NCBI GenBank assembly: GCA_025558075.1
Contig: JAHLKF010000013.1
Location: 186,001-250,000 of the forward strand
Direction of reading: 5' to 3'
DNA: 64,000 bases
Source of the DNA: Gaertneriomyces semiglobifer
Lineage: Eukaryota; Chytridiomycota; Chytridiomycetes; Spizellomycetales; Spizellomycetaceae
Numbering within the stretch: position 1 is the stretch's first letter; each line of letters starts with the position of its first letter. The notes beneath the pieces were generated by a model. It did no database searches. It was not told where the DNA came from and worked only from the letters and a program-made list of their open reading frames with translations. The translations under genes and the position numbers were made by a program. This document shows, in pieces, positions 1 through 64,000 of this stretch.

Positions 1-78
1 CTAGAAGTGCAAAGCGAATTGGCGCAAGCACGGCAGGTGTCACGGGCCCAAGCTACCCAGTGGAACCAGTGGCATTGA
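1..78 (+). CDS. Possible 3' end of an unidentified gene (partial)
   Basis: The first frame is open from the window edge to a TGA at 76-78 and reads 25 residues that begin LEVQSELAQARQ and end QWNQWH. The Gln/Ala/Glu-rich heptad-like pattern would suit the C-terminal end of a coiled-coil protein running in from the left. That is only an inference: 25 open codons can arise by chance and no family is recognisable. The next gene, CFAP20, lies on the same strand. Confidence 0.3.
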   Translation, partial: LEVQSELAQARQVSRAQATQWNQWH

Positions 79-556
79 GACACTTTCTCGTGTACATTTC
101 AGAGCTGTTTAATAAGGAGAGGGTTGCGGCTGGGAATGTGGCTAGAAGCGGTGTTTTGGGTTTCTCGATATCCGTCGAACGGCACCTGGGTATGACCAGA
201 GTCCAACGTCGGATAAGTAGCATGTGAGACATATGTGTTCTGGTCTTCAATATATCCATCTACCCAAATCTTCAGCATTGTGTATTCCATAAGGAATGAA
301 CACGTGACTAGCGGAGTTTACTTAACACGTCTCGGCCTTTGCATTGTTCGTGTTTTCGCTTCCTGGACCCCCGCTGACTTTACAGTATACCATTAGCTGT
401 GATTCGCCAAAACTGGAGGTTTCGTAGGATTGATTTACAGAGCTCAGTCCTAGCAAAAGGCCATCTATTCTGAAGGCGTCCGTTGCCGAGGCTTTCGACT
501 CTGATCGCGGCAGCTCACCAGCTGGACCCTGTGCTTCGTTTCGGTGATACTGCAAA
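79..556. other. Intergenic region upstream of CFAP20
   Basis: I see no convincing gene here. Short open frames on the minus strand show no family resemblance, and the longest of them (322-594) overlaps the first CFAP20 exon in antisense. The only notable site is the CACGTGAC octamer at 301-308, about 250 bases before the CFAP20 start codon. Confidence 0.5.
301..308 (+). promoter_or_regulatory. CACGTGAC E-box-like site upstream of CFAP20
   Basis: The octamer CACGTGAC lies in intergenic DNA upstream of CFAP20. The same octamer, in either orientation, occurs in six other promoter regions of this window. CACGTG cores are bound by bHLH factors of the Cbf1/USF type in other fungi; binding here is inferred. 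Confidence 0.4.
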
Positions 557-1288
557 ATGTTCCGCAACACTTTCCAGTCAGGGTTTCTATCCATCCTCTA
601 TAGCATTGGGTATGTAGTACACGCTGTTGAGCTTTTGAGTACATCGTTACTTATCGGTATGGTGGTGGTTACGGCCCCTGTCCCTTCCTCCACAGGTCCA
701 AGCCCCTGCAGATTTGGGACCGGCAGATTCTGAATGGCCATATCAAGCGCATTACCGACACCGATATCCAGTCATCTGTGCTAGAAATTATTGGAACAAA
801 CGTCTCGACCAATTACATCACTTGTCCTGCGCAATCGAACAGGACTCTAGGAATCAAGTTACCTTTCTTGGTGATGATCATCAAAAACCTGAAAAAGTAC
901 TTTACCTTTGAAGTGCAAGTGTTAGATGACAAGGGCGTTCGAAGACGGTTCAGAGCGTCCAATTATCAGGTACGATCTGTTGTGACCGTTAAAAGGTGTA
1001 ACATCTTGGAGAGCTGTACTAATTATTACATCGGGTACTCAGTCCACAACGCGTGTAAAGCCATTCATCTGCACAATGCCCATGCGTCTCGACGACGGAT
1101 GGAACCAGATCCAGTTCAACCTCAGTGATTTCACCCGCCGTGCTTATGGAACAAACTACATCGAAACGCTCCGTGTGCAGATTCATGCCAACTGCCGCAT
1201 TCGGAGGATTTACTTTAGTGATAGGCTGTACTCCGAGGAAGAGCTTCCGCCAGAGTTCAAGCTGTTCTTGCCGATCACAAAACAGTAA
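557..1288 (+). CDS. CFAP20: Cilia- and flagella-associated protein 20 (CFAP20/BUG22)
   Basis: The exons are 557-609, 696-969 and 1043-1288, giving 190 residues against about 193 in the human protein. The protein starts [18 protein letters not shown] and then follows the family almost residue for residue: [29 protein letters not shown], then [20 protein letters not shown] and [21 protein letters not shown]20 is an inner-junction protein of the doublet microtubules in axonemes and is needed for ciliary motility and tubulin modification. It is highly conserved in flagellated organisms and usually missing from fungi that have lost the flagellum, so it argues for a zoosporic fungus. The introns are 86 and 73 nt with GTATGT and GTACGA donors. 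The gene is convergent with POP1, 133 bases from its stop. Confidence 0.97.
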
Positions 1289-1421
1289 TAGAGAGGTCGC
1301 GACTTTGTCTTCAGTGGTAGAGTTACGAAAATGTCAAGTGGTCAATGAATATAATACAGTTAAATTAAAAGTTGTAGGTGGGTTGCATCAGTGCCTGGCT
1401 CAGGTAACAGAATCCTCAGAC

Positions 1422-4280
1422 CTACTCTATAAATTGTGCGCGGGCGGCAAAACAGCGCCTCCCACGGGGAGTTCTGACCAAAACCATGCGCTCCTGAGCG
1501 TTGATCTCATCCTGAGTCTGTTCCAACAAACCGCGCAGGCGTACCACGCAGACTCCGCTCCCTTTACCCAAATTGATAGAAAAGCCGCCAGTTGTAACGT
1601 ATCCAACGATGAAATCGTCAGGGGGGAAGCAATCAAGCTTGGCCTCCGTCTGATCAATGCTACCACAAGACCTGCTTAGTGCTAGAGATACCACTTGTCG
1701 GTAAAGGTGGTAATCGGTATGTGACGGATCTGGCAGGCGGTAAACCAAGCTTTGGGAATGTACAGTTCCACTACTTAGAGCAGTAAGCTTCATCGGCACA
1801 AAGCACTCCTGAACAGATTCGATTGAAAGATTCGGAAATTCAAGTGCTCGCTTGGCGACCAGGCGGCGCCATTTCTCAAAGACGTTGCTCCAGAAGTCAG
1901 CGCGGTCGCACACTGGTGCGCTTAACGCGGCCCGGATTAATGCTACGACTCGTGGCGACGACACGACCATATTAGTCGCAAAGGGAGATTCAGGAATAGT
2001 GATATCACGCTTCCGCGATTGACAGGCGTCGGATGCGACAGTCGCTGGTGTCATCGGGGCGGGCGGAATAGTAACCTCCATGGGCTCCACTCCATTAACG
2101 GCGTCACTGGGGGCTTTTTCCGCACACGCCGGAGGTGGCACAGGCTGTGTATTGGTGTCCTCGGCTTCGGTCGAAGAAGAAAAGTCGCGTGGGTCGAGCC
2201 CCAGAGATTTCCAAGTCAGCGTCTCCCAGTCTGGCAGTGTCTCATATCTCTTGCCCTTTGGTGTGCGTTTCCACCGCGCGATCCGCTGCCGCGCCGCATT
2301 TGCCTCGAGACATTCCCACAATGAACTCTCAGCACAATCCCACGGCCAAGAACGAACACCCATCTCAAACCGCAAGTTTCGCAAGTCGCGTAGCCCGATT
2401 GCACGCGCACCTCCAAAGATGAGGTTCTTCCAAAGATCCATTCCAAAACCTGATGGTGTAATTATAGAATATGACCCGGACCCATCAGCGTTCGGTTGTT
2501 GAAGGAGTAGGATTGGTATGCGCACATCATCCTTAATGGGCACAAGCGGTGTACCGGGTATCAGAGCGGTGGACCGCCGTTTGTTCATTTCTTTCTCGGT
2601 GGGTTTGCGTGCACGACATCGGTCTCGTACGCTGTGGTCCCAGATGTCTGAGCGCGCAACGTTTTCGGGCCAGTTGGTAATGATGTGCTGTATCTGAGAG
2701 TCCGCCTCATCTGACGACAAGGTACGCGGGGGTATTTTTGGCGGAAAGCTCAACCTATGATCATAAACGGTAAGACCTAAAACTGTATGCGGTGGCAGCG
2801 ATCCCGGAGATCGCAGCTTCGATAACTTCGTCCAGAGTGGCGTAGCAGATGGATTGGTGGAAGCGGTGGAGTGGGTTGCCGAATCATTTGTTTCCATGGG
2901 TTGCGCCTCTTCCACATCTACCGCGGTTTCTGACGTGGTCTCGGAAGTTGTGGTCTTCAGTATGTGTGTCAGGATTGCCTGTGCACGAGGACCGATGAGT
3001 TCAAACCGCGAAAGCGCCCTTTGAAGACGATTGATCTGAATGCCTGGACAACAACATTAACATTTGCACTGGGCACGCCAAACGAACACGCGCAACTGCA
3101 TTGTACCTTTGAAGTCATCTGCCTTCGCCACCACTTGCTGTAATATATGTTCTACATGGTCATACACAGCTGGATGGACCCAAATCCAAATGTGTCGTTC
3201 AACGTCTGCCCCGGCATCGGGTTCAGTCTGTCGCCAGAGAAACTCCACGGGAGCAACAAAATGCCTAGGGTACATCCCGCCTTCGTAGATTGCCGTTGTG
3301 CCCCATCTGCTCCCGCTTAAGAACCGCTTGCTGGCTACTGCCGGTAGGGTAGGATCCGTGCAGTGCTCAAACAGATGTTTCAATGACGTTTCGGAACCTA
3401 TCACCTCAATCACCTCAATAAACGAAGAGTCGTGGGCGACGCATTGCTGCCTGGCGGCGCGGTATGTCGCTCTAAGTGCTTTATCATTAGCACATTCGGC
3501 AATCCGGAAACCCCATAGATCTGCCATCTTCATCCGCTTTGCGTGCCATATGTGCGTTTCCAACCACCTCTTACTCCTTTGCCGCCGTACAAAGTCGCCA
3601 AGTGCACGACGTCTACGTCGACGAGATAACAGAGCCTTTCGCTTTTTTGCTCGGGGAGGCCCACCGGGATCTTTCGTCATTTGCTCAATAGCTCGTTCCC
3701 GCAGCCGTTTGGGTAACCTCTTTGGATTGTGTGATGCGGCTCTCCGGCGCATATGTCTGGGAACTGTTTGAAACACGCGAGCCATGCCTGCATGTTGGGT
3801 TGCTTTCGAGAGCGCCTTTTCCATGGCCCTGATTTCAAACGCTCGAGCTTCGGCGAACTCCACAACACTGATAGTTCTTGGGGTCAATTCAGTTGGCAAT
3901 GGCGGTCTTTGAACCTCTGTTGGACGTGCATGCGAGCTGGCGGGGTCCGCAGTAGGGCCTGTAGGGGCGGATGAAGATTTTTCAGCATCGGCAAATGCGG
4001 CCTTTTCGGCTTGCTTGAAGGTTTCCAACAGCTTCTCGTTTTTAACATGCATGTGCTGACGGTTCTTCTTTCGCTCTTTTGCAGTCAATACTGGTGCAGC
4101 TGGGCGCTTGCCATTGCTATTCATGACACCTGAACCGTCTGTTTGCTGCCCATCCGGCCCCGGATCACCGGCAGCGTCATTTCGACGCTTGTCCTGAGAA
4201 AACTTGCCCTTGTTCCCCTTCCCGCCTGGACCCTTTCCAGGGCCCTTTGCTCCTCTTCTGCTGTCGCCGCTGTCGGCCAT
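1422..4280 (-). CDS. POP1: Ribonuclease P/MRP protein subunit POP1
   Basis: Two exons, 3107-4280 then 1422-3043, encode about 931 residues. The 63-nt intron (donor GTACAA) removes an in-frame TAA and joins ADDFK to GIQINRLQRALSRFELIGPR. The N-terminus is a disordered Gly/Lys/Arg tract. The POP1 core follows, with the Arg-rich PRHMRRRAASHNPKRLP and the WLETHIWHAKRMKM block. The POPLD domain in the second exon includes VPIKDDVRIPILLLQ and GFGMDLWKNLIFGGARAIG, and the C-terminus has the typical IVGYVTTGGFS segment. POP1 is the large protein scaffold of RNase P (tRNA 5' maturation) and RNase MRP (pre-rRNA cleavage). The first ATG in frame is at 4280; the open frame continues upstream but contains no ATG. 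A CACGTGAC site lies 80 bases upstream. Confidence 0.95.
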
Positions 4281-4359
4281 TACTCGGTTCGCAGGCTGGT
4301 CATTTCTATCAAAGTGCGCGATCTTGGAACTTTGCACTTTTGAAGCAGCTATGCTCAAG

Positions 4360-4367
4360 CACGTGAC
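4360..4367 (+). promoter_or_regulatory. CACGTGAC site in the POP1 promoter
   Basis: The octamer lies 80 bases upstream of the POP1 start codon, which is read on the minus strand. It matches the sites near UTP14 and KRR1, two other ribosome-biogenesis genes, at similar distances. Confidence 0.45.
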
Positions 4368-4511
4368 TACACCTGTGGTTACCGATTACGCTCTATCTTT
4401 ATTAATTACACCACGCGGTTGAATGGTCCACACACCTACACTGCTGTCAACAGATCCTTCTTCGCCCAACGCATCATGTAACGTTTATGTGATCATAACG
4501 GTTACGCTCCT

Positions 4512-4655
4512 ATGAAGAAAGGAAAGGGGCGAGCATGCGCATATTGCCATCGCATTGAGCATTTATCAAGACAATCAGGACCGCTCGGGTTTTCAGAGGA
4601 GTACTTGGCGCTGATGCTCAACGATCAAAGCGAAAGGCCCGAAACAAAGCAATAG
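4512..4655 (+). CDS. Small open frame with a CxxCH motif, doubtful
   Basis: An ATG at 4512 opens 47 codons that end in TAG. The peptide has a basic start (MKKGKGRACAYCHR) with a Cys-x-x-Cys-His motif and a mixed C-terminal half. It lies between two genes transcribed from the other strand. The composition is compatible with a small protein or with one exon of an unseen gene, but no family is recognisable and an ORF of this length is expected by chance. Confidence 0.2.
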   Translation: MKKGKGRACAYCHRIEHLSRQSGPLGFSEEYLALMLNDQSERPETKQ

Positions 4656-4761
4656 AGGTGGAGGCAATCACCGGCAATCCGTATTGCAACCAATACTTTT
4701 GCATTTTACAAGTTACAACGTTCTGGTCGTATATTGGATACCGACCAATCGTATTGACATT

Positions 4762-5523
4762 CTACTCCGGGCATGCATAGACGCCATACTGTAACTTGCA
4801 TTTTTTGCATACGTACATCCGCTTGTCCCAGTTGTAGATAGACATATGGGATGTTGTAATCGGATGCTCCACCGGAGCATACGTCCAACCCGTTGGATCG
4901 TTCGAGCCACTACATCGCTGAGGTGCATTCGGACAGATAATACGGTGATGCGGGCGTTTGTCTTCCTCCGAAAAGAAGTCCACCATTAAAGGGCGAGCGC
5001 TCGACAAGAGCGAAACTAATTCTTCCATACAGAGGAATTCCGCTTCCTCTTTCAGCATCCGTATGATTTCGGGGTCTTTCGGCGGAACAAAGGTGTTACG
5101 ACCTTTACGCAGATAGTCAAAGATGTAGGTGTAGGGTTTCGGATTGCGATCCAGAAAGTAGGTTCCATCCGGCCCGGTCTGCGGACCCATTTGCATGGAC
5201 AAGAGCCCTTCGAAGAATGTTCCCTGTTCGGCAAGCAATGTGTCCTTGCTGGTACAAAAAATTTTCCCACCGACGTCCAATTTGATCTTGGAAGCATTGG
5301 ACAAGTCCATAAGGTGACAGCGTTCGAGTTTGGCTTCCCATTCTGCTTCTTGGCGTTGCTTGGTAGCCTCAAAGGCAGCTCGTTCTTTGGCCAGCTGAGC
5401 GGTACGGCCTGTGACATCTTATTCGAATTTGGTCAGGAGTTCCAAGAGGTGATCAGCTCCGAGGCGAATGCCAGTGAGACCGTCAGTCGCAGGCGAGGCT
5501 CGACCCTCTGCAATTTCTTCCAT
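4762..5523 (-). CDS. BTB/POZ (T1, KCTD-like) domain protein
   Basis: The C-terminal part is certain. Residues KIKLDVGGKIFCTSKDTLLA, DGTYFLDRNP and IFDYLRKG are the hallmarks of the potassium-channel-tetramerisation type of BTB domain. Such proteins oligomerise and often act as cullin-3 adaptors. A charged helix (TAQLAKERAAFEATKQRQ) precedes the BTB domain. A Cys-containing tail follows it, with ICPNAPQRC and CKKCKLQYGVYAC, possibly metal-binding. The N-terminus is uncertain. The first ATG is at 5523 (MEEIAEGR), but an in-frame TAA lies at about 5423. I place a 72-nt intron at 5409-5480 (donor GTCTCA, branch-like CCTGAC) that removes it and gives 229 residues. Without that intron, translation would have to start at an internal ATG at 5310. 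The substrate or partner is unknown. Confidence 0.8.
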
Positions 5524-6248
5524 TACGGTGATGTACGTAGACAGTGTGCCTGCCCTATATACAATGTGCGCATGTGGACAAACGAGTGAGAAACTCGACA
5601 AACAAAGCTGTCAATCAAAGCTGTCAATTCAAATTGCAGCCAAATGCCAAATGGCGTCGATCACGGGCTGACAGTCACATGATCCACGTGATTCATATTT
5701 AAATTGACAATCAATAAAAGGTACAGCCAAGGTGTAGGGTTACTTCGTGAGAGTACCCGAATGGATGCACCGCGCCACGGTCGAATCCGAAACAGCGTCT
5801 GAAGTTAAGTTTATTAGCCCCTGAACTCAAAATTTAGCACTTCAAACACCGACACTTGAGACACACATCCAGTCTTTGATCGAGCCTTGCAATATAGCCA
5901 TATCAGACAATGCATATGCCTTAGGCGCATTATGGGCATTATGTGCAAAAGACAACAACAACAACACTCGCAACCCAAAGCATCCGATCCGCGCGCGGCG
6001 GGGAACAAAAAAGCAAATGCAATAAAGTTTCTGTCAGAGACATTCCGCTCTCCGGATATCAGATGAGATTGACTATTAAAGACATTGGGTTGTCTGGTAT
6101 CACACAGTGGATATAAACACCCGCATAGCGCATGTGGAGCAGGCGGTGTGTTCTGGAACTTCACAGTCTCGAAGCATCATACCTTTGCTCTCCTGTGAAG
6201 ACCCTCGTCTTTGGAAAGCGAACAAACGATAGTGCAACTTGAAAAAAC
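5524..6248. other. Intergenic region, divergent promoters
   Basis: This stretch of about 725 bases separates the divergent BTB and aminopeptidase genes. A CACGTG core is present at 5685-5690, about 160 bases upstream of the BTB gene. A stretch near 5750-5800 vaguely resembles a tRNA B box but forms no tRNA. I see no coding signal. Confidence 0.5.
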
Positions 6249-7854
6249 ATGCTTTTATCAGCGCGATTGGCGACGGTGCTGCTGGCCGCATCGTCTGTCT
6301 GGGCTGTCCCAACCCCGTTCAAGCGCGCCATCGAATTTGGCGTGAACCTTCCCGCTCCCGATGCCAACTACGATATCAACCTCACCAACGGCAAACGCTT
6401 GATCCTGTTCAATGCTGGCGAACCGCCTCGATGGGTTCCCGAAACCGAGGTACTGGGTATGACCATCGAAGAACGAGGGTTCATGGACGTCACCCACTTG
6501 TGGGAAACCGCCTACCGCAGCGACTTTGAGGCCAAATACGGCGAGGTCGTGAGCACTGCCGCGGGCTTTTCCTTTGCTCCAGGCGCTGCTCCGAAGGCAA
6601 ACCTTGCGGCCGATGCGGCTCCTGCCCGCTCCTTTGCCGTGCCGACCGGTGTTTCCCGTCAAACACGCGTGAGAGCCATGCAGCAGCTGATTAACATGAC
6701 AGACGTACGCGCGAACATCAACACGTTTGTTGCTTTCCCGAACCGTCGTCACAACCTCCAAACAGGAGTTGACTCTGCCAAGTGAGTATGGAGCTCCTGC
6801 TCCTATTCTTTGTCACAATTTTACTAAACATTTGCATCGCAGCTGGTTGTTCGACCGCGCCACCGCATTGGTTGGCACTGCCGGAACTGTCAAGAGAGTT
6901 CAACACGCCGGATTCCAGCAACCGTCAGTCGTTGCGACCATTCCGGGCAAAGAACCTGGGCTAGTGATTCTTGGCTCCCATCAAGATTCCATTTCTAACG
7001 CTGGAGCGGATGCCCCTGGTGCGGATGACGATGCTTCCGGCTCCATGACCATTATGGAGGCTATGCGTGTCACTGCTCAGGCGGTGTCGCAAGGTCTCTT
7101 CACTCCTGCTCAAACTCTAGAGTTCCACTGGTACGCCGGTGAAGAAGCTGGTCTTCTCGGCTCTCAGGACATCGCACAACAGTACAAGGCTGCAAATGCC
7201 AATGTTTCTGCCATGATGCAGATCGACATGACCGGATTTGCCATCAATCCGCAAGATAGGCAGATCGCAGTCATGACAGACAATACCACGCCTGAATTGG
7301 TTGCATTCACCAAGGCACTGATGGCCGAGTACTCCACCACCCGTGTGGTGGAGTCGCAGTGCGGGTTCGCCTGTTCGGATCACGCGTCTTGGACTCAAGC
7401 TGGATTCCCAGCGGTTCTGCCCGCCGAAGGCACCATCAATGAGATTACACCTTTCATCCACACCAACCAAGATACCGTTGCGAACCTCAACTTTGAACAT
7501 ATCGAAGACTTTGTCAAGTTGGCGGTGGCTTTCATGGGAGAGGCATCGCTCGGCCAAGATGGTGCCGGTGCACCTAGCGGTACAAACGTTCCTGCCACGA
7601 ACGCCCCGACGGCTGCGCCCACTGACATAGCTACAGCGACTTCTGCTATTATCAGTGCTACTGATGCTGGCACCGCCATTACCAATATTCCCGCTGCCAC
7701 AGGCACTGCAATCACTGAAGTTCCTGCTGCCACAAGCACCGCAGCAGAGACAAGCGCCCCAGTGATTACTGAGGCCACTCAAGCTCCCGCACCGACTGGG
7801 GCCCCAGCGCGGACGTCAACTGTTCTAGCGACTGTTACTCGATGCCCGGCCTAG
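6249..7854 (+). CDS. Secreted M28-family zinc aminopeptidase
   Basis: Two exons (6249-6781 and 6843-7854) encode 514 residues. The start is a clear signal peptide, MLLSARLATVLLAASSVWA, followed by a propeptide-like region. The peptidase core carries the metal-site motifs of the M28E leucine aminopeptidases: GSHQDSI, GADDDASG, the catalytic GEEAGLLG, QIDMTG and IHTNQDT. These enzymes release N-terminal residues, usually leucine, from peptides outside the cell and normally bind two zinc ions. After about residue 420 the protein turns into an Ala/Thr/Pro-rich tail that is probably O-glycosylated. That tail contains a near-identical pair of 11-residue repeats (7669-7734). The tail is not part of the catalytic fold and may anchor the enzyme in the wall or keep it at the surface. 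The intron is 61 nt with a GTGAGT donor. Confidence 0.94.
7669..7734 (+). repeat. Tandem 33-nt repeat (two units) in the aminopeptidase tail
   Basis: Two adjacent 33-base units, 7669-7701 and 7702-7734, encode GTAITNIPAAT and GTAITEVPAAT. Most differences between the copies are at third codon positions, so the duplication is not recent or the protein repeat is under selection. Confidence 0.75.
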
Positions 7855-8560
7855 ATTGGTCAGAGCACAGTCGTACGCCAGTGATACTTGTGCATGCAAA
7901 AGAATGTAGAATGGTTCTACGGAGTTCGCTTATTCGCAGTCTAGCATTTTTGGTTACCCTTTCTGTCATTTTACTTTCTGCTGACCAGAATATTGGCAGT
8001 AATTGTACATATGCGATGGCTGTTACGAATGTCATATATACAAGTTGATGAGACAGTTATACATGAGCCTGCGGTCGCAATGTCTGCGGGTTAAATAATG
8101 AACTCGGGATCCAACGTGAATGAACCGTGGAGAGCGCCGCCAAGCTGCCCGCAAAGCATGCACAAACGTGCACTGACAACGCTGGTGCATGTATCCTTCC
8201 GGATCTTTCCCAGTTGCTGGTTCACAATGACTGGTATCTTTCCTAGAAGCCATTTCGTCTAGTTCCATGCTTACCTCAGCAGATGTTCATTCGTCTTGCG
8301 TCTACCATTTCCATCGTCGGCAACGTTTCTGTGAAGCTTTGTACGCGATCTAGATTCCTGCAACTCAACCATCTACCGTATAGATACTTGAACGCCTTAA
8401 ACCTGACGAACCGCAGATCGGCTTTTACTAAGCGAACCTGGTTCTTATTCGGCGCTGCAGATTCGTCTGCGACGCTTCCACATATTTTCAGAAGCACTAG
8501 AATACTCAAATTGTCGCCGATCGCCGATAAGACCCACTGTTCACTGACTTCATACACATT
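7855..8560. other. Intergenic region upstream of GEM1
   Basis: About 700 bases without a recognisable gene. Open frames on both strands (for example 8283-8615 plus and 8276-8569 minus) overlap one another and the first GEM1 exon and show no family pattern. The region should contain the 3' end of the aminopeptidase transcript and the GEM1 promoter. Confidence 0.5.
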
Positions 8561-10705
8561 ATGCGGCAAGAAGTTCGAATATTGCTGGTGGGCGACGGTA
8601 AGGTGTCGTCTCTAATAAAGTCATGCGGATCCATGTCGTGGCTAACTCGAACATCTGTCCATCTTTCTCGCAGATGGTGTCGGAAAAAGCACTTTGATAA
8701 CATCCCTTATCAAGGAATCCTTTGTACCAAACGTAGGTTTAGCCATTCATTCCACCATGGCAAAGATGAAGTGTTGCTGACACAGTCTTTTCCATTCTTA
8801 GATTCAACACGTTGTTCCTGAAGTAACCATACCGCCAGAATGGACCCGCGAAAAGATTACCACTCGCATAGTTGATTCGTCATCTCGTGCAGAGAATCGT
8901 GATCAACTCGATAGTGAGGTTCGGAAGGCAGACGTTATCTGCATTGTGTACTCAGTGAACAAGCCAGACAGCTTCAGTCGAGTTGGAGAGTACTGGCTCC
9001 CATACATCCGCAAACAAGGCAGAAACATCCCTGTCGTCCTCGTGGGAAACAAGATCGATGTACGAGGCAAAGATGTGACCAATGATGCGCTGGAGGAGCA
9101 GATTATGCCTATCATGAATGAATACAAGGAAGTGGAGACATGCGTAGAGTGTTCGGCCAAGACTCCCCTTAACGTATCAGAAGTCTTTTATTTTGCCCAA
9201 AAGGCAGTTTTGCACCCGACTGCACCTTTGTACGATTCTCGCGAACACACTCTGAAGCCAGCCTGTATCGAGGCTTTGCGCCGTATTTTTAAACTCTGTG
9301 ACTTGGATAAAGATGGCATTCTTGATGATGAGGAGGTGAACGAATTTCAGAACAAATGCTTTGGAGCCCCACTCCAGAGGCAGGAATTGGAAAGCGTTAA
9401 GGAAGTGGTGCGAGAGAACGAGCCAGATGGTGTCGTGCGCGGCGGTTTGACCGAGATTGGATTTCTTTTCTTGAACACCTTGTTCATCCAACGCGGACGT
9501 CTCGAAACCACCTGGGCCGTCTTGAGAAGATTCGGTTATGGCGATGACCTTTCGTTACGGGAAGAGTTTCTATGTCCGCCATTCGAGGTTCCTCCCGGCT
9601 GCTCAGTTGAACTTAGCAGTGACGGTTACAAATTCTTCATCGACCTTTTCCAAACCTTTGACCAAGACAAGGATGGTGCGCTCAAACTGAGTGAGCTTAC
9701 AGCACTATTCAGCACTGCGCCTGGCAATCCGTGGGAGAATGGAGGCTTCCCGGGAACGACGCTAACAGACGAGTCAGGCGCTGTGACCTTGCAAGGGTTC
9801 CTGGCGCAATGGAGCATGACTACGCTACTTGACCACACTACAACACTCGCATACCTTGCATACCTCGGTTTTAATGGTGATTCTACGACTGCACTAAAAG
9901 TTACCCGACCACGAAAAGCTGACCGGCGACGAGGAAAAGTTCAACGAAACGTCTTTCTATGCTATGTGTTTGGCGCTACGGGATCTGGAAAGACTGCCTT
10001 ATTGCGAAGCCTTGTAAACAAGCCTTTTACGGAGACTTACAGTCCAACCGCGAGGCCGTATTCCGTTGTGAATTCAGTCGAGATTGGTGGTGCGGAAAAA
10101 TACCTGGTTATGCAAGAGTTTGGTCCCAAGTATGATTCTGAGATCTTGCAGAATCGAAAGAGGCTAGACGCATGCGATGTGCTATGCTTCCTTTACGACG
10201 TTGGGGACATTAATTCCTTTGCGTATGTGGCAAACCTGAGAGTAAGCATTTTGAGCGCATTCACGTATTGCCCGTGCGAGTGCTGATCTTTTGCATTCAC
10301 GTCCAGAATCGATACGAAATAGATGATCTTCCCTGTGTGTTCGTCGCCACAAAGAGCGATACGGATATGGTGCCTCAGAAATACGAGGTTCAACCCGATG
10401 CGTACTGTAGGGCTCTTGGACTGGCGGTTCCCGTCACCGTTTCCATCAAAGACAATATCAAGGCGGAATTGTTCAGTATGCTTGTTGGAGTGTCGATGGA
10501 CCCGTAAGTGGAGATTTAGCGCCGAAAGTTGTGCTGCTCAATATCTCATTCCTTCTTTTGTAGCGCTGTCGCTATTCCTGGAACTAAAAGCGCTTCATCT
10601 ACACGGGTTGTCCGTTACATGACCTATACGGCGATGGCGGCAGCTATCATAACTGCAGCAATGTTAGGGTATCGGGTCATACATAGCGTAAAGCACGGAT
10701 CTTAG
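8561..10705 (+). CDS. GEM1: Mitochondrial Rho GTPase Miro/Gem1
   Basis: Five exons (8561-8597, 8674-8732, 8802-10241, 10307-10503, 10564-10705) encode 624 residues, the usual family length. The order is a first GTPase domain (P loop GDDGVGKST, later VGNKIDV), two EF-hand regions (DLDKDGILDDEE and DQDKDGALKLSE), a second GTPase domain (P loop GATGSGKTALL, later ATKSD) and a C-terminal membrane anchor (MAAAIITAAMLGYRVI). Miro sits in the outer mitochondrial membrane. In animals it links mitochondria to microtubule motors; in yeast it works at ER-mitochondria contacts. Both EF hands keep their acidic calcium ligands. Introns interrupt the first P loop and precede the tail anchor. The gene is convergent with RPN6, whose stop is about 115 bases downstream. 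Confidence 0.96.
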
Positions 10706-10821
10706 TAGTAGCCTAATAGATGACCCAATATTGTGCATGCTACTTTGTTGGCACTCTTTTTTGCATATTCAATGAACACAAATCTATGTAAGCTGAGCGG
10801 CCTGTAGGTGCATTGATGGTG

Positions 10822-12171
10822 TCAGAACAGAAAATAAATCGACGTGCAAAGCAAAGCATTAACCTTTTCGTAAAGCGACTCCACAACATTTCCCATGTTT
10901 TTGATAGTCTCGAGAGCGGAATCATACGTCTTGTCACCCTCAGTGTCCTCAAATACCTCTAAACATCCGTTGCCCTGGTCCAAAATGCCATCGAACACTT
11001 TGTCAAGAATCATCTGTGATAGCCTATCGGGTTATAATGTAAGCATCAAGGCAAGCCATTTCGTAATGGAGCATCAAACGTACTTTGCTTCAACGGTGGC
11101 AGTTGGTAACTTGATTAACCCGGCTACATGGGCAATTTCAACCCTGGAAAACGGCTCGATGATCCTCAGCAAGTTTTGCTCAAAGAGAGTGTCGTACAAC
11201 GCCGCCAAATGAGATCGAATGATTGGGTCATTGCTGAGCTCATCCTTATATTTGGAGAGCGCCTGTTCAAATTCCAAAAGCGAGCGCTTCTGGTGCGCCG
11301 TTGCAATCGCGCGCATCGCTTCGACTTGAGGACCGGCGTAACGAAGGGCGAGCTTTGAGTTGACGAGCGCGTTTACATCTTCAGACAAGTTCAGCATAAT
11401 CTTGCAAAGAAGCATGTACTTTAGAGCCAGGACGGCTCGGCGGTCATCCTGGGACGCGAGAGACTCCAAGGTTTCGTAAAAGTACGAATATGCGGTTTTG
11501 TAGTCCTTTTCTTCGGCATGCAGTATTCCTGATTGCATATCGAGTTGTGCTTGCATCAATGGTGGACAGTATATGGAATTGGCAGATGTACGGGCGGAGG
11601 TTAAGGCTGCCCTTGACTTGGCAAGATTCCGAAGGGCGTGATACACCCTGCTTTCCAGCAGTTGAACTTCCATTAGCACATTCTTGTCATCCAAACGCTT
11701 AAGCTCTTTCAAAAGAGAAGCAATAAGCGTGAGGGCTTCAGAGTAGTTTTTGCCGTCCAAGTATAAAGCAACCAAGCGTGTCTCCAGTGCCTGCCGTAAG
11801 AAGACCCGTTTTTCCTGATTCGCCCAAGCTATCGCCTCTTTGCATACCTCAATCTGCAAAGGAACAGAGTCCGGAATATCTGCAAAGAACTCCAGGAGAG
11901 TCCGAATCAGCTTGGCCGTCTTGGCTTTAGAGGTTTTGAGCAGATATGCCCTCGACGCGCGCACGAGTTCAGCAAGTTGCTGCGACCGACCGGTATCTCT
12001 GTATAGCTCTCCAAGCTTGACTAAAGCAGTCTCTCTTACACGTAGGTCATCTTCTGTTTCTCCTGTAGTGTTTACGACCAACGTTTCAAAAGCGGGGATG
12101 GCTTGTTCTGGGGATGATTTGGCAAGTGTTTGAGCCTGTTCCAGCTGCTGTGAGAGTGCAGAAAGAGTCAT
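10822..12171 (-). CDS. RPN6: 26S proteasome lid subunit Rpn6 (PSMD11)
   Basis: Two exons (11084-12171 and 10822-11023) encode 429 residues, against 422 for human PSMD11. The sequence follows the family closely: [20 protein letters not shown], then [20 protein letters not shown] and a PCI-domain end joined across the intron as [12 protein letters not shown]. Rpn6 is a solenoid of helical repeats ending in a PCI domain. It clamps the lid to the base and core of the proteasome. The start is the ATG at 12171 ([10 protein letters not shown]); the frame is open further upstream but has no ATG. The 60-nt intron uses a GATAG acceptor rather than the CACAG ten bases later, because only the first keeps the frame. 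Its promoter faces the dioxygenase gene and contains a perfect GTCACGTGAC palindrome. Confidence 0.96.
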
Positions 12172-12319
12172 GTCGACGTTTACTAGCAATACGACGCTGC
12201 TGATAGCAACTTTGACTTGTTTCTCTAGTATTCTTCACGAGCAGATCTGCGTTGGCTCGTTCTCCGTCGTCTACAGTGACAAGTATCTGTGCATCGCGTC
12301 TATGAACATCCAGCATAAG

Positions 12320-12329
12320 GTCACGTGAC
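12320..12329. promoter_or_regulatory. Perfect palindrome GTCACGTGAC between RPN6 and the dioxygenase
   Basis: The ten-base palindrome lies 149 bases upstream of RPN6 and 107 bases upstream of the divergent dioxygenase gene. It is the only fully symmetric copy of the recurrent CACGTGAC element and could serve both genes. Confidence 0.5.
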
Positions 12330-12435
12330 TCGATGGTTCGCGCCAAAACATTCGTCCCGACGATGACGGCGGTGAATTGAATGGTCGGAATAACCTCAGC
12401 AGAGAGCGTTGGTGAGAGAAGAGACAGTCACAGGC

Positions 12436-13856
12436 ATGTTCAAGCTAAGCTATCCAGCTACAAGACAGCCTGCTGCAGCTGCTATTGCCGCAGCTTTTAC
12501 CCCGGCTCTTCGGCCGATATGTTTCGCGAGGGCAAGTAAGAAGTGTTACATGCTGGTCAACAGGCGATGTCGGTTCTGAATATGCTTTTTTGATAATAGA
12601 GGAGGCATACGGTAGCGGCGCCTTCTGCGGAATGGTCGAGTGCGACAATTCAAAGTGATGATCACAGTAAGAACGTTGTCCTGCAGTGGGACGACGCGAA
12701 CACTTCTAGATTCAAATACGTTTGGCTCCGTGACAATTGCCAATGTCCGCAATGCGTCCATCCAAGCAACCGACAGAAGCTACATTCTTCTGCTGATGTC
12801 AATCCCGATGTGAGACCCAAGTCAATAAGGCATTTGAAGGATAATGCGGCACTGGAAGTCCAGTGGGAAAACGGCAGCATGCTACCGGGCCATTTGGCTG
12901 GCGAACATAAAACTATTCTAAGCCTACCCTGGTTAAGGGACAATGAGTACACTCCTGAAGCCGTTCAGCGAAGACGCGACAAGCATTTTGAGCCAGTATT
13001 TTGGGAGGGAGCACAGTATAACGTACATCGACGAAATGTTCACTTCAAAGAGTTTATGGAGACAGACACCGGACTTGTCGTGGCTCTCGAGGAGCTCCGA
13101 GATTATGGTCTATGTTTTATACGAGGAGCTCCGACTGAGGATAAAATGGTTGAGAGTCTGGCACGTCGGTTTGGCTCGCTTCGTGAAACGTTTTATGGTC
13201 CCTCATGGGATGTGAAAAATGTTCAGCAGGCTAAAAACATTGCATATACATCCCTGGATCTTGGTCTTCATATGGACTTGATGTGAGTGGTGAAGCAGTT
13301 TGGAAACGGTAACAATTCACTGATATGACAGGGCAGGTATTTCGAAGCGCCGCCAGGTTTGCAGTTGTTGCACTGCTTAAAGAACAGCGTTACCGGTGGC
13401 GAGTCCATTTTTGTGGACTCATTCAAAGCCGTGGAAATCCTAAAAGAGAAATATCCGGAGGACTACGAGGTTTTAACGAAGGTGCCAGTGACGTTCCACT
13501 ACATTAACGATGACCGCCACATGCATTTCCGCCGTCCAACGATTGTGGAGAACGATTTGAACGAGCATCGTATGGTGTATTACGCACCACCATTCCAAGG
13601 CCCTATTGAGGCGCCCGAAGAAATGGTTGAACCGTTTTACACCGCTTTCAGGCGATTTGCGGACATCCTTAAAGATCCCAAGCTTGTCTACACGACGCTG
13701 CTGCAGCCTGGAGATTGTGTCGTATTTGCCAACAGGCGTGTATTGCATGGACGAAAGGAGTTCGACGCTACTAGCGGCGACCGACACCTGAAAGGGGCGT
13801 ACGTAGATTGGGACGACTTCAAGGACCGCCTTCGCATATACACTCCTGGTAAATGA
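12436..13856 (+). CDS. Gamma-butyrobetaine dioxygenase-like 2-oxoglutarate oxygenase
   Basis: Three exons (12436-12535, 12616-13282, 13337-13856) encode 428 residues. The first exon encodes an Ala/Arg-rich start without acidic residues, likely a mitochondrial presequence. The N-terminal zinc module is WLRDNCQCPQC. The catalytic jelly roll has the iron ligands in LHMD (His-x-Asp) and VLHGR (distal His). LQLLHCLKNSVTGGES and HLKGAYVDWDDF match BBOX1 better than trimethyllysine dioxygenase. The expected reaction is hydroxylation of gamma-butyrobetaine to carnitine, using Fe(II), oxygen, 2-oxoglutarate and ascorbate. The other member of the family, TMLHE, is the main alternative. The first intron has two possible TAG acceptors; the second is chosen because it keeps the frame. 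Confidence 0.88.
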
Positions 13857-14032
13857 GCTGGCCTCTTCCTCCTCCATCGATAGCATCTAGAATAGCAAAA
13901 CAGACGATCCACTTCATAGACCAGTATCTAGGTCAGTCTCATATCTCATGCATCCGCGGATATGAGCCGCGTGTCGGGACTTTTGGCTCCGTTCGTGTTT
14001 TTTTTTTTGTTTATAGTCATTCTAAACCCAAA

Positions 14033-15052
14033 ATGACCACACCAGCGTTGAACGTGTATCTAATACCTTCGCCATCAGGCAAGGCATTTATTTACCATCC
14101 CGGGGATCCGGTTTTTGTCCAACTCCGATCTGCGGCTGAGCGCCCTACTGGGTACGCTACCATTCTATCTACGGCAGATCCAGTGACTGGCCGTTACAAA
14201 GTTCACTACCCCAGCAATGACACCACCTGCCACGTCAATCCCGCACGACTTCATCGGGTATACCCAACCGACGAGAAAAGCATGACCGCTACAGTTCTTA
14301 TATGTGGAGACACCACCAATTATCGCCGTCTGGCAAGGTCGCAAGTCAGGTCCTACCATCGCGTAGTGGAAATTGGCTCTTCATATGGGGTTTGCACGGA
14401 TATACTGGCGCAGCATTCCTCTCCGGAGCTCGTTCTTGGTATTGAAATCTCTTCAGGACTGGTAAAGGAAGCCCGCAAGCGCTATCCTCACCTAACTTTT
14501 GAATGCTTGGATGCACTTCACCACCGTGAGCGTGTTGCGTTCCTCGCAAAAGACGCAGACATTGTATTCATGGATGTTGGCGGGAACAGATGTTTGGACA
14601 TTGTAATCCAAGTACTGGACTTTGTTGTTACAAGTATCAAGCCTCGCCTCGTTGTGGTCAAAAGTGAGGAGCTCTACGCGACTGGAATTGCTTTGGCTCA
14701 CACTCCGACAGAGCCTGTGGCTGAGGATGGGTTGATAAAAGATGGCAGTTCGTGGGTCGCGGATTTGGTGGAAAGCCAAGCTGCAACAGAACAAGTAGCA
14801 TCAACGGCAATCAAACCCTTGAACCCACTAAGTTACCCGCTTCGCCTAACGCACGCAGGCATTCCGATATGCAGGCTTCACAATTACCCGCATTTGACTC
14901 AAGATGGAGTAGGGTGCAGCAAAACAGATATTTGTCGGTACGATCATGTGCACTGCCATCGATGCTACAAAGTTGGGCATCGTGCCGCCGACTGTGCCGG
15001 CGCAGAGCGGGGCGTGGCACGAATTAAGGACGATGACTATCCTAGGGCATAA
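14033..15052 (+). CDS. SAM-dependent methyltransferase with C-terminal zinc fingers
   Basis: A single exon encodes 339 residues from the ATG at 14033. The region upstream stays open but carries a T-run and a TTTATAG that look like a 5'UTR intron end. A small beta-rich N-terminal part (about residues 1-85) precedes a Rossmann methyltransferase. Motif I is VVEIGSSYGVCTDIL, an acidic residue lies in LGIEISSG, and a post-motif is IVFMDVGGN. Near the C-terminus, CSKTDICRYDH followed by CHRCYKVGHRAADC combines a CCCH-like finger with a CCHC zinc knuckle, which suggests an RNA substrate. The substrate is unknown and I cannot name the family. It lies in tandem behind the dioxygenase gene and ends 34 bases from the stop of convergent MRPS9. 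Confidence 0.85.
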   Translation: MTTPALNVYLIPSPSGKAFIYHPGDPVFVQLRSAAERPTGYATILSTADPVTGRYKVHYPSNDTTCHVNPARLHRVYPTDEKSMTATVLICGDTTNYRRLARSQVRSYHRVVEIGSSYGVCTDILAQHSSPELVLGIEISSGLVKEARKRYPHLTFECLDALHHRERVAFLAKDADIVFMDVGGNRCLDIVIQVLDFVVTSIKPRLVVVKSEELYATGIALAHTPTEPVAEDGLIKDGSSWVADLVESQAATEQVASTAIKPLNPLSYPLRLTHAGIPICRLHNYPHLTQDGVGCSKTDICRYDHVHCHRCYKVGHRAADCAGAERGVARIKDDDYPRA

Positions 15053-15086
15053 TAATATATTGTCGCTTCAGATGGGGCAGGTGCGT

Positions 15087-16232
15087 CTAACGCTTCACCC
15101 AAGTGTACTTCTTCCGTGCTTTTGGCTGTCCTGTCTTCTTACGTTCAACTTGCCGTGTGTCGGGAGTTAGTAGCCCCGCTGTAAAGATGAAAAGTATCAG
15201 GGGTGGATGTCCTGAACGATCACAGCATCATAACTCACCCTCTTTTAATAGTGGCTCCACCTGCGGTTCATGGATGATTAATCCCCGGGCTACAGCGAGA
15301 GCGACAGCACCCGCTTGTCCTACAGCCGCAGCGTTAGGAAGGGTGCAAGTATACAGCCGTTTCCCTTAGTTTACTCTTACCAGACAAGCCGCCCCCCTGG
15401 ACCACAGCCCATACATTGTAATTGCCGACACATCGCGCCAGCTCCAACGGCTTCACAACAGCCTCTCGATCAACTTCCTCAGCGAAGTAATCCGCCATTG
15501 GCACTCCGTTCACATAGAGACTTCCGCTTCCTTCAACAATCCAAGTTTGTGCTTTGGCAGTCTTACGCGAGCCCCACGTGTATGATCGACCAAACTCGTC
15601 CACTGTCGATGGCGGTCTCTCCTGAACCACCAGGTTCTGGCCCGGCTTAACGAATCCTGATAAGGTCTCAAATACCTGTGGATCTTTGGCTGAATCAAGT
15701 AAAAGGAAAGCTTTGTTCAACAAATGCAAATAGTGACTGACACTGTGGCGTTTGCATATATACCTTGCACGGTATACAGGAGATTGAGCTTGTGGACCAG
15801 CGTTGCATACATTCCGCCAGCACCCGGCTTCCCTTCTCTCAACTTCATATCTAGTAGATTTCTCATCTCCTCAATGGTCATCCATTTCGGCTTTGCTGGT
15901 AAGCTATCATACGGAGCGCTATTGTGGAAGTCGAGCCCGTGCTTTCGGATGAGCGAATTGAGCTTCATGATGGTGTTGTAGTAGATAGGGTTTCCGGTGA
16001 AGTATGCAGGGTCGTCCGGCCGTTGGGTGGGGTGAGGTTGAAAGTACAGCTGTTGGTCATAAAACTGAGTAGTGCCTGGTGTAGCCGCCTTTACAGCATA
16101 AGATCGTAGCCCTCCACATTGGTGTTGGGCAGACCATGGCGACGAGACTACACAAGTCGATCTGAGCTGCGACGGCAAGCGGGCAGCTTGTATCGCACAC
16201 CGGCGAGCGGCACCGACCCCTCTACTAGCCAT
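15087..16232 (-). CDS. MRPS9: Mitochondrial small ribosomal subunit protein uS9m
   Basis: Four exons (15764-16232, 15381-15689, 15239-15319, 15087-15178) encode 316 residues. The ATG at 16232 begins an Arg-rich presequence (MASRGVGAARRCAIQAARLP); an upstream in-frame ATG at 16289 is less likely because its extension contains acidic residues. The uS9 core shows GRSYTWGSRKTAKAQTWI, VVQGGGLSGQAGAVALAVAR and the universal basic C-terminus KARKKYTWVKR, which reaches the P-site tRNA in ribosomes. All three introns are 60-74 nt. An extension of roughly 190 residues before the S9 domain is usual in fungal mitochondrial homologues. The gene is divergent from lipoyl synthase, with about 220 bases between the two starts. 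Confidence 0.95.
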
Positions 16233-16453
16233 CGTTGTATGTTCCTGACTGTTTACCGTCGACCGACTAAAGTCCTGAGGCGAAAACATCGGTCAAGTGT
16301 TGCCATGGGTGTGTTATTAATAACTGTCTTATCGAAAACTGATTGTGGGGTTCGATTCAAAGTTCGATTGAGTTGAACAACAGAAGCAACCGTCGACGGC
16401 ATTGTAAACAGGAAACGCAGGGAGAGCAGCACTGCATTCTCATATCACACAGC

Positions 16454-17933
16454 ATGGTTGGAATACGACATTGGAAGTGTTTGGACACGGCGATATGCGC
16501 GGTGCGGGCTCATCATTCGGCAGGATCAAGAAGAGTACCTTCATTCCGATCGATGGCCTCAGCTGCTGCCGCTGAGCAGGTTCCTGTCTCAACATCAGCA
16601 GGAATTCCTGTGAAAGATCAAATCAAGGCATCGAAGCTGCCAGACGGCCCAAGCTTTACCGATTTCTTATCATCATCCAGCTCTGAGACGCTTTCTGTGG
16701 AGGAAGCGCTAGAATTGCGAGAGACGGCCGCGGACGCTCAGAATATTACAGAGACTCCCGCTCAAAAGCGGAGGAAGAGGTACGGAGGCTCGCCATACAT
16801 ATGAGGACTCTTTGCTGACGCTTTTCTTTTCGCAGTCACATCCGTCTACCATCCTGGCTGAAAACGGACATCCCCGTAGGCAACGACTTCAACCGTATTA
16901 AGAAAGACTTGCGAGGCCTAGGTCTTCATACAGTATGTTTCGAGTCAATGTATATGTGAGATGACTTGAAACTCATCGCGTGCTCCAGGTCTGCGAGGAG
17001 GCCAAGTGCCCCAATATTGGCGAATGCTGGGGAGGGGGCGAAGATAAGACCGCAACTGCAACAATTATGGTAAGCCTAACGCGTTTTGGACATACTGTCG
17101 CCAGCCGTCCCGTTTACAGTGTCATTTCATGTAGCTTATGGGTGACGAATGCACTCGCGGTTGCCGTTTCTGTTCAGTGAAGACCAATCGGGCTCCTAAG
17201 CCATTAGATCCCAACGAACCGGAACATACAGCAGAAGCTATCGCACGATGGGGTGTCGACTATATCGTTTTGACGTCGGTTGATCGCGATGACTTACCGG
17301 ATAGCGGTGCAGATCACTTTGCCAGAACTGTTGAGCTCATTAAGAGCAAAGCACCCAATATTTTGGTTGAGTGCCTGACAGGTGACTTTCGTGGAATGCT
17401 AAAAGACGTCGAGCGTGTTGCCAAATCAGGGTTGGACGTATATGCACACAACGTTGAGACCGTTGAGAACCTTACCAAGTATGTACGGGATCGACGGGCA
17501 ACCTTTAGACAATCCCTGTCAGTCCTCGAACATGCGAAGAAGTCTCGTCCGGAACTTATAACCAAGACTTCGATGATGCTTGGGCTGGGTGAAACGGATG
17601 AGGAGGTATTGCAAGCTATGAAAGGTAGAGCTCACCACCTGCAGGTAGCGATCCCGTCCTTGTGGTAATCCCTTTTGCTTCTCAGATCTTCGCTCAGTTG
17701 ATGTGGATGTAGTGACGTTTGGCCAATACATGCGTCCCACCAAGAAGCATATGAAGGTATCTGAGTATGTCCACCCCGACAAGTTTAACTATTGGGCCGA
17801 CGTTGCCAAGGGACTCGGCTTTAAATACGTTGCCAGCGGTCCGCTAGTGCGGTCAAGTTATAAGGCGGGCGAGTTCTATATCCGCAACGTTTTGCGACCG
17901 CAAAAGGCCGCGGGGTTGCGCTTGGAAAGCTAG
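16454..17933 (+). CDS. LIP5: Lipoyl synthase, mitochondrial
   Basis: Five exons (16454-16779, 16836-16932, 16989-17069, 17135-17624, 17686-17933) encode 413 residues. The N-terminus is a presequence followed by a low-complexity linker. The auxiliary iron-sulfur cluster motif is [12 protein letters not shown] and the radical SAM motif is CTRGCRFC. The conserved VRSSYKAGE near the end supplies the Arg-Ser-Ser-Tyr signature of lipoyl synthases. The enzyme inserts two sulfur atoms into protein-bound octanoyl groups, activating lipoate-dependent complexes such as pyruvate dehydrogenase, whose E1 alpha gene is 6 kb away. The introns are 56-65 nt. One splits the sequence just before the auxiliary cluster motif, another just before the radical SAM motif. 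Confidence 0.97.
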
Positions 17934-18096
17934 TCACATTTGTATTTATACGCCGAATTCATATCATGTCCTTTTCCCTGCCCACACAATGGATATCCCA
18001 TCATTGTAGAAAAGAACCGTGTTCCTCAATGCAACGCCAGATTGTTGAAACCTCTAAACAGCAAGCCAATGGTATATTAAACATAAACAACAATCT

Positions 18097-19517
18097 TTAT
18101 CTGCCCTTGCTTTCTTTGCTAGCCTTCTGTTTCCCGTCCTCGACAATCTTTCTTGCCTTCTCGGCCTTCTCTTGCAAAATTTTCAGCACATCTTCATAAG
18201 TCTCCTTAGCAAGCTCCTTCGCATCATCGCCCTTCTCCTGTGATAGCCGGACCAGCACGCTAACGTCAGGGATCTGTTGTAAAGCCTCACTTCCACCTGG
18301 TACAACCTTAACCCACTCCTGCAAGCCCTCCCATCCCCGCTCCAAAGTTGCAACGCCAGCATCTTTACTGTCGCCAGCTTTCTTCTGAACAAACTCGCGG
18401 AACTTTGCGATTTTGTCCTTGCGCTGATCGTTACTGGCTTCAGCAATGTCTTTTACTTGTTCGAAAATCTTGGTGAAGCTCGTGTCGGAAGCGCCAGTCA
18501 AAGATACTGCACTGGCAACAAACTTTCCGGAATTGTCGTTAAGCAATTGTCGTAGTTCGGGGACCTTGTCGATGTACGGTTTGGCTTGATCAAGACCCTT
18601 ATCCCACGCCGCTTGAGATTGTTTCTGAGCGAGTTCTTTGATTTGGGCAGATTTGGATTGTATCAGATCGCGCGCCTGCTTGTATGCGTCGGGAGTGAGT
18701 CCCTTGTTGAAAATCTCGTGCATTTGTTGAGACACTTCGTCAAGCGTCTTCTTCGCTTCAGGACCAGCCTTAGCAGCCAAGTGCTGGAACTCTTCGTATC
18801 CGCCACCCAGCTTTTGAGCTACTCCCGGAAATTTCTCCTCGAGTTCAGAAAAGGCCGTTTTTCCTGCCTTTTTCGCCAAATCTTTGAACTCCTTGGCATG
18901 CCGCTTCATAACATCCAAAATTCTGTTTCCTGTCACGACATCTAGCCCACTCTTATCATCTTGTATAATCTGCTTGACGTCCTTATATGTCTGCGTGATG
19001 ACCTTGTCGAACTCCTCCCCATGTTCTGATCGGATCTCGTCAAGACTATCGAAGGTCGAGTCAATGTAGGAGGACGCTCCTGGAATCACACTAGCATAAG
19101 ACTTTGTTATAGAACGAAGGGACTCCAGCGCTTCCTCGGCGGTGTCAGGTGTCTTTTCCTTGATAGTTTGCTTGGCCTTTACAGTGATGTCTTTGTAATA
19201 GTCTTTTGCAGCAGTTGCAGTGTCAACCCATTGCTTTGCACCAGAAATTCGATAGTATGTGTATCCTGAACATGATGGACATTGTTGAGCATCGACCGTC
19301 AACACGTGCACTGGTAGCTTCCTGGTGACATACCTCCGACTAGCACGAGACCACCACCTGCCGCTCCGGCGGCAATATGGGACGCGGTCGATCCGCCAGC
19401 AGGTTGTGCGGTAGATGTAGACTGAAAGCGTTGCGAGATGCGAGAACCTCCGACCCGCCGGGCAGACATGCGCGCCACATTGGCACGAAGGGTTGTGGAA
19501 AATCGTTGAATCGTCAT
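18097..19517 (-). CDS. Mitochondrial coiled-coil protein of unknown function
   Basis: Two exons (19334-19517 and 18097-19265) encode 450 residues. The start MTIQRFSTTLRANVARMSAR is a strong matrix-targeting presequence. It is followed by a Gly/Ala-rich hydrophobic stretch (AAGAAGGGLVLVGGGYTYY) that could span the inner membrane. The pattern YTYYRISGAKQWVDTA just after it resembles a group of uncharacterised fungal mitochondrial proteins. The remaining 350 residues are almost entirely Lys/Glu/Ala-rich amphipathic helix, such as AKKAGKTAFSELEEKFPG. A protein anchored in the inner membrane with a long helical domain is the likely topology, but I do not know its role. The 68-nt intron has a GTATGT donor. 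Confidence 0.85.
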
Positions 19518-19996
19518 CTTTGCGAGTGCTTTAATTAGATGAAATGTTACAGATAACTATACGTATGTTTGAAGATGTGTTCGTTGCTGAATGCTTTACA
19601 ACCAACAAGCGAGGTGCGAGCCAGGTGTCGCTCCTTTTATATTCGCATCCCCTTTGAGTAGAGCTAGCTGTACGTCACCCGACGTCATTGGCCTGTGGTT
19701 CCATCATCGGCTGGGGTCTTGTCGCCAGCGCCATCTGAGCAAATGAAGTGTGTTCATGCCGTCGCATGGCGCATGCATATGGCGTATGGCGTTTCTCGTT
19801 TTAGTCATTGCCCAGTTCAACGCATCTTGAGCGAGGCTTTGCGCCGCGCATGACGTCGAGTTGCGCGTGTTAGCGGAGTGAGGTAAGCGAAAAGACCACG
19901 TGACTGTTAACGCGCCCTTGAAAGTGACAGAACGCAACAATTGAAGTCCAAGTAATGCGCAATTACTATTTACATATGCAGAAGATGGTTGATAAC
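19518..19996. other. Intergenic region
   Basis: This stretch of 479 bases upstream of the coiled-coil gene contains a CACGTGAC site at 19897-19904. The minus-strand open frame at 19704-20072 runs through it but fits neither of the exon models beside it and looks spurious. Confidence 0.4.
19897..19904 (+). promoter_or_regulatory. CACGTGAC site 380 bases upstream of the coiled-coil gene
   Basis: This is one of seven copies of the octamer found between genes in this window. It lies farther from its nearest start codon than the others, so its assignment to that gene is weak. Confidence 0.3.
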
Positions 19997-22900
19997 TTAA
20001 GAGCCCTGGGTGATTGTTTCCTCCTGGATGGGATTCATAGAAACTTCGGAGTGAAGGTGTGTCGGCTGCCAAATAGCTTGATAGAACCTGACGTGGGCGA
20101 GTTATGCTATCTTTTTCAAAAGAGGCCGTTCAGAAAATAAGTATGCATACCTTGATATCATGCTGGCAATGCTAATTTCGCGGCCAATATCAACCCCTTC
20201 GAGCGTGGCCTCGTACTTGGCTGTCCATTTTCGCATCGATTCAACGTCATATCTCGATTTATTGTACCGAAAGCCGCCTATTAAGCTGGTTCGTGTTTCA
20301 ACTAGAACCAGCGCTAGGTCCGGCGCGTTTGTGGGATTCGACATGTGCATTTTCTCGGGTGAGCGAACTAGATCGTCGGCGGATATGTCTGCTCTTGCCC
20401 ACGCTTCAGATTCTTGAAAACTGTGGAATTCAAACTGAATAGGTATGGTCGACAGCTGAAGCTCGCTTTGCAGGCTGGTTGACGCGTAAGATTGTCCAAA
20501 TCGCCGCAGGCTCTTTAGAGATTTATTCACAGACCCTAGCAGGGCGTTGAATGTGTGATGCCCTTTCCGAGTAAAGTCCACTTTCAATGGAATAGTGTCA
20601 GTCAACGGCCCAACCAAAACGCCGTTTCGACGAAAAGAGTTAACCACTCCAATCAGGTATTGGTCTATCCCGGTGATGTGTTTGAGCACAACCGCCAAAG
20701 CAGCGAGGCAGGTCGGTTTCACGCTAGATATGCGCGCTGAAGTGCGCGAACCCCATATGGGATCGTCGGCGTCAACTTCCGCAGAGCTCGATGACGCTGT
20801 ACTTAAGCCGGACGAACTTGAGGCCATTCCACGACGGCGTCGTTGGTTACTCCATCCTTTCTGAAATCCTCGAAGGGTGTGGACGACTTGTGGACTAATA
20901 TTGATGGGGATGAAATCGAAACCGCTCGGTGAACTCGATTCCACTGCTGTTGGCTCAATTATCAGCGGATTTATTCGGCGCTCCACGCTAGTAGGTTTCA
21001 GAATGGCATCCAAACGAATGCACATGTCATCTTTGGAATAGAGCTCTGCTTGTGCCTCTCGCAAGGATGTGTCGGTGCCTTCCAAGTCGCGATTGGCTTT
21101 CGCAATGCGCCTTTCCAGCATTAGTTTCAAACGCGATTGCTCCTGTATGCATTCCCGAATGCGATTTCGAACGTATTCAATCAACGCCAGTATTTTGCGA
21201 CGGTCCTTGCTGAGTAGTCCAATATCAGTCACTTGAGCCTCCGTCATCCCTGCAAAAGTGTCCAAAGATAAGTCTTCTGCTCCAATTCTACCCTGTACAT
21301 CCCGTGGCACTTCGTGCTTGTCCAATAAAGTTTGCACTGTCCCGTCTGCGTCGCCCAAGATGCTGCGAACCAAGACAGCTTGTACTTCTTTAGAAACACG
21401 GATAACTTCGCCGCTCCCAGCGTCTAGGTATGTCATAACTTCTTCACCATCATTGTTATCAGCTTCCATGTTTTTTCTTTGTTGTCGCCAAGTTTGGACG
21501 TCCTCTTCTAGTTCTATTCTACGCTTCCTGAGCGACTCCACTCGTCGTTGGGCTGCGTCTCGCTCCCGTTGCGTCTTCTCTAGTTGTGCTTCGAGCGTCT
21601 TCCGTTCGTGTTCGTCTACGGTGTCCCGTACAACTTCAATGCACTGCGCTCTAAAGAAAGCGTGTGCTTGCTCATTACGGCCAGTCATTTCCGAGTTATG
21701 AGCAAAGCGGATGAAGTCGTGCTGCTCCTTGGGTCGATATGCATCAATAAACTCATCTACTGCAGAGCTGCTCGCTCCGGACGCTTGTAAACCATGACAT
21801 TGTGCGTATAAGCCTAGAATTTCCTTCGCAATGAAAAGGCAACTAAGTTCATCTGCAACTACCGTTGCGATAACGAACTCCACGCCGCTCGCATCGATCT
21901 TCACGACAAACAGTTTCTCCAGTTTCTCCATCCATTGACTTTCATCGGACGTAAACTCTAGGATTTCCTCGTTGGGAATTTCGTTCCCACTTCGTGTGTC
22001 CAAAAGCCCTTCAACATCAGCGTCAACAATATTCTCGTTCCGGTACAAACGGGTTCTCAAAACGCGATAAGCGCAAACAACTGTCTTAACAGCCTTCGCA
22101 AAAATAGGGATATCGATGTTTGAAAGTGAACGCCGCAAGTGAATGTACAAAGGAGGTCCGCTATAGATTGACGCTGTTGATGATTCGAGTTCGTCCCGCG
22201 TCGGACAGACTTTGGTGTAGATGGCAAGTTGATAGGGAGTGACCGGGTATTGAGTCTCAAGGTATATTTCTTCTTCTGCCGGCTCAAATGCTACTTCCTG
22301 ACTTCCGGTTAACGACATGTCGCTACCCTCCGCTTCTTCTTCAGCTGCCCCTCCCACTGCCGCGACGTCTGATTGCTGCATTTCCAACGCAGACACGCTG
22401 TGCATTGGTCAGCCTAACTCAATGAATGGCGAAAAGGGAAGTGCTTTACAAACCTCAATCGACTAGCGCTATTCTTTGCCTGATAGTGTGTCATCAGCAA
22501 TAGAAGTTTCAAGTGAGACTAACGTCACCCATACCTCAACTTTGGTAGAGCCATTCCATCGCGGAGCGTCTCGCTTTTCTTTTGGTCGCTTTGGCCTCTT
22601 AGGCTTCTGCATTTGTTTGCTTTTTGAGCTTCTTTGGCTTCCTGCATCTTTGGATTTGTCCGAAATGACCGAGCTCAGCGACAGGCGCCCATGACTGAAC
22701 TCGCTTTCCTCCGTGCTATCGTTTTCGTCTTCTACTGCACTTTGGCGCAGACGTCCTGATTGCATGATGTTTGGAACACTGGCACCTCGCTTCACCTCTG
22801 ATCGTTTTCGCTCCACGGTTGCTTGGACGCCGGCAACACGGAATGCATCCTCCCCGACGTTGTGTGATGGACTACGCTTGCGATCGTCTGCTTCTGCGAA

Positions 22901-23456
22901 ACGGCGCAATGATCCAAGCACCCCTTCTGCATGCTGTAATGGTGTTTTTTTGGTGGATTTTAACCCTCTTGACAGGGATCCAGAGAGACCCCTAGGATTC
23001 ACAGGTGCCAGAGTGTGGGGTGCATGAATTACCGGTTTCACCGACTCTTCATCTGCTCGGAGGGGAGGTAATCCTTTACTTCGAGGACCTCCAAGAGCGT
23101 TCATAGATCCGTATCTCATGTCTCGATCTGTGTCAGTGACTTTAAGACCTGGTAAGGATTTCACCCGGGACATGCGACTAGTAAGAGGTCGCGCAGTAGT
23201 GTGCACCTGCTCCCGCTTCAGTGCCACCATGTCACGAAATGACATACGGTTCTGTCCCTCATCCATACTGTGTGTGACGCTATGCCAGTCGGCCTGCAGC
23301 ATAATTCCACCAATTTTGGCGTGTTTCCCGTCGGAGTTTGTCCACACGCGTCGCTGTCTGCTTACCTCATATCGTATCAATCAACATCGCGATACTGGAC
23401 TTTGCACACCATTTCTCCTCGACGAGCTCAAAAACGTAGCTGTCTCCTGCAGTCAT
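19997..23456 (-). CDS. Split condensation-domain-like protein with inserted coiled coil and SAM-like segment
   Basis: The model has five exons (23401-23456, 22535-23357, a 26-nt microexon 22454-22479, 20151-22397 and 19997-20087) and 1080 residues. Residues 1-330 are basic and disordered. Residues 350-500 look like the first half of an NRPS condensation domain (TQYPVTPYQLAIY, YRVLRTRL, the helix IAKEILGLYAQ). About 560-615 is coiled coil, 670-712 resembles a SAM domain (FAGMTEAQVTDIGLLSKDRR), and 710-760 is a second charged helix. Residues 862-1037 look like the second condensation half (DQYLIGVVNSFRRNG, LTDTIPLKVDF). The HHxxxDG catalytic motif is replaced by TVVADELS, so acyl transfer is unlikely. 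There are no adenylation or carrier domains nearby. The microexon and last exon are strongly supported by frame. The first exon, with a 43-nt intron and a GTCCAG donor, is tentative; otherwise the start is an internal Met. The function is unknown. Confidence 0.75.
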
Positions 23457-23555
23457 TGTCTCTGAGGACGGCTATACCGTACTGCTCCTCTTCAGTATCG
23501 CCACTCCTCGGTCTCGACTGCACCCCTTTACTGTGCAGAACAACAACACAACAAG

Positions 23556-24804
23556 ATGTTCGTCAGAGCTTCTACCCGGATAGCACTACCGCGGGCTGCC
23601 GTGTCTCTCAGGGTTGCCCCACGAGCCTTCTCTACTACAGTAATCGCTCGTGCAGAGGACGCTTACTCGTTTAATTTTCCCGAATCTCATTTTGATTATC
23701 ACAACTGCGGCCCGCTTTCTCTTGAGACAACAGCAACCAAGGATGAATTACTGGAAATGTACAAGAATATGGTAACCATCAGAAGGCTGGAAACGGCGTC
23801 GGATCAGGTGAGGAAGCCGTTGCTGTTTACTAGAGATGACCTTGCACGAGGTTTACCGACACCGATTGCAGCTGTATAAGGCGAAGCTCATACGTGGATT
23901 CTGCCACTTGTCTAACGGCCAAGAAGCAGTAGCAGCGGGTATGCATGCAGCCATGACTAAAGACGATGCTCTGATCACCGCCTACCGATGCCACGGTTTC
24001 ACCTTACTCCGTGGAGCATCAGCGATGAGCATTATAGCAGAGCTGATGGGACGGCGCGCTGGTTGTTCCAAAGGAAAGGGAGGATCGATGCATATGTTTG
24101 CTCATGAGTTTTACGGTGGAAACGGTATTGTTGGTGCTCAGGTCCCTATCGGTGCCGGAATCGCCCTTGCCCAAAAATACTTGCAGAAGGGCACAATGAC
24201 CTTTTCCCTGTACGGTGATGGTGCTTCCAACCAAGGTCAAGTGTTTGAAGCTTTCAACATGGCGAAGTTGTGGAACCTTCCAGTTGTATTTGTGTGTGAG
24301 AACAACAAGTACGGCATGGGAACCTCTGCCCACCGCTCTTCTGCCTCGACCAATTATTACACTCGTGGTGACTATGTACCAGGAATTCGTGTGAATGCTA
24401 TGGATGTGCTAGCTGTTCGGGACGCATCGAAGTGGGCCCGTGAGTGGACCCTTTCTGGTAAAGGTCCGTTGGTCATGGAAATGGTGACGTATCGGTACGG
24501 TGGCCACTCTATGTCCGACCCTGGTACTACTTACCGTACTCGTGAGGAGATTCAGAACATGCGCTCGAGGAATGACCCTATCACCGGATTGAAAGAGCGA
24601 ATTCTGGCCAATCAGATCTTGACAGAGGAAGAGTTAAAGAAGATTGACAAAGACATTCGTACGGAAATTGATCAAGCAGTTGCTGAAGCTAAGGCCAGTC
24701 CGGAGCCGGAGGTCTCAGACTTGTATTCGGAGATTTACACCAAAGGCAATGAGCCTGATTTCTTGCGTGGCTGTACACCCGATGAGGTTCACCGCTTCCG
24801 CTAG
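23556..24804 (+). CDS. PDA1: Pyruvate dehydrogenase E1 component subunit alpha, mitochondrial
   Basis: Two exons (23556-23807 and 23872-24804) encode 394 residues. A presequence ([15 protein letters not shown]) precedes the family start, and the join gives [17 protein letters not shown]. The thiamine diphosphate motif is [18 protein letters not shown] and ends in CENN. The phosphorylation loop [16 protein letters not shown] carries the serine that pyruvate dehydrogenase kinase modifies in other eukaryotes. E1 alpha and beta decarboxylate pyruvate and transfer the acetyl group to lipoyl-E2 in the matrix. The gene diverges from the condensation-like gene, with only about 100 bases between the proposed start codons, so the promoters must overlap. 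Confidence 0.97.
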
Positions 24805-25029
24805 AGTATGACATAGAAGAGATAGCTACTGAATCTTAGGAAGATTTGATTGCTCAGCACCTAAAATCAGCGGTGTCGTTCTATCCATTTGCATTGTACC
24901 TGCCCTTACTGAGGGCAATAGACTTCTTAAGGTTGCTTCCTCTTATTGATAGATGGTGCGCGTCGACCATTGCTCTTTTAAACGCTCGCTCTGTCAAAGA
25001 TCGGATTCGCTTGCAGGTCATTTGAAGCT

Positions 25030-27020
25030 ATGTTGGTGAGTCCAGTACGACACGGCAGCCAGTGCGTTCCCTAATATCTTTGGTTCTCCAGACAGTTGAT
25101 TTGTCCCCGTCACGGAGAACGCAAACGCGTCGTAGTAGTTCAGCGAGGCTGGACTGTTCGTCCCCCAAACACCAGGTGCCCGTACGCTTTTTCACCCCGC
25201 CTCGAGCTGCCTCACACGTAGCATGGAACGAACTGGACGAGAAGCCTTTTGCACTTTCCGCAGAGACTACAGTGGGTGAGCTTAAAGATGATCAGTCTCA
25301 GCCGGATCATGCCCGTCAACTACTGGAAAACGTCAAAACAGAGCTTCTTCGATTAGGTCAACTTTGGACCGAAGCCCTTGATGATGAAGAAGCAATACCA
25401 GATTCGAATTGGGATACCCGGATGAATGACATCAAGAAGATCATGGACGCGGTTTCAGAAGCCATTAGTGACGAGCAGGTTCGACGTGAGCAGGTGATCC
25501 GGGAAGTTGTTTCGACTAGGGCAGACCTCCAAGCAAATTGTGAGCTTTTAGAGGAAGAAATTCCGGAAGAGATGACTTCGAGATCACGTCTAAATCCGTA
25601 CCAGATACTTTGTAGGTTAAAGCGGATGAGCACGCGCGTGGACGCACTGGCTTGCGAACGCCGGAAGGAGCTAGAGTCATTACGGGCTGAATGGAAACGA
25701 TTAAGGGAAAGCTTGACAGATATAGAGGAAGCTGAAGTTGCGTCATTTCCGGAGAGATTATCTTTGCGGGCTTTGCAAGAAGCGAGATTTATAGTTGACA
25801 TTTTGCAAGCAGAAAGAGACTTGCGCTTAGATGCCCTAGCTGAGGCAGTGTTACAGCTACTGCAGCTGTGCCGTAGCCTTGATTGTCCTGTGCCAGAGCC
25901 CTATACCTTATGCTTAGATGCGCTCTCGAAGGCTGACAGTCAGCAGGACTTAGTTTTGGAAAAGGTCCGGGCAAGCCTGGACAGCGACGTATTACCTTCT
26001 CCGTTAGATTTCTCTCGAGAGGCGATACATGATCTCTTGTATGCATGTGAGACGCTGCGTACAGAGCAGGAAGGACTTTTATCAAGATTGGACGACCTTT
26101 TAAAGGAAATACAGATGTTTTGGGATCAGTTGAAAACACCGGAAAATGCGAAAAAGAATCTTGTGCGGGACATCAAGCGAATACAAGAGTATGCTGATCT
26201 TTCCGAGGAGCTTCGGATTCTTTGGCGTCGCACTATGGAAGAAAAGGTGGACTCCTTACGGACCGAATTGATTGCGCTATGGCAGCAATGTCATGTTCCT
26301 CAAGTCGAGCGTGATACATTTTCTCAGAAAGTCGAGGAGAATTTATACTCGCCTTTAACCGTAGAACTTCTTACGGATGAAATTGCCCGGCTAACCGCAC
26401 GGTTCGAGGAGTACCGCGCCTTATATAAGCAAGTGGAAGATAGAGCGGACTTAATACAAAAGATGATTGATTTTGAAGTGACGGCTTCGGATCCGAAAAG
26501 ACTGTTTCGCCCATCGTTCCAACTACTGGAAGAGGAAAAATTTAGAAAAACTTGCTTTCCCACTCTCTTGCGATTGGAAGATAGCCTACGGAAGGGAATC
26601 GCCGCAATGGAGGCGGAAACAGGACAACCATTCATATGTGATGGTGAGAGATACTTGGACCGCCTTGCAAAAGAAGTTTCGGAACGGTTCGTAAACGAGT
26701 CAGTATTTGTGATAGACCTGGGCGTGGATGGGGCAGCAACGAGTAACCGCCCGCAGACGCCAGCTAGAGCGCGAAGATCTCTACTAGTCAATGCGACAGG
26801 CACCAGCAGCCATGTTACGCCCAAGCCGAGTAGCATTAGGCGGAGCACCTCCACAAGTGCTATTGGTTCTCAAGCACGCGCTAAAAGCCCCACACCAACG
26901 CTCAGGCGGACACCGTCACGGAACCTTTCAAGCACGCCGTCAATACGAGGTGTGACTAGTTCCGGAGCTGGCAGGATCGGAACCAAACTAGGGACAGGTG
27001 CCGGCCAAACACGGCGATAG
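25030..27020 (+). CDS. ASE1: Ase1/PRC1/MAP65 anaphase spindle midzone protein
   Basis: The main exon, 25092-27020, is read from an acceptor because no ATG precedes the conserved part. An ATG-TTG at 25030-25035 followed by GTGAGT supplies a two-codon first exon and a 56-nt intron, for 644 residues. The protein is a long series of charged helices (for example LLRLGQLWTEALDDEE) with the MAP65 motifs ELIALWQQCHVPQVERDTF and LEDSLRKGIAAMEAETG. A Ser/Arg-rich disordered tail of about 100 residues, rich in SP/TP sites, follows. Ase1 dimers cross-link antiparallel microtubules in the spindle midzone and recruit kinesins for cytokinesis. Cdk phosphorylation of the tail is the usual control and would fit this sequence. 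The family assignment is firm; the tiny first exon is an inference. Confidence 0.9.
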
Positions 27021-27517
27021 CAAGATTTTAAACTTAGATGTAGCTCTAGTTTAGCCGTGATCGTGAGTCTGCTCCCAAGTAAACGTGATCAGGATGCAGT
27101 TGGCACGGGTTACAGGCCGGTCTTGTATCCCGAAGGGACAATGATCCGCTGCACGGTTATGACATAAGGCAGGATGAAATGGAACCATTCACTTTGCAGG
27201 CGCACGTTCGCCTTGTTTGCCATTGTTCCACCCAGCAGGCTTGTACTTTAGCTTGGTCTCGCAGGGTTTCGGGCGCACTGCTATCGTATCGCAAATACGA
27301 GAGCGCCGAAGTGTAGTGAGAATGGATTCATCCCTGCTATAGTAGAGCAAGCCTGAAGTACGCACGTCATGCGGGCTTCTTGCTACATAATGAGACATAA
27401 TGAGAGGTATCCTAGTTGTTAGAGTCTAGGTTTGTCCCTGTCAGTGAATTCAAATCAAAAATAGCAGCGCATTATCCAGGAACATCAGCAATAACTATAT
27501 TATGTGGATATATACGG
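27021..27517. other. Convergent intergenic region with overlapping small open frames
   Basis: The stop codons of ASE1 and NOP12 are 497 bases apart, wide for this window. Two minus-strand open frames overlap here: 27189-27398 (69 residues, basic) and 27110-27223 (37 residues, hydrophobic, listed separately). Neither has a recognisable family. Confidence 0.4.
27110..27223 (-). CDS. Possible micro-protein with a hydrophobic segment, doubtful
   Basis: An ATG at 27223 opens 37 codons ending in TAA at 27110. The peptide begins MANKANVRLQSEW and continues with FHFILPYVITVQRIIVP, a single hydrophobic segment preceded by basic and followed by small polar residues. That layout resembles tail-anchored or small inner-membrane subunits, but I could not match a family. 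It might instead be the last exon of a gene whose upstream exon is the open frame at 27224-27398. Confidence 0.22.
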   Translation of the reverse strand: MANKANVRLQSEWFHFILPYVITVQRIIVPSGYKTGL

Positions 27518-28856
27518 TTACTTCCTAGTTCCGCCCTTGGTCGTCTTCTTCGTACCTGTGCTCTTTCCCTTTCCATTATTTCCTTTGGCTTTGCTGGCAG
27601 ATGGAGATCTCTTCTTAACAGCTGCCTTCTTCCCTGTCCCTGGTCGTTGCGCGCGCGCCCCTTCCTGTTTCACCGTAGCATTCTGTTTCGATAGTTTACC
27701 CGTGTCCTTGCACGCACTTACTCTAATCTTCCGCCCAGAAATTTCAGAATCATTCAACGTGATGGCAAGCGCAACCGATGCCCTGTCCTTGAACTGGACA
27801 TATCCGATTCCTTTACCGATATTGGTGGCTTTATCGCGAATAACCCTAACGTAGTCGATTTCCCCGCACTCGGAGAAGGTTGTCCATACAGTCTCGTCGG
27901 ATACGTCAAACGGTAAACCACCAAGAAATACGGACTTTCTGAAATTCTGTTTGTCAAGCTTTTTGTCTTTCCCACTAACCCCGCCGACAACTCGGTCGAC
28001 ACGAATATGCTTTCCCATGAAAACTTTGCCGTTTTCCGCCAGCGCTTTCTCTACCGACTCTTTTTCGGTGAACACGACGTATGCATTCAACGTATCACGC
28101 GATGGATGGAGGGATTTGGTAATAAATGCGGCTTTACGAGGTAAATTTGTTGCTCGCGCCTATCAAGATTGAAAGTCCGTTAATAATAGAAGCTAAAACG
28201 GATAGAGACGCGCCACTTACAATAGACCGAAATCTGATGCTGTCCAACTTTCCGTGTTGAGCAAATAGAGCCTTTAATTCCTTTGTGTGCGCCTTTTCAA
28301 TCACATTCGTGGGCAGGTTGCCGACAAAAATTGTTCGTTCGTTTTTCTCTGTTTCCTCCCGCTCAGTCTCCCGCCGTGACTTGCGCTTTTCTTGTGAAGG
28401 CTTTGCACTGCCACTTTCAACTTTCTCACCATCGTCTACGGCGTCCTCTACTGAGAGCTTTACCGTATCCTTGTCCGCATTGGTCGACGTTTTAACTTTC
28501 TTCGAAGGCTTTGAAGCGTCATTCACGCTTTTTTCAGGTGTGCTCCCTGCTGCAACAGGCTCGGTACTCTTCCGCTTTCGAGATTGCTTTGAAGTCTCGA
28601 CAAGCTTGATTGGCACAACATCTTCCTTGACCTCTTTCGGTGTCGCCTTTTTGATCTTCTTCTTTCCACCATCTTCACCCTCGTTCTTTTTTCTCTTAAT
28701 TCCCGTGGCAGTAGCCGCTGTCTTCGGTGCGGCGGTTTTCGGTGCTAGTGCGCTCGCGACCGCCGGAGCGGTCGCAGGTCCGGCACCAAAGAGCGCATCC
28801 AGGGCGGGATCAATCTTTGTTGAGCCTACCAAGGCTTTCGATAATAATCCGGTCAT
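27518..28856 (-). CDS. NOP12: Nucleolar RNA-binding protein Nop12/RBM34
   Basis: Two exons (28221-28856 and 27518-28159) encode 425 residues, close to human RBM34 at 430. A Lys/Ala-rich N-terminus with nuclear-localisation-like KRKK and KKKIKK clusters is followed by the first RRM (RNP2 ERTIFVGNLP). The 61-nt intron lies inside that domain. The second RRM has RNP2 KSVFLGGLPFDV and RNP1 KGIGYVQFKD. The tail is Lys/Gly-rich. Nop12 acts in 60S subunit and 5.8S rRNA maturation in the nucleolus. The start is the ATG at 28856 (MTGLLSKALVGSTK); the longer open frame upstream begins only with a TTG. The divergent neighbour NHP2 is also a nucleolar RNP gene. Confidence 0.94.
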
Positions 28857-29283
28857 ACTGGCCGTTCTTACGGATGCTGCCTCGCAAAACCCTTTTGCCA
28901 AAATGCCTTTATGTCCTCTGTATTTATTTTTTGTTGAGTTGAATTCCCGACGCGCTGCAACTTGGCGGTGTTAGGGTTATGGACTGCCAATCCACGTGCA
29001 CGCCAGTTGTTTTTCCAAGTTTGCGACTTTTGCAGGACGCTAATGCACCCATCCTAAAGTTCGGCTGGCCGATTCAAAGAACCGCTTGCTGGGAGGTATG
29101 TACGGTGTCTACGGTCTGGTTAGAACGGCGTGCCAGGTTCTAGGATTTTGTTAACTGTTGTTCTCCCTTACAGTGATTGTAGTGATCTTCCTTTTTTTTT
29201 GGTCTCCGAGTCATAACAAGGACCCTACTGATACGCGATTATCGTTTACTTTTTCGCACGTTACCACTTATTACAATTTACAA
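28857..29283. other. Shared promoter region of NOP12 and NHP2
   Basis: This 427-base region lies between two divergent ribosome-biogenesis genes. It carries a CACGTG core at 28993-28998 in the context CACGTGCA and a T-rich stretch near 29190. No coding signal is visible. Confidence 0.45.
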
Positions 29284-29872
29284 ATGGCCAAGACACCGAA
29301 GAAGTCGTCTTCCGAGGCAGCAGCTGTCCCCGCTACTCCTACCAAGACTAAGGACGAGTCGACCGAGAAAGAAGAGTCAGATGTGTCATATGAGACCCGT
29401 GTGAAAGCATGCAGCCCGCTGGCTCAACCGTTAGCTAGTAAGAAGCTTACCAAAAAGGTCCTGAAGACTGTCAAAAAAGGTGGGATGAATCGCCCTGTTG
29501 CTCAGGTCAGCAAGACGGAGGCTGACTTCGTGCTTGTGTTCACTAGCTTCCAAACAAAAGCACATTCGTAGAGGGGTGAAGGAAGTCGTGAAGTCGCTTC
29601 GCAAGGGGAGCAAAGGCCTTGTTGTTATTGCTGGCGATATTTCCCCTATCGACGTCATCTCTCATGTTCCCGTTATGTGTGAAGAATCCGACGTGGCATA
29701 TATCTACGTTCCATCGAAAGAGGACCTTGGGAGTGCGGGATCTACGAAGCGGGCGACAAGCTGTGTGATGGTTATGGATCGAAAAAGGGATGAGATGGAC
29801 TACAAAGAGTTGTTTGAGGAGGTTTTGGATGATGTGAATCAGCTCAACAAAAAACTGATCACCACCATCTAA
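29284..29872 (+). CDS. NHP2: H/ACA snoRNP protein Nhp2
   Basis: Two exons (29284-29479 and 29547-29872) encode 173 residues. An acidic/Lys N-terminus precedes the L7Ae fold: KACSPLAQPLASKKLTKKVL, then across the intron ASKQKHIRRGVKEVVKSLRK, KGLVVIAGDISPIDVISH and GSTKRATSCVMV. These match Nhp2 rather than Snu13 or eL8, because of the longer N-terminus and the SHVP context. Nhp2 binds the kink-turn-like element of H/ACA RNPs, which make pseudouridine in rRNA and snRNA and also stabilise telomerase RNA in animals. The 67-nt intron has a GTGGGA donor. It shares its upstream region with divergent NOP12. Confidence 0.96.
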
Positions 29873-30277
29873 GATTCATGATCATTTAACATAGTTGCAC
29901 GCCCGTTCAGAGTGTGCAAGGAATGAGAATGCACGTGAACGGAAAGAACACTGCTGGAGCCATTACTGGTGGTGCACGCTGGAGATTTGTTAGCTTTGTT
30001 GGCATTTATTATTATTTTGCTTCTGTTGTATTATATTTCAATAAGATCTCTGAATCATGTTCGGATTGTCTGGAGGCAAGCGAATTGACGAAAGTATGAT
30101 TTAACACATGATGAGAAGCAAAGCGAATCATAGTTCCTTTAAGGTCAGTATTTGATTGCGTAAAGAATATGGAAGTGTTTAGATAAACCTGCTCGCTCCC
30201 CCAACAACCTCACCAGTGCTAAAGTGATGGGCCGGTATAGATAGCTTTGACATCGGCGTGCAATAGTGCCATGATAT
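29873..30277. other. Convergent intergenic region between NHP2 and COX6
   Basis: About 400 bases between two stop codons, AT-rich in the middle (29990-30050). There is a CACGTG core at 29932-29937 just downstream of NHP2. No gene is visible. Confidence 0.5.
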
Positions 30278-31067
30278 TTATTCCTCCCACCACCTCTTTT
30301 CCCGCACAAAGTCGAACTGCCCAAGGTCGTTCTTGGGGACAACACCCAACTCGCTCAGTAGAGGTTGGAGAGCCTTCACGTACTGGTCATACTGGCTCCT
30401 GCTGCTGACTTTGTTCTCCAAAGCCTCCAAGATTCGCACAGCAGTCGCAAAAGTGTTGATCTTGCGGGAGGCTTGAAGGGCATCCTGGATAACCTCGAGG
30501 GAAGGTACCCAGTCGGTAGCGAAGATGTGGTTGAGACCGCGCTCAAGTTCGAAATCGTCCTCTACTTCCTGGAAGTGACGACGCCAGTAAGAGACGTACT
30601 TCTCGTAAGAAGACTTGTCGGCAGGGTCAAGATCGTGGGCGGTAGGGTAGTTGGCAATGGTGGGGTCAAGGCTGGTGTGGCCGGCGGGTCCAGACATTTG
30701 CCTGACTGGAAGGGCACGTACTAGACGAAATCCATCACAGCATTAGCAAAGATACATTTACTGAACAATACGGTCATCCATAATAGCGCTCAAAAAATTT
30801 CCGAATCCACTGCGATCCACATAATCAGCAGGCTCGTTTGAATATCCCCTTCTGATATTCGAATTTCGGCTGGCAGGTTCATTCATCTAGATTATTCGGC
30901 CGCCATAATAGCACTTTCAAATCCCACTACTGCGACCATACGCAGATCTATCCTTCGATTTGTACTTTCCCTAGAGGCCGGGACGCGACCAATATCTCCA
31001 AAAGCATACCTGGGGTCAGTGCAGCCCGACGAAGAACCGGCGCAAAACGGACGATCCTGTTCATCAT
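30278..31067 (-). CDS. COX6: Cytochrome c oxidase subunit 6 (Cox6/COX5A)
   Basis: The conserved part, 30278-30720, matches COX5A/Cox6: EKYVSYWRRHFQEVEDDFEL, LNHIFATDWVPSLEVIQDAL and a C-terminus ending FVREKRWWEE. The exon is open upstream of its first ATG (RALPVRQMSGP), so a first exon is needed. At 31010-31067 the minus strand has a start MMNRIVRFAPVLRRAALTP with a GTATGC donor in the right phase, giving a perfect matrix presequence and 166 residues. The price is a 289-nt intron, long for this window. An alternative first exon at 30762-30777 (MTVLF) with a 41-nt intron also fits the frame. Cox6 is a nuclear-encoded structural subunit of complex IV on the matrix side. Confidence 0.93.
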
Positions 31068-31228
31068 GGCGATGGTACTATCGACTGCAAACTAGGAAAA
31101 TGGAACGACAGGTCGTCTCGTTGACCCTGAGAGTGAGGATGACTGGATGCGCGTGCAGAAGGAATGAGGCTGCTGTTGGGCAGACGCCCGTTGAAGATGG
31201 TTGCGACTGTCGAAATGGCAACCGCAGG

Positions 31229-31236
31229 GTCACGTG
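31229..31236 (-). promoter_or_regulatory. GTCACGTG site upstream of COX6
   Basis: This is the CACGTGAC octamer in reverse orientation, 162 bases upstream of the proposed COX6 start at 31067. Read from the minus strand, in the direction of COX6, it is CACGTGAC. Confidence 0.4.
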
Positions 31237-31475
31237 TTATTGATTACGTACACATGATCTGTCAATCTCATCGCCAGTGGGAAAAAATGGTGGATGGTCG
31301 CACGTCAACGAAGACGTAGACTTCGAATTCAGAATGGGGGCAGCAGGAGGTTCAGCTGGAAAACCAATACTCGTTTACACCGAGGCAACCAGCTTGGGTA
31401 CTGAATAACGTCACAGCGGTTGATGAAGCGAGGACATATCTCTTGACTTACCGGACTTTAAGACCTTATCAACAT

Positions 31476-31497
31476 GACTTCGGTTTCCACCGAAGTC
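31476..31497. repeat. Perfect 9-bp inverted repeat with a 4-nt loop
   Basis: GACTTCGGT is followed by TTCC and its exact complement ACCGAAGTC. The hairpin lies in DNA with no supported gene, downstream of the doubtful gene at 31577-31990. It may be a transcript-end structure or a chance palindrome. Confidence 0.55.
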
Positions 31498-31576
31498 GAA
31501 CTTCCAACCGTTACTCGGAACTCACCTCTCAAAAGTGGTGTTCATTGATCTTGGCAGTTGACACATGCGGGTGCAC

Positions 31577-31990
31577 TCAGTATGCGACGTCGTCTGTAAG
31601 CACTGCAGCAATACGGGTGGGTGTGTAAAATAAAACCTAGCTGAACATCACCAACGAACCATGTCCAAACATGTTTGTCGGTGATCCTGGCAGCCATCTG
31701 CAAATTGTCGCGAACGATTGTTGGCGGGTGAGGAGAGGTTTCTAACAATTGAATGCACTCGCCGGCATCTGCGAGAGGTGACGATTATTAAACATGTCTA
31801 ACGTTTGCCTGGGGAAAGAACTGGTTGGTTGCAGGGAGGTCATGATGAAAGTTTCGGCTAGCTCGTTGCGCCACCTTCGATGCATGGCGGACCTTTCTTG
31901 TTCAGTGTCTACAGCACGAAGCCACATCCGCCTAAGCTGCGTCGAAAGCTCACACATCTGGGCATCCGCCGCATTTCCGTTTCTTCTCAT
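31577..31990 (-). CDS. Small hypothetical gene with two or three exons
   Basis: The minus-strand ATG at 31990 opens a helical, charged segment (MCELSTQLRRMWLRAVD, HRRWRNELAETFIM). A second block in another frame reads DAGECIQLLETSPHPP and MAARITDKHVWTWFVGDV, entered by a CTCGCAG acceptor near 31769. A possible last exon ends DDVAY and TGA at 31577-31579. The blocks read like real protein, but the first donor is unclear (a GTTCTT fits the phase) and no family is recognised. About 118 residues are predicted. The gene would diverge from UTP14 with 180 bases between starts. Treat exon ends as provisional. Confidence 0.35.
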
Positions 31991-32077
31991 TCCAAAGCAC
32001 AGCGCTATTTCACAATGCTCTGGATGTCGTCCGGCGCGTTAACTTTTGGCGCAGAGTTCGAACTTCGAACTGGGCAG

Positions 32078-32085
32078 GTCACGTG
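32078..32085 (-). promoter_or_regulatory. GTCACGTG site 84 bases upstream of UTP14
   Basis: The reverse form of the CACGTGAC octamer lies between the doubtful minus-strand gene and UTP14. Spacing to the UTP14 start is close to that seen at POP1 and KRR1. Confidence 0.45.
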
Positions 32086-32168
32086 CTGGCTTGCTTCTTT
32101 TTGCCCAAATTCGCACTTTCACAAGTTCGTAGAAAGCCGCGATAGGTTGAAACCATAATACGCATATC

Positions 32169-35100
32169 ATGGCTGGACAAAAACGACATGCGGTGAAGAA
32201 GGATGCTAAAGGAGAGAGGCCAGCGAAGCACAGGAGAATAGGCGGTGCTCCAACGCCTTTGGGCTCCACAAAAGAGAAGGTCGCCAAAGGGCGCGGTGCA
32301 CCGTCTCAAGGCAAAGGCAAAGGCAAAGGAAATACATCTATCTACGACGTCTTTGAGGCAACAGATGATGAGGAAGACGAGCGTCGCTTATTGGCACAAC
32401 GGAGAGGCGGTGGTGGTAGCACGTTGGATGAGGTCGGGAATTACGAATACCATGTAGACGAGATAGACGATGAGGACGATGAAGAGATTGACGAGGATGA
32501 GGCATTCAACGACAGCGATGAAGAAAGATACGGGGAGTACTTCATTTCCAAGGTATGTAATCTGCGTTACAAACACATAGTCTTGAGCATTCCGAGTGAC
32601 ATCCTGCTTCCACTCTCAGAGCACCGTGTCCGACTCTGAGCATGATCTTCTTTCAGAAGGGGATGGCAGCGCACAACCCCGAATGGATGCGAGTGATGCG
32701 GAGACCGAAGATGAGGACGATGATGAAGACCCTGAGGCATACGTGGATCTCTCAGCGCTCCTTGATTCGGATAAGCCCACCAAGTCTTCATCATCCGGGT
32801 CGCGTGGAGTGAGAGGAGACTTTGGCGGTTTATTGCCACTGGATAACGATGGAGAGACAGATGAAGATGGTAGCGATAACTTGGACGCCAGCAGTGACGA
32901 TGATGCCGCATTGAGTGATACTGATGACATGGATGTTGATGCAAAGCTGAAAACCGAAAAGGAGGCGCTGATAGACCAGTTATCGTCCTACGTGCTGTCT
33001 CTGGATTCCAGTAATCGTGACAAGAAGCGAAAGAGGCTTCACGAGAAAACCGAAACCGCGGCAGAGTCAGAATACAATATCGGCGCCATGGGTGCTAGAC
33101 AGTCTCGCAGTAAATTATCTCTGCAAGACTTAATGGGATCTCTTGGCGACGAGACCAGTTTTGGAGGATTGAAAAAGCAACTGGAAAGTTTAGAGAATCC
33201 AAGAGCTAAGGTGCAGACAGTACCAGCACCCTTGCCGCGCAGAATTCAGGACCGGTATGACCGCGAGGTAGCGTACACGGAGGCGAAAAAGGACGTTTCG
33301 AAATGGACGGCACTAGTTAAGAAGAACAGAGAGGCGACACAATTAGTTTTGCCGGCCGCTGATACTCCAACAGCGAATATTTCCAGCGGTCAGCTGGTGG
33401 GAAAATTCCAGCCAACCGCAGAGTTGGAGACTGAAGTACATAAGATATTGGAAGAAGCGCAATTGCTAGAGAAACAACAGCAGGAAGCTGAAGAGCTGGC
33501 GATGAACAGTCTTTCGAAAGAAGAAGTTTTGGAGCGTCGGGCAGAACTTCAGAAGATGCGCGCACTGTTATTTTACAAAGAGCAGAAACAAAAGAAAGTC
33601 GCCAAAATTAAGAGCAAAGCGTACCGGAAACTTCATAAGAAGAATAAGGATGCAGAATTGGGTGATCTCTCGTTGGAAGAATTGCAACGTCTGGATCCCG
33701 AGGCTGCACAAGAGCATATTCGCAAAATTGAGACCGCACGTGCGCAGGAGCGCATGACTCTGAAGCATAAGAATACTAGCAAGTGGGCCAAGCGAGCACT
33801 TGCTAACCGCGATGGCAATCCGGAGACACAGCAAGCCATTATTGATCAGCTCAATAAGCACCAAGAACTGCGGCGCAAAATTGCAGGAGTGGAATCCGGT
33901 GATTCTGATGTCGAGAGCTCGGATGGTGGTTTGGAGGACGAGTCTGATATACGACGGAATGCCCTGGAGCAGCTCGACATGGTGGAGCGGGAATTAGAAG
34001 ATGAAGATGATGGAAATGGTACGCCGGCGACCGGGGTATTCGCGATGAAATTCATGCAACGCGCAGTGCAGAAGCAGAAGGAGCAAGTCAAAGAGAACAT
34101 TCAGCGGACAAGAGCGGGTATCCAGGATGACTATAGTGAGAGCGGTGACGATGGTGAAAGTGCGGATGACGAACGCCCAGCTGGAAAAGCAGTAGATGGT
34201 AATCTTGGGCGCATGACCTTTACGAATCGTGGGGAGACTGCCAAACCAAGTGCAGGTCGTGAAGCTGTTTCTGATGATGAAGAAGATGTGGATGGGTACA
34301 GCATCAGGGTTGCAAAGCCCGTAGCAGTCAGTCACCCAGGAGGTGTACCGAAGCAGAGACCGCTATTTGAAGTTCCAACTTTTGAGCTACAAGAAGTCAA
34401 GGATACGTCTTTCACAGGAAACGTGAATGGCCATGAAAACTTTGCCTCAAAGTCCAGTTTAGGAGAAGATGAGCTTGTGAGTACTGGTAAAACTGAGGAG
34501 GAAGCTCAAACCGATAAGCCACAGCAACCTTCAAAACTTGCAGTTGCTCCCAAGCGTACTGCTGGCACCGCAGCGGCTCCTAAGCCCAGCACACGTACAC
34601 AACCACAACAGATACCCACTGATGTCAATCCTTGGCTCCTTGAAGCAGATGACGCGCGACCAACAAAAAAAGCGAAAGTCGATTCCCAGAGTAAGGGGAA
34701 GCAGCAGAAAGCTGCCGACAAATTGGCGCACGAACGCAAGGCGTCAAGGAGAGCGGAGGGTGACCTTGCTATGGGCGATGTTCAGCTGGATCTGGATGGA
34801 GTTCGCGCACTTGAATCCACCAAGGCCACAAGGAATGCTTTGGATGCGGCCAACCCAGGCAACCCGTCAGCGCCCGGCGTTCCAGATGAACGGATGAAGA
34901 AAGCGGCACCTGTAGCTGGTACAACTCCAGCCGCCATGCAGTACGATGACTCGGATGCTGATTCGGATTTTGGCGATTCTCTAACGATGGTACACGGGGA
35001 TAAACCTCGAACTGCGGCGCAACTTTCACAACGAGAGCTGATGCAGCTAGCTTTTGCGAATGACGACGTGGTTGCGGAATTCGAAGAGGAAAAGGAGCGG

Positions 35101-35565
35101 ATAGTCAATGAAGACCAAGTCAAAGAGGTTGATGTGACTTTACCGGGATGGGGCAGCTGGGGTGGTGTTGGAGTTGCGCCAAAGAAGCACTCCAATAAGA
35201 AACCTGCTAAAATAGGAGCCCAAGAGATTAAGCGTCAGGATGCTAAGCTCAAGCACGTTATCATCAATGAAAAGAAGTTGAAGAAGGTACTTATCCAAGC
35301 ATCGGCGTACTTAAGTCAACGGTTACTAATATGTTATATTCTTCAGTCTGCTAAGTACATGCTGCCGACAGTTCCTCACGGGTTTGACAACAAAGAACAA
35401 TACGAGCGCACTATCCGCGCACCGTTAGGCAAAGAGTGGAATGCCGCAAATGGCCACAATAGCGCTATTTTGCCGAGGGTACAACCGAAATTGGGCACGG
35501 TGATAGCACCGTTAAAGTTCACCGGCAGCGGTAAGAAAAAAGCTGGCAGTAACAAGCGGAAGTAA
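32169..35565 (+). CDS. UTP14: U3 snoRNP / small-subunit processome protein Utp14
   Basis: Three exons (32169-32552, 32620-35286, 35347-35565) encode 1089 residues. The N-terminus is Lys/Gly-rich, followed by several acidic Asp/Glu tracts. The conserved core shows VPAPLPRRIQDRYDREVAY, the segment KIKSKAYRKLHKKNK and ERMTLKHKNTSKWAKRAL, all diagnostic of Utp14. The C-terminal block has LPGWGSWGG, followed across the last intron by YMLPTVPHGFDNKEQYERTI. Utp14 binds and activates the helicase Dhr1 for U3 release during 18S maturation in the nucleolus. A (GGCAAA) hexamer repeat near 32308 encodes the GKGKGKG stretch. It is among the longest genes here and has only short introns (67 and 60 nt). Confidence 0.96.
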
Positions 35566-35665
35566 CTTATTACACTCAAAATACATACTTGCTTGGCAGG
35601 CGGAGAGTCATGCTAGGTGGCTATAGTAAACAAGTATTACAAGGCTGCTTCCTTTTCTCCCTGCT

Positions 35666-36604
35666 TCAATATTCTTGAGCAATTCTTGCCGCCTGTTTTG
35701 GCCTTTGCGGCTCCTCCCGTGAGACGACGAGCGTCCGTGCCCGCAATCCCCCTCTTTCCATCCTAGGTTTAATTTTCTTTTCCTTTGGCCTCGCGTACAG
35801 TGGGTTCTGCTGTCGCCAAAAGTCTACGCGAGCCTCGAGGTACCGAATGCCATCCGACACTAGGCTAATTACTTCATCGTCCGGATAATTCATAAAGTCT
35901 CGATCAGCCAAGAGGCCCTCTAAATAGAGTTTGTCATCATAAAGTTCGCCAAGGAGCTTTGACTCCAGTGCTGGATTGAGGGTCATCGGTGTTTCCTGAC
36001 CCTTCTGGGCGAAAGCTATCCCCTTCGGTGAACCCTGCGCTTCCCGCGCCGCCGCAGCAGCTTTTCTCATAGAGGGATCCGACGCCGCTTCTGCCTCCAT
36101 CGCCGCTACTGCTGCCAACTGCTTACGCAGATTGTGCGGTACCGTTATCTTGGTTTCCTTCGGATTGCCAATACCATTTTCAATGGCTTCTCTAGCTTTC
36201 TGTATTCCCGTCCTAAACTCATCCAACTCTGGCCGCAGCCTGTTCCCGCGGTGGTAAAAGACTAGAGCAGTTTCAAAATCTCCGATGGCGTACAGGGCTT
36301 CAGCTTTTTGATAAATTCCCTTGAAGAAGTTCTTATCTTCTTTCAACGACTCCTCTGCATCTTCCAGGGCAAGCTTTCCATGCCCGGCGTGTATATGACA
36401 TCTTGAACGGGATACTAAACAGTGCTTGTCGGTCGGACGTATAGCGAGAGCTCGGGTGTATGCATCTATGGCGGGGTCCCAAGCACCACGTTGTGCGAGG
36501 ATATCGCCTTCAGCCGCAAGTATCTGAAACTTTGCTACTAGATTCTCGGGACTATCTTGAGTCTCGTCAAAGTCATTGCCTGCCCCTGCACCTGAACTTG
36601 CCAT
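35666..36604 (-). CDS. ODAD4: Outer dynein arm docking complex subunit 4-like TPR protein (ODAD4/TTC25)
   Basis: A single exon encodes 312 residues from the ATG at 36604. The N-terminal three TPR repeats match TTC25: LAAEGDILAQRGAWDPAIDA, HCLVSRSRCHIHAGHGKLAL, then KGIYQKAEALYAIGDFETAL followed by VFYHRGNRLRPELDEFRTGI. The conserved LLGELYDDKLYLEGLLADRD follows. ODAD4 helps to attach outer dynein arms to ciliary doublets. Human TTC25 is about twice as long and has further TPRs, so this protein is short and may represent only the N-terminal module; no downstream exon is apparent. Together with CFAP20 it shows that the organism has a motile flagellum. Confidence 0.9.
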   Translation of the reverse strand: MASSGAGAGNDFDETQDSPENLVAKFQILAAEGDILAQRGAWDPAIDAYTRALAIRPTDKHCLVSRSRCHIHAGHGKLALEDAEESLKEDKNFFKGIYQKAEALYAIGDFETALVFYHRGNRLRPELDEFRTGIQKAREAIENGIGNPKETKITVPHNLRKQLAAVAAMEAEAASDPSMRKAAAAAREAQGSPKGIAFAQKGQETPMTLNPALESKLLGELYDDKLYLEGLLADRDFMNYPDDEVISLVSDGIRYLEARVDFWRQQNPLYARPKEKKIKPRMERGGLRARTLVVSREEPQRPKQAARIAQEY

Positions 36605-36806
36605 CTGTGCTCGTTTTGTCGAAACTGTTAAGAAAGTGTGTGATCGGTTTTGTTCGGTTTCTCGCGTGTAGCGAAACCCCGACGCTTACATTAGCGCGCT
36701 TTCTGCGACTGTGCCACGCGCTTTCGGGTTGCATGTTTCTTTTTGGTCAGAAACACCAAATCTACCTCAAACGCATAATCAAAACAACAGCTTAAAACAA
36801 GAGGCG

Positions 36807-39038
36807 ATGGCTAAACGAAAGGCAACCCCGGGAGCAGAAGACGAATGGGAGACTCCATCAGCCTTTAACAAGTTGTTGAAAAGATTGAAGAAGTCATCAA
36901 AAAAGAATGCCCAAAAGGAGGACACCACACACCCGGGGAACCAAGGAGAATACCAAAATACCTTGCAGCTAAGCAAAGAACGTTTGGGCCTGGATGATGA
37001 AAATAATGCCGAGCAGGACACTTTACCGGATGACTCCTTGGAGAATGAGGAATGGGAGAGTGACGGCTCGATGGGTGCAGACAACGACGAGCTGGATGAT
37101 ACCGTCGAGTCTGATAATGAGAGTACAAGCGATGAGATTGATCACTTAGAAGACTCGGAAGGCCTCGAGTCTTCCGATGTATGGGAGCGACACTTTGGGA
37201 ATCATGTTTCAGACGACTTGATAATGAGGGCAGCTTTAGTGGATAAAAATGAGTGGCAGTCTCGATCTAGGGAAGATCCAGTTCTTTCGAATGTGGTAGA
37301 GAAAGTGCTTCCTGGAGGCAATGCAGATGGAGCACTGACTTCACCGCTTTCATGGGACAACCTCCATGTTAAACAGAGGTTGGCCGAGCCCTGGAAAAAA
37401 GTGAATGCGTCATCGACAGGTGGAAGGTCAACGAATGAACTATTTACTTCCTTGCAAGCTCATATGCTGCCATATGTGAATAGTTACAAAGACATTCTGT
37501 ACACCAATTTGACCCACTCTGCATCACCGGAGCTGCAACGCCTATATGCCCTTCACGCTATAAATCATATCTACAAAACCCGCGACCGGGTACTGAAAAA
37601 TACAACAAAGTTGAAAGCAGATACCAGTGCGGAATTAGAATTAAGAGATCAAGGCTTTACGCGACCGAAAGTCTTGATACTGCTACCTTTCAAAAGTGCC
37701 GCCTTGGAAGTTGTTAAGCATTTCATTGCATTGTCCGGGACCAACCAGCAAGATAACAAAAAACGCTTCTTTGATGAGTTCGGAGTGGATCCCGACGAGG
37801 AAAAACTGGATCAGGAAAAGCGAAGATCCAAACCTGGTGAGCTAGCTAGCAACCGTATTCATCTTCTGGCTTATTTCTTACTGCGTTGGGTCAGCTGATC
37901 ATAAGCTCATGTTTGCGGGAAATATTGACGATTGCTTCCGCGTCGGTATCAAATTTGCCCGGAAACAGATGAAGCTATTCGCACCGTTTTACTCGTCGGA
38001 TATTATTATTGCGTCACCGCTGGGTTTACGAATGGTCATTGGGAGCGAAGGCGACAAGAAACGAGATTTTGACTTCTTATCTGCCATTGAATTGGTTATT
38101 TTGGATCACACGGATGTGTTCTTGATGCAGAATTGGGAGCACACACAGCATATTTTTGAGCACCTCAATCTAATACCAAAGGATCCACACGGATGTGACT
38201 TCTCGCGTGTGAGATCCTACTATCTGGACGGAAAGGCGAAATACGTACGGCAAACGATAATCTTGTCTAAATTTCTATCGCCGCAGATAAATGCACTGTT
38301 CAATAAGTGGTGCAAGAACGGCGCCGGGAAAGTCAGAATAGGGAAATTTCATGGAGGGACGATATCGGACGTGCTCGTACAAGTGCCGCAAACGTTTTAT
38401 CGGGTACCAAGTTCCACACCGACAGATGCAGATGATGTCCGTTTCCAATTCTTCGTCGACAAGATATTACCGAGTTTGCGACAAAGCATTGTACAGCAAA
38501 AGCATACCATGATATTTGTTCCTAGTTATTTTGACTTTGTGCGGCTACGCAACTGGCTGAATGAGCACAACTGGGAGTTTGCCGCACTTTCAGAGTAAGT
38601 CCTTGTTTCTGATTAGATGCCTGTGACAGCTGCTAACTTGTACGCGTTCGTGCCGTCAGGTACACCCCTACCAACGAGATTGCTCGTGTCCGTGGTCAGT
38701 TCTTCCGCGGATCGCGAAGTTACCTGCTGTATACGGAGCGTATGCACTTCTTCCGCCGGTAAGACTAGCACGGCGTTATCCGCGCCCGGTATTTTGATTG
38801 ACAGTCGTCATGATTCTACAGTTACCGTATCAAGGGCGTCAAGCATGTGGTATTTTATGGTCTGCCAGATAATGCGGAGTATTATCCAGAACTGCTAAAC
38901 ATGGTGGAACAGTCTGCAGATGGGAAATGTACGGTTCTTTTCAACCACTTTGACAGACTCAAGTTGGAACGCATCGTCGGATCGAAGCGAGTGCAGCATA
39001 TGGTCAAGGGTGAGAAGGAGGCGTGGATATTTACATAA
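36807..39038 (+). CDS. UTP25: U3 snoRNP-associated protein Utp25 (DEF homologue)
   Basis: Four exons (36807-37836, 37895-38594, 38660-38758, 38822-39038) encode 681 residues. An acidic, disordered first 150 residues precede the conserved part: FTRPKVLILLPFKSAALEVV, FKLFAPFYSSDIIIASPLGL-like text (here FAPFYSSDIIIASPLGLRM), ELVILDHTDVFLMQNWEH and ARVRGQFFRGSRSYLLYTER. The domain resembles a DEAD-box helicase without its ATPase motifs (the usual DEAD position reads LDHTD). Utp25 belongs to the small-subunit processome; its vertebrate homologue DEF also controls p53 levels. All introns are 58-65 nt. The last exon stops 55 bases from the stop of convergent DCTN5. Confidence 0.95.
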
Positions 39039-39093
39039 TGTGTACGCTGTTTGCAATGTAGTCATCGACGGCGGCGTATCTACCCATGTCACA

Positions 39094-39976
39094 TCATTTT
39101 CTTGGCACAAATTTTTCATTATAATACTCTTTTGTTCTAGCTTCATGCACCTCTTGTGTAGACTCTGGCAATTCGTCCACTAATCGCCCTGAGCATTCAA
39201 TGTCAGAGGGACAGTCCACGGGTTGCAGCACAGAAACGTACCTGGGTTCCCGGCATAAACGGAAAATGATGGAACAACAGAGTTTGGCGGTAAAACAGTG
39301 CCATCCAGTATCTTACAACAATCTTTGATGATGGTGAACCGTCCCTGTCGACGTGATGTTCAACATGATGAGCTTGTGATATCCGGCGAAGTGTCATTGA
39401 ACTTACAATTACACAGTCCTTGCCAATGTCTACATGCGAACCTATTTGCGCGGCCTCCACAACGGTATCATCGCCGATAGTAACGTGATCTCCGATTTTC
39501 ATTGGATAGTAATTGAACTGCCTAATGTTGTACAAATTGTCAACAACGAGGGAACGTGCTATTTGACCGGGTGGACCAAATGAGAACATACCCTTTGTAC
39601 GTCTTGTAAGGAGGCCTTATTATACATCCCTGGTGGAGAACGCAATTTCTTCCAATCGCGACAGTTACAGCGTGGCCACCGCCAGTTCTTCTCAGATCAC
39701 CGCGGATAATGCTCGAAGCTTGGATAATTGTCTGAAGCACAACGGTTGAGTATATGCTAGTTTCCCAAGTGGGCTCATACAAAAGCACCTTGCCCCCTAG
39801 AACGATATTTTGACTTCCGCAGATGACGGACTTTCGGCTGACCTTATTTCCGGTGTCCTGCGAACTGAGTGTTGGCATCAGGAAGACGGCGACCCGGTTT
39901 TGAGTTCACAAAAACACAATGTACTTACCGTTTCGATGTACTCCGACTTGTCGTAATATACTATCGGCATCTCCAT
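39094..39976 (-). CDS. DCTN5: Dynactin subunit 5 (p25)
   Basis: Six exons (39929-39976, 39789-39857, 39592-39731, 39407-39521, 39242-39344, 39094-39188) encode 189 residues, against 182 in human p25. The assembled protein runs from [10 protein letters not shown] and [18 protein letters not shown] through IRGDL, GCIIRPP and [20 protein letters not shown] to [19 protein letters not shown]. This is a left-handed beta-helix of hexapeptide repeats. p25 sits at the pointed end of dynactin and helps dynein select cargo such as early endosomes. The five introns, 53-71 nt, are dense for a gene of 880 bases and make the genomic frames look broken. It shares a 200-base upstream region with LUC7. Confidence 0.95.
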
Positions 39977-40176
39977 GCTGCTCCCAGGTATGGACGCTAA
40001 CGATTTTGCAGAATGCAGCTCTAGATCTACCACGGACTTCAGTTTGCGACAGTTTGGAAACTTGTGGGCAGCGCGTTCGTGGACTAGTCTTATCAATCAA
40101 GGCTGACTGCTCAAACAAGATCCTCTTCCTGGACACCTCGAAGCACCTCCAACTATCCACATCACAATAGTTGAAA

Positions 40177-41454
40177 ATGTCTGCTGCGGAACAGCGTAAA
40201 TTGCTGGAGGCCCTTATGGGCAAGGAGGCTCTTGGTGGAGTCCCAGATACTGTCAAGTTCACGGACCCCCAAGTCTGCAGAAACTTTCTCTGCGGCCTGT
40301 GTGAGTTGAATGCGAGTCCTTGCTGTGAGCAAATGTCTAACATTTCTGATTGGATTTGAAAGGTCCTCATGATCTTTTTACCAACACCAAAATGGATATT
40401 GGGCCTTGCACGAAAACGCATTCAGAAAAGCTTTTGGAAGAGTACAAAATTGCTCGGGAACGAGATGGCCACCCTGGTTTTGAAGACGAATGGTTTCAGA
40501 ACCTATCTGACTTTGTGGCCGATTGTGACCGGAAAGTTGCCTCAGCACAGCGGCGGTTGGATAAAACGCCAGAAGATGCAAGGGCCGTACAACTAATGAG
40601 AGAAGTTGGGGATTTAACAAATGAAATTTCCACTTTGTCAGAGCAGGTGGAAAAACTCGGTAGGTCAACTGTTTTCAACAAAGGTACAATGGTAGTGTTT
40701 CTCAAGCGTTTCACGCGCAAAGGTGAAGAAGGCAAAGTTAGTGAATCGCTAGACCTGATGACAAAAGTAGAGGACTTGCAAAAGTTAAAGGATGACAAAG
40801 AGGTAGGACTGCGTAGTCGGCTATACACGCAAACGCACTCTGACATGGGGTATAGCGAGAAATGAAAGCCATTATTGGTGCAGAAGCCAATTCACAACAG
40901 CAGAAACTGCGTGTCTGTGAAACGTGCTCGGCTTACCTGAGTATATTCGACAGTGATCGACGATTGGCTGATCATTTTGGGGGCAAAGTATGTTAGACTG
41001 TCCCGTTGCTCTGGCTTGCTTATTTTTCCTGTCTGATCGATGTGATATCTAGATGCACTTGGGGTTCGTGAAAATCCGTGAAAAGGTTGAAGAAATGAAA
41101 AAGGAAGGCTTTGGTTCCTCATCAAGGGGAGGATACCAAAACCGAAGAGGATATGACAGAGGATATGAGCACGGGTACGGGCCTGAACGCGGCTATGACA
41201 GACGCGGATATGACAACAAAGGATATAGCCGAGGTGGACACAATCGTGGCAGGTATGGAGGCTATGAAGACCAGGGAAGGTAAGCATCCCTTCAAACTCC
41301 TGTTAGGTGGCATCTACGAAGAGCTCACATCCGCAGCTACAGGCGTGGGAGATATGACGATTACGATCGAGAAAGACGGGGATCACGCGGGTCACGACGG
41401 TCTCAATCGCCAGATGCCGGAAGACGTGGTTCTGAAGGGAGAGACCGATACTGA
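40177..41454 (+). CDS. LUC7: U1 snRNP-associated splicing factor Luc7-like
   Basis: Six exons (40177-40300, 40363-40659, 40723-40802, 40856-40987, 41053-41279, 41337-41454) encode 325 residues. The first zinc finger is split by intron 1 (CRNFLCGL-CPHD, GPCTKTHSE). A coiled coil follows, then the second finger CETCSAYLSIFDSDRRLADH joined to MHLGFVKIRE. The tail is Gly/Tyr/Arg-rich and, after the last intron, becomes RS-rich (RRGSRGSRRSQSP). Luc7 proteins stabilise U1 snRNA at weak 5' splice sites; the variety of donors in this window (GTCCAA, GTGCGG, GTTTGT) makes that relevant. If the last intron is retained, an in-frame TAA at once ends the protein without the RS tail. Confidence 0.94.
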
Positions 41455-42171
41455 AAACACGATACTGAAAACAAAGCTCTATTAAATAGTAGCGCCCCAT
41501 TGATGGTACGGCACCAAGGCACGATCCAGTATTAGTTAATAAACAGCGTTGCTAGCATACATCCCGCAAGTGTCTGCTGCGATGGTTCTTGGGCAGACAA
41601 CTTCGTCTTTCTTCATTCAGAAGCGGCCTAACTTACGAGTCAAGGGTTCCCCACGTCCACAAAGAAAGGGCACCAATCATCGAAAATAATACGGTCATCT
41701 GACGGAAACGTCAGATGATTCGTCTCTCTCAGGTTCACATCGTGCGCATGTCTGAACGACTCCAGCGAAGCTACAAAGGCTTAGCCACAGCATGATAAAG
41801 GCTTTATGTAGGCTTCCCTAGTCCAACCTTGCCAAAAACCACTTTCGTACCATTTGTGAGAAACTGGATTTCGATTTGAACACTTGTGACGCTCTACGCC
41901 GATTTGGCTTCGGGTTATCTGTAGCGATCTGACGAAAGTGTTGCGGTAAAGAAAAATGTTGCCGACTATCAATCTTCGTCCATGTGGCTGCCACAAATGG
42001 TCGGGGTGTCGGTACTATGGTCACTCTTGATAGACCTGTCAATCAATCTTGGTTTCGGTTTGACACACAAGTTTTCAAGTATACAGCTTTATCATAATGC
42101 AGTTGCAGGTATTCATTGTAGTAATTCATCCGGCTTAGAAAAATTTCCATTCGACCAATTCCACAATCGTC
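41455..42171. other. Intergenic region with a GNRA-loop hairpin
   Basis: This 717-base stretch between two tandem genes is long for the window. Its main feature is a perfect ten-base-pair inverted repeat at 41695-41718, listed separately. Short open frames on both strands look random. It should hold the LUC7 3'UTR and the TMEM120 promoter. Confidence 0.45.
41695..41718. repeat. Perfect 10-bp hairpin closed by a GAAA tetraloop
   Basis: TCATCTGACG is followed by GAAA and the exact complement CGTCAGATGA. If transcribed on the plus strand it would form a very stable stem with a GNRA tetraloop, about 240 bases after the LUC7 stop codon. It could be a 3'UTR element or part of an unannotated small RNA. 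Confidence 0.6.
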
Positions 42172-43498
42172 ATGGCCGAACCCGATGCACCTACTCCAGA
42201 TGAGATCGCCAAAGCCGCCGGCTTATTGGCGAACCTCAAGACTTTAGAAGTATGTGAGCGTTAGTTGCGTGGGGTGAGCATACGGCTCGAAACTGACATA
42301 TCGCACAACAGGAACAAGCCGCCCACTTCAACGAACTCGTTCAGCAAGTCAATAGTGCTGAAGCGCAATGCCTTAAGGAGTTGCAAAAGCAACGGAAGGC
42401 CGTTAAGGAATTCCTGCGACATAAGAATACTGCAACTGTTGCATCGTCAAACAATGCACTGGCGGATCAGCTGGAAGTTATCCGGCGAAAACTGCAACAC
42501 CTGGAATACCAGTTTCCCAAACCAGCCCAGTATGTCCCTCTGATTGTGGCTATCCTTTGCGGCCTGAAGTTCTTACATTTCGGATGTGATATTTTCCAGC
42601 ATCATCCTGCGCCTCGCAATTGGGAGTTGTGCCCCAGTCTCATTGAAACCGCTGAAGCTTCGTTTGCAGTACAAGGCCGAATACGAAATCTTCAAGTTGA
42701 GATTTTGCCTGATCTTTATCGCATTATCTGCCATGGGGGCATTTGTGTACCACGGGCGAGTCATCGACGCCGTTTACGGGTTTCTGACCCTGTATTATTA
42801 CTGCACTTGTGTCCTGCGAGAGCATATTCTGTTCGTTAACGGAAGTCGAATACGGGCATGGTGGTTTGGTCACCATTATCTCAGCATTATTCTCAGTGGC
42901 CTGATCTTGGTAAGTACAGCAGCAGTGTTCCAGAGCGACCATGCGTACTGACTTTTGTATGCAGATAACACCTGCAACACCGACATATGCCAGTTTTCGG
43001 TTACCCTTCTACATCTTTTCCCTTTACATTGGTATCGTTCAGTACCTGCAATACCGGTACCAGAAATCGCGTCTTTACACACTGGTCGCTCTTGACCGTG
43101 CACGCCCGATGGATACGGTTTCCGGAGATGGGTTCTTTTCTGACAGTCTGGAACGAGAATTCCTTTTACTTCTTCCGTTCTTGGCGGTCGGTCAGTTATG
43201 GCAAATGTGGAATTCGTGGTTCTTACTTTCGACCTGGAAAGAGAATGCTTTGCGAGAGTGGCAGATTCCCGTCGCTGGCGCGCTGTTTGCCATACTAGGG
43301 GCTGGAAATATGCTTTCGACCTTGTGGACGTATCTCAAGAAAAAACAAGGTTACAGAGCACAGGGTGTTAGGGGATCCAGGTTTACTAATATGCCTGGAA
43401 GCCCACCAGTAAGTCCCGGGGTTGTCGTGAATGGTCCGACAGCTTTCCCATTTCCTGCACCTACTGGTGCGGCATCGAACGTGTCAAAGAGCGACTAA
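42172..43498 (+). CDS. TMEM120: TMEM120 (TACAN) family membrane protein
   Basis: Four exons (42172-42249, 42312-42529, 42600-42909, 42965-43498) encode 379 residues. An N-terminal coiled coil (FNELVQQVNSAEAQCLKELQ, EVIRRKLQHLEYQFPKPA) is followed by the family signature LRLQYKAEYEIFKLRFCLIF and several hydrophobic segments. Among them are DAVYGFLTLYYYCTCVLREH, LPFYIFSLYIGIVQYLQYRY and LLLLPFLAVGQLWQMWNSWF. Animal TMEM120A/B lie in the nuclear envelope or ER, bind coenzyme A and influence fat-cell differentiation; a role as a mechanosensitive channel has been claimed and disputed. The C-terminal Pro/Ser/Gly-rich tail is specific to this protein. The intron positions were fixed by frame. Confidence 0.93.
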
Positions 43499-43750
43499 CG
43501 ATCCGTGATGTATCGTACTTTGATGCGGATTGCTGCCCCCACTTGCAGACATGCAGATTGTATCATTCTCATGATACCCATAGAAGTACTCTTTTCGTAG
43601 ATGCAATCTCCGCTGATACCTTTGTCATTAATATCAATCGCTTTGCAAGCAGTTCATACTCGCCTGTAGTTGCGAGAGATGACCTATTGACTTTATTATT
43701 GAAATCTATGAAGTAAGAAAGAACCAAGCTAAGGGTATCATCTTTCACTC

Positions 43751-44235
43751 CTATTGAGTATGCGGATTCTGCAACACAATCAGGATATACTCTTTATCTG
43801 AAAATGAACACGGGCTGTCAGACAAAGCTCAAGTATAAACAAGTCACATGAGCACCCACCTGGTGCCACCATTATCTCATGCTTCTTGCTTCGAATTCTT
43901 AGAAAACTTAGATCGTTCTGTAGCCAATGCCGTTTCCGTTAGTGTTCTGCTTGCATTGATGATCTCAAAATCTCACCCACCTGGGGGTCCAAATCCCTGA
44001 CCACACTGCGTGCCTTTGCCGTTAATTGAGTTATTAACGCTGCATGCTGTACTGTCTTCTCGTTGTCAAGTGTAGAACGAATCGGTATTCCCTCCATGTT
44101 CACGACAATGATACCCTCCACACCCTTATGGGATGACAGGCGTTTGATCGTTTCTTCGACTTCGGACTAGAAACCTTGATTAGACCCCTCATTTACCACC
44201 TTTATAAACATCCAAACGGGGACTAAACTCACCAT
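43751..44235 (-). CDS. DYNLRB: Cytoplasmic dynein light chain roadblock type
   Basis: Four exons (44233-44235, 43981-44166, 43860-43917, 43751-43797) encode 97 residues, one more than human DYNLRB1. The first coding exon is just the ATG, followed by GTGAGT; the second starts [20 protein letters not shown]. Then come [46 protein letters not shown] and [15 protein letters not shown], each in a different genomic frame and joined by 62-66-nt introns. Roadblock dimers bind the dynein intermediate chain at its C-terminal part and function in both cytoplasmic and axonemal dynein. The ATG-only exon means that translation start depends on correct splicing of a single codon. Confidence 0.95.
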
Positions 44236-44736
44236 ATTTGCTATGCGCTATATCAACCGGGTGTGAGTTGCCCTTTTCCGTTCTCCGCAACTTCTCGTCA
44301 GTGTTCAACTGAAAGTCCACGACGCGTCCCTCGCTTACATAAAATGGTTTGGAAAACACGCTCAATACTGGGCCGGAGGCCGTAGGGCTTGGATCTAACA
44401 TTCCTAATTATGAAGCAAGATGTGCCCTTTGAATACGAAATTCAGTCATTGAATGGTAATCTCATCAGAAGATGAGTTATTAAAGCTGCCGGCAGAAACT
44501 CCACATCGATGAAATGTACATCACGTCTCTGTAACCTCTGGTCGCATCTAACTGGCGCTATGTCTGTCATCGGTGATACATGCCGCCCGAAACTGATCAA
44601 TTGACAGGGCGAGAGTATGGAGCGAGGTATGTAAAGTGGTACCTGTAGACATCCTTTCTCGCCGACATAGCCTGGGTGTTACATGGCATCACATGGGCGA
44701 CCTCGATCAATCTAGTCATGAAAGATGCGCTTTTGA
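44236..44736. other. Intergenic region between DYNLRB and AP-1 gamma
   Basis: About 500 bases, upstream of DYNLRB and downstream of AP1G on the same strand. A minus-strand open frame at 44189-44401 overlaps the DYNLRB first exon in another frame and has no family pattern; it is probably 5'UTR. I see nothing else. Confidence 0.5.
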
Positions 44737-47681
44737 TCATGCCCACAGGCTACGATCGAAGCCTGCGAACTCTACCACATCTTCCACTGGGGGGTTGCCT
44801 TGAACCGTATATACGATCTTCAGGCGCAGTTTGATCGGAACCTGTAACGGTCAGGAAAACTAAGTTTCTCCCCTAGCAGTGAAAAAAAAGTGATGTGATT
44901 ACCTTGGTGGGGTTTTCAACCTTGAAGTCCTGCTTGACGCTGCTACCTGCCGCGCAGCCGCGCTCAACCTGCGGCATCATGATGACCTTCAAACTTTTTG
45001 GTACAGCAACCATTATGCCGACATTATCCACTGTTCCTTGTGTGTTGTTCTTCAATTCCGCCGTCATGGATGCCGCAGCGCCGTTGGCTTCTCGAGTCAC
45101 ATGCAGTGTCAGCTGAGTGTTGTTTTTATTGTATGCGATGTGAGAAGTACGTTGCGGCGCAGCGGACGCCGCTGGAGCAGAAAGCGCCGAGCCAAAGAGG
45201 TCACCTAACAAATCACCGGTCCCGCCCATTGACGCAGACGACGCTGCAGCGGCAAGCGGAGGCTTGGTAGCAGCACTTGCTGGTGTTGCCGCGGCCGAAC
45301 CGAAGCCAATATCGCCCAGTAAGTCCAAAAGGTTCTGGGGAGCGGTTTGCGGTTGGCTTCCCACCCCGCCAAAGACGGCGTCTACGACTCCGGCACCGGT
45401 ACCACCTCCAAAGTTAATACCTAACAGGTCGTCCCCAAGCAAATCAACTTCCGTTTTGCCAGCTGTTGCAGCCGCGTTAGATGTCGTATTGGATGATTCA
45501 ACGGCGGGTACTCCAAGGCCTTTCCGTTTCTCTTCTCTTTCTGCGCTCTCCAGCACAGGTACTCTCTCCAATACACTCTGGCGCATGTCCAGCGCCAACG
45601 TTAACAGATGAGAGTACTCAACGGACCGTTGTTGCAACTCCAGCTGTGGCGTCTTATGATACTGTGCTATTAATTCTTTCACATGTCTATCAGAACAATG
45701 TCAGGGGAGCTACAGGTGAAAAGCAGCAGCAGCAAGGAACCTACCCAATCACATCAGAGCCAGTAAACCTCGTGGTAATTTTAACAAGTGCCATGACCGC
45801 CCATTCCTTGACCGCTTCTGTGGCATGTGGTCCTTTTAGCAATGTCTCGATTGCGTTCACCACATCTTGCTCCGCTGGTGCGGCTTGATAATCTCGCTTT
45901 TCCTGCGTTCCACTCTGAACCTGTTCCTCCTCATCCGCGCCCAGTAATCCGGCAGTTCCACCGACGAGAACATCGCCATACTCCCCGACGAGCCAAAGGG
46001 TGGCTTGTACAAGGCCCTCTTGAGTGGTGGCCTTATCGCCCTCATTCTTGACAGTGTTGTACAGTTTACGGACCGCATACTGCTGTAGATCCGGCTCAGA
46101 CGTCATCACAAGTTTGACGAAGTGAGAGACCACCGACTGGTCCACCCAAGCACCGGCAACTCTCAAGACGCGGCAAACGGTATCAAGTTCCCATCGCTTG
46201 TTTGGTCTATATCTACCAGCAAAGTCACAAATTCGCGCTGCGACCGAGTTTTTGATGTCGTTCTCACAGACTTCCAGAAATGACAACAGCTCACGAGTAA
46301 GAATTCGGATATTGGCAGAGTTAATCAAGAAGAAGGATAAGTCGAGGGCCCGGCGGCGGATCGAAATATCTGGATCCCGCAAGCATTCTATGACAGTTGA
46401 CCGATGACGTTGGAGGGCGGACGAATCTGTGGTGTTCGCTTGTGCGGTGCGGGTGAGTGTTGTTAAAGCAACATAACGAATATTATTATCGCGGTTCGCC
46501 AGGAAACGACCAAGAATGTTGATTGCCAGTACTCGCAATGAGCTCTCGCTTTCGATGTCCATAATGGTCAAAACAGCTTCATACAAGATAGCATTCCCAA
46601 CATTTTTGGAGGCTTCGGTGTTGGTTGCAACTTGAGCTAGAATGTCATTCATAGCTTCACTTGCTTCGACGTCACCCTTCCCCAGAATTCGCATGAGTCG
46701 CAGTATTTTGACTTGTACAAAAGGGTCAGTGATGCCGTTCACATCGTGTTCGGGACTAAAGCCAGCCGTGACGAGATTTTTCAGATGCCGCACTAAAACG
46801 CTCACGGAGTGCTAGAGTGGAAATCGTGTCAAAAACAAGGCACAGCGCGTGGTCAGCGAACGAACAAGGCACGACAACGTACTGTACGCAAATCTTTGGT
46901 GACCTCCGGACTTGCTTTACACATTTCAATCAGTAGAGTGATGCCGGTCAGCAAGACACCGTGATTGCGCTCATTCAATAACTGCTTCGCCCGGGACACG
47001 AAGTTCTCCAGGAGATCCGGTACTTTTTTGATAATTCTGAGGGCGCAGAGGGCAGCCTTTTTACGAACATAAGAGTTTGAACTAGAAAGCAATTTCTCAA
47101 CCTCGGGAGCGAGGTCACGCGCCATCTCTTGCGAGGATATGTTTCCAAGCGTGCATAATGCAAGACCAACAACGACCGTAGTAGAGCTATTTAAATCACT
47201 GTAGTGGACATTAGCGTCAGAGCTGTCAATGAAACTTAAGTTATACCTACTTCTTCAAAGAGTTTGTGACGAGTGTCAGAACTTCTTGGTTTTCGTCAAG
47301 CAGCAGCATAATACCCAGATACCCTAGCCTCTTGTCCGCAAACCTCGGAGATGCCACTGAGCGAAACAAACGCGTTTGAAGCACATTAGGTGAGACCATA
47401 ATGCCTGGGTTGTATCCGGCGAGCAAATATACTCAATACTTACCCAATTTGAGACATTCGATCTGACCGAACTGGGCCGGGTATCCGAGCATATGAATGT
47501 ACAAGAGCTTCGCAACATTGACATGTCGGATATCCACATTTTCTTCTTTGAAACTCGTTCGCAAGAAAGCGGATTCTTTAGCAATGACGGCGCGTTCATC
47601 TGCGGCCGTTTTACACGCGCGAATGGCCTTGATGAGATCCTTTAGGCGATAGATGCCCAGCTTCGGCAAGAGCTTCTCCAT
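44737..47681 (-). CDS. APL4: AP-1 complex subunit gamma (gamma-adaptin)
   Basis: Six exons (47444-47681, 47251-47356, 46883-47198, 45745-46811, 44903-45686, 44737-44841) encode 871 residues. The trunk matches gamma-adaptin: [58 protein letters not shown] and [21 protein letters not shown] hinge of Gly/Ala/Leu-Asp motifs (LLGDLFG, LLDLLGD) resembling clathrin boxes follows. The C-terminal ear ([20 protein letters not shown], here [15 protein letters not shown], and [12 protein letters not shown]) comes last. AP-1 sorts cargo between the trans-Golgi network and endosomes with clathrin. The start is the ATG at 47681; an earlier in-frame GTG is not used. The introns are 52-87 nt. Divergent from ADE2 across 277 bases. 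Confidence 0.95.
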
Positions 47682-47958
47682 ACTCCGTGCCTCTCCCACA
47701 AGAAGTAGGTGTCCAAGGAAAACACTTTCTCACTCTCTCTGATCCCCAATTCACCCCGTCCGTCATCAAGGATAACTGAGCGTTTCCAGCGACCGACGCG
47801 GCCTTGTCGCTGTCAAGCCCTAACACTGTCCTTATGACTGTGCCGCAGATCTCAGTTCGACGGGAAACGATCTGTTCTGCGAGCGAAACAGCCAGCAACG
47901 CCCACCACCGAAGGGAAGCTGCATTTGCCGCCTTTACACTCGGCAGGGGAACGTAGAA

Positions 47959-49867
47959 ATGGACAAAAGGGTTGTTGGAATTCTTGGCGGAGGCCAACTT
48001 GGCCGGTAAGCCGGTATTTGGAACATTATTCGCTTGTGCACAGTGGCTGATTCGTACCTTCATCTTCTCGTCAGCATGACAATTGAAGCTGCGAATCGAT
48101 TGAATGTTACGGTTGCTGTGCTCGACACAAAGGGAAATCCTGCTGCTGAATTGGCTGCATCTGCACCGCACGTTGAGGGGACGTTTCGTGACGCCCAGCG
48201 CATTCGCGAGTTGGCTGCCAAAGTCGATGTCTTGACAGTCGAGATTGAGCACGTTGATTGTGACGCTCTTGACCGAGCCGGCGCAGACCTGAATGTTTCG
48301 GTCCACCCTTCTGCTCAAACTATCCGCATAATTCAGGACAAGCATCTTCAAAAGGTGGTTCTTAACCAGGCTGGTTTGCCATTACCAGAGTTCCAGGATC
48401 TTGCCGTTGGCAAAGAAGCTGAAGGGATCAAAAATGCGGCAGCAAATGGTGGATACGGTTATCCGATTATGTTGAAATGCAAGACGTTAGCCTATGATGG
48501 ACGCGGTAATTTCGTTGTCAAGTCTGAGAGGGACGTAGAACAAGGGGTGGAGGCCTTGGGTGGTGGGAGTGCTAAAGGCGGACCAGCGCTGTATGTCGAG
48601 AAGATGGTACCCTTCACCAAGGAGCTTGCCGTAATGGTGGCACGATCGGCAAACGGAGCAAGTGATACTTATCCCTGTGTAGAGACGGTCCAGAAGGACA
48701 ACATTTGCCATGTGGTCATTGCGCCCGCGCAGATTGACGGTCTTCTGGCAAGGAAGGCGCAACAGGTTGCAGAGAAAGCTGTGACCGCGCTTAAGGGTAC
48801 CGGCATTTTCGGGGTTGAAATGTTCCTGCTGGCCAACGGTAGGTATCACTCACGTTGGCTTGCGGGTGAGCCTTCGCGTCGTGTGGCTCATCCTTCCCGC
48901 GCTGCATAGGCGACATTCTCATCAACGAGATTGCCCCGCGACCGCACAACTCTGGTCACTATACGATTGAAGCGTGTCACACCTCACAATTCGAACAGCA
49001 CTTGCGTTGCATTCTCGGCATGCCACTGGGTAGTACGGCAATGAAAGTCCCCGCTTCAGCAATGGTGAACATCCTTGGTCTGGATTCCGGTGATGAAGGC
49101 ATGGAGATGACATTAAGACCATGTGCTGTTGCCATGGCCCTTCCAGGAGCTACCGTCCATCTATATGGCAAGAAAGAATGCCGTAAAGGGAGGAAGATGG
49201 GACATGTCACTGTAGTAGGCGACTCCATGGCGCAGGTACTCTCGCAAGTGCGAGAGATGCTTGCCGCCATTCCCGGAGACAAATCTCCAGAGTTCGGGCT
49301 CAGACCCGAGGTCGGAATCATCATGGGTTCTGATTCAGATTTGCCTACCATGAGGCCTGCTGCCCAGATTCTTCGCGACTTTGGTGTTCCTTTTGAGCTG
49401 ACAATAGTATCGGCTCACAGAACGCCAGCACGACTCATGGAGTACGCGAAAACCGCTAGGGCAAGAGGTTTGAAGGTCATCATCGCCGCCGCTGGTGGTG
49501 CAGCGCACTTGCCGGGTATGGTCGCTGCCGTTACACCATTGCAGGTCATTGGTGTTCCTGTAGCGCTCAAAGTTTTGGATGGACAAGATTCACTGCTGTC
49601 GATTGTTCAAATGCCGGTATGTATTTTCGTGCCGTGCACGAGACCTTGGCAGTATACTGACTCATTATATCATAGCGTGGTATTCCAGTAGCCACGGTCG
49701 CAATCAATAACTCCACCAATGCTGCGTTATTGGCTGTAAGGCATTTGGGAACGTCTAACCCTGGCTACCTTGATAAGATGGAGGAGTATATGAAGCGGCA
49801 AGAAGAGGAGGTGCTCACGAAGGTCGACCGGCTCGCCGAAGTTGGTTGGGAAAAGTATGGGCAGTAG
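47959..49867 (+). CDS. ADE2: Phosphoribosylaminoimidazole carboxylase (fused PurK-PurE, ADE2)
   Basis: Four exons (47959-48005, 48075-48838, 48910-49616, 49676-49867) encode 569 residues, the fungal ADE2 length. The PurK half starts [17 protein letters not shown] and shows [37 protein letters not shown] and [14 protein letters not shown]. The PurE half is [20 protein letters not shown] with the active-site SAHRTP and [11 protein letters not shown]. The enzyme makes CAIR from AIR in purine synthesis. The order PurK then PurE in one chain is the fungal and plant arrangement, unlike the animal PAICS enzyme, so it supports a fungal origin. The first exon ends within GQLGR. The introns are 59-71 nt. 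Confidence 0.97.
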
Positions 49868-50039
49868 GGTGCGCTTACAAGCATGTGCGCGAATCTGCTC
49901 AGGTTTTCATGCATCTGATACGGCAACTCCTAGATGAGTTTTTTATTTACCTCAAATAGATATTTAGTTGATTGCGAGACTCTACTAATGTACATGCGTA
50001 AACACGCCAAGATCATATGACTATCAACATTTCTAAACC

Positions 50040-51321
50040 CTATACGCTGAGCTTCTCGGACATTTCCTTCGTGAGGCCCTCCAGTTCGTCCTCTTCTTCC
50101 TCGCTATCGACAGCCTTCTTCGCCCCTGTGTCCTCGTCTTCATCTTCTTCCTCCTCTTCCTCCTCCTCGTCCCATTCCATCTCATCGAGCTCATCCAAGG
50201 CACCTTCTTGCCCGTTCTCCAGCAAAACGCGCTTAATGTCACGCACAGCATCGCCGTCAGGATCGAACGCATTACCGTTCAACTCTACAAGTGCCAACTT
50301 CTTCTTGTTCATCAGCATGCCAGCAATCAAGGATGCACCTTCTGGGTCAATTTCATTGAAAGCAAGATGCAACTTTTCCAACGCTTCGTTACCACCAGTG
50401 AGCGCCTTCAACACCTTGATAGCGCCCGCATCACCCAACAAACAGTCGCCGATGTTCAAAATCCGTAGACTCTTCCAAGACGCCACAACCTCTGCAAGGG
50501 CGGCAGAGCCTCGTTCCGTAAAAGTATTATCCTGCAAATCCAAGTGTTGCAGCTTTTTGCATGTTGCAAGAGATTTCATTAGAACCTCAATGCCCTCGGG
50601 ACGGATACTGTTTTGTGGCATCCGCACTTCCTCAAGAGACTCTGCATGAGCCTCAAACGCCTTACACCAGTGAGCAGCCCCAGGGCTTTCCTGTCTGTTA
50701 CGTCCCGCAATTATCACGCGCAACGCCGATGATTTTCCTTCCTCCTTGTTTTTCTCTCCCGCCTTGACAAGGGCTTCAGAAACTAAACGTGCACCCTCAA
50801 TTCCCAATCCATTATTGTTAAGCTTCAAGATCTGGATGTGTCTGTTGTTGGTAAGTAACCGCTGGAGAGGCTCAGCTCCAGCAGGTCCAAATGCGTTGTC
50901 GGAAAGGTCGAGCTCAATGAGGTTTTTTTTGTCTTCGAGGGCTTCAGAGAGGGCTTCAATTACGTGAGGGATTTCGTTGCGGAGACGTCCAGTGAACATG
51001 TCACTGAGGCTTGCGATCTGTGGGTGGCAGAGAATAAGGTTAGGGGACTCTCCTCCTCGCGCATCAAAATGTCGAACCACAACTGAAAACATGGCTGAAA
51101 CGTACCCGAAGATCATGGTGATTCTTGAGTGCACTCGCAATGGCACGGCCTGCATCAACACCAAACGTGTTGCCGCTTAATCGGATCTCAGTGAGACCCT
51201 TGACAGCGAGGATTTCATCGACGTACTGCTTGGCATCCTCTGCGGTCGTCAGCTTCAGCTGTTTCCCTTCCAAAGAATATACTACACTCTCAGCAGCATC
51301 GACAGAAGCAGAAGGAGCCAT
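50040..51321 (-). CDS. RNA1: Ran GTPase-activating protein (RanGAP/Rna1)
   Basis: Two exons (51106-51321 and 50040-51017) encode 397 residues, as in Rna1. The leucine-rich repeats run through GLTEIRLSGNTFGVDAGRAI, LDLSDNAFGPAGAEPL and LKLNNNGLGIEGARLVSEAL. The conserved DMFTGRLRNEIP holds the catalytic arginine. The protein ends in a long Glu/Asp tract (50080-50200) that in Rna1 binds Ran. It speeds GTP hydrolysis by Ran in the cytoplasm and so sets the nuclear transport gradient. No SUMO-binding tail of the vertebrate type follows. The intron is 88 nt with a CTAAC branch site. The frame continues upstream of the ATG at 51321 without an ATG and is taken as 5'UTR. Confidence 0.96.
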
Positions 51322-51583
51322 TGTGGCAGCTGGACGTTGGATTCTGTCGATGCAGAACACTGTGGGAACGGTTTCTTGGACGCCAAGCTTCCAAAAAGTA
51401 TCGTCCGAAAGCCGTCGGAAAACAGCTCGCGCCTGGCAAGTCACCTCGAAGTCACTTGACAGTTCTCTGAACTTGACGCCAGGAAGAACAGAATTGACAT
51501 TCAACAACAATAATTAAATTCACCAAAATAAATGACTAACTACAAAGTAGAGTGAAGGTAATACACAGTTCTGGCTTGTTGCC

Positions 51584-54500
51584 TTAATCGTGAAAGTCCT
51601 TGCCTTCCCGAGTGGCCTTCACAATGCCCGCCCGGACACACCAGTCACCAAATCTCTCGCCAATGATTCTATCCTTTGCAAACCTCTCGAACAAGACATC
51701 CAGCTCGGCAATAATCTCCTTCTCACCTACACTCTCTCTGTAACACTTGTTCAGCCGATTTCCATCAAACCCTCCACCGAGGTACATGTTGTATGTCCCT
51801 GGCGCTTTTCCTATGAAAGCGATCTCGGCAATCTGCGGACGCGCGCACGAATTGGGGCATCCGGTCATGCGCATCACGATGGGCTCGTTCTCCAAACCGT
51901 GTCTGTGCAGCAACCCGTCGATATGCTGGAGCAGGAGAGGCAAATACCGCTCGGATTCGGCCATGGCGAGCGCACAGGTGGGAAGCGCTACACATGCCAT
52001 TGAGTTGAGATGTAGCAGTGTCTTCTTCTCCGAAGAGGTAAAGAGCTCTTTGAATAGTTGCTCCAAAACAGCTTTTTGGGTCGGTGGGACGTGGGTGAGA
52101 AGCATGTGTTGGTTGGCTGTCAAACGGAAGTGCGTCGAAGGGTATTTCGCCTTGTTCTGAAGTAGGTATTCCGCCAACTCTCGGAATTGCTTCCGCATCG
52201 GCTGCTTCGGCGTGTCCGCGATACGTCCACCAAGTACGTGGAAGGTATACGCATACAGACCGTTGGATTCCTTAATCCATCCAAAGCGGTCTGTGTTAGT
52301 CGTGAACTTGAATGGCCGCGGCGCTTGTAGCGGCTTTCCTAATCGCCGGCCTAGTTCCTCCTTGAACCACTCAATGCCACGATCATCTATGGTGTACTTC
52401 AAACGGGCGTGTTTGCGATTTGTCCTGTCACCAAAGTCACGTTGAATTGTCACCACGAGTTCGCCAATCTTGATCGCCTCTTCAGGAGCGCAGAAGCATA
52501 TCACGTCCGCCAATCTTGGGTACGTCTTTTTGTTATTGTGCGTCATGCCCATGCCACCGCCCACAGTAACGTTGTACCCAACGATACGTTCATTCTCGAC
52601 AATTGCGATGTATCCCAGGTCGTTGGCAAAGATATCCACATCATTGTTGGGCGGCACAGCGATTGCCGTTTTGAATTTTCTCGGAAGGAATGTCTTCCCA
52701 TAAATGGGCTCGTGCTCTTCCGTTAAGCCAGTCGTAGATGAGATTAGAGTCTTGTCCAAGAAGATTTCAGCATAACCGTTGGAGTGCGGCAGCATATGCC
52801 GAGACCAGTCATCCGCGAGCTTCAACACTGCTGCATTGATCTCGCTGCTATACTCATTGGGACTGCATAGGACATTACGGTTGACGTCTCCACATGCAGC
52901 GATCGTATCCATGAGATGACGGTTCATTTCCTTCATGGACGGCTTGAGCTTGCCCTTCACAATCCCGTGGAACTGGAAGGTTTGACGGGTAGTGATCTTG
53001 ATTGTGCTATTAGCAAACTTCTCCGAAATGTCATCGACAGAAATCCATTGCTCTGGGGTGACAACACCGCCCGGCAGTCTCATCCGAACCATGAAAGAGT
53101 ATGCGAGTTCAAGGCCAGCTCGTAACCGCGCATCGCGGATATCACGATCATCTTGTTGATAGCTTCCATGGAACTTAAGTAATTTGGTATCAAGTTCGGC
53201 AAGTGCACCGGTAGAAGTGTCTGCCAGTCCCTCGGCAATGGTGCCACGCAAGTAGTTACTTGCCTCTTTGATGGCATCATCGGATGGTGCGGACGACTCC
53301 AGGACAACTTCCACATTGTCAACACCAAGTGCGGACCATAAAGCTGACCGGAAATTATTTACACCAGTCCACAAACCATCCGGATCTTGATCATCCCCGG
53401 TTCCCAATTCCACCAACTTTGCGAAACCCAAAGATGCCAATTTGGCATCAAGGTCCTTCCCAGGCTTGGCAAAGTAGTGCTTATCTTCGGGAAGAGGCCA
53501 GTAGAGCCTATCACCTAATGCCAAAACAGCAACTTTCGTCCTGGAAGGATCTAGCTCAGCCAAAGCAGTGGCGTTGTTGAGCTGCTTCCACGTCTCTCTG
53601 GCATTGCCAGGGAACTCTCCCTGTCCAGCAGTAGATATGACAAACACGACAGAGGGTTCCTTAACCCAATCTTCAACAGCAACTGCGTCGGCTGGCGAGA
53701 CACGGGGTCGCAGTCCACGTTGTTTAGCTTCACCTGCGAGGCGCTTGGCGACAGTCTCACCGTTCCCTCCATCCGAGCCATAAAGGATCAACAAAGGCGC
53801 CGTGTTCAACGAAGCGAGCAGCGCGTTATACGATGCTGTGATCTCCTTCTCGACGCCCTTGCTAAGTTCAGTCTCGGCGGATTCCGTGATATATGGGTCC
53901 AGCTGAGCCTTCGTGTTGACGAGATATGCGAGGTGATTCTCGCGGTCCAAAAAATCTTGAAGTTCTTTCTTGATTTTGGCCGAGTCTAAGGCAAAGGGTT
54001 GGTCGTCGTTGGTTGGGTTCCAGCGATACAACGGCCAGAAACCGCTGTCGACAGCCAGTTTTGTCTCTTTCAATGCTTCCAGCGGTAAGCTGCTCCCCTT
54101 GCGTGGCTTCTCAATGTGTGGGGCATAAGCGAGGATAACCGCTGGTCCAGGGTAAGCATCCGCTTCCATCAGCGCGCGAAGGACTTGAGCATAGGAAGCA
54201 TTCACCGCTACCGAAGCCACATAAACGTTGCCGTACTGCATAGCATATAGACCAATATCCTTCTTACGACGCTGATCGGAGGTTCTGGTCGAGTGCGGCT
54301 GCGTATCCAATACAAGCATGTTGATGTTTTCTCTCGACGAAATCAAGTGATGTACTCCACTGTTGCCGACGTCATATGCCAAGTGATCGCCTGCAATTAA
54401 CCAGCGTGACGGCGTCGTAAAGTACGCCGAATCTTGATGAAGGCGTGTGAGGGACGGGTGGCGGCACCACACCTCCGGAGACGCTAAGATATCAGCAGCT

Positions 54501-56119
54501 TCTCTGCCAAATTGGGTCGATTTTGCGGGATCGTCCAGATACTGCAACCACTTCTGTAAAATTGGACGTAGCGTATCAGGCAGAGGAATGTCCGACTGTA
54601 CTGGGTCTTTGACGATACTTGCGACCTCGTTGATGAATCGTTGACGACGTTGTGATTGCACCAAGTGCTGCCCAAAACCGAATTCTGCATTTGCTTCGGG
54701 TGCGTCGGGGCCAGCGTTGTTACCCCAAAGGGTCGATTCGGTGGCGACATTGGCGACAGTTGCCCTATCCCCAAACAGCTGATGCAACATTTTGATGTAC
54801 GGGCCTTCAGGAGTAGACTCTGGGTCGATGCTTGAGCCGTTTTTGCCATTCACCTTCGGCGCGGTTGAGTCCGCTGGTGCGGCTGTGCCAACCTCGAACG
54901 GGCCATGTTCATCTTTCGCTAGCTCCGCAATAGCAGCCTGGACGACCTCGGTAGCGTATCCCTCTGCTGGAACTAAATGAACACGACCCTCACGTATAGT
55001 AGGCACACCATGGTTCCAAGTAGCAGAGTGGAAGGAAGCGGCGACATCGAGAAACAGGGGTCCGCATGCGGCGGTGGCTATGATATCGAACGATGTGTCC
55101 AGCACAGCTATTCTTCTTACAGATTTCGGGAGAGCCGCGAGGAATTCATTGTCTGACCAAGGCCTGTAGACCCGAACACGGACGACGCCGGTCCTGCCGT
55201 TCTCCAGGGCGGCTTTTTCCAAGTTTGGCGAAGCAATCGCGAGGACAACAATGACATCGGTAGCATCTGCGGGACCGGTGTACTCGAACGATTTGGTCTG
55301 TGGCAGCAATGATGTTGGGAGTTCCTTATGCAAAAAAATACTAACGGTATTTGCGATTTGTTGAGGCTCAATTGTGGCGCTCCGGTTGATGTAAAGTGAA
55401 GAAGCTTCCAGTTGTTCACTAATGGAATCCACTTCCTCCAAACCATTCCCCGAGCGGTACTTTTCGACCAGTTCTGCTTGATTTGGTAATACCTGACCCA
55501 AGCGCTTGTAGTCAACTAGGCGTATTTTCGCGTACTGCCGTGTATCTTGGGAGAGGGTGTCATAGAAGTGAACGACTGGGAGACGAGTTCGAAGAGCAAT
55601 TAGATGCGACAGGATGGCTGTGTAGTGAGTATCTTGAACGCCGTGAGATGGTAGCAGAGTGACGCCGGTTTGGCGAACCGCAAGGACGGGTGACAAATCC
55701 GTAGAGTTGATCGCGACGTGGAAGACGACAGGCGCGCGATCGTTTACGACCTTGTACAGAACCGGAATAGCGTTAATAAGTTGGTCGGCGGGGATGTAGA
55801 CGGATGTGAGTTGGCGAGCTGTGACTGCATCGTGAACGGCTGGCAAGAGATCCGCGCGAATATTATTGATAATTGTAGCAGCAGACGCGGAACCATAAGC
55901 GTTCTTAGTGCCCTGATGTGACCAGGCTGTTATGAGCTCTTCTACTGGCGAGCCGCGGACTACCAGGTTTCTCTCTGACAGGTCGTAGCTAAACAACATG
56001 CGCGTTAGTTGGACCACACTCTCAAAGTTCGCTCTACCCAATATAAACAAGTCTTACCCGACATATGCGACTGCGGTGGCCACATTGAACGACTGAAGCT
56101 CTTCCTCTGTAGTTGTCAT
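51584..56119 (-). CDS. MET5: Assimilatory sulfite reductase hemoprotein (Met5-type)
   Basis: Two exons (56058-56119 and 51584-55988) encode 1488 residues. The first exon gives MTTTEEELQSFNVATAVAYV; the 69-nt intron has a CTAAC branch. The layout is that of fungal Met5. An N-terminal half is related to the pyruvate-ferredoxin oxidoreductase fold. A flavodoxin domain follows (LILYGSDGGNGETVAKRLAG, STAGQGEFPGN). The siroheme reductase follows with KITTRQTFQFHGIVKG and VGGGMGM. The 4Fe-4S/siroheme cysteines lie in CVALPTC (about 1353 and 1359) and CPNSC (about 1398 and 1402). The enzyme reduces sulfite to sulfide in cysteine and methionine synthesis, using electrons from Met10. It is divergent from MET16, which makes its substrate. 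Confidence 0.96.
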
Positions 56120-56664
56120 TATGTTAATTTCCTCTCGTGCCCCGTCGCTGACGCTGTCCTCTTTGCCCTTGGTCGACGAAGCGGGAGCGAGGCCTTTTAT
56201 ATAAACGATCTCCCCACCACCACACGGGAAAACCCCCCACACTAACACGTTTACATAATCAAGCACGTATATACCCTACACCTACTGATCAGATTAACCA
56301 ATCAACGCGCGTTGCGAAGAGATGCAGTCGCGCAATTGTGGTGCGATTCCTGCTCCATTCGATGCGCCCAGATGAGATGGGGTTGTTTGTTAATGAAATG
56401 TGCGTTTATAATCCACCCAACCACTATGCGTTGGATTACTAGAACTAGTGATTTTATATAATACTCGCCATTAATACATGCAAGGGATCGTCGCCGACTC
56501 ACGCTGAGCATTAGTAATTTGAACCAATAGAAAGCAGCTGTGGAATTCACCATTAGGGACATATATAAATTGATCTATCGACGCTCGGCCCTGCACATCT
56601 TCGCCTTCAACCCGCCTGCTTGCTTGCTGAGAACTTTCCCACGTAGTGTATTAGGGTGAGAAAA
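56120..56664. promoter_or_regulatory. Shared promoter region of MET5 and MET16
   Basis: These 545 bases separate the start codons of two consecutive enzymes of sulfate assimilation read in opposite directions. TATA-like stretches lie on both sides (near 56200 and near 56450-56465 and 56560). CTGTGG, the core of Met31/32-type sites in yeast, occurs near 56536, and CAATTGTGG near 56333. Coregulation through this region is an inference from the arrangement. Confidence 0.5.
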
Positions 56665-57576
56665 ATGGTCGAGACGACAGCAACAGCTCAGTCCGCTGCG
56701 CACGCAGCAGAGCAAACGCAACAGCAACAGCAGGACAAAAGGGTATACGCCGATATGTCGCTGTTCAACAAAGAGTACGTCGAGTTTCTGAATCAAAAGC
56801 TCACCAAACTGGAACCGCAAAAGATCATCGAATGGGCCATCTTGTCCCTCCCAAACCTATGGCAAAGCACCGCTTTTGGTCTTACCGGTCTTGTCATCAG
56901 AGACATGCTTTGGAGGCTCTCTGCTTCTGCTGACGTGCCGCTCATTTTCGTCGATACCTTATACCACTTTCAAGAAACCCTCGATCTTGCTCAGACAGTC
57001 GCTACCCGCTATGAGACGGATCTGCATACCTACACGCCGCTTTCCTGCCCGGACAGAGACGCTTTTGAAAGACAACATGGCCTGAACCTATGGACATCGG
57101 ACCCTGATGTCTATGATTATCTTGTCAAAGTCGAGCCAGCACGTCGTGCTTACGCAGAGCTCAACGTCCAAGCATACTTCACCGGACGGCGCAGGTCGCA
57201 GAAAGGCCTGCGCTCCTCTATTCCCATCATTGAGTTGGACACTGCGACATCGCCTCCTATTCTCAAAATCAACGCCCTTGCCAATTGGTCGTATGATGAT
57301 GTATGGGCGTACGTTCAACAAAATGCTGTACCATACAATCCGCTTGTAGACAAGGGCTACAAATCCATTGGCGACTTCCACTCCACTGCACCAACGCAGC
57401 AAGGTGAAGATGAGCGGGCTGGTCGCTGGAAGGGTCAAGAAAAAAGCGAATGCGGGTTACACAAAGACTATCTCAAGATGCGCGCAAGTTATCTTGCTGC
57501 GAAAAAGAAGAAGTTGGCGGTCAAAGCCAGTGGTATCGCTGCAATAGAAGTCGACGCTGGTGTCCCATCTATCTGA
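56665..57576 (+). CDS. MET16: Phosphoadenylylsulfate (PAPS) reductase
   Basis: A single exon encodes 303 residues from the ATG at 56665. The PAPS-binding fold has SLPNLWQSTAFGLTGLVIRD and DVPLIFVDTLYHFQETLDL. The conserved YFTGRRRSQKGLRSSIP follows, then the C-terminal ECGLH with the catalytic cysteine. The absence of a second cysteine pair points to a PAPS rather than an APS reductase. The enzyme reduces PAPS to sulfite with thioredoxin. The Gln-rich segment after residue 15 is variable. The absence of introns is unusual here; the ODAD4 and methyltransferase genes are the other clear cases. It is paired head-to-head with MET5, the next enzyme in the pathway. Confidence 0.95.
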   Translation: MVETTATAQSAAHAAEQTQQQQQDKRVYADMSLFNKEYVEFLNQKLTKLEPQKIIEWAILSLPNLWQSTAFGLTGLVIRDMLWRLSASADVPLIFVDTLYHFQETLDLAQTVATRYETDLHTYTPLSCPDRDAFERQHGLNLWTSDPDVYDYLVKVEPARRAYAELNVQAYFTGRRRSQKGLRSSIPIIELDTATSPPILKINALANWSYDDVWAYVQQNAVPYNPLVDKGYKSIGDFHSTAPTQQGEDERAGRWKGQEKSECGLHKDYLKMRASYLAAKKKKLAVKASGIAAIEVDAGVPSI

Positions 57577-57981
57577 TGGATGGATCTATTAGAGCATAAC
57601 TAGTTTTTTTTTTGCATTCCACTGTATATTCTTTGTTACCCTGGTCCTTATTTGTTTATTTTGGATTTATACACGATATTTCAAACGCAAGAGTGTACCC
57701 AATGTGCTATATAAATATCACCTTTCACCATATATTTCTCAGCGGTACTTCGTTCCCGAGTGGTCTAACTGCTGAGCCCTGCTGACGTGCCCAGTATGTG
57801 GTCCAACATGGTCGACATTAGACACTTGCGCATTCCAGGGCGATCTCTCAAGCTTGCGCAGCTCCGTTGGAGTTGCCAATAGGGCGAGCTATGCGAATTG
57901 GTGAAGATGTCACTCACGTAATGCAGTCATCCACCAGCAGAGCTAAGGCACCCATCAAGATACTTCGTCTGAAGACAAAGT
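57577..57981. other. Convergent intergenic region
   Basis: About 400 bases between the stops of MET16 and the aldo-keto reductase gene. A T-run follows MET16 at 57603-57613. The sequence near 57745-57790 has a faint resemblance to the D arm of a leucine or serine tRNA but lacks the other arms. Confidence 0.5.
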
Positions 57982-59788
57982 TTACGACTGAGCGTGGGCA
58001 TAATCCAAAACTCCCGTCACCACTTCCTTGGGAAGTATTCTTCCTTTCTCCATCTCGTCCACCATCTCTTCAACATACTCTGGCTTTCGCATCCCGACAA
58101 GAACACATCCGGCCGAGTCTGTCTCCGGATTCCCGTTAGTAGCGGTAGATTCATGCATCACCGCTGACCGCGCAACCTGGACTACCAAAGGCGCCAGCGG
58201 ATCGTCCAAAGACACATCCGCTTCTGGATGCCAGGATGCAACACCCGCAATCGTTGTTGCAAGCGTGGCATTACTCTTCAGTAATGTCACCGAACACAAT
58301 TTTAGAAACGTCTCTAATAGTGTATTGAATTGTTCGTTATAATCGTCTGCCCATTGGAAGAGCAATCCCGCATTGGAGGTTTCCGTTTCCGAGGCAAGGT
58401 TTCGGAGGGAGACAAGGTCAGCGCTCAAAGCGGGTCGGATTTGATGGTCGATATAATGTCTAGCAGCGAAAAAGTTCTGCGATAGGCGTGTCAAATTATC
58501 GGACAACACCTAGGAGACATCGATCTGATATAAGCATGAATCGCCACATTAAAGCGCCTCCGCAAATGTCCGCACCTGTCCCCACACAAATTTGGCCATG
58601 ATATCAACGTCTCGCGTAGTATCGCCCACTAAGAGAAAATTCCAGTAAGAATCTGTCAAAGCGATCTCATGCGCGAACGGCAGGCTCACCAAGTTCTGGT
58701 ATCTGGTTTTCGAGCTGCTGGACTGCTTCGAAGGAAGCGGTGAGGTCTCTCATTACTTGTGGCTCTTCTTCGGCGGTGACGCCAAGATGTGTACTAAGCA
58801 ATCGAATTTGTCCATTAACAATGGCGTAGAGTGGACGATGGAGGAGCTGGAAGAGTCGTTGATCCTATTGCGAAAGCACATAAACACTAATTGAACACAT
58901 AGAGAAAGCAATGGTGCACGTTACCCTACACGTCTCCATAAGCGATGGGAGGCCAGTTGAACGATATGCATCATTTTCGAATACATTGAATGGGTACTCG
59001 ACCGCCGTGAAATTGTCCAAATTCGCACCGGCCTTCACTATTGCACTTATCATGCGCGAGAGCGATATCGACATCATGGCATTCGCTGTCGCCATGGTGG
59101 TGGACGTAATACCCCACGAGGCAATGCGCCCGCCCTTCACCTCCTGGTCGAGATGCAGAGCGGCTCGACCGATCAGATCGTACACCTGCTGTTCTGAGTA
59201 CTGCTTTTCACCTAACATCATTCGCTCTGGACTGTTCAGCATATAGCAATCAATCGTCTCAACATCCAGTCGACGCAAGGATGACGAAAGCTCCTGCTCT
59301 AGAAACTCGGGTGCAATAGAGTGGGCCATCTTGGGGTTGACCATTGTGTGCGTGTAAGGAAACGGGGGTCGGAAATTCTGCCCAGAGATATAGCCTGCCT
59401 TGGTTACCAGCACCAGCGACTCACGATCCAGTTCCTGTCGCTTGATTTTATCCCCAATGACCGACCCAATGAGCTGCTCCGACATTCCGTTCTCGAAGTG
59501 GGCACTGGTATCAATAATATTGACACCATTGTCAAGCGCCGAGCTCAATGCATTCCGGTGAGGCTCCATGTCAGTACGCACTCGAAATCCTCCAAAGCCC
59601 GCGGTTGAAACTTTCCATCCTGTTTTCGGCACACGGGCAAAGCTTAGATCTGGAAAGAGGCCAGCGTATCGCTCGGTGCCTGCCACAGTCGCCCGCCCCG
59701 CATGTACCGTCCGAACTTGAGGCCTTATCAGAAGAGGTGTCGTGCCTCTTAAGCTTCGCGCTGTTGTGGTGCTCCCGAGTATGACCAT
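57982..59788 (-). CDS. Aldo-keto reductase-like protein, probably mitochondrial
   Basis: Four exons (58925-59788, 58690-58864, 58576-58628, 57982-58509) encode 539 residues from the ATG at 59788, which starts a presequence (MVILGSTTTARSLRGTTPLL). Another in-frame ATG at 59911 would add 41 residues with a hydrophobic stretch. The aldo-keto reductase pattern is clear: GVNIIDTSAHFENGMSEQLI, LVLVTKAGYI, IDCYMLN, and CVLVGMRKPEYVEEMVDEM at the end. The canonical tyrosine after the IDT motif is phenylalanine here and the catalytic histidine position reads asparagine; the lysine is kept. The enzyme may therefore have altered or lost activity. Roughly 200 helical residues are inserted before the final strand. 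The substrate is unknown. Confidence 0.85.
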
Positions 59789-60448
59789 TTTCTTCCTCGA
59801 CGAGACTCGATTATCAGCTAGCTGTCCTAAGTCCCAACCACACAAAAATAATGTTGCAAGCGCGCCAAACGCTACATTTTTGGTACTGACAACGCATGAT
59901 ATGCGAGGCATGAACTGAAAGTGAGCTTGATACTGCAGTTGGTTAGCCGGAGAATGCGGAGAACATGGATTTCACGCACACAACAACTTTCATTCCAATA
60001 AAAGCGCCCACAGTTCTGGGTCTTCCGAAAACCGTTGCATGCGATTCTGCTGGACAGAGTATAGTTTATGCATACACAGGTGCACACGGGTGCACACCAC
60101 CACGCTCCACTCCGTGCCCATGGTGCCGGAGAGAAATCAAGACGTATGCGCCCCGCTTACGCTCGTGGAGCGTTCACCTTGTGGTGGGGGCTTTTGTAGC
60201 ATATTAGGCAGCCAACCATCGGCGACTGAACACGAGCGATCCACCGCCGTTTTTTGTATATTAGCAGCTGCTCACGTCCAGAAGGACATGAAAAGACGGG
60301 ATCATCGTCGGGATACTCCCTTCGTCGTCGAGGTTGACTCCTCAAGTTGCACGTGACCCCAGACGTGTTAGGGTTTATTGACCCAGTAATTATGCTTGTT
60401 TTTGGCGTTTGCAGAATTCAAACAACCAAAGAAAGGTTGCACGCTACA
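59789..60448. other. Divergent intergenic region between the reductase and KRR1
   Basis: About 660 bases. If the upstream ATG of the reductase at 59911 is used, the region shortens to 540. A CACGTGAC site lies at 60350-60357 near KRR1. Short open frames on both strands have no recognisable pattern. Confidence 0.45.
60350..60357 (+). promoter_or_regulatory. CACGTGAC site in the KRR1 promoter
   Basis: The octamer lies 92 bases upstream of the KRR1 start codon, followed by the sequence GTTAGGGTTTATTG. Placement is nearly the same as at POP1 and UTP14. Confidence 0.45.
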
Positions 60449-61916
<1,468 letters not shown>

Positions 61917-62626
61917 TTTTGGTTGGCTCATGTAGATGCGTTACCATATATATTTATTCAGTAATTGGACTACATCTATTCGTTCCTCTCGCTACGTTGA
62001 ATGCATGCCGTATTGACGCTTGAATTGAACCCGACTCTGGCGTCGGAGCACTTCGCTACGGTCATCGTGAAAGGCGCTCCTACTCAACGTGCCGGTCTTT
62101 GTTGCGTCGCACTTAATATGAGATTGAGTTTCCTTCGACCATGTTATAGATCGTCGTCCGCCTCCAGAGCTTGACAGAATGTTGCGGAACATGTCCGAAC
62201 GGCCAGTGCTTCGGCCAATGACCGAGTCGGAATCTGTACATTGCAGCGCACTGCGGATGGGGGCAACGTGTGCATTGATGTTCGTGGTGCTTCAGATCGT
62301 AAAGGAACCGAAGGTCGACAAGTACCGGCAGATCCGGGCTTTGAAGAGAAACGACCGTGAGGCCGAGGCGCCCGACAATTTGAACGCAAAGGACGAAACA
62401 TGTCAACCTTTGTAATAACAGCAGTTGCAGCCCTGTAGCGAAAGTGGAGGTCTTTACTTCTTGATTGGTGTTGCGAACAGAAATTCTTGACATTCGCACC
62501 CGCGCGTTCTCCGACAAAAGAAATCTTGGAACTTGAATTGTGCAACCGGCAGAGTCGTTGTCGCTCATTTCGCTTGTCCAGTGGATGCGGTATGGGACGA
62601 TTTGAGATTAGCGGGCGGCCGTGCTT
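61917..62626. other. Intergenic region with one doubtful open frame
   Basis: About 710 bases between KRR1 and the isopentenyltransferase. A plus-strand frame at 62179-62415 is listed separately. Longer open frames on the minus strand (for example 62144-62701) overlap it and the next gene's first exon, and look like chance. Confidence 0.4.
62179..62415 (+). CDS. Small hypothetical protein with one hydrophobic segment, doubtful
   Basis: An ATG at 62179 opens 78 codons. The peptide has a polar start, a hydrophobic stretch (MGATCALMFVVLQIV) and a charged C-terminal half (VDKYRQIRALKRNDREAE). That layout would suit a small single-pass membrane protein, and the strand agrees with the flanking genes. 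No family is recognisable, and a 185-codon antisense frame covers the same bases, so the case is weak. Confidence 0.28.
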   Translation: MLRNMSERPVLRPMTESESVHCSALRMGATCALMFVVLQIVKEPKVDKYRQIRALKRNDREAEAPDNLNAKDETCQPL

Positions 62627-64000
62627 ATGTGGTGGACTATCAGAAGGTCGTTGAGAGCTGCGACGATGCGGTTGACTGGTCCTTACAAGATGGCAACACA
62701 TAAACCAGTTTTAGTTGTAGTTGGGACGACTGGAGTTGGCAAATCCCAGCTGGGGGTTGAACTTGCCAAGGCAGTTGATGGGGAGGTTATCAACTGTGAC
62801 TCCATGCAGGTGGGCACCCCAGAGAAGCGAAACCCCCTCACGCAAAGGAGCCTACTCACTCGTGCCATTGACCGACAGGTTTACCAGGGATTAGACATTG
62901 CAACCAACAAAATAACAGAGAGAGAGAAGGCCGGTGTCCGGCATCATCTTATGGACTTTGTTGACCCTGCCAATGAGTACTCCGTAACTGATTTCGAGCG
63001 CGATGCTTTGAAGACGGTACAGTCGGCGCTGAATCACGATGAACAGTGTCCAACCTATTCTGACGACTGTATTGCAGATTGATCAAATTCATTCGCGCAA
63101 TCGGATTCCAATTCTCGTTGGTGGCACCAACTATTACATCCAATCTTTGCTCTGGAAGCAACAAATTATTGCCGCTGCTTCCGATTGTGAGCCAGCTATG
63201 GCGGAAAACCGTCAAGTCATAGAAGAAGACATTGCGCATCCCAGCATTGCAAATTCCCCGTTAGCAACGCAAATCGCTGAATGCTTACGAGGGGAGAATA
63301 ATGACCTGACCGAGAGCTCAGACTGCCCTAATATTGACGTCCGCATGTTTGAAACATTGCAGAAGGTGGATCCTGGTAGGTCGGATGACTGTACGACAGT
63401 ATTGTAGTCGTGTGTCTCATAATAACGACTACCGCAGCCATGGCTCAACGTTGGCATCCTCGCGACGTGCGCAAAGTACGGCGGAGTCTGCAGATCTTTT
63501 ACACTAGTGGCAAGCGGCATAGCGAATGGCTCGCTGAACAAAAAGAAACGGAAGAGCAGGAGGGAAATCAGCTAAGGTCCAATATGAGACTGGCATGAGC
63601 TTGGACCCAACGGCATCACTTATCCTACGTTCAACAGATTTCCGACTTGCGTGTTCTGGCTTTACGCAGAGCCAAACGCGTTATATCCGAGACTCGACGC
63701 CCGCGTTGATGACATGGTCAATGTACGTTTGAAAGATTAGTGAGCTCTTGCCTCTGCCGTACGACCCACAGGCTTCCATTCATGTAGGCCGGATTATTGC
63801 AAGAGTTGTATCAAATGCGCCATAAGGTACTTGCAGGGCAGGTGCTGGGAACCGCAGCTGGCGGCGATTCGATGGTTTCCCCTGACTATACCCGAGGAAT
63901 TCTGCAGACGATAGGTTTGTACCTCTGTCAATGGTCCTGCCCGTCTTGAGTTGCTTATCAAATGGACCTACGAACTGCAGGTTTCAAAGAGTTTCATGCA
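62627..64000 (+). CDS. MOD5: tRNA dimethylallyltransferase (isopentenyltransferase), 3' end outside the window
   Basis: Seven exons are visible: 62627-62809, 62879-63016, 63078-63375, 63438-63576, 63638-63722, 63788-63914 and 63981 onward. The ATG at 62627 starts a likely presequence; a further ATG (MATHKPVLVVVG) could give a second isoform, as known for yeast Mod5. The P loop is GTTGVGKSQLG, followed by VINCDSMQVYQGLDIATNK, HHLMDFVDPANEYSV, PILVGGTNYYIQSLLW and FWLYAEPNALYPRLDARVD. The enzyme adds dimethylallyl to A37 of tRNAs reading codons that start with U. Intron 4 has a GTCCAA donor. The gene is cut by the window edge after the start of exon 7, so any zinc finger at the C-terminus is not visible. 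Confidence 0.95.

Follow-up and report, generated by a model that had tools for sequence, protein, structure and literature searches.

A chytrid protein with a condensation-type fold that lacks the catalytic histidines and carries a coiled-coil insertion between its lobes

Does a condensation domain in a chytrid have to belong to a non-ribosomal peptide synthetase (NRPS) and, if not, what could its fold be used for? The question is raised by a gene in a window of 64,000 nucleotides (the whole stretch of DNA that was analysed) from the 20.9 Mb, 66-contig genome of Gaertneriomyces semiglobifer. The core of the encoded protein is 100% identical to the deposited G. semiglobifer protein BC832DRAFT_593252 (P0001). 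The gene has four exons on the minus strand and three introns of 55, 56 and 63 bases, all GT...AG, and its splicing yields the deposited 1031-residue protein exactly:

22535..23266, minus strand: exon 1, residues 1-244, the basic, disordered N-terminus, in which two short motifs are conserved (splice model; alignment of 16)
22454..22479, minus strand: exon 2, a 26-base micro-exon (splice model)
20151..22397, minus strand: exon 3, comprising the acidic linker, N-lobe, coiled coil, SAM-like bundle, coiled coil and C-lobe (splice model, open frame)
19997..20087, minus strand: exon 4, the C-terminal tail after the final C-lobe base (splice model)

The preliminary description placed the start at 23456 and the length at 1080 residues. 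The locus itself is confirmed, but the deposited start is 190 bases further downstream. A single open frame (20102-22408, 768 codons) holds both lobes and the insertion, which speaks against the two separate genes for which the preliminary description had allowed.

Two parts of the protein correspond to the lobes of a condensation domain:

21641..22258, minus strand: N-terminal condensation lobe, residues 300-505 (hhalign, structure model of a relative)
20087..20926, minus strand: C-terminal condensation lobe, residues 744-1002, with intron 3 in its last codon (Pfam, hhalign, structure model of a relative)
20582..20614, minus strand: VGPLTDTIPLK, with G, P and P invariant in 22/22 sequences

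Pfam Condensation (PF00668) matches the window protein on the C-lobe only (37.2 bits against a cut-off of 30.6), and the N-lobe is recovered by profile comparison (hhalign) to condensation domains of the same genome (score 38.7 over 182 columns, P 1.4e-4). For the C-lobe, which is broken by a disordered loop (~770-811), this comparison gives P 3.1e-5; neither score was reached by any of 200 shuffles. The five own-genome domains in the profile were chosen by having HHxxxDG, and their HHxxxDG is thus no control. VGPLTDTIPLK is the counterpart of IGxFVNTLPLR, which we take to be a condensation-domain motif. Within the family, PF00668 matched 22 of 23 members at E ≤ 0.1; P0023 (22.3 bits) falls below the cut-off, and P0021 aligns across the lobes despite having no match.

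The confident structure model is an AlphaFold2 model of a 47%-identical relative, not of the window protein, and in it both halves come together as the two lobes of a single CAT-like (condensation) fold, as had been proposed from the sequence. The window protein's own AlphaFold2 model, made with 6 sequences, has a pLDDT of 48.6 and lobes too poor to use alone. With this model Foldseek returned no matches at E ≤ 0.001, the first six rows being condensation-type (E 0.027 to 0.15), and neither a SAM nor a condensation domain was among the best 50 rows of VIA-align. A PDB sequence search with the single window protein gave no match, and NCBIfam gave only matches far below its cut-offs on P0001 and P0004. 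The top PDB sequence match of a 22-member profile is the X-domain 4tx2 (E 0.0039); a 6-member profile instead ranks the microcystin synthetase 8hlk first (3.6e-4).

As the preliminary description had stated, there are no signs of a peptide synthetase around these lobes: a scan of the protein and of the 10 open frames with at least 200 amino acids that overlap 12-34 kb, shorter exons excluded, turned up no adenylation, carrier or thioesterase domain. The divergent neighbour (23556-24804, plus strand) encodes a pyruvate-dehydrogenase-type E1 component (PF00676, 400.9 bits, frame 23836-24804). An ATG at 23556 lies 290 bases from the start of the gene, so a promoter region may be shared. Two genes away (25062-27020, plus strand) lies a MAP65/ASE1 microtubule-associated protein (PF03999, 130 bits), probably a coincidence. 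The downstream gene (18097-19556, minus strand) encodes a long, probably helical protein (7TMR-HDED, 26.8 bits against a cut-off of 27.6), and its N-terminal frame looks by eye like a mitochondrial presequence. Elsewhere in the genome, condensation domains cluster on contigs C16 (381-396 kb) and C18 (299-337 kb); several of them have HHxxxDG, so NRPS genes are presumably present in G. semiglobifer. Among other fungi, Neocallimastigomycota gained NRPS genes, according to part of PMC11291939.

The lobes are separated by ~240 residues (~210 from coiled coil to coiled coil), rather than the ~360 first estimated. The charged helices reported there are seen in both models as two coiled coils:

21452..21628, minus strand: coiled coil 1, residues 510-568 (a long helix in both models; matches coiled-coil hairpins)
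21392..21436, minus strand: small beta hairpin, residues 574-588, at the distal end of coiled coil 1 (both models)
21176..21340, minus strand: SAM-like helical bundle, residues 606-660 (PDB and own-genome profile comparisons)
20996..21211, minus strand: coiled coil 2, prolonging the last SAM-like helix, residues 649-720 (both models; conservation)

The likeness of the tip to a SAM domain, judged from an alignment of 16 of the 22 sequences, is suggestive only. Four of its five PDB profile matches are SAM domains (ANKS6, BICC1 and SASH3 among those compared), aligned in register at E 0.06-0.55, and against nine SAM stretches of the same genome the segment gives P 4e-4 over 39 columns, with 1 of 200 shuffles as good. 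The order of the helices in the relative's model, short ones ending in a long one, fits a SAM domain when compared by order and not by superposition on a SAM structure. In contrast, Pfam SAM_1 and SAM_2 matched none of 23 full proteins at E ≤ 0.1 and none of 16 segments at E ≤ 10, and SAM_Ribosomal_mS41 touched 2 of the 16 (best E 0.091). The SAM identity proposed earlier is therefore not established, and we use "SAM-like" for a weak profile similarity. A search with this module only (641 candidates) found no insertion outside a condensation fold among the 20 proteins that it returned: 17 have a precomputed condensation domain. As for the remaining three, Pfam matches P0011 and, weakly, P0023 (22.3 bits), and P0021 has no match but aligned lobes.

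Besides P0001, three protein searches found at least 22 relatives, 16 of them with an organism name and six without. The taxonomy of six places them in Rhizophlyctidales (Borealophlyctis), Rhizophydiales (Polyrhizophydium, Terramyces), Chytridiales (Zopfochytrium, Phlyctochytrium planicorne) and, for Blyttiomyces, in Chytridiomycetes without order; the other ten are presumably chytrids. Counting Gaertneriomyces in Spizellomycetales (Chytridiomycota), the family spans four orders. No named relative outside the chytrids, other flagellated lineages included, is among the matches listed; the two core searches were limited to scoring the ~8,000 candidates with the most words in common, and may miss remote relatives in animals, protists and other zoosporic fungi. 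Two peptide patterns gave 192 matching stretches in a prokaryote collection, none confirmed as a relative, and an intron-blind search of its own genome with the core protein recovered no paralogue, only the gene itself. In a tree of 22 sequences, from which, as from the 22-member alignments, P0023 was left out because its gene model is incomplete, 14 of 19 inner branches are well supported and members group by order (some of the orders being presumed) as under vertical descent. The branch of the window protein is long (1.0). The deposited model of P0017 (Phlyctochytrium arcticum) also includes a cyclin domain (PF00134, 35 bits), probably fused to it by gene prediction, and P0018 (metagenome) is labelled flagellar motor switch protein FliN; its FliMN_C match, in the middle module, is below threshold (14.6 bits against 23.8), so the label is probably wrong.

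Conservation is unevenly distributed along the protein. Mean pairwise identity among 16 members is 28% in the N-terminus (55 pairs), 40% in the N-lobe, 44% in coiled coil 1, 50% in the SAM-like region, 56% in coiled coil 2 (residues 661-720, the most conserved of the segments compared) and 48% in the C-lobe. The tip and coiled coil 2 thus exceed both lobes and coiled coil 1 falls between them, which hints that stalk and tip matter for function.

The active site has changed throughout the family:

21848..21868, minus strand: degenerate HHxxxDG, residues 430-436, reading ATVVADE (22 sequences)

None of the 22 sequences (counts were first made on 16) has a His at either histidine position of HHxxxDG, the motif that a catalytic condensation domain would carry. 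The first position is S in 17, A in 2 and T, C and N in one each, and the second is T, N, L, M, S, V, K or I. The loss of the active site claimed in the preliminary description thus holds, with the refinement that the motif Asp (Asp435) is retained, in all 22; the Gly position is Glu in 16. As the histidines are missing family-wide, this is not local decay but an old and shared change. The C2-motif Arg, the salt-bridge partner of the motif Asp in condensation domains, survives in 8 of 22 sequences; one has a gap at this position. Just after the C2-like motif in exon 3, IVDADVE (residues 376-382) has Asp378 and Asp380 invariant in 22/22, a pair that could form a metal or ligand site replacing the lost histidines.

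We consider it probable that the family is a chytrid non-catalytic adaptor, vertically inherited, in which a complete CAT fold without the catalytic His carries a stalk and a SAM-like tip inserted at the interlobe crossover. The two-lobe packing in the relative's model, the family-wide His loss and the lack of NRPS partner domains in the frames scanned support the earlier reading of a pseudo-enzyme scaffold.

It is unlikely that the protein is still an enzyme, carrying out acyl transfer, hydrolysis or a reaction like that of heterocyclization (Cy) domains through an acidic site of Asp435 and the IVDADVE strand. The three invariant aspartates would suit such a site, and the available part of PMC11546977 describes both Cy domains with DxxxxD where HHxxxDG would be and condensation domains whose activity is not always abolished by mutation of the second His. 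However, no member has Asp where DxxxxD would begin and 17 of 22 have Ser there, most members have given up the C2-motif Arg, no carrier or adenylation partner accompanies the protein in the frames scanned, and the tip and coiled coil 2, though not coiled coil 1, are better conserved than the lobes that would house the reaction.

Slightly less probable still is intermolecular pairing of the coiled coils, which would make the insertion a dimerisation or filament device instead of an intramolecular stalk. SAM domains and coiled coils frequently self-associate, and the AlphaFold2 models considered here are single chains, which leaves room for such pairing. Against it, both ends of the insertion re-enter one folded body in the relative's model, which a hairpin would explain most simply, and the hairpin of the first model (pLDDT 48.6) matches the stalks of SMC proteins, dynein and SH3BP5 in VIA-align. 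A gene-model or assembly artefact, in which prediction would have fused two genes or a pseudogene, is very improbable: the N-terminal 244 residues are joined through the micro-exon and the models of some relatives are doubtful (P0017 with its cyclin domain, the incomplete P0023), but for the core the single open frame counters it and the same core aligns in 22 sequences from four orders.

The adaptor proposed here would also have a tether. The disordered N-terminus was said to be basic and ~330 residues long; it is indeed basic (pI 10.4 for the first 260 residues of a 1027-residue draft model starting 12 residues upstream of the deposited one) and disordered, with a length of ~300. Two motifs stand out within this otherwise weakly conserved region:

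23204..23242, minus strand: motif SFRDMVALKREQV, residues 9-21 (alignment of 16)
22544..22561, minus strand: motif RWNGST, residues 236-241 (alignment of 16)

The first, S/T-F-R-x-M-V-x-x-K-R, is present in 7 of 16 aligned members; two models begin MVARKREQV, P0005 lacks it and six have no residues there. W-N-x-S occurs in all 10 members (16 examined) with residues at that site. SFRxMVxxKR and WNxST look like docking motifs.

How does this architecture compare with known uses of the fold? The NRPS condensation domain (PF00668; SrfA-C) differs from the family in its HHxxxDG and its adenylation and carrier partners, and the family has in addition the coiled coil-SAM-like insertion and the disordered residues in front. 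Condensation domains share the CAT superfamily with the plant BAHD proteins, including CER2-LIKE. The X-domains of glycopeptide antibiotic synthetases (4tx2, 6m7l), to our knowledge not catalytic, offer a parallel, as a condensation fold that recruits a partner. The accessible part of PMC6565677 describes the kistamicin X-domain (Xkis) as a condensation fold recruiting P450 enzymes, with HRxxxDE, which resembles the D-E of the family. The X-domain keeps one His and sits in an NRPS, whereas the family has no His; that part of the source mentions no stalk. Similarly, in the portion of PMC5489795 available, CER2-LIKE1 and CER2-LIKE4 lack the His of HXXXD, modelling of another BAHD protein gives the motif Asp a structural role, CER2 and CER2-LIKE1 are at the ER membrane, and a rice protein binds a fatty-acid condensing enzyme. 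CER2-LIKE belongs to a different CAT branch and is like the family in the missing His; no insertion is mentioned there. A fungal condensation domain without catalysis is also known, set apart from the family by its description in part of PMC11546977 as belonging to an NRPS.

Binding uses of condensation folds are thus already known, and the "new protein class" of the preliminary description is too strong. In the open-licence literature, seen mostly as listings, we found no report of a non-NRPS condensation fold with a coiled coil-SAM-like-coiled coil insertion at the crossover across Chytridiomycetes. A word search of the main text of a paper on the fungal flagellum (PMC13358043) found neither "condensation", "sterile alpha" nor "Gaertneriomyces", and our analysis neither supports nor excludes a flagellar role.

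In the proposed mechanism, the protein would have no part in condensation catalysis; a partner, which may be a protein or a carrier-bound or acyl ligand, would bind in the cleft or on the outer face of the fold. The coiled-coil hairpin inserted into the crossover between the lobes would keep the SAM-like tip off the body, free to self-assemble or to engage a second partner, making the protein a bivalent adaptor, and the basic N-terminus with its two motifs could act as the tether. Since the interlobe crossover is where the stalk emerges, a shift of the lobes against each other could, speculatively, also move the stalk. We tentatively suggest, with rather less confidence than for the adaptor itself, that the protein is a structural or mechanical part of a cell structure of the chytrids' own across Chytridiomycetes, in which a coiled-coil lever bearing a SAM-like tip for assembly is coupled, by way of the crossover, to the position of the lobes.

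An enzyme fold of secondary metabolism has here lost its usual catalytic His, and was yet kept and rebuilt over a deep fungal split. With one copy found in the G. semiglobifer genome, the gene is a candidate for the study of chytrid biology. It is also a warning to annotators that a Pfam Condensation match in chytrids need not mean peptide synthesis.
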